Shown: in pieces, positions 1 through 21,737 of the stretch | How the letters are laid out: the number at the start of each line of letters is the position of its first letter | How positions within the stretch are numbered: the first letter of the stretch is position 1 | IMG/VR virus record: IMGVR_UViG_3300020020_000171 | Span: 1-21,737 of that record | DNA: 21,737 nt | Reading direction: 5' to 3' (one strand) | Source of the DNA: a virus | Notes under the pieces: model-generated | The model's database searches: none | Told to the model about the DNA's origin: nothing | What the model saw: only the letters and a program-made list of their open reading frames with translations | Made by a program: the position numbers and the translations under genes

Positions 1-1933
1 TGGTGCCCAGGCTGTAGACCAGGCCCCCGAGAGTGCCCACGGCGGCACCGACCGGGCCGCCCACCGCGAACCCGACGGCCGCCCCACCCAGGGTGGTCTC
101 CAGGGTGCTGACCCACTTGTTCGACTCCTGCGCCCCGGCCGCGAGCCCCGCGATCCCGGCCCCGACGAGCCCCAGGCGACCGCCCAGCAGTCGTGCCGTG
201 GCAGCCATCGCGCCGAGGGTGAGGATGACGCCTTGCACATTCCCATCGAGTTGGTTGAACCAACCGATCAGGACACCGACCTTGTCGATGATGTCGCCGA
301 ACCCCTTGACGAGCCCGATCGCCCAGTCCCGGGTCTGCTCGGTGTCGAGGGCGTCGATCAACTCGCCGATCTGGACGACGACGTTGCCGATCTCCTCGCC
401 CATCTTCTTCGCGTCCTCGAAGAAGTCCTTCAGGATGTCCGGGTTCCGTTCGATCGCGTCGACCCAGCCCTGGACAGCGTCCCCCATCGACCTGAACAGG
501 CTGTCCCCGGCACCCTTCCCGGCATCGAGAATCTGCTTGGTGAGGTCCCACACCGGGCCGAGGAACGCCCCCAACGCCTCGGCGGACTCGGCGGCCTTGG
601 CGAAGAAGGTGCCTGCCTGCGGGGAGATCGACCACTCGGCGAAGTTCGCGGTGATCTTCTCCAGGCTTTCGAGGAACGACGTGGTGACCGGTTCCAGGGT
701 GGCGAACAAGCCGAACAGTCCGTCGAAGGTGTTCCCGACGACCGTGCCCAGGGACTCCATGGTGTTGGGGAGGGTCTTCGACATGACCTCGACGAACCGC
801 TCGAACCCGGGGCCGAACGACACCTTGGACACGGTGTCGATGAACGTGCCGACCGACTCCCCGACCACCTTGAACAACGGCCGGAGCCGCTTCATCGGCT
901 CTTCCAGGTTCACCGCTGCGGCGGCGATCCCGTCAAGGATGCCGGGCCGGGCCGCGTCACCGAGGGCCTTCAACTCTTCCTTGATCGGCGCGAAAGTCTC
1001 CTTCAGGGACTTCTTCGCGGCGTCGTCCATGCCGACGAACGCGGCGGTGACCCCGCCGATGGCGAGGCCGAGGGGACCGAGCAGCCCGATCAGGGGTGCG
1101 ATGGCGCCGACCAGCCCGAACGCGAGGCTGGACACCAGCGCGCCGACCGCCCCCACGGTCAGCCAGAGGGCGGAGGTCACGGTGCCGAGCAAGAAGACGA
1201 ACCCGATCAACCCGACGGTGGCGGCACCGATCGCGGGCGCGATCTTGCCTGCGGCGGCCAGCAACCCCGAGAACCCGCCGCCCGCCTCTTGGAACGCGTG
1301 ACCGATAGACGCGCCCCAATTCGCTATCCCGACCCCCGCCTTGGCGAACAGGCCAGGAAGCCTGGCGAGGTTGCCCATCAGGGAGCCGAAGAAGTTCAAG
1401 AAGTTGTTGCGGGAGCCCTTGCCGAACGCCCGGCCGACCGCGTCCCCCACCTCGTCCATCCGGTTGATGAACCGCCCGGCGGCGGTGCCCGACCGGTCCA
1501 TCTCCTCGTCGATGTCGGCCAACGCGGTCTGCAACCGGACCGCGAAGTCGAAGTCCGTCCTGCCGGTCTTGGCGAAGTCGGCCAGGAACGCTTTCGCCAT
1601 CCGCTCGCCGAGCATCCCGGCGGACTTCTCCAGGTCGGGGTACTGCTGCTTGATCCGCAGCACGATCCCCCGGGTGAGGTTGTCGCCGAACTGCCGCCCG
1701 AAGACCCGAGCCCGCTTCGCGCTGTCCTCAAACGACTTGTCGAGGCTCTCGAAAATGCGCTTGCGCTGTAACTTCGCCTCATCCTCGAAGCCGTCGCCCC
1801 ACGCCTTGCCGTGCTCGGCCCCAGCCTTCTTGGCAGCCCGGTCGCCCTTCGCCAACTCCTTCTCGATGGACTTCGGCAGGCCAGTACCGTCGGCGAGAAT
1901 CTTGATGTACGCCCGACCGATGGTTTCCGCCAC
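1..1933 (-). CDS. Tape measure protein, N-terminal part (3' end outside window)
   Basis: The frame stays open from a GTG at 1933 to the left edge, giving at least 644 residues. The start lies 3 bases after the stop of the frameshifted chaperone, behind an AAGGGG ribosome site. The N-terminal third is charged and helical, rich in Lys, Glu and Ala. Residues about 232-302 form a long hydrophobic Gly/Ala/Val/Leu stretch of several possible membrane segments, followed by amphipathic helical repeats and a second Gly/Ala-rich hydrophobic stretch near the edge. Length, helical repeats, internal hydrophobic region and position directly after the tail chaperones are the hallmarks of siphovirus tape measure proteins, which set tail length and may take part in DNA entry. 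No lysozyme or peptidase motif is visible in the part present; such domains could lie in the missing C-terminus. Confidence 0.93.
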   Translation of the reverse strand, partial: MAETIGRAYIKILADGTGLPKSIEKELAKGDRAAKKAGAEHGKAWGDGFEDEAKLQRKRIFESLDKSFEDSAKRARVFGRQFGDNLTRGIVLRIKQQYPDLEKSAGMLGERMAKAFLADFAKTGRTDFDFAVRLQTALADIDEEMDRSGTAAGRFINRMDEVGDAVGRAFGKGSRNNFLNFFGSLMGNLARLPGLFAKAGVGIANWGASIGHAFQEAGGGFSGLLAAAGKIAPAIGAATVGLIGFVFLLGTVTSALWLTVGAVGALVSSLAFGLVGAIAPLIGLLGPLGLAIGGVTAAFVGMDDAAKKSLKETFAPIKEELKALGDAARPGILDGIAAAAVNLEEPMKRLRPLFKVVGESVGTFIDTVSKVSFGPGFERFVEVMSKTLPNTMESLGTVVGNTFDGLFGLFATLEPVTTSFLESLEKITANFAEWSISPQAGTFFAKAAESAEALGAFLGPVWDLTKQILDAGKGAGDSLFRSMGDAVQGWVDAIERNPDILKDFFEDAKKMGEEIGNVVVQIGELIDALDTEQTRDWAIGLVKGFGDIIDKVGVLIGWFNQLDGNVQGVILTLGAMAATARLLGGRLGLVGAGIAGLAAGAQESNKWVSTLETTLGGAAVGFAVGGPVGAAVGTLGGLVYSLGT

Positions 1934-1936
1934 GAC

Positions 1937-2559
1937 TCACCCCTTCGGACTGGTGACCATCTGGTGCTGCATCATCGCGGCCATGAACGCCGAGCCCTCG
2001 ATCTCGGCGACAGCGTCCATGGGGGCGGCCTTCTCACGGCCGGGGAGCGGTGCGGCGAGGTCGTAGTCGAACTGCTCGCGCCGCTCGTCCTCCATGTTCC
2101 TTACGCACCATCCGTAGACGAGCCCACAGAAACGCCACGGGCGTTCGTAGATGAGGTCGAGCGTCGCGTACGCGGAGTCGATTTCGCTCCACCTCTCGGC
2201 GGCGATGGCGTAGAGCCGGAGGACGGTTGCGTAGGGCGGGCGCCCCACTCCTCCACCATCCACTCGATGATGTTCTGTACCTCGTCGATGCCGAACTGGT
2301 CGCGGCGGTCCAGCAGCCTGCGGGTGATGTAGGCCGACGAATCTTCGTCGAGCACGGCGTCGAAGAAGTTGATGACCCCGGCGACCTGATGCGTCCATGA
2401 CTGGGTGGACGAGATGGAGGCCAGCAGGATCGCCAACTGGCCGTTCGACGGCTGGAACGCCCGGCATTCCTGCCCGTCGATCTTGAACTCCATCATCTCG
2501 TCGGGGGAAACATCGACGGATGCGGCTGCGGTGGTGAACTCCTTCATCGTCATGGGCAC
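1937..2559 (-). CDS. Tail assembly chaperone, long form made by -1 frameshift
   Basis: Predicted fusion of about 207 residues. It starts at 2559 in the frame of the short chaperone, moves to the -1 frame near 2233-2244, and ends at the TGA at 1937, three bases before the tape measure GTG. Upstream of the shift the -1 frame encodes nonsense-like Arg/His-rich sequence. Downstream it encodes a convincing protein (YATVLRLYAIAAERW..., then a Trp/Tyr-rich helical part and a Met/Gln-rich end), while the original frame turns into Ser/Pro/Thr-rich low complexity. This G/GT arrangement is conserved in siphoviruses, where both forms bind the tape measure protein during tail assembly. The short upstream open frame reaching to 2596 in this same frame is not a separate gene. 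Confidence 0.8.
2101..2559 (-). CDS. Tail assembly chaperone, short form
   Basis: A 152-residue protein read without frameshifting. It starts at GTG 2559; in-frame ATGs at 2553 and 2547 are alternatives, and the ribosome site (GGGAC or GGGGAG upstream) does not clearly decide. Residues about 20-108 match the pattern of actinophage tail chaperones: a segment with FKIDGQECRAFQPSNGQ, a helical part with INFFDAVLDEDSSAYITRRL, then NIIEWMVEEWGARPTQPSS. The last 45 residues are Ser/Thr/Pro/Arg-rich and overlap the -1 frame that carries the second chaperone half. It lies between the tail-completion gene and the tape measure gene, the standard site. In lambda the short product (gpG) is made in excess over the fusion (gpGT); the same is inferred here. 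Confidence 0.85.
   Translation of the reverse strand: MPMTMKEFTTAAASVDVSPDEMMEFKIDGQECRAFQPSNGQLAILLASISSTQSWTHQVAGVINFFDAVLDEDSSAYITRRLLDRRDQFGIDEVQNIIEWMVEEWGARPTQPSSGSTPSPPRGGAKSTPRTRRSTSSTNARGVSVGSSTDGA
2233..2250 (-). other. Putative programmed -1 ribosomal frameshift site
   Basis: On the coding strand the zero frame reads GAG TGG GGC GCC CGC CCT ACG. Two single-tRNA slips are possible: Gly GGC slipping back onto GGG (2245-2243), or Pro CCT slipping back onto CCC (2236-2234). Both join the two convincing protein halves and both give 207 residues. No classical X XXY YYZ heptamer is present, so the exact codon is not decided by sequence alone. Confidence 0.6.
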
Positions 2560-2608
2560 ACTCTGTCCCGCACTCCCCGGGGTGAGAAGTCCCCAAAAAC
2601 CAGGGGGG

Positions 2609-3196
2609 TCAGAACTCGGCGATCGACGCGGTCGGGGCCAGGCCCCGGATCGACGGGTGGGTGCGGCCGGTGAGCCGCCACGCCTCGAACAGGAAGTTGT
2701 TGGGTTCCTGCCCGGACACCACCGGGGAGATCACCTTCGGCCCGTACTCATCCGGGCCGAACTTCATGAAGAAACCCTTCTTGCGGACCACGTGCTGCTC
2801 GCGGCGCACCCCGGCGATCTTCTTGCGGGAGAACGTCCCGGTCTGCGGGTCGCGGTAACCCCACAACGTCGTGTACGCCGACTCCGGGTCGCCGCCCGCC
2901 GCCCACACCCGCCGGGCGAAAATCTGCCCGCCCCGGCCCCGCACCGGGTAACCGGTGCCGCGCAGCACGTACATGGTGTGTTCGGCCTCGGAGGCGATGG
3001 TGCCGCGCATCTGCTTGACCCCGAACGGTTCGGCGTGCGACCAGATTCCGGCCCGCAACGCCCCGGACCGAGTGGGCGCCGACCGTTGGGCGTGCCCCTC
3101 GAAGTGCTCACACAGCAGGGTCATCCACCGGTGCACTTGCCCACCGGGCTTGTAGAGCAACTCGTCGAAGATGACGACCGCACCGAGGGAGGCCAT
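2609..3196 (-). CDS. HK97 gp10-like tail completion protein
   Basis: A 195-residue protein starting at ATG 3196, which overlaps the TAA of the upstream gene by one base (TAATG). Residues about 43-52 (SAPTRSGALRAGI) and the later YVLRGT, before a Gly/Arg-rich loop, fit the HK97-gp10-like family, whose members carry an APVxTGxLRxSI block and a Y-V-x-x-GT block. Family members act at the head-tail interface, usually in tail completion or termination. The C-terminal part (YGPKVISPVVSGQEPNNF) is typical of the extended actinophage versions. The reading frame stays open upstream to 3631, but that stretch is Arg-rich shadow sequence over the neighbouring gene and was excluded. Confidence 0.78.
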   Translation of the reverse strand: MASLGAVVIFDELLYKPGGQVHRWMTLLCEHFEGHAQRSAPTRSGALRAGIWSHAEPFGVKQMRGTIASEAEHTMYVLRGTGYPVRGRGGQIFARRVWAAGGDPESAYTTLWGYRDPQTGTFSRKKIAGVRREQHVVRKKGFFMKFGPDEYGPKVISPVVSGQEPNNFLFEAWRLTGRTHPSIRGLAPTASIAEF

Positions 3197-3714
3197 TACG
3201 GCGACCACATGGTGACGTTCCACGCCCCGCCGACCATGCCGCCGCTCGGCCCCATCGGCGTGTAACCACCGATCATCCAGTCCTTCGACCCGACGCAGCA
3301 GGCGACGGCTCGTCTCATGCTCATCATGTCGGCGTACTGGAACTCGGCGGCACCGAGCAGTTGGGCTGGGGCGGGCGGGGTGGTGGCGGTCCCGATCGGC
3401 GTGCACCGCAGTATCCCCACCTCCACCTCGTAGCCGATCCCGGACGAGCAGTTCCCGGGCTGGTCGTTGGGGACGCCGACCCCGGAGGCCGAGGTGACGG
3501 TGATCAACCGCACCCAGGCCATCCCGCATTTCTTGGTGCAGTCCCCCTGGTACATGGCGGACGCGGCCTCGCCGGGGATCACCCCACAGAAGCACACGTC
3601 GGGGAGTCCGTCCGCGACGATCTGGGCGCACAGGCAGGTGGCGAGGTTGGTGAGCGCGTCGAACACCGGGTTGGGGTACAACCCGATAGCACGTGGCCTG
3701 TCGAGGACCGTCAC
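3196..3714 (-). CDS. Cys-rich head-tail connector / stopper-like protein
   Basis: A 172-residue protein starting at GTG 3714, overlapping the TGA of the adaptor gene by four bases (GTGA). The frame is open further upstream but that part is shadow. It contains ten cysteines, several in pairs (TCLC, VCFC, DCTKKC, ACC), a hydrophobic N-terminal helix (FDALTNLATCLCAQI) and Gly/Met-rich C-terminal strands. It lies between the adaptor-like and gp10-like genes, where siphoviruses usually encode the head-tail stopper, so a connector role is inferred from position. I do not recognise a named domain. Confidence 0.6.
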   Translation of the reverse strand: MTVLDRPRAIGLYPNPVFDALTNLATCLCAQIVADGLPDVCFCGVIPGEAASAMYQGDCTKKCGMAWVRLITVTSASGVGVPNDQPGNCSSGIGYEVEVGILRCTPIGTATTPPAPAQLLGAAEFQYADMMSMRRAVACCVGSKDWMIGGYTPMGPSGGMVGGAWNVTMWSP

Positions 3715-4520
3715 CGGGTCACCCTGACCCTCGGCAGGTCGGGTGACCACACCGACGGTGCCTGCCGGATGCCTTCGGGATTCCATAGGGCGATGTACGA
3801 ATCGACCTCACGGATTCCAGTCAGCCCGCCCGGGAACGCCCCGGTAGTGATCTCGAACGCCACACCCTGCCGGACCACCGAGGTGACTCCGTCGGGGAGT
3901 CGGCAGGCGTCCCCGATGCAGGCACGGGCGTACTCCATGGCGAGGACCGCACAGGCATACGCTCCCAGTTGATCGACTGGGTAGGAGTTCAGGTAGGTCA
4001 CCGAGAACGTGCCCGGCTTGTCGTCGTTCAGGCTGAGGTCCTGGCACGTGGGCCACGGACAATCCCCCTGTCCGGTCCACACCAGCGTCGACCCATCCAC
4101 CCGATAGTTCACCGGCAACACCAGTGCCCCATCGACCCACACCTCGTACACCTGTCCCACCGGGGCAGGGAGGTCCACCTCGCACAGCACGGTGCACGAG
4201 CACTCGGTGGAGCACCCGCACGAGTTGACCCACACCCCGGACCAGTTCGTCGGCCAGAACGCCCCCAGTGAACCTGACGATGCGAACCGGTCGTAATAGG
4301 AGGGCCATGAACCAGCGCAGCCTTTCTTGCAGGGGCGGACGGTGATCGGGCAACCGCCGACCCGGTAGCCGGTGAGCCGGTGCAGGGTGGACGAGGCAAG
4401 CGCGGTGGACCGTGCCTTGACGATCGGGTCGAGGGCTTCCCAGTCCTCATCGAAACAGGCCGGGTCGACCGGCCATTCGCAGCCGTTGTAGCCAGGAATC
4501 GGCACCGGTGTTGTGGTCAT
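3711..4520 (-). CDS. Head-to-tail adaptor-like protein, Cys-rich
   Basis: A 269-residue protein starting at ATG 4520 after a GGAAGGTGAG ribosome site. The N-terminal 70 residues (CFDEDWEALDPIVKARSTALASSTLHRLTG, described by position as residues 22-51, then RPCKKGC) resemble actinophage adaptor proteins: a helical bundle with a conserved Trp, an LxxLTGxR-type element and an RPC motif. The middle is beta-rich with a cysteine cluster (SCGCSTECSCTVLC). The helix DQLGAYACAVLAMEYARACIGDAC and a C-terminal loop ending in WSPDLPRVRVTR follow. I count fifteen cysteines. Adaptors of this class bind under the portal ring and connect it to the tail. Unusually, the gene follows the major tail protein gene rather than preceding it. 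Confidence 0.72.
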   Translation of the reverse strand: MTTTPVPIPGYNGCEWPVDPACFDEDWEALDPIVKARSTALASSTLHRLTGYRVGGCPITVRPCKKGCAGSWPSYYDRFASSGSLGAFWPTNWSGVWVNSCGCSTECSCTVLCEVDLPAPVGQVYEVWVDGALVLPVNYRVDGSTLVWTGQGDCPWPTCQDLSLNDDKPGTFSVTYLNSYPVDQLGAYACAVLAMEYARACIGDACRLPDGVTSVVRQGVAFEITTGAFPGGLTGIREVDSYIALWNPEGIRQAPSVWSPDLPRVRVTR

Positions 4521-4539
4521 GACTCACCTTCCCACCTGT

Positions 4540-4572
4540 CGAGCCCCCGCCCCGGTATGGGACGGGGGCTCG
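4540..4572 (-). terminator. Stem-loop after the major tail protein gene
   Basis: A perfect 10-base inverted repeat (CGAGCCCCCG at 4540-4549, CGGGGGCTCG at 4563-4572) with a 13-base loop. It lies 18 bases past the major tail stop and 20 bases before the next start. There is no U-run, so it could be a weak intrinsic terminator of actinobacterial type or a 3'-end stabiliser that raises major tail protein output relative to downstream genes. Confidence 0.55.
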
Positions 4573-4589
4573 TTCAGTTTCCCTGGCTC

Positions 4590-5501
4590 CTAGGAACCGG
4601 CCCCTGGCCCAGCCGCCCACGCGGTACCGGACCAGTGCGCCTGCGACCCGTCACCCAGCGTCACGTACGAACCAGCACCCCACAGGGTCGCCGGGGTTGC
4701 GGTCAGCGAGGTGGCGGACGCGAGGTCAGCGGGCGGGTAGGAGTTCGCCGGGGTCAACGTGGCTGCCCCACCGGACACTTCGGTGGCTCCGGTCGCGGCC
4801 GAACCGACCGGCTGGAAACCGCACTCCGGGTCGGGCGGCGGAACCGTGGTCAACTGCATGTGCAGGTGGTCCTTGGAGTCGATCGGCTCCAAGAGCGGAC
4901 CCGCGTCGAACACGTCCGCGAGCCCGTTGTCGACCACGTCGTACGGGCCGGTGCCCCACGTGGACCCGTCCCGGCTGGTGGCACCGGACAGGGTGAAGTT
5001 GATCGCGTCGTTCGCCACCGTGAAGTCCCCCAACACCCCGCCCCGCAGGAACGGGATGAGGAAGTAGCCGTAGTTCTCGCCCGTGCCCGGCTCGCAGGCA
5101 CCAGCAGGGACCTGCGACCACAGTTCCAGGGCGAACCCGGAACCACAGGCATCGACACCGGAGTTCACCCGGAACCCGACGGTCCCGCCGTCGGCGTCAG
5201 TGACAGGGGCCTGGCCGGACATCAGCGCGAACAGCGCCGGGTCGACCTCACAGAACTGCACCTCGACCGAGTACCCCGTGAACGTCGGGCACGGTTCGTC
5301 GAGAATGCAGGTCTTGCCTGCCGCGTTCTGCACGCTGATCGTGGTGCCCTCGTCGGTGTTGGCGGTGAGGGCCACGGAGATGAACCCGTCGGACACCACA
5401 CTCGACTCGGCTCCCATCACCGGCGCTCCACACCCGTCGGTCTTGGTGACTCGCATCGAGCGACCGCGAACCAGACTGAAGCACTTGCTCTCACCTGCCA
5501 T
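4590..5501 (-). CDS. Major tail (tube) protein with C-terminal decoration-like domain
   Basis: A 303-residue protein starting at ATG 5501 behind an AGAAGGAG ribosome site. The N-terminal 220 residues are beta-rich (strands such as FISVALTAN and YSVEVQFCEVDPALFALMSG), with a motif resembling that of actinophage tube proteins: an early GCG segment, then strand-rich sequence and a turn near GYFLIPFLRGG. The last 45 residues (PPADLASATSLTATPATLWG, then a YVTLGDGSQAHW motif and a Trp-containing end) form a separate small beta module after a Gly/Ala/Thr linker; similar tails occur on actinophage tube proteins and probably decorate the tail surface. It is followed by a strong stem-loop. Eight cysteines are present. 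It lies upstream of the connector genes, which is not the usual siphovirus order. Confidence 0.82.
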   Translation of the reverse strand: MAGESKCFSLVRGRSMRVTKTDGCGAPVMGAESSVVSDGFISVALTANTDEGTTISVQNAAGKTCILDEPCPTFTGYSVEVQFCEVDPALFALMSGQAPVTDADGGTVGFRVNSGVDACGSGFALELWSQVPAGACEPGTGENYGYFLIPFLRGGVLGDFTVANDAINFTLSGATSRDGSTWGTGPYDVVDNGLADVFDAGPLLEPIDSKDHLHMQLTTVPPPDPECGFQPVGSAATGATEVSGGAATLTPANSYPPADLASATSLTATPATLWGAGSYVTLGDGSQAHWSGTAWAAGPGAGS

Positions 5502-5513
5502 GACCTACTCCTT

Positions 5514-5744
5514 CTACTTCTTGGCCTTGTCCGCGACGCTCTTCGGGACGATGAACACGCCGTTGCCGGTGCGTACGAGGGACTGATCGCCGTGGAGTTC
5601 CTCGGCGGCGGCCAGAAGCAGGGTGGCGGTCTCGCCAGCGTCGTCGCCGTACTCGACCTCGACCTCGTCTTCAGCCTGGGGGGTGGACTCGGCGTCGTCC
5701 TTCTTTTTGGCGGACTCGGCGTCAGTCTTCTTCTTGGCGGGCAT
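5514..5744 (-). CDS. Small charged protein of the head region, unknown
   Basis: A 76-residue protein starting at ATG 5744 behind a GAGAGGTG ribosome site. The first 35 residues are a Lys/Glu/Asp-rich, probably disordered segment (PAKKKTDAESAKKKDD, then acidic). The last 40 form a compact unit with LLLAAAEELHG, then VRTGNGVFIVP and VADKAKK. Small proteins with this AAEEL...VRT...GxFxVPxxVxxKA pattern sit next to capsid genes in actinophages; their role is unknown to me. The neighbours are a capsid-companion protein upstream and the major tail protein downstream. A structural or connector-accessory role is inferred only from context. Confidence 0.65.
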   Translation of the reverse strand: MPAKKKTDAESAKKKDDAESTPQAEDEVEVEYGDDAGETATLLLAAAEELHGDQSLVRTGNGVFIVPKSVADKAKK

Positions 5745-5758
5745 GGTTCACCTCTCGC

Positions 5759-6493
5759 TCATGGTGTGGGGTCCGGAATGTTGCTGATCTTGATGGCACC
5801 GCAGTCCGCCGCCACCACGTAGGCCCGTTCGACGAGCACGTTGACGGTGTTCTGGGCCATGTCCGGCGAGTCCACGATCACTTTCTCGCTCCGGTACACG
5901 GTCACGTCGCCGGTGCCGTACATCGAGTCACTGAGGTAACCGGTGCCGACGACCACCTTGGTGCCCTGCCGGGTGCTGAACTGGCCCGCGTTCTCTCGGA
6001 GTTGGCCGCCAATCAGCGAAGCCAGGTACGGGGACATGTGGATCGTGCCGAGCCCGGCGTACAAATCACCGAGGGCGTTCTCCATGAGCGCCAGCGCGTG
6101 TTCTGCCGACACCGCCGGACCCGCCTCGGTCCCCTCGCCCAGTTTGAGAACCTCGAACCACTTCTCCACACCCCGGGATTCACGCAGGTCGAACACCCGG
6201 GAAAGGTCGGCCTCGACATCGTGGGTGAGCGGCTTGCACTGTCCACCGACGTAGAGCGCGAACCGGACTCCGTCGACCAGGGTGGGGCCGTCGAACGTCT
6301 TCGCCGGAGTTTGGTCGGTGCCACACACCTCGGTCTGGCTGATGTCGGTGCAGTTCCACGACGTGAACATGTCGGTCGGGTCGAGCCACGCAAGACCTTC
6401 GCGCACGTCGGCCACGTCGAGCAGTTCACCTCTACGCCCGGTAGGAGTGGGGGCCTCGATCAGCGGTCCACGACCGATCTGAGTCTGGGTCAT
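5759..6493 (-). CDS. Virion-associated protein encoded after the major capsid, unknown fold
   Basis: A 244-residue protein starting at ATG 6493 with an ideal AAGGAGG ribosome site. It has an N-terminal arm, a segment with WNCTDISQTEVCGTD, a helical middle (AEHALALMENALGDLYAGLG) and a beta-rich C-terminus with TKVVVGTGYLSDSMYGTGDV and VNVLVERAYVVAADCGAIKI. The helix followed by a strand that ends in a conserved-looking (R)xYVVxxDC is shared, as I recall, with actinophage proteins encoded directly after the capsid. It might be a capsid-related (pentamer or minor capsid) protein, since its layout is loosely like an HK97 P/A-domain. That assignment is speculative; a structural role is likely from position. 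Confidence 0.6.
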   Translation of the reverse strand: MTQTQIGRGPLIEAPTPTGRRGELLDVADVREGLAWLDPTDMFTSWNCTDISQTEVCGTDQTPAKTFDGPTLVDGVRFALYVGGQCKPLTHDVEADLSRVFDLRESRGVEKWFEVLKLGEGTEAGPAVSAEHALALMENALGDLYAGLGTIHMSPYLASLIGGQLRENAGQFSTRQGTKVVVGTGYLSDSMYGTGDVTVYRSEKVIVDSPDMAQNTVNVLVERAYVVAADCGAIKISNIPDPTP

Positions 6494-6514
6494 GCGCCTA
6501 CCTCCTTCCGATGG

Positions 6515-6541
6515 TGGGGGCCGAAGGCGCTTCGGCCCCCA
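6515..6541 (-). terminator. Stem-loop after the major capsid gene
   Basis: A perfect 12-base inverted repeat (6515-6526 and 6530-6541; TGGGGGCCGAAG with its complement) around a 3-base loop. It starts 11 bases after the capsid TAG and lies just before the AAGGAGG of the next gene. No U-run follows. It is expected to be very stable in RNA and could cause partial termination or protect the upstream capsid message from 3' exonucleases. Confidence 0.65.
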
Positions 6542-6552
6542 TCACGAGAGGA

Positions 6553-8187
6553 CTAGACGACCGCGCAGGTGAGGTCAGCGGCACCCGTGCGACCCGCGTT
6601 GCAGACCGGGATGTCGACGGCCACACCGCCGTGGCACAGGGACGCCACCGCGATGCCCTGCTCGAAGAACAGACCGGTGTAGACGTTGGTCGCCAGCGAG
6701 GCCGCGTCGTAGACCGCGTTGAGGTTGATCACGTCGGTCTTGCCGACCACGAACGCACCCGCCTGGTAGATCAGCGTCGGGATGGTGGCGGGCCAGTCGG
6801 TCGCGTCGGCCGGGAGCGGCTCCCAGTCGTAGACGAACTGGACGCTCATGTTCGCCGCCGCAAAGATCGCCGTGATGTCGCCGTCGGTCGGCACCCCGTA
6901 GCCGCCACCGTTGCGACGGGCCACGTCGGAGAGCAGCACGTCCCTGGCCCAGAACGGCTGGACCACTTCGAGGGCGCTGCTCATCGGGAGCCGGTACTTC
7001 TGCCGCAGGTTCGCGCTCTGCAACAGCAGGGCGTCCAGGGTGTCCGTGGAAGCGGCACCGAGACCAGCGGGCGTGACCGCCGCACCGAGCGCGGTGGCGA
7101 TGGCCGCGATGACCTTCGCGTTCATCGCGTGCTGGTGGGCGACCATGGCCTCACTCAGCGTGGCCGAGACGAGTTCCGGGTAGGCCGCGTTGGTGAGGAT
7201 CGGCACCTTGATGCAGATGCCGCAGGCTTCGAGCCGGACCTCCACGAACGGCGGGCACGGCACCTCGTAGCACGGCTTCGGGGTTCCGGCGATCGCCTGC
7301 GCCTCGGTCTGGCAGAACCCGGCCGCGTAGAGGGCGGCGAAGTCCGGACCCTTGGTGTACTTGATGCCACCACGGGCCATGTTGATCTCCGGCACCGACA
7401 GAATCCCGTCGGTGGAGCCACCGGGGCACAGGTCGTAGATCGTCTCCGAGGGGGCGCACCAGCCACCTGCGGCGACCAGCGAGCCGTTGGGGAGGCGGTG
7501 CTCGTCGGCAGCCCGGTTGAGGACCTCCATGTCGTCGGAGTGACGGTCGATCGTCAGGTCCTCGGGGAAGTCGACGGAGAACATGGCGACGCCGTAGTGC
7601 TGGAGGTTCTCGCTCTTGCCGTCACCGGTGGGCGTTCCGAACCCGCGCATCCGGTTGATGGTCGCCTGGGCGACCCGCTGCATGTCGTCGAGCCGGGAAC
7701 CGGTGGCGAACTCGGGCACGTCGGCGGCGGCGGTGATGGTCACCGGCGGCTGGGTGTTGACGGGGACGGGCGGACGGGCCACCTTGCGGGCCAGCGTGGT
7801 CACCCGGCGGACCGGCGTCCGGACGGACGCGGCGATCTCTTCCTCCACGATGACCTCGGCCTGCTCCTCGGTGGCCGGGGACTCGACGGGCTCTTCTCCC
7901 TCGGGGGTCTCGGCCTCCTCGGGGGTCTCTTCCTCGGCGGGGGTCTCGGAGAACCGCTCGCGGAGGGCGGCGGCACGGCTGGTGCGGGCCTCGGCGGCGT
8001 CGAGTCGGACCTGCTGCTCGGCGGCGAGGGCGTCGATGTGGTCGGCGAGCGTCTCGGCTTCGTCGAGTTCCACGTCGGTGGGAGTGTCGAGACCAGCGAG
8101 GTCGTCGAATGCGGCTCGGGCTTCGGCGAGGTACTCCGCGAGGCGGGTGTCGTCGAACTCCGTGAAGTTGCTCAGGATGTCAAACAC
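6553..8187 (-). CDS. Major capsid protein with fused N-terminal scaffold-like domain
   Basis: A 544-residue protein starting at GTG 8187 with a TAGGAG ribosome site six bases upstream. Residues 1-75 are helical (EYLAEARAAFDDL, then DHIDALAAEQQVRLDAAEAR) and residues about 80-118 are extremely acidic (Glu/Pro/Thr). This resembles the scaffolding delta-domain that HK97-type phages fuse to the capsid and remove by protease. From about residue 150 on, the sequence fits the HK97-fold capsid family of actinophages: GGIKYTKGPDFAALYAAGFC, then a CYEVPCPPFVEVRLEACGIC block, the helix AMVAHQHAMNAKVIAAIATA, the strand EVVQPFWARDVLLSDVARR, VYDWEPL, and a C-terminal VYDAASLATNVYTGLFFEQG. Ten cysteines are present, an unusual number for a capsid protein. 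The protease expected to mature it is encoded upstream at 11012-13429. Confidence 0.92.
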   Translation of the reverse strand: MFDILSNFTEFDDTRLAEYLAEARAAFDDLAGLDTPTDVELDEAETLADHIDALAAEQQVRLDAAEARTSRAAALRERFSETPAEEETPEEAETPEGEEPVESPATEEQAEVIVEEEIAASVRTPVRRVTTLARKVARPPVPVNTQPPVTITAAADVPEFATGSRLDDMQRVAQATINRMRGFGTPTGDGKSENLQHYGVAMFSVDFPEDLTIDRHSDDMEVLNRAADEHRLPNGSLVAAGGWCAPSETIYDLCPGGSTDGILSVPEINMARGGIKYTKGPDFAALYAAGFCQTEAQAIAGTPKPCYEVPCPPFVEVRLEACGICIKVPILTNAAYPELVSATLSEAMVAHQHAMNAKVIAAIATALGAAVTPAGLGAASTDTLDALLLQSANLRQKYRLPMSSALEVVQPFWARDVLLSDVARRNGGGYGVPTDGDITAIFAAANMSVQFVYDWEPLPADATDWPATIPTLIYQAGAFVVGKTDVINLNAVYDAASLATNVYTGLFFEQGIAVASLCHGGVAVDIPVCNAGRTGAADLTCAVV

Positions 8188-8308
8188 AGTCGGCTCCTAC
8201 ACATGATGATGTACCGGATGCGCTATGCGCGGACGCCGGGCACCAAGGCCACCGACTGACTTCCTGGTCGGACCCTACTCGCGGATGGGGGGTCTGACTA
8301 GAGGGGGG
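8188..8308. other. Non-coding gap before the major capsid gene
   Basis: At 121 bases this is the largest gap between genes in the window. I see no credible coding frame on either strand. It contains the stem-loop at 8267-8298, a short GCGC-tat-GCGC palindrome near 8220-8231, and the capsid ribosome site. A promoter for the capsid/tail genes would fit here, but no confident -35/-10 pair is visible. Confidence 0.5.
8267..8298 (-). terminator. Possible terminator after the EEP nuclease gene
   Basis: A 9-base inverted repeat with one mismatch (8267-8275 and 8290-8298; core GACCC/GGGTC plus GTC/GAC) with a 14-base loop, ten bases past the nuclease stop. There is no clear U-run. It is weaker than the stem-loops after the capsid and tail genes. 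Confidence 0.35.
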
Positions 8309-9007
8309 TTACTTCACGACCAGATTGGCTTTCACCCAGGTCGGGTTGTGGTCGGTGTTGTGGTAGGTCTCGTCGTCGGTGACGACGTTCCACTTGATGT
8401 CGGTCAACTTCACCGTGCCCCCGGGCATCCACATCGACTTGTCGATCTGGTTGTTCTGGTTCTCGATCCACTTCTGGGAGTCCATGAACTTCGGCACGTC
8501 CTTGCGGTTGAAGTCCCCGACCGTGATCACCGTGTGCTCGCCGTCGTTGACCCAGCCCTTGATGAGGTCCTGCATGATCCCGTAGTGCTGCTTCCACATG
8601 TCGCGGCGCCACGGCATCGGGTCCTTCGGTGGGGACGACCAGGCACCCGAGATGTAGTGGGTGTTGCAGTAGACGATCTTCTTCTCCGGGTCGTCCCGAC
8701 GCGCCAGGCAAGCACCGACCACGAACCGGGGCGGGGTGACCTTCGCCTTGCCGCCGTGGGTCTTGACCTCCTTGGTCCACTTCACCTTCCACTCGTCGGT
8801 CTGGAACGAGACCGGGATGGCGAGGTCGTCGAACAGGTGGTCCCAGCCCTTGTCGAGGGTCTGTTCCAACGCCTTGTGGTCGGCGCCCTCCCCGATCTCC
8901 TGCCACCCGATCAGCCCGGCCAACGACCCGACCTTGCGGATGTCGGAGCGAACCTGATCGTCCTCCATGTCCGGGTTGTTCTTGATGTTCGCGTAGGCGA
9001 ACTTCAC
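8309..9007 (-). CDS. EEP-superfamily (DNase I-like) nuclease or phosphatase
   Basis: A 232-residue protein starting at GTG 9007, four bases from the stop of the upstream gene, with GAAGGA upstream. It carries the ordered catalytic signature of the endonuclease/exonuclease/phosphatase fold: N7 in YANIKNNP, E37 in GWQEI, NTHY at 115-118, GDFN at 164-167 and TDHNP at 218-222. All expected metal-binding and catalytic positions are present, so it is probably active. The fold includes DNase I, exonuclease III, sphingomyelinases and inositol phosphatases, so the substrate cannot be told from sequence. No signal peptide is visible. It follows a probable peptidoglycan hydrolase and may degrade host DNA or act on an envelope lipid. 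Confidence 0.85.
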   Translation of the reverse strand: MKFAYANIKNNPDMEDDQVRSDIRKVGSLAGLIGWQEIGEGADHKALEQTLDKGWDHLFDDLAIPVSFQTDEWKVKWTKEVKTHGGKAKVTPPRFVVGACLARRDDPEKKIVYCNTHYISGAWSSPPKDPMPWRRDMWKQHYGIMQDLIKGWVNDGEHTVITVGDFNRKDVPKFMDSQKWIENQNNQIDKSMWMPGGTVKLTDIKWNVVTDDETYHNTDHNPTWVKANLVVK

Positions 9008-9010
9008 GGC

Positions 9011-9547
9011 CTAGTCCTTCAACGTCTTCTTGGCCGCATTCCCGGCCAGGTTCAGGTTCTCGCTGCGGCCGTTGTCGTTGGACTGCTTCTTCTGCCAGCC
9101 CTTCTCCACCTCGTCCTTGACGATCTCCCGCAACTTCTTCCAGTCCTCGTCCTTCATCTCGTCCTCGTCTCCCAGGGGCAGGGTGACCCCGTTCAGGTCC
9201 TCGGTCCATCCGAGGTACTCGTAACCCCAGGTGCGCTCGGTCCAGGCAATGTCCTCATCGCTGACCCGCCCCGAGGACTGGCAATCAGTGGACCGGCACC
9301 CCTGGTGGTGGATGTCGGCGATCACGATGTGGCCGTAGTTCCCGCCCCGGTAGAACAGCGGCGCCCCGTTGGGTGGGGTCCGGTCACCAGGGTGCTTGAA
9401 CCTCGCGCCGTTCCACGCCTCGATAGCGGAGGCGTACAGGGAACCGACCTCCCACCATGTGCGGACGTACTTCAGGCACATGCCCACCGAACAGGAGGTG
9501 GTGTTGTGGGCGTTGTCCAGTGCTTCGGCGGGCGACGAGGCGCTCAC
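9011..9547 (-). CDS. Probable peptidoglycan hydrolase / endolysin (CHAP or NlpC/P60-like)
   Basis: A 178-residue protein starting at GTG 9547, overlapping the upstream TGA by four bases. The N-terminal 115 residues fit a papain-like amidase or peptidase seen in actinophages: Cys24 in the helix VGMCLKYVRTWW, the SLYASAIEAWNGAR block, HPGDRTPPNGAPLFYRGG, His73 in NYGHIVIA, Asp88 in RSTD, and the closing WGYEYLGWTEDLNGV. Cys24, His73 and Asp88 are the likely catalytic triad (inference). The C-terminal 50 residues are a charged helical tail (DEDEMKDEDWKKLREIVKDE) without a recognised wall-binding domain. Its position after three small membrane-protein genes suggests the endolysin of a lysis cassette. 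Alternatively it could be a virion-associated hydrolase used at entry. Confidence 0.72.
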   Translation of the reverse strand: MSASSPAEALDNAHNTTSCSVGMCLKYVRTWWEVGSLYASAIEAWNGARFKHPGDRTPPNGAPLFYRGGNYGHIVIADIHHQGCRSTDCQSSGRVSDEDIAWTERTWGYEYLGWTEDLNGVTLPLGDEDEMKDEDWKKLREIVKDEVEKGWQKKQSNDNGRSENLNLAGNAAKKTLKD

Positions 9548-9762
9548 GATCGTTCCTCCAACCGGTCCTTGATCCGGCGGAACACGGCCAATGCGGCACC
9601 GACCCGCAACCGCAGGTCTTCGGTGTCGTGGTGGGTGGTCTGCTCGGGGTCGAGGTGGTCTCGCAGATCACGGAGCAGCGCAACGATCATCCCGACGGCG
9701 AGCAGGAGGACTGGTGGGGAGTCGTCCTGCCCGCCGGGGGGTTCGGGGGGTGCGGCGCTCAC
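9544..9762 (-). CDS. Small single-span membrane protein, lysis-cassette candidate
   Basis: A 72-residue protein starting at GTG 9762 with GGGAGG eight bases upstream; the open frame upstream to 9834 is shadow. A short Pro/Gly-rich N-terminus precedes one hydrophobic segment (PPVLLLAVGMIVALL) and a charged amphipathic helix ending in LRVGAALAVFRRIKDRLEERS. It overlaps the hydrolase start by four bases (GTGA) and the upstream 31-residue membrane protein by four bases, so the three are translated together. It could be a holin, antiholin or spanin-like accessory; sequence alone does not separate these. Confidence 0.65.
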   Translation of the reverse strand: MSAAPPEPPGGQDDSPPVLLLAVGMIVALLRDLRDHLDPEQTTHHDTEDLRLRVGAALAVFRRIKDRLEERS

Positions 9763-9854
9763 TTGGGTCGCCTCCCTGTCATCACGAACGCGAAGGCGAG
9801 GAACACGACCAGCGACACGACAACCACCCACCACACCGGATGCACCGGGATCAC
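9759..9854 (-). CDS. 31-residue single-span membrane protein
   Basis: A very small gene, GTG 9854 to TGA 9759. It encodes MIPVHPVWW followed by an uninterrupted hydrophobic stretch (VVVVSLVVFLAFAFVMTG) and a basic end (RRPK). It starts directly after the TAG of the upstream two-span membrane gene and overlaps the next gene by four bases, so translational coupling is likely. The segment is long enough to cross a membrane once, with positive residues at the C-terminal side. Such miniature membrane proteins in lysis regions can act as holins or holin regulators; this is inference from context. Confidence 0.6.
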   Translation of the reverse strand: MIPVHPVWWVVVVSLVVFLAFAFVMTGRRPK

Positions 9855-10064
9855 CTAGTCATTCAGTCGATCTGCCATTTGGATCAGCGGGACCAGCACC
9901 CAGGCCAGCAGCCCGAGGGCGATGAAGTTGATCCGGGTGAGCGTCACCGCAGGAGCGGCAACGGTGCCGTCCCGCCGAGCGCCTACCGGACCGTAGGAGG
10001 TGACTGCCGCGACCGCGAACAGCACCGCCGCGATGATGTAGAGGATCAGGTACAGGGTCCTCAT
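9855..10064 (-). CDS. Two-span membrane protein, holin candidate
   Basis: A 69-residue protein starting at ATG 10064, overlapping the RTX-protein stop by four bases (ATGA). It has two hydrophobic segments, residues about 3-24 (LYLILYIIAAVLFAVAAVTS) and about 48-63 (NFIALGLLAWVLVPLI), separated by a polar linker with RRDG. Size and topology fit a class II-type holin. It heads a run of three tiny membrane genes that leads into the probable endolysin. Actinophages also carry many two-span proteins of this kind with no proven role, so holin is the best guess and not a firm call. Confidence 0.65.
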   Translation of the reverse strand: MRTLYLILYIIAAVLFAVAAVTSYGPVGARRDGTVAAPAVTLTRINFIALGLLAWVLVPLIQMADRLND

Positions 10065-10849
10065 CGGACCCGCACCCTCTCGCACTGCCGCACGATGTCA
10101 CCGGCGTCGATGATGCACACGTCGCGCCCGAGGCCACCGATCAGTCGGTCACCGGGGGTTCCGTCGCGGCTGATCAGGCGGTCGTTGCCGAAGCCGCCAC
10201 GGATGGTGTCCACGCCGGTCCCGCCGTTCACGATGTCGTTGCCACGCTGGCCGAGCATGATGTCGGTCTCCGCAGCCCCGAACATGATGTCGTTGCCACC
10301 GTGCCCGGCCATCACGTCGCGGCACGGGGTGCCGACCATGGCGTTGTTGGAGTGGTTGCCCCGGATCGCGTTGAACAAGTTGGGCGGCGGGCAGCCCGTC
10401 TGGGGCACGAACGGCCCAGGGGTGGGAGTGGCCGTCACCGTCACCGTGGCAGTCGCCGTGGCCGTCACCGTTTCGGTGGCTGTCACCGTCTCGGTCGGAG
10501 TGGGCTCCTCGGTCTCACCCGGCACCTGGCAGCCGTTGGTGAAGATCGACTGGTCGCCGTGGGCCGGGACCGTGACGATCTGACCGCTCTTCAACTTGAA
10601 CTGGAACGAGGGCCAGATGTCGTAGGTGTGCCCACCATGCCCGTTCCCGTTGACGATCGCCTTGGCGTCGATGTTCACGGTGACGTACGGGTTGGACTTC
10701 GAGCCGGTGTGGTGACACACGTCGACCTTCTTGACCGGACCATCCTCCGTGGGAGAGGCGGTGGCCGTGGTGTTCTGGGTGACCCCGATGAGAACCGCAG
10801 CGATCCCCATGAGTAGTGCCGCAAGAACGGCAACGATGCGAGTTTTCAT
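10061..10849 (-). CDS. Secreted protein with VCHHTGS module and RTX-type Ca-binding repeats
   Basis: A 262-residue protein starting at ATG 10849; the ribosome site is weak. Residues 1-31 are a signal peptide (MKTR, hydrophobic core, then TATASP). Residues about 38-105 contain VCHHTGSKSNPYVTV and HGGHTYDIWPSF, a module I know from secreted actinobacterial proteins. Residues about 113-145 are a Thr/Pro/Val repeat linker. Residues about 160-250 carry glycine-rich nonapeptide-like repeats (GHGGNDIMFG, GQRGNDIVNGG, GGFGNDRL, GGLGRDVC) of the RTX/hemolysin Ca-binding type, probably a short parallel beta-roll. No catalytic domain is visible. It lies between the capsid protease region and the lysis-like genes, and overlaps the next gene. 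It may be displayed on or released from the infected cell, or added to virions; the function is unknown. Confidence 0.8.
   Translation of the reverse strand: MKTRIVAVLAALLMGIAAVLIGVTQNTTATASPTEDGPVKKVDVCHHTGSKSNPYVTVNIDAKAIVNGNGHGGHTYDIWPSFQFKLKSGQIVTVPAHGDQSIFTNGCQVPGETEEPTPTETVTATETVTATATATVTVTATPTPGPFVPQTGCPPPNLFNAIRGNHSNNAMVGTPCRDVMAGHGGNDIMFGAAETDIMLGQRGNDIVNGGTGVDTIRGGFGNDRLISRDGTPGDRLIGGLGRDVCIIDAGDIVRQCERVRVR
10429..10500 (-). repeat. Imperfect short tandem repeat encoding the Thr/Val linker
   Basis: A run of degenerate six-base units (variants of GTCACC and GTCGCC on the plus strand) encodes the alternating TET-VTA-TAT-VTV linker of the secreted RTX protein. It stays in frame and is a likely site of slippage length variation. 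Confidence 0.6.
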
Positions 10850-10866
10850 GGTCGGAGGGTAACCCG

Positions 10867-11022
10867 TCAGGCCGCTCGTACGGCGTTGTAGGAGCCACCG
10901 CCGTTGCGAATCTGTGCGGCCCGCGCCTCGACCTCGGACTTGTAGACCTTCTTCTCCCCCTTCGGGGAGACGTAGACGAAGTTCATCTTGGGGCTCGTCT
11001 TCTGCCCGCAGTTACACCCCAC
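10867..11022 (-). CDS. 51-residue Cys-motif protein next to the protease gene
   Basis: Starts at GTG 11022 behind GGGAGG with five bases' spacing, and overlaps the end of the protease gene by 11 bases. The product begins MGCNCGQK and continues with NFVYVSPKGEKKVYKSEVEA, AARAAQIRNGG-like helix and SYNAVRAA. Small proteins with an N-terminal CNCG motif followed by a strand-turn-strand ending in (V/T)YKSEVEA are common beside actinophage head genes; their role is unknown to me. The two cysteines could bind metal in an oligomer. Context suggests a small virion or assembly factor. Confidence 0.7.
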   Translation of the reverse strand: MGCNCGQKTSPKMNFVYVSPKGEKKVYKSEVEARAAQIRNGGGSYNAVRAA

Positions 11023-13429
11023 CGGTGCCTCCCATCCTGGCCGCCAACAGTTGCATCTTCTCTCGCCGGGCGTCGATCTTGCGGAGGTGGACGGCGACCG
11101 CCAGGGCGAGTTCCTCGGTGGACGCCTCCAGCGTGGCGGGCTGCTCGTCGTCGCGCATCACGCACCCGGCGGCGACCAGCGACACCTGCACCCCATCCTC
11201 GATGCCGACCCGGGGGACCGGGAACCCACCAGAGTTCACGGCCAGCGCGGCGATGAGTTCCTTCGGGTGCCCGTTGACCATCCGCCAATCCCCGGATAGC
11301 CCACCGGATGCCCGCAGCGCGTACCTCTGCTCGTCGGTAGCCCCGGGCCGAATCCACCCCGCCACCCAGATACCGATGTCATCCTCACCGCAGGTCACGT
11401 CAGCGACCACGGTGCAGGTGTTGTCGTAGTGCGCCATCGCCGGACGGGCGGCCCTCCGCAACGGGGCGTGCGACCCGTCCATGGTGATGTTCCCGACCGG
11501 GATCACCCCCGCGTCGGTGACCACCTCACCGGTGAGGAAGTAGGCGTAGTCGGTGTTCGACCGGGGCGGGTCGACGCACACACCGTCGAACCCGACGTGG
11601 CACACGCCCCACTGGGCGAGGTGCCCGAACACCCGACCGTCCTCGGTGACCGTGAGCGGGGTGGGCTTGTCCAGGTCAGGGTTCCTGAACCACTCCGACG
11701 GGGCACAGAACCCGGCACCAGCAACCAGGGTGAGAGCGGGTGCCGGTTCGTCGGGGATCAGGGACGGCTCCAAGCCGAGGTCCTCACTGGTCTTGACGAA
11801 CGCCTCGCTGTCCACGGACGTGGGTCGGCCCGGCCACCAGCCGAGGGCGTCGTGGTGCCACTGGGCGCAAATCTGGTTCAGGTAGCCCATGTCTTCGGGG
11901 GAGTTGGCGGCGATCTTCTCGCCCACCAACGCCCGGCACCGGTTGAAGTCGCCGGGCACACCCCAGTTGATCTTGGCGTAGCCGGGCTGACCCTTCTTCG
12001 TCCAGTAGTCGTGCAGCCGCTTGGTGTCGTCGGGGTTGGTGACCCACCCGGGGCCACGTCCCGCCTCCACCTTGCTCCGCATCGCCTCGATCACCGCCCA
12101 CGAATCGGGGAGGTCCACCTCGGGGCACCCGAGCGACGCCTTGCGGCGCTTGATGTGGGCCTTCACTGGGCCAGGGTCCTTGGCGCGGCCAATCGCCTGG
12201 ATCGCGTTCTTCAGGTCGGAGCAGTTGTCGATCGGGTAGGACCCGTCGGGCATCGCCCGACCTGCCTTGGCGTCCTTCTTCCGCTCCTCGGTGGACACGT
12301 CCCGGAGGGCGGCAGCCTGCAACGCGGCGCACGCCTCCTCGTCGTACTTCGGCGACTTGGGGTCGCACACCTCGTCGTCGACCTTCTCCCACATGGGGGC
12401 GTCACCGAGGGAGACGAACGCCTCCGCGAACGCCGGGATGCCGACGATCGAGGCCCCGGAAATCCGGGCACGGGAGAACGACATGGCCCCGGCGTCTTCG
12501 TCGAACTCGAACTCGGCGTCGTCGGCGTCCACGCTCACCCCGTACCGGCCGAAGTGGGCGATCAGCCCGATGGCTTCGTCCGCTTCCGGGGTGTCGAGGA
12601 ACGTGCCGCTGGCGTGCATCAGGTTGCCGCGCCGTTCGATGGTCTCGATGGAAGCGACGGTGATGGACCTCTTGTGCCCGTCGTCGGACTCCTTCTGCCA
12701 GGTCAGCGGCAGCGGCAGGTCCCGGAACTCCAGGCTGTCGGGGAGGAACTGGCGCTTGTCCCCGGACCACACCCCCTCGGGGGCGAGCACCCCGTGCCAC
12801 GGGATCGGTCCGTCAGGACGGCTGACGGCCTCGGGCTCGGCTTCGGCGACGGTGGCGGTCATGGTTCCTCCTTGGGCCGCCTCGGTTCCTAGGACCGGGG
12901 CGAGGGTGCAACGGCAGTTGATCCACAGTTCGATCGGGGCGGTGGGGTCGCCGGGGTAGCGCATCGGGAATCCGGCCACGTCGAACGGTTCGCCGGGGGG
13001 ACGTTGTTGTCCCTCGGTGTCGGTGTGCGCGTCCCGCACATCCTCGTCGTGCATGGTGACCCACTCCATGACCACGAACTCGTCGTCGTCACCGACAGCC
13101 TCCTGGGTGGCGGCGTTGAGGATCGCGGTGGACAACCACACCGACAGTCGGTCGGCGGTCGCCTCAGTGGGGTTCTCGGTTTTGTCCAGCGTCTCCCGTA
13201 CGTCCTTGACGAACCCCTCGATACCGGGGGGCCGACCGGTGCCGCCCTCCCGGTGATAGGTGTCGATGTAGAGCCGGGTGACCTCGGCCAACAGGTCGGC
13301 GTACCAGTTGGTCGCCGGGTAGGTCTCCAGTGCCTCGGACACCTCGGGGTAGAGGTTCTTCTCCATCTCGGTCTGGTCGAGGCGCCGTTCGGCGGCGAAC
13401 GTGACGATGTCGTTGACGAAGCGGATCAT
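11012..13429 (-). CDS. MuF-like / capsid maturation protease fusion
   Basis: An 805-residue multidomain protein starting at ATG 13429, overlapping the portal stop (ATGA). Domains in order: a helical N-terminus; a MuF-like head morphogenesis segment, residues about 115-180 (HDEDVRDAHTDTEGQ, then YPGDP and INCRC); a prohead-protease domain, about 208-340, with H252 in DGHKRS and S327 in SGASIVGIPAF as probable catalytic residues; a DNCSDLKNAIQAIGRAKDP block near 410; a GPGWVTNPDDTKRLHDYW...NQICAQWHHDALG block near 470-550; and a C-terminal domain, about 590-770, with GRVFGHLAQWGVCH, HYDNT and GIWVAGWIRPG. The protease would remove the capsid scaffold domain. A consensus ribosome site inside the frame predicts a second, shorter product. 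Confidence 0.88.
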   Translation of the reverse strand: MIRFVNDIVTFAAERRLDQTEMEKNLYPEVSEALETYPATNWYADLLAEVTRLYIDTYHREGGTGRPPGIEGFVKDVRETLDKTENPTEATADRLSVWLSTAILNAATQEAVGDDDEFVVMEWVTMHDEDVRDAHTDTEGQQRPPGEPFDVAGFPMRYPGDPTAPIELWINCRCTLAPVLGTEAAQGGTMTATVAEAEPEAVSRPDGPIPWHGVLAPEGVWSGDKRQFLPDSLEFRDLPLPLTWQKESDDGHKRSITVASIETIERRGNLMHASGTFLDTPEADEAIGLIAHFGRYGVSVDADDAEFEFDEDAGAMSFSRARISGASIVGIPAFAEAFVSLGDAPMWEKVDDEVCDPKSPKYDEEACAALQAAALRDVSTEERKKDAKAGRAMPDGSYPIDNCSDLKNAIQAIGRAKDPGPVKAHIKRRKASLGCPEVDLPDSWAVIEAMRSKVEAGRGPGWVTNPDDTKRLHDYWTKKGQPGYAKINWGVPGDFNRCRALVGEKIAANSPEDMGYLNQICAQWHHDALGWWPGRPTSVDSEAFVKTSEDLGLEPSLIPDEPAPALTLVAGAGFCAPSEWFRNPDLDKPTPLTVTEDGRVFGHLAQWGVCHVGFDGVCVDPPRSNTDYAYFLTGEVVTDAGVIPVGNITMDGSHAPLRRAARPAMAHYDNTCTVVADVTCGEDDIGIWVAGWIRPGATDEQRYALRASGGLSGDWRMVNGHPKELIAALAVNSGGFPVPRVGIEDGVQVSLVAAGCVMRDDEQPATLEASTEELALAVAVHLRKIDARREKMQLLAARMGGTGGV
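12860..12873 (-). promoter_or_regulatory. Internal ribosome site and ATG within the MuF-protease gene
   Basis: AAGGAGG (12867-12873) stands four bases before an in-frame ATG (12860-12862), residue 190 of the fusion, exactly at the boundary between the MuF-like part and the protease. Initiation here would give a 616-residue protease without the MuF domain. It is one of the best Shine-Dalgarno matches in the window, and the main start at 13429 has nothing better. Confidence 0.7.
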
Positions 13430-15204
13430 CCGGCCTCCTCCTCAGCGAGCCGCAGCCAGTTCCGCAACCGACCCCGTTCGTGAGGCTGGCGGCCTTGGAT
13501 CAGGGAGGTGCAGTACGAGTCGAGCAGCGGGACCACGACCGCCGGGTCGCCGATCCCTTCCAGCACCATCGGGGCACACGACCAGGCGTCGTCGAGCAGT
13601 TTCGCGGTGTTGACCGGGGTGACGTACAGGTGGGTCTCGTAGGCGGGGACGCCCGGTGGTTTGGCAGTGGACTGGCGGAGCCGGTTCCCGGCACGTTCCA
13701 GCGCCCGGAACACCAGCGCCTCGGAGGCGGCGACCAGTGCGGACTCGGCTGGGGTGCGGGGCCGGGTGGGGTGACCTTCGAGGGACGGGGTGGGGCGTTC
13801 CAGCCGGGGAGCCTGGTTGGTGGTGACCGGGCCGAGGTCGACGCCGAGTTGGGCCATCGCGGCCTGCACCTGTTCGGGGGTGGTGGACTGGGTGGCGGCC
13901 TTGACCAGCAGCCAGGTCTGGAACTCCTCCTCGGACGCCATGTCTTCGAGGGCGAACCCGTTCTCTCGGAACAGGGCCTTCGGGGACAGCAGCCCCCGGT
14001 CGTACAACTCGAAGGCTTCCTGGGACCGGTCGGGCCGGAGCCGGAGCCGTTCGGTGGAGTAGGTGACGAACGCGGAGACGGACTCTTCCCCGTCGGAGAT
14101 GGTGGGCCGCAGGTAACCCATGGTGAGCGCGTTGCACACCGTGTCCAGCATCGGCTCGATGTGCAACTTGATGGTGGACTCTTCGATCTGCCACGCACCC
14201 CAGTGCGACACCCCGTTGCTGTTGCCACCACCGGTGCCGCCGTTGCTGGACATTCCGAGCACCTGCTCGGGGGGCAGGTCCATGCCGAGCGCGAACCGGC
14301 GGATCGCCTCCACCCGCATGTCCATGGAGGCCGAGTCCAGGGCGGACCAGAACTCCAGCAGCCGGGGCTTGTCGATGGCGTCGTCGGGGGCGGTGACCAC
14401 GATCGGGACCAGCGCGGACGGTGACCCTGGGTCGGCGATGGGGGCCATCATCGCCTCGGCCAAGGTGAGCATGAACTCGTCGGCCTCGTTGGCGCCGGTG
14501 ACCTCGTGGCCCTCTTGGGCGGGGGGCTTGGGGAACGACATGCCCTGCGGCATCAACAGGATGCCCGCCCCGGCCAGGCGGCTGGTGATCTGAGCGAACA
14601 CGTGCCGGGTGAGCCATTCGATCTCGGACAGGATCGGCAGCAGGGAACGGAACGGGGAGTCGGCTTCGACGTGCTTGCCGGGGGCGGGCAGCCAGATGCG
14701 GATGACCACGTCGTCTTCGGTGAGGTCGATCGGCGGCAGCCCGTTGCCGTAGTTGATCTGCCACTGGTCGTTGGCGACGACCTGCACTTCGAGGCAGGAC
14801 AGCACTTCCCACAGGTCGCCGGTGATGGCTTGGCGGCCGATCAGGTAGCACTCCCCGGCGACGGTGAGGTGCAACCCGATGGCGTCGAGCATCTGGGTTT
14901 GGCCGTCGGGTCCGTTGAACAGGTCGACCAGGGCTTCGTAGGCGGGTCCGGAGTCCAGGGACTCGATGCTTCCTTCGCCGTCGAGTTGGGCTGCGGACAG
15001 CACGGCCCGGGACAGGGCGTGCCCGAAGAACCGTGCCCCGTACCGGGCTTCCCCACAGATCGCGTAGTGCCGGTAACACTCCCGTTGCCAGTCCTGTCGC
15101 TGGGAGTAGATACGGACACCCTTGCCCGGATAACGGGTCGACGAGGCGACTAGTGACTTTGTCGTCGGAATGGCGACAGCACTGGAGGGCTTTTCTCTGG
15201 GCAC
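13426..15204 (-). CDS. Portal protein
   Basis: A 592-residue protein starting at GTG 15204, with GGGGAG five bases upstream inside an inverted repeat. It fits the phage portal family in length and order: an N-terminal arm; a wing region with LTVAGECYLIGRQ and DDVVIRIWLPAPGKHVEADSPFR (residues about 170-192), typical of actinophage portals, where W-x-P-x-P and a D-S-P-x-R motif recur; the helical stem VEAIRRFALGMDLPPEQVLGM followed by a glycine-rich loop (SSNGGTGGGNSNG); and a helical crown with an extended C-terminal part. The portal forms the dodecameric DNA channel and the docking site for terminase and adaptor. It lies between the packaging genes and the MuF-protease gene, as expected. Confidence 0.93.
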   Translation of the reverse strand: MPREKPSSAVAIPTTKSLVASSTRYPGKGVRIYSQRQDWQRECYRHYAICGEARYGARFFGHALSRAVLSAAQLDGEGSIESLDSGPAYEALVDLFNGPDGQTQMLDAIGLHLTVAGECYLIGRQAITGDLWEVLSCLEVQVVANDQWQINYGNGLPPIDLTEDDVVIRIWLPAPGKHVEADSPFRSLLPILSEIEWLTRHVFAQITSRLAGAGILLMPQGMSFPKPPAQEGHEVTGANEADEFMLTLAEAMMAPIADPGSPSALVPIVVTAPDDAIDKPRLLEFWSALDSASMDMRVEAIRRFALGMDLPPEQVLGMSSNGGTGGGNSNGVSHWGAWQIEESTIKLHIEPMLDTVCNALTMGYLRPTISDGEESVSAFVTYSTERLRLRPDRSQEAFELYDRGLLSPKALFRENGFALEDMASEEEFQTWLLVKAATQSTTPEQVQAAMAQLGVDLGPVTTNQAPRLERPTPSLEGHPTRPRTPAESALVAASEALVFRALERAGNRLRQSTAKPPGVPAYETHLYVTPVNTAKLLDDAWSCAPMVLEGIGDPAVVVPLLDSYCTSLIQGRQPHERGRLRNWLRLAEEEAG

Positions 15205-15206
15205 GT

Positions 15207-15246
15207 CACTCCCCGCAGGTCAGAGGGGTCCGTTATTCGGGGAGTG
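15207..15246 (-). promoter_or_regulatory. Inverted repeat enclosing the portal ribosome site
   Basis: A perfect 9-base repeat (CACTCCCCG at 15207-15215, CGGGGAGTG at 15238-15246) with a 22-base spacer. The arm nearest the portal start contains its GGGGAG ribosome site, so a hairpin in the mRNA would hide it. It could couple or restrain portal translation, or act as a weak terminator after the DUF1360-like gene. Confidence 0.45.
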
Positions 15247-15251
15247 TAGAC

Positions 15252-15569
15252 CTAGCCTTCTTCGGGCTGGTCGTACGAGACGAGGATCGCCGCGATGTAG
15301 GACCCCGCCCACACCCCGTTGATCACCCACCATGTCCAATGCAGGTCGCTGATCCATGCCCACGCCAGCATCCCAGCGGACAGGTACGGGGTCATGCAGT
15401 ACTGACACTCCCACAGTTTCGACCACTTCGAGTCGTCCTTGTACCGGGCGAGGATGTGGACCCGCAACCACACCATCGGCGGGAGTTCGTCGAAGATGAT
15501 GAGCCGGGCAGTGCGGGCTACGGACACCACGCCGACCAGGGTGGCGACCACCCATTCCCAATGGCTCAC
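15252..15569 (-). CDS. DUF1360-like small membrane protein
   Basis: A 105-residue protein starting at GTG 15569, overlapping the upstream stop by four bases. Residues about 5-20 are hydrophobic and lead into ARTARLIIFDELPP, followed by a polar part, KLWECQYCMTPYLSAGML with a Cys-x-x-Cys pair, and two further hydrophobic segments (AWAWISDLHWTWWVINGVWA, AGSYIAAILV). The R-x-x-R-L-I/T-x-D motif followed by a C-x-x-C membrane entry is the pattern of the DUF1360 family, widespread in actinophages and their hosts. The function is unknown. It lies between the terminase and portal genes. Confidence 0.75.
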   Translation of the reverse strand: MSHWEWVVATLVGVVSVARTARLIIFDELPPMVWLRVHILARYKDDSKWSKLWECQYCMTPYLSAGMLAWAWISDLHWTWWVINGVWAGSYIAAILVSYDQPEEG

Positions 15570-15724
15570 GAGTTCCCCCTGATGTTCGCGGTGATGGTCT
15601 GCCCCAGGAGGATGAGGGCCTGCTCCTCGGTGAACCCCTCGTCGACCAGGGCGACAAACATCTGACGCGCCGCGTTCGCCATCGCGCGCATGTCGGCGTT
15701 GGGTTCCATCTTGGGATCGTTCAT
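15566..15724 (-). CDS. 52-residue hypothetical protein after terminase
   Basis: ATG 15724 overlaps the terminase stop by one base (TGATG), and its own TGA overlaps the next GTG by four bases. The product has a helical layout: ADMRAMANAARQMFVALVDE, then GFTEEQALILLGQTITANI. The FxALVxEGFTEEQALxLL pattern recurs in small actinophage proteins encoded near terminase and looks like a UBA-like or helical hairpin module, but I know no function. Tight coupling on both sides supports a real gene. Confidence 0.75.
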   Translation of the reverse strand: MNDPKMEPNADMRAMANAARQMFVALVDEGFTEEQALILLGQTITANIRGNS

Positions 15725-17163
15725 CACACGGCCCGCAGGTGGGCGGGGCGGTCGACCCGGCGGGTGCGGAGCAGCCGGTCCGGGGACGCGATCTGGGCGG
15801 GCATCACGATCTTGGCGAGTTCGGTGCAGGCGTGCACCAGGGCGTCCACCCGGTTCGGGGACGACCCTTCGCCGGGCACCCAGGTGGTCTGCTCTTCTTC
15901 CAGTTCGGCGAGGTCGCCGGAGCGGCCGACGTGGAAGACCCGGCCCTTCTCGTAGAGCGCGACGATCGGTTCGGCACGCAGTTCCTTCCCGCGCCGGGAC
16001 TCGGCGAGGATCACCCGGGCTCCGTTGTGGCCGGTGGATTCCAGCGTGTGCTTGACCATGTCACCGCCGTAGTTCTTCTCGGCGACGATGGCGTCGGCCT
16101 TGAACGTCTCGTACTCACCGTTCGCCCGACCAGCCCACCCGGCGGGACTGTACTTGCCGGTCGCGTCGGCGAACACGTACAGGTTGCGGTCGTGGCCGAT
16201 ACCGACGGTGATGATGCCGGTGTCGTCAGACTTCTTGTTGGTGGACCCGGCGGGGTCGACCCCCACCACCATCCGGATCATCGGGGGCGGGTCAAGGATG
16301 TAGTGGAACATCTCCCAGTTCCACAGGGCGCCTTCCACATCTTCGAGGACTTCGCCGTGGAGTTCCTGGCGTCCGGTGCGGGTGCCTTCGTACCGTTCGA
16401 GGATGGTGTCCCGGAACGTAGGGGCCAGGTTGATCAAGTTCGCGTAGGTGGACACGGTGTGGGTGATAGTGCGGGGGTCTTTCAGGAGGGTCTTCATGAA
16501 CCCGGTGGGCTTGGGAGTGGTGGTGGCGACCACCTTCGGCCGCAACGGTTGACCGTTGATGCTCCGCTTCACCCGGAGACCGAGCAACAGGTTGTCCCAG
16601 CACTCGGTGGCGAGGTCCCAGTGAGCGGGCTCGTCGGCCCACGCGAACCCGTGCTCGGGGCCACGGAGCCGGTCGGGCTCCTCGGCGGAGAACCCCTGGC
16701 CGATGCACCCGCTGGGCCAGGTGAGCCGCTTCCTCGACGGCTCCCACAGTGGGCGCTTGCCGGGGGGTGCGGTCGCCAGGATGCCGGACTCTCCCTCGAC
16801 CATGATCTCGCGGAGGTCGGGTCCGGTGGCGGCGATGAGCGCGACTCGGGGGGTGGCTTCCGATGCCCGGTGCGTCACCTCCGATCCGGTGCGGGTTTTC
16901 CCGGAGCCGCGCCCACCTTTGAGCAGCCACACCAGCCAGTCCAGCGACCAGTACGGGGGCCGTTGGTCGGCTCGGGCGTGCTGCCAGTCCCAGGTGTCGT
17001 GGGGGTTGCCGTCGCAATCAGGGCGTTGGCAGTAGAACGGCCGCCATGACGAGTTGGAGAACTCGTTCAGCAGTTCGACAGCACGGGCTTGGGACTCGGG
17101 TCGCCAGTGCCGGTATTCATCGAGGCCAACCTCTGGCACGTGGCCCGGTGTCGGGTCACGCAT
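15724..17163 (-). CDS. Terminase large subunit
   Basis: A 479-residue protein from ATG 17163 (GTG 17172 is an equally possible start; the open frame to 17274 is unlikely). The ATPase domain has Walker A GGRGSGKT (residues 83-90), Walker B FAWADE (173-178) and a coupling motif VVATTTPKPT (211-220). The nuclease domain begins with VVGVDPAGS (D303), continues with AIVAEKNYGGDM and ends with NRVDALVHACTELA, supplying the acidic metal ligands. It packages DNA into the prohead through the portal and cuts concatemers. Residues 45-60 carry a C-x(4)-C with His that may bind metal. The gene start overlaps the upstream zinc-finger gene by about 97 bases. Confidence 0.95.
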   Translation of the reverse strand: MRDPTPGHVPEVGLDEYRHWRPESQARAVELLNEFSNSSWRPFYCQRPDCDGNPHDTWDWQHARADQRPPYWSLDWLVWLLKGGRGSGKTRTGSEVTHRASEATPRVALIAATGPDLREIMVEGESGILATAPPGKRPLWEPSRKRLTWPSGCIGQGFSAEEPDRLRGPEHGFAWADEPAHWDLATECWDNLLLGLRVKRSINGQPLRPKVVATTTPKPTGFMKTLLKDPRTITHTVSTYANLINLAPTFRDTILERYEGTRTGRQELHGEVLEDVEGALWNWEMFHYILDPPPMIRMVVGVDPAGSTNKKSDDTGIITVGIGHDRNLYVFADATGKYSPAGWAGRANGEYETFKADAIVAEKNYGGDMVKHTLESTGHNGARVILAESRRGKELRAEPIVALYEKGRVFHVGRSGDLAELEEEQTTWVPGEGSSPNRVDALVHACTELAKIVMPAQIASPDRLLRTRRVDRPAHLRAV

Positions 17164-17267
17164 GGCAGACACCAGAACCCGCCGTGTAGGCGGGTGGCGT
17201 GGGCGCCAGGGCGCAGCAGAAGGCCGCAGCCACCTGCACACCGTTGGGTCCACCTGACCTTCGCCAT
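17067..17267 (-). CDS. Small zinc-finger-like protein overlapping the terminase start
   Basis: A 66-residue protein from ATG 17267. The N-terminal half contains CAGGCGLLLRPG and RLHGGFWCLPC, a paired C-x3-C and C-x2-C arrangement that fits a treble-clef or zinc-ribbon fold. Similar short proteins appear near terminase genes in actinophages, and HNH endonucleases often begin with such a knuckle, but no HNH catalytic His/Asn set is present. The last 33 residues overlap the terminase coding region in another frame and look less structured. The ribosome site is modest (GAAGGG, rather far upstream). Function unknown; a packaging or DNA-binding accessory is possible. Confidence 0.55.
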   Translation of the reverse strand: MAKVRWTQRCAGGCGLLLRPGAHATRLHGGFWCLPCVTRHRATCQRLASMNTGTGDPSPKPVLSNC

Positions 17268-17298
17268 GCCACAAGAATACCCTTCTGCCCCATTTGAC

Positions 17299-17607
17299 TC
17301 ACCTGACTTCTTCGTTGGTGTTGGCGGGGCCGATCGCCACGGACTTCCAGAACCTCGACATCGTGTGGTTGGTCTGGCCGGGGTCGAACAGGTGACCCGC
17401 CGGTCCTCGGGGCGGTGGCAACGCGGCGACCAGTTCGTCGTAGTCCAACCCGAGGTCCCGGGCCAAGGCGGCACAGGTCGCCAACTGGTAGTACACGGTG
17501 TTCGACGGCACGCCGGTCTTCAGGCAGGCGTCGTAGACCAGCATCGGCATGTCGGCCGAGGTGGTGAACTGCACCTTCGCCCGGAACTCATCCAGCCTGA
17601 ATGGCAT
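17299..17607 (-). CDS. Conserved-type actinophage hypothetical protein near terminase
   Basis: A 102-residue protein from ATG 17607 behind GAAGGG, overlapping the previous gene by 20 bases. The middle (TGVPSNTVYYQLATCAALARDLGLDYDELVAAL, given as two helices with a turn at LGLDYDEL) is followed by PPPRGPAGHLFDP and an NHTMSR segment. I recall this ALARDLxLxxDEL...LPPxRGPxxHLFDP pattern from actinophage and prophage genes next to terminase, but no function is attached to it. Position suggests a packaging or DNA-binding accessory role. The upstream open frame to 17727 is shadow. Confidence 0.7.
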   Translation of the reverse strand: MPFRLDEFRAKVQFTTSADMPMLVYDACLKTGVPSNTVYYQLATCAALARDLGLDYDELVAALPPPRGPAGHLFDPGQTNHTMSRFWKSVAIGPANTNEEVR

Positions 17608-18136
17608 CGTCTGGCCCTTCGATCTCTCCGGCGATGATGTCGTACTCGACGACCTCGGGCATCTGGAACGCCACCACCTTGGCGACCCAGGCTTCCAGTT
17701 CGGCTTGCGACGGGTTGTGCACGACAACCTCGACGGGGGAGTCCAGCCCGAACAGTTTGCGGTGGTCGGCGATCACCTCCCGAGCCTTGGAGATGAACAC
17801 GGCCTGGTCGGGGTTCTCGGGGTCGATGGCCTTGGGCCAGGCGGCCCGGATCAGCCGTTCCAGGCGAGCGCCCGCCAGCCTGCGCATCTTCTCCCGGTCG
17901 TCGGCGTTGGCGAGTTCGCGTTCCAGCGCCTTCTCGGTGGCGACCATGGCGGTGCGGGGGGTGGGGTAGCCGAGACCTTGGGCGATCTCGGTCCAGGTCG
18001 CCCCGGCGTACCGCATCTGCAAGGCGGCGTTGGCCTTGCGATTCCGAGCGCGTCCGGCCGCGTTGCCGGGGTCCTTCCACTGCTTCGTCGGTGAGGACAC
18101 TCCGGTCGGGTCTGTGCTGTCCTGTTGCTGCACCAT
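17588..18136 (-). CDS. HTH protein, probable terminase small subunit
   Basis: A 182-residue protein from ATG 18136, chosen because GGAGG stands six bases upstream; the open frame reaches a TTG at 18148. A polar N-terminus precedes a basic segment (GRARNRKANAALQMR) and a helix-turn-helix at residues about 41-64 (YAGATWTEIAQGLGY with PTPRTA as recognition helix start). Then come helices with DDREKMRRLAGARLERLIRAAW and a C-terminal helical part. A small HTH-plus-helices protein encoded just before the large terminase is typical of the small subunit, which recognises the packaging site. It could also be a different DNA-binding regulator. It follows the modification cassette after only 20 bases. 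Confidence 0.7.
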   Translation of the reverse strand: MVQQQDSTDPTGVSSPTKQWKDPGNAAGRARNRKANAALQMRYAGATWTEIAQGLGYPTPRTAMVATEKALERELANADDREKMRRLAGARLERLIRAAWPKAIDPENPDQAVFISKAREVIADHRKLFGLDSPVEVVVHNPSQAELEAWVAKVVAFQMPEVVEYDIIAGEIEGPDDAIQAG

Positions 18137-18156
18137 CGTTGCCTCCAACGCCTGTT

Positions 18157-18849
18157 CTACACGGTCTCAGTGGGAACCGGCGACGCCCACGCCCCGATCA
18201 GGGACCACACGTGCCACCGCCACAACAGGGTGGGGGTGTGCCACCCGGCGGCGGTCAGGTCCCTGGCGATCCAGGTCGGGGACGCCTGGTACAGCATCCC
18301 CCGCAGCGCCTTGGTCTTGGCGACCCGATCCGGGTCGGTGACCCCGGCGTCCGTCTTGTACTCGTCGAGGGCGGCGACCGCGACCTCTTCCCACCGGGGT
18401 CGGCGGTGCCGAGTCTTGGCGGCCACCAGCACGCACCCGGTGGGCTTGGACCTGACCCGGGCGTCGTGCAGGATGCGCACCCATTGGCCGGGGGGCACGA
18501 ACTGGAGCAGCCACAGGCACACGGTCAGGTCGGCGTCGTGGTGGTCGAGGGTGCCGGGCAGGGACAGCAGGTGGGTCTTCGCGGACGGCACCCGCTGCTC
18601 GGCTTCGGCGAGCATCGAGGGGTCCTCGTCGTACAGGTGGTAGTCGACGGCCCGGTCGTGCAGGTGGGCTTGGAGGGTGGCAGCGGTGCGGCCAGTGGAG
18701 CAGCCGAGGTCAGCGACGGTGCCGCCGGGGGGAACCGCGAACTCGGCGACCAGACTGACCAGGCGTTGCACGTCGGCGTACCCGGGCAGGTGCGCGGCGA
18801 CGTGGGTGTCGAACTCGGGGCCGAAGTCGGTGAACGTCCAATCGCTCAT
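18157..18849 (-). CDS. CmoA-like class I methyltransferase fold: candidate carboxy-SAM synthase
   Basis: A 230-residue protein from ATG 18849, overlapping the AsnB-like stop by four bases. It follows E. coli CmoA (247 residues) along most of its length as I remember that sequence: W4-T-F with a downstream PGY (22-24), motif I VADLGCSTG (45-53), LQFVPP (115-120) facing CmoA LQFLEP, the YK near 164, basic K178/K180 near the position of CmoA R199, which binds the carboxylate, then AAGW and LLWRW (208-212) facing AGF and LWFQ. CmoA makes carboxy-SAM from SAM and prephenate, normally for CmoB in tRNA wobble modification; no CmoB partner is present here. Its neighbour is a DNA cytosine methyltransferase, suggesting it supplies CxSAM for DNA. 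An ordinary SAM methyltransferase remains the alternative. Confidence 0.72.
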   Translation of the reverse strand: MSDWTFTDFGPEFDTHVAAHLPGYADVQRLVSLVAEFAVPPGGTVADLGCSTGRTAATLQAHLHDRAVDYHLYDEDPSMLAEAEQRVPSAKTHLLSLPGTLDHHDADLTVCLWLLQFVPPGQWVRILHDARVRSKPTGCVLVAAKTRHRRPRWEEVAVAALDEYKTDAGVTDPDRVAKTKALRGMLYQASPTWIARDLTAAGWHTPTLLWRWHVWSLIGAWASPVPTETV

Positions 18850-20210
18850 ACCGGCACCTTCCCGAACATCCGCAGGTGCTCTGCACGGTAGTACCGGGTG
18901 GGGTCGGCGATCAGGTTCGCGGTGGCCTTGGTGATCTTGGTCCCGGTCTGGAAGGCGTGCTTGGGCCGCCACCCCAACCCTTCGGGGAGCAGGTCGTCGA
19001 GGGCGGTGGCGAGGACCGCTTTGGGGTGTGCCCCACCCTGGGTGATCTGGTCGCGGGACATGCCGAGGATGTGCCGGACCAAGGGGTCGTGCAGGAACGG
19101 CAACCGGGGTTCGATGCCGTGCGCCATGAACACCTTGTTGGTGCGGGCGAAGTTCTTCTTGTGCTGCCGGGTGAACATCTCGGACCGGTAGCCGAACCAC
19201 CCGGAGCGTTGGATGCCGTGCCACCCCCACCCGTAGGAGCCGAACAGTTCGTCGGAGCCTTCCCCGGACAAGACGACCTTCACCCCGTCCCGGCGCATGG
19301 CGTCGGCGAGCGGGAGGCAGCCGAGGGCTATCTCGATCTGGGCCTTGTAGACCATCTCGGTGGCGGCGATGGCGTCGCCGATGGTGGCCCGGGTGGGTTC
19401 GGGGATGGGCACTTCGATCAGGGGTAGGCCGAGGTGGTCGCACACGATCCTGGACCACTTCAGGTCGGCGGTGCGCTTGTTGTAGAACGCGGTGTAGCAG
19501 GTGGGCTGGTAGCCGTTCTTGACCAAGAGGGCGAGGATCGCCGAGGAGTCGAGGCCGCCGGACACCAGGCAGGCGACCGGGGCGTCGGAGGTCATCCGGT
19601 CCACGGCACCGTCGGCGAGCAGGGCGGCGAGGTCGCCGTCGGGGTGGTCTCGTTCGCTGAGGGGTTCGGCCCAGGTGTGGGAGACCACGTCGGACCCGGT
19701 GATGGACAGGTAGGTGCCGGGTTCGACCCACCCGATCGTGTGCGGGTACACGCCGTGGGCGAGGAGGGCCTTGATCTCGGAGGCGTACACGATCTGGTTG
19801 GTGCGGGTGCGGCCCCAGTGCAGGGGGACTTCGCCGTAGTGGTCGCGGGCCAGCCACAGGGTGTGCCCGTCGGTCCAGGCGAGGGCGAACATGCCGTGCA
19901 GCATCGGCAGGGCGTCGGTGCCGTACCGGTGCAGGGCTGTGGCGACGACCTCGGTGTCGCCGGTGGTGCGCCAATCCCCGCCCAAGGCGTGCCGCAGTTT
20001 GTGCGGCTGCCACAGTTCGCCGTTGTAGGTGACCACCACGGCCCCGGTGTCCCAGGGCTGGTTGGAGTCGTCGGTGAGGTCTTGGACGGCGAGCCGGGTG
20101 TGACCGAGCAGGTAAGGGCCGCAGACCAGGGTGGCTTGGTGGTCGGGGCCACGGTGGGCGAGGGTGGACAGGTCGACGGTGGCGATCTGGCCGCCGATCA
20201 GACCGCACAC
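18846..20210 (-). CDS. AsnB-like glutamine-dependent amidotransferase
   Basis: A 454-residue protein from GTG 20210, chosen because it places the nucleophile at Cys2 (MCGLIGG), which is required after Met removal. The glutaminase domain is complete: R39 in GHTRLAV, NGE at 63-65, GDTE at 84-87. The synthetase domain has the PP-loop SGGLDSS (217-223) and SGEGSDELFG (315-324), as in asparagine synthetase B, but the protein is about 100 residues shorter than E. coli AsnB (554). Such enzymes adenylate a carboxylate and replace it with an amide using ammonia from glutamine. It overlaps the DNA methyltransferase by 13 bases and the CmoA-like gene by four, so the three are coupled. I infer a role in amidating a carboxyl group on modified DNA; plain asparagine synthesis is the alternative. 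Confidence 0.85.
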   Translation of the reverse strand: MCGLIGGQIATVDLSTLAHRGPDHQATLVCGPYLLGHTRLAVQDLTDDSNQPWDTGAVVVTYNGELWQPHKLRHALGGDWRTTGDTEVVATALHRYGTDALPMLHGMFALAWTDGHTLWLARDHYGEVPLHWGRTRTNQIVYASEIKALLAHGVYPHTIGWVEPGTYLSITGSDVVSHTWAEPLSERDHPDGDLAALLADGAVDRMTSDAPVACLVSGGLDSSAILALLVKNGYQPTCYTAFYNKRTADLKWSRIVCDHLGLPLIEVPIPEPTRATIGDAIAATEMVYKAQIEIALGCLPLADAMRRDGVKVVLSGEGSDELFGSYGWGWHGIQRSGWFGYRSEMFTRQHKKNFARTNKVFMAHGIEPRLPFLHDPLVRHILGMSRDQITQGGAHPKAVLATALDDLLPEGLGWRPKHAFQTGTKITKATANLIADPTRYYRAEHLRMFGKVPV

Positions 20211-21220
20211 AGGACCGTGTCCTTCAAGGTGGCGGCGACGGCTCGCATCATCGGGGGTGGCACGGCGCGGCCGAGTCGTTCCCACCGTTGGGCGTAGGTG
20301 CCGGTGAGGATGTAGTCGTCGGGGAACCCGCAGAGGGCTTTGAGTTCGCTGATGCTGAAACTGCGGGTCCGGTCGGGGTGTGGGTGTTCGGACAGGACGT
20401 GGTCGTCGGCGAGGGTGGTCAGGTCGACGCCGGTGTCGGGGTCGATCCTCAGTGGTGGGGCTCCGGTGAGGATGGCTTGCCGGATCGCGCGTCCGTGGAT
20501 GCCGCTGGCTTGGAGGGTGGGCAGGGGCCTGGCGGCGTGGATGCGGTCCCATCGGGCGTTGGAGTTGCGAGGGTTGTGGGTCCACAGGCAGGCGAGGCGT
20601 CCGAGGACCACGGACATGGGCACGACGGGACCGGGGGTGGGGTGGGGTGGCTCGATGTCGAGGTCGTTGCGGACCCCGACGAAGATCACCCGGACTCGTT
20701 TCTGGGGGACGCCGAGGCGGGAGGCGTCGAGTTTGCGGGCGGCGACCCGGTAGCCGCATCCGGCGAGGGCGGCGTGGATGGTCTTGAAGTGGCCGACAGA
20801 GACCCCGGAGGCGAGGCCGGGGACGTTCTCGGCGACGAAGGTCTTGGGTTGGAGGGCGTCGAGGAGCCGGATGTATTCGCCGAACAGGTCGTCGGTGCGT
20901 TGGGTGGTGTCGGAGTAGCGGCGGACCTTGCCCCAGGTGGCGCTGGTGAGACCGCCGGTGGTGTAGGCGGCGCAGGGTGGGGAGCCGTCGAGGAGGTCGA
21001 TCTCGCCGACGCTGAGGCCGGTGGCGGACAGGATGTGGCCGGGGGTGATGGTGCGGATGTCGGCGCAGTTGAGGATGGTGTCGCGGTGGTTGGCGGCGTA
21101 GGTCTGGGCGGCGGCGGGGATGAACTCGTTGGCCCACACCACGTCGTATCCGGCTTGTTCGTACCCGAGGCAGGACCCGCCTGCCCCGGAGAAGGTGGAC
21201 ACGACTTTAGGGTTGGGCAT
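20198..21220 (-). CDS. C5-cytosine DNA methyltransferase with atypical motif X (LGRAVPP)
   Basis: A 340-residue protein from ATG 21220, overlapping the ParB-like stop by 14 bases. Motifs in order: I TFSGAGG (9-15), IV GSPPCAAYT with Cys83 as nucleophile, VI ENV (131-133), VIII QKRVRVIF (173-180), a target-recognition region of about 190-285, IX near RPLPTLQA (231-238) and X at 309-325. The catalytic set is complete, so it should attack cytosine C5. The oddity is motif X: where the family has GN(A/S)V, this protein has GRAV with Arg318 (codon CGC, 20267-20269). That Asn lies near the transferred methyl group of SAM. PCAAYT also replaces the usual PCQxFS. Together with the CmoA-like gene, this suggests a carboxymethyl donor. 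Target sequence unknown. Confidence 0.93.
   Translation of the reverse strand: MPNPKVVSTFSGAGGSCLGYEQAGYDVVWANEFIPAAAQTYAANHRDTILNCADIRTITPGHILSATGLSVGEIDLLDGSPPCAAYTTGGLTSATWGKVRRYSDTTQRTDDLFGEYIRLLDALQPKTFVAENVPGLASGVSVGHFKTIHAALAGCGYRVAARKLDASRLGVPQKRVRVIFVGVRNDLDIEPPHPTPGPVVPMSVVLGRLACLWTHNPRNSNARWDRIHAARPLPTLQASGIHGRAIRQAILTGAPPLRIDPDTGVDLTTLADDHVLSEHPHPDRTRSFSISELKALCGFPDDYILTGTYAQRWERLGRAVPPPMMRAVAATLKDTVLCAV
20267..20269 (-). other. Codon for Arg318 in methyltransferase motif X
   Basis: CGC (Arg) stands where family members carry Asn in the GN(A/S)V signature. An AAC or AAT codon would need at least two base changes, so a single sequencing error is an unlikely cause. See the findings for its meaning. 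Confidence 0.75.
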
Positions 21221-21734
21221 TCCCGTTCCATTCGTAGCCGCAGGCGGGGCAGGTGTGGGCGGTGGGCAGGTCGGGGGGGATGGTGGCGAACCCGGCGTGG
21301 TCGAGGCGGGTGACGAGTTGCCGGAGGTCTTCGAGGTCCTGGTCGGCCCACCCGGTGCCGAGCAAGGTGTCGTCGGTGGCGATGGTGTCGAGGAGGGACA
21401 GCAGGAGGTTGTCGTCGTAGGTGCCGAGTTGGGCGGATCGGTTGTCGACGAGCAGGATGCGGCGGGCGGTGGCGTCGTCGACATCGAGCCAGACGACGGG
21501 GACCTTGTCGGCGCCGAGGGACAGGAGGGCGGCCGTGGTGTGGTTACCGGCGAGTAACGTGCCGTCTTTGCGGGCGTAGACCGGACGGTAGAGGCCGTTG
21601 ATCTCGATGGAGGTGGCGATCGCGTCGGTGTCGCCGTTCCAGGGATTGTCGGGGTGCGGGTGGACCTGGTCGATGTCGACCAGGAGGGGGGCCAGGGATT
21701 CGTGGCCTTGGGCGAGTCCGCCGAGCGGGATCAT
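21207..21734 (-). CDS. ParB/Srx-like domain protein (start near window edge)
   Basis: A 175-residue protein from ATG 21734. The window ends three bases further, so an earlier start cannot be excluded. Residues about 18-95 fit the ParB N-terminal/sulfiredoxin-like fold: DIDQVHPHPDNPWNGDTDAI (18-37), then INGLYRPVYAR, LLAGNHTTAALLSLG and VPVVWLDVDD, with ILLVDNRSAQLG after it. The GNHTTAA element stands where ParB proteins have GxRRxxA. The C-terminal part is helical and ends with CPACGYEW, half of a zinc knuckle. ParB-like domains of this type are often encoded with phage or prophage DNA methyltransferases, where their role is unclear; the fold can bind or hydrolyse nucleotides. It overlaps the methyltransferase gene by 14 bases and probably belongs to the same modification cassette. 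Confidence 0.8.
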   Translation of the reverse strand: MIPLGGLAQGHESLAPLLVDIDQVHPHPDNPWNGDTDAIATSIEINGLYRPVYARKDGTLLAGNHTTAALLSLGADKVPVVWLDVDDATARRILLVDNRSAQLGTYDDNLLLSLLDTIATDDTLLGTGWADQDLEDLRQLVTRLDHAGFATIPPDLPTAHTCPACGYEWNGNAQP

Positions 21735-21737
21735 GGT

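Follow-up and report, generated by a model that had tools for sequence, protein, structure and literature searches.

The 21,737-base IMG/VR virus record analysed here over its whole length (the window) probably belongs to an actinophage-like virus that hypermodifies its own DNA by means of CmoA, CmoX and an ammonia-using, glutamine-type CmoY. Judged from gene content and active-site residues, its cassette is most probably a functional carboxy-SAM (Cx-SAM) cytosine hypermodification system of the glutamine type, and the end product is most likely 5-carbamoylmethylcytosine. A glutamine-type Cx-SAM cassette is now placed in an actinophage-like virus, and the motif K-x3-E, which replaces the aspartate pocket of AsnB, represents a sequence signature common to glycine- and glutamine-type ligases. 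The CmoA/CmoX/CmoY pathway was proven biochemically for the Synechococcus phage S-B43 (Nat Commun, 7 Dec 2025; PMC12783734), where CmoA produces Cx-SAM, CmoX forms 5-carboxymethylcytosine in GC motifs, CmoY adds glycine as an amide, and 5gcxmdC was detected in virion DNA. An earlier reading of the window from its sequence alone had left it undecided whether a system of this exact composition was described; the pathway is in fact published. The same study counted 5,615 CmoX candidates and, in their contigs, 4,257 CmoA, 2,251 ligases and 1,660 ParBc genes, already reported the association of ParBc with the cassette, and described a ligase cluster, the second largest, whose members have a domain for glutamine hydrolysis; ammonia was the presumed substrate, and the recombinant protein was insoluble (PMC12783734). 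The window cassette adds to this system and fits the glutamine-hydrolysing CmoY cluster (A0A7T0Q3R0) in composition, as domain composition and presumed ammonia substrate are the same and no important difference was found.

Organization of the cassette and host group

Four overlapping genes, all on the minus strand, constitute the cassette in the order ParB-like, C5 cytosine methyltransferase (CmoX), AsnB-like (CmoY) and CmoA-like. The first encodes a ParB-like (ParBc) protein (21207..21734; phrog_723, 9.6e-35), the second a 340-aa homologue of the DNA cytosine C5-carboxymethyltransferase CmoX (20198..21220; Pfam DNA_methylase, PF00145, 1.9e-48), the third a 454-aa AsnB-like amide ligase of the glutamine-hydrolysing CmoY type with a GTG start (18846..20210; Asn_synthase 1.8e-39, GATase_6 3.6e-26 and GATase_7), and the fourth a 230-aa CmoA-like, putative carboxy-SAM synthase (18157..18849; NCBIfam TIGR00740 7.5e-14, phrog_4752 4.5e-36). 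The ParB-like and CmoX genes overlap by 14 nt, CmoX and CmoY by 13 nt, and CmoY and CmoA by 4 nt (ATGA). The order and coordinates of the last three genes are as the sequence-only reading had given them, as is the position of the cassette directly upstream of the packaging genes; the ParB-like fourth gene was absent from its list. Downstream, likewise on the minus strand, come a small protein (17588..18148; phrog_645, 3.7e-22, labelled 'Rnase E'), which from its position is a possible small terminase subunit, the terminase large subunit (15724..17274; Terminase_6N, 8.2e-24, and Terminase_6C) and the portal protein (13426..15204). Third-position GC amounts to 0.89–0.93 in the four cassette genes, which supports real coding, and the recurrence of the cassette across many phages argues that the grouping of the genes is not due to chance.

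The structural genes of the contig, all on the minus strand, comprise terminase, portal, a MuF/protease-like fusion, major capsid, major tail and tape measure. The nearest phages of the large terminase infect Arthrobacter and Curtobacterium. Terminase and portal have their closest relatives in phages that infect Arthrobacter, Curtobacterium and Microbacterium, which makes an actinobacterium the probable host. The sole megablast match of the window against phages covered 58 bases in the terminase. Among the phage head genes lies one (10061-10849, minus strand) for a protein of 262 aa that has RTX calcium-binding repeats (PF00353, 2.1e-8) and a start resembling a signal peptide, an unusual location for such a protein.

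Co-occurrence and distribution of the cassette genes

Cassette loci in viral contigs were found with alignment queries, single-protein queries having given no matches there; the IMG/VR loci are redundant, and their counts were de-duplicated by shared 5-mers. The sequence-only reading had proposed counting the co-occurrence of its trio in other phages and had named a lack of it as a refutation. Co-occurrence proved near-complete, so that this objection falls away: both CmoX and CmoA neighbour CmoY in all 17 of the 17 distinct CmoY-Gln viral loci that have 2.5 kb or more of flanking sequence on each side, and in none (0 of 55) of the other AsnB-like loci. Starting from CmoX, a CmoA was present at 24 of 25 distinct viral loci, and a ParB-like gene occupies the same position in many viral loci. 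The same search in bacterial genomes gave 59 loci, four of which (in Streptomyces and Nonomuraea) carry the full ParB-CmoX-CmoY-CmoA cassette, whereas the remaining 55 asparagine-synthase-like loci show neither CmoX nor CmoA in the stretch examined, some of these contigs being short. One 95,726-base contig among the Streptomyces and Nonomuraea assemblies with the full cassette (L193, L194, L195 and L196) agrees in length and range with an IMG/VR record, which suggests that the cassettes in these assemblies sit in prophages or phage-plasmids.

In 197 actinomycete genomes CmoA was detected in five at 1e-15, none of them over the cut-off and one of them a cassette carrier, so actinomycetes are mostly without CmoA, which would explain why a phage carries its own. 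The Gordonia phage Evaa (L003, 1-5649) has a CmoA-like gene near a ParB gene and a ParB-methyltransferase fusion, upstream of the terminase, and no AsnB-like gene is annotated in its first 10 kb. One contig assigned to Candidatus Paceibacter (L198) contains, at its end, a CmoY-like gene (41% identity), and a ParB-like gene lies close by.

Conserved residues of CmoX

The best PDB match of the window CmoX is 8yf3, the SpCmoX crystal structure (3.7e-53), with HaeIII and DNMT1 far behind (1e-21). Every SpCmoX contact with Cx-SAM that was checked is identical in the window protein (F25, E47, F48, D69 and R350), and the SPPC catalytic motif is kept, with S83-P84-P85-C86 aligning with S95-C98 of SpCmoX. 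Wild-type SpCmoX accepts only Cx-SAM, whose carboxylate R350 contacts, whereas M.HhaI has Asn304 at this position (PMC12783734). By both sequence search and alignment, R321 of the window protein (in a numbering that counts three residues before the ATG) corresponds to R350, and the position is Arg in 95 of 96 distinct phage CmoX homologues, the other one having a gap. The predicted transfer of the carboxymethyl group from Cx-SAM to C5 of cytosine by the window CmoX is very probable.

An ordinary SAM-dependent 5mC methyltransferase that merely neighbours a generic methyltransferase and an asparagine synthetase to which it is unrelated would agree with the Pfam labels, which are only generic, and with a CmoA that scores under the curated cut-off. 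The arginine in place of Asn304 of M.HhaI, the near-complete co-occurrence of the three genes and the remodelled AsnB pocket of CmoY make this explanation highly improbable; the R350-equivalent Arg and the co-occurrence were the grounds for rejecting a plain 5mC methyltransferase. Tandem duplicate CmoX genes were observed right after CmoY in seven viral contigs (L036, L044, L045, L047, L051, L082 and L085), perhaps reflecting two target motifs.

Domain architecture and remodelled pocket of CmoY

Glutaminases of the AsnB/PurF kind need a Cys directly after the initial Met, and the window CmoY begins with M-C-G from its GTG start, which places Cys2 there. The glutaminase residues C1, R49, N74, G75 and D98 are all intact in the window CmoY and in 32 of 32 distinct cassette CmoYs, as is the ATP loop of the AsnB-type ATP-pyrophosphatase domain, which in the window reads SGGLDSS (PP-loop), and K449 is also kept in the window. 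The AF2 model of CmoY (pLDDT 90.5) finds its best solved match in E. coli AsnB (1ct9) over the whole length, with Z 45.0, rmsd 2.1 and 438 aligned residues. The two proteins have in common the fold of both domains, the glutaminase site, the PP-loop and E348/D351/E352, whereas the window CmoY is about 100 residues shorter, lacks a counterpart of AsnB Cys523, and has the aspartate-binding T-T-x-R replaced. In AsnB, aspartate and ATP are bound by the segment with T322/T323/R325 (Met-counted numbering; PMC5775275 lists the corresponding residues), and in the window CmoY these three are A/Q/E, inside the K-x3-E motif. An identity as asparagine synthetase B was rejected on these three positions and on Cys523, for which CmoY has no residue; the shortening and the missing Cys523 counterpart may have opened the pocket to DNA.

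The motif K-A-Q-[VI]-E(-I) replaces V-T-T-I-R of AsnB in 31 of the 32 distinct cassette CmoYs, and both K and E of K-x3-E are present in all 32, against 0 of 47 other AsnB-like proteins; these 47 are mostly not strict AS-B enzymes, so that E. coli AsnB and the residues listed in the literature served as the basis for comparing TT-x-R. The glycine-type SpCmoY and eight viral single-domain relatives carry K-x3-E at the same position, and the presence of the motif in glycine- and glutamine-type ligases points to a common 5cxmC acceptor. K-x3-E may read the 5cxmC acceptor, and the presence or absence of the glutaminase domain may set the amine donor. In the phylogenetic tree the cassette CmoYs group in a single clade that is supported (100/98) and separate from AsnB. 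Here the window protein sits on a long branch and pairs with that of locus L015, where the genes are arranged in the same order. Loci with the actinophage order ParB-CmoX-CmoY-CmoA are for the most part placed in other regions of the tree than those with CmoA-CmoY-CmoX.

That 5-carboxymethylcytosine is made and the glutamine-type CmoY then couples another amine, such as an amino acid or a polyamine, is a further explanation, which we regard as unlikely. Beta-lactam and carbapenam synthetases share the CmoY fold, and beta-lactam synthetase exemplifies an AsnB scaffold able to use a different nucleophile. The sole proven CmoY is of the glycine-adding type, and several CmoY clusters have distinct pockets (PMC12783734). 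Against another amine stand the five glutaminase residues, including the Cys after Met, whose conservation in every cassette CmoY argues that glutamine hydrolysis is used.

Assignment of the CmoA-like protein

CmoA is the weakest link of the cassette assignment. TIGR00740 (CmoA) is the top NCBIfam match of the window protein, yet its score of 52 bits lies below the cut-off of 193.3, and the cassette CmoAs of actinomycetes also remain under this cut-off. Its sequence matches in the PDB are only CmoA/YecO structures. The AF2 model (pLDDT 91.6) has 4gek CmoA as the top fold match (Z 28.7, rmsd 2.4, 222 aligned residues), with CysG tied at Z 28.0, so that the fold comparison does not separate the protein from the CysG/BelI methyltransferases (Z tied within 1 or nearly so). 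Other invariant positions are kept (Y24, D47, G49, G53, F117, K145, K165 and K178), and K145, K165 and K178 match lysines invariant across 93 phage CmoAs and E. coli. Arg199 of E. coli CmoA forms a salt bridge with the Cx-SAM carboxylate (PMC3663124), but its counterpart is Thr in the window and Glu in the active SpCmoA, and the position is not conserved among phage CmoAs. R199 was dropped as a membership residue, given that the experimentally active SpCmoA is without it; context and overall similarity were the grounds for calling the window protein CmoA-like.

The position of E. coli Glu164, a residue conserved in CmoA and suggested to have a possible general-base role (PMC3663124), is occupied by Ala144 in the window, whereas Glu or Asp stands there in 92 of 93 phage CmoAs, which makes the activity of this CmoA unsure. 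Loss of this acidic residue could have impaired the cassette of the window virus, which would then, without Cx-SAM from the host, make plain or no modified cytosine; Ala144 and the rarity of CmoA in actinomycete hosts speak for this. We consider it improbable, as the reading frames are all intact and tightly overlapping, the other invariant CmoA positions are kept, the role of the acidic residue in catalysis is only a suggested one, and a single base of a metagenome assembly may be wrong. Homology, active-site residues and co-occurrence are established for the window cassette, and a functional system remains the preferred reading.

Proposed pathway and relation to known systems

In the proposed pathway, CmoA would convert SAM and prephenate to carboxy-SAM, a compound that is not normally produced by actinobacterial hosts; CmoX would flip out cytosine, form an adduct between the catalytic Cys of SPPC and cytosine C6, and move the carboxymethyl group to C5 to give 5-carboxymethylcytosine; and the two-domain CmoY would adenylate the carboxylate of this base with ATP and couple it to ammonia that its glutaminase domain frees from glutamine, yielding 5-carbamoylmethylcytosine. 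Protection of the phage DNA from restriction would be the likely benefit; both this role and ammonia as the nucleophile are what we infer from the cassette. For homologues, the reactions of CmoA and of CmoX have been demonstrated, as has the formation of an amide (with glycine). The sequence-only reading had proposed the same reactions, and its pathway gains from homologous S-B43 enzymes that perform them and from the diagnostic residues of CmoX and of the glutaminase kept in the window; for its product, amide formation is proven in S-B43 with glycine, and the primary amide would follow from the glutamine type of the ligase. No report of 5-carbamoylmethylcytosine in natural DNA was found in the literature. 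It seems fairly probable that glutamine-type cassettes make this base and are widespread in actinophages and other, largely environmental, phages.

The S-B43 system shares with the window the clustering of the same three enzyme families, a CmoX that is 37% identical and K-x3-E in both ligases. Gene order and host group are not the same in the two. Glycine is the substrate of the S-B43 ligase, a protein of 271 aa with a single domain, whereas the ligase of the window carries a glutaminase domain at its N-terminus, and the GC target motif is proven for SpCmoX only. The 5-carbamoyloxymethylcytosine system (PMC8670742) likewise has a carbamoylated cytosine in phage-like DNA, but is built on 5-hydroxymethylcytosine by a carbamoyltransferase, without Cx-SAM and without an AsnB-like enzyme. 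Pelagiphage hypermodification (PMC9599517) was set aside as a thymidine pathway unrelated to the window cassette. The Streptomyces phage TurkishDelight encodes ParB-CmoX-CmoY-CmoA as gp122-125 (gp122 being ParB), in an order identical to that of the window, and as this phage is cultured, what the second-largest cluster of CmoYs finally makes is open to a direct test on virion DNA.
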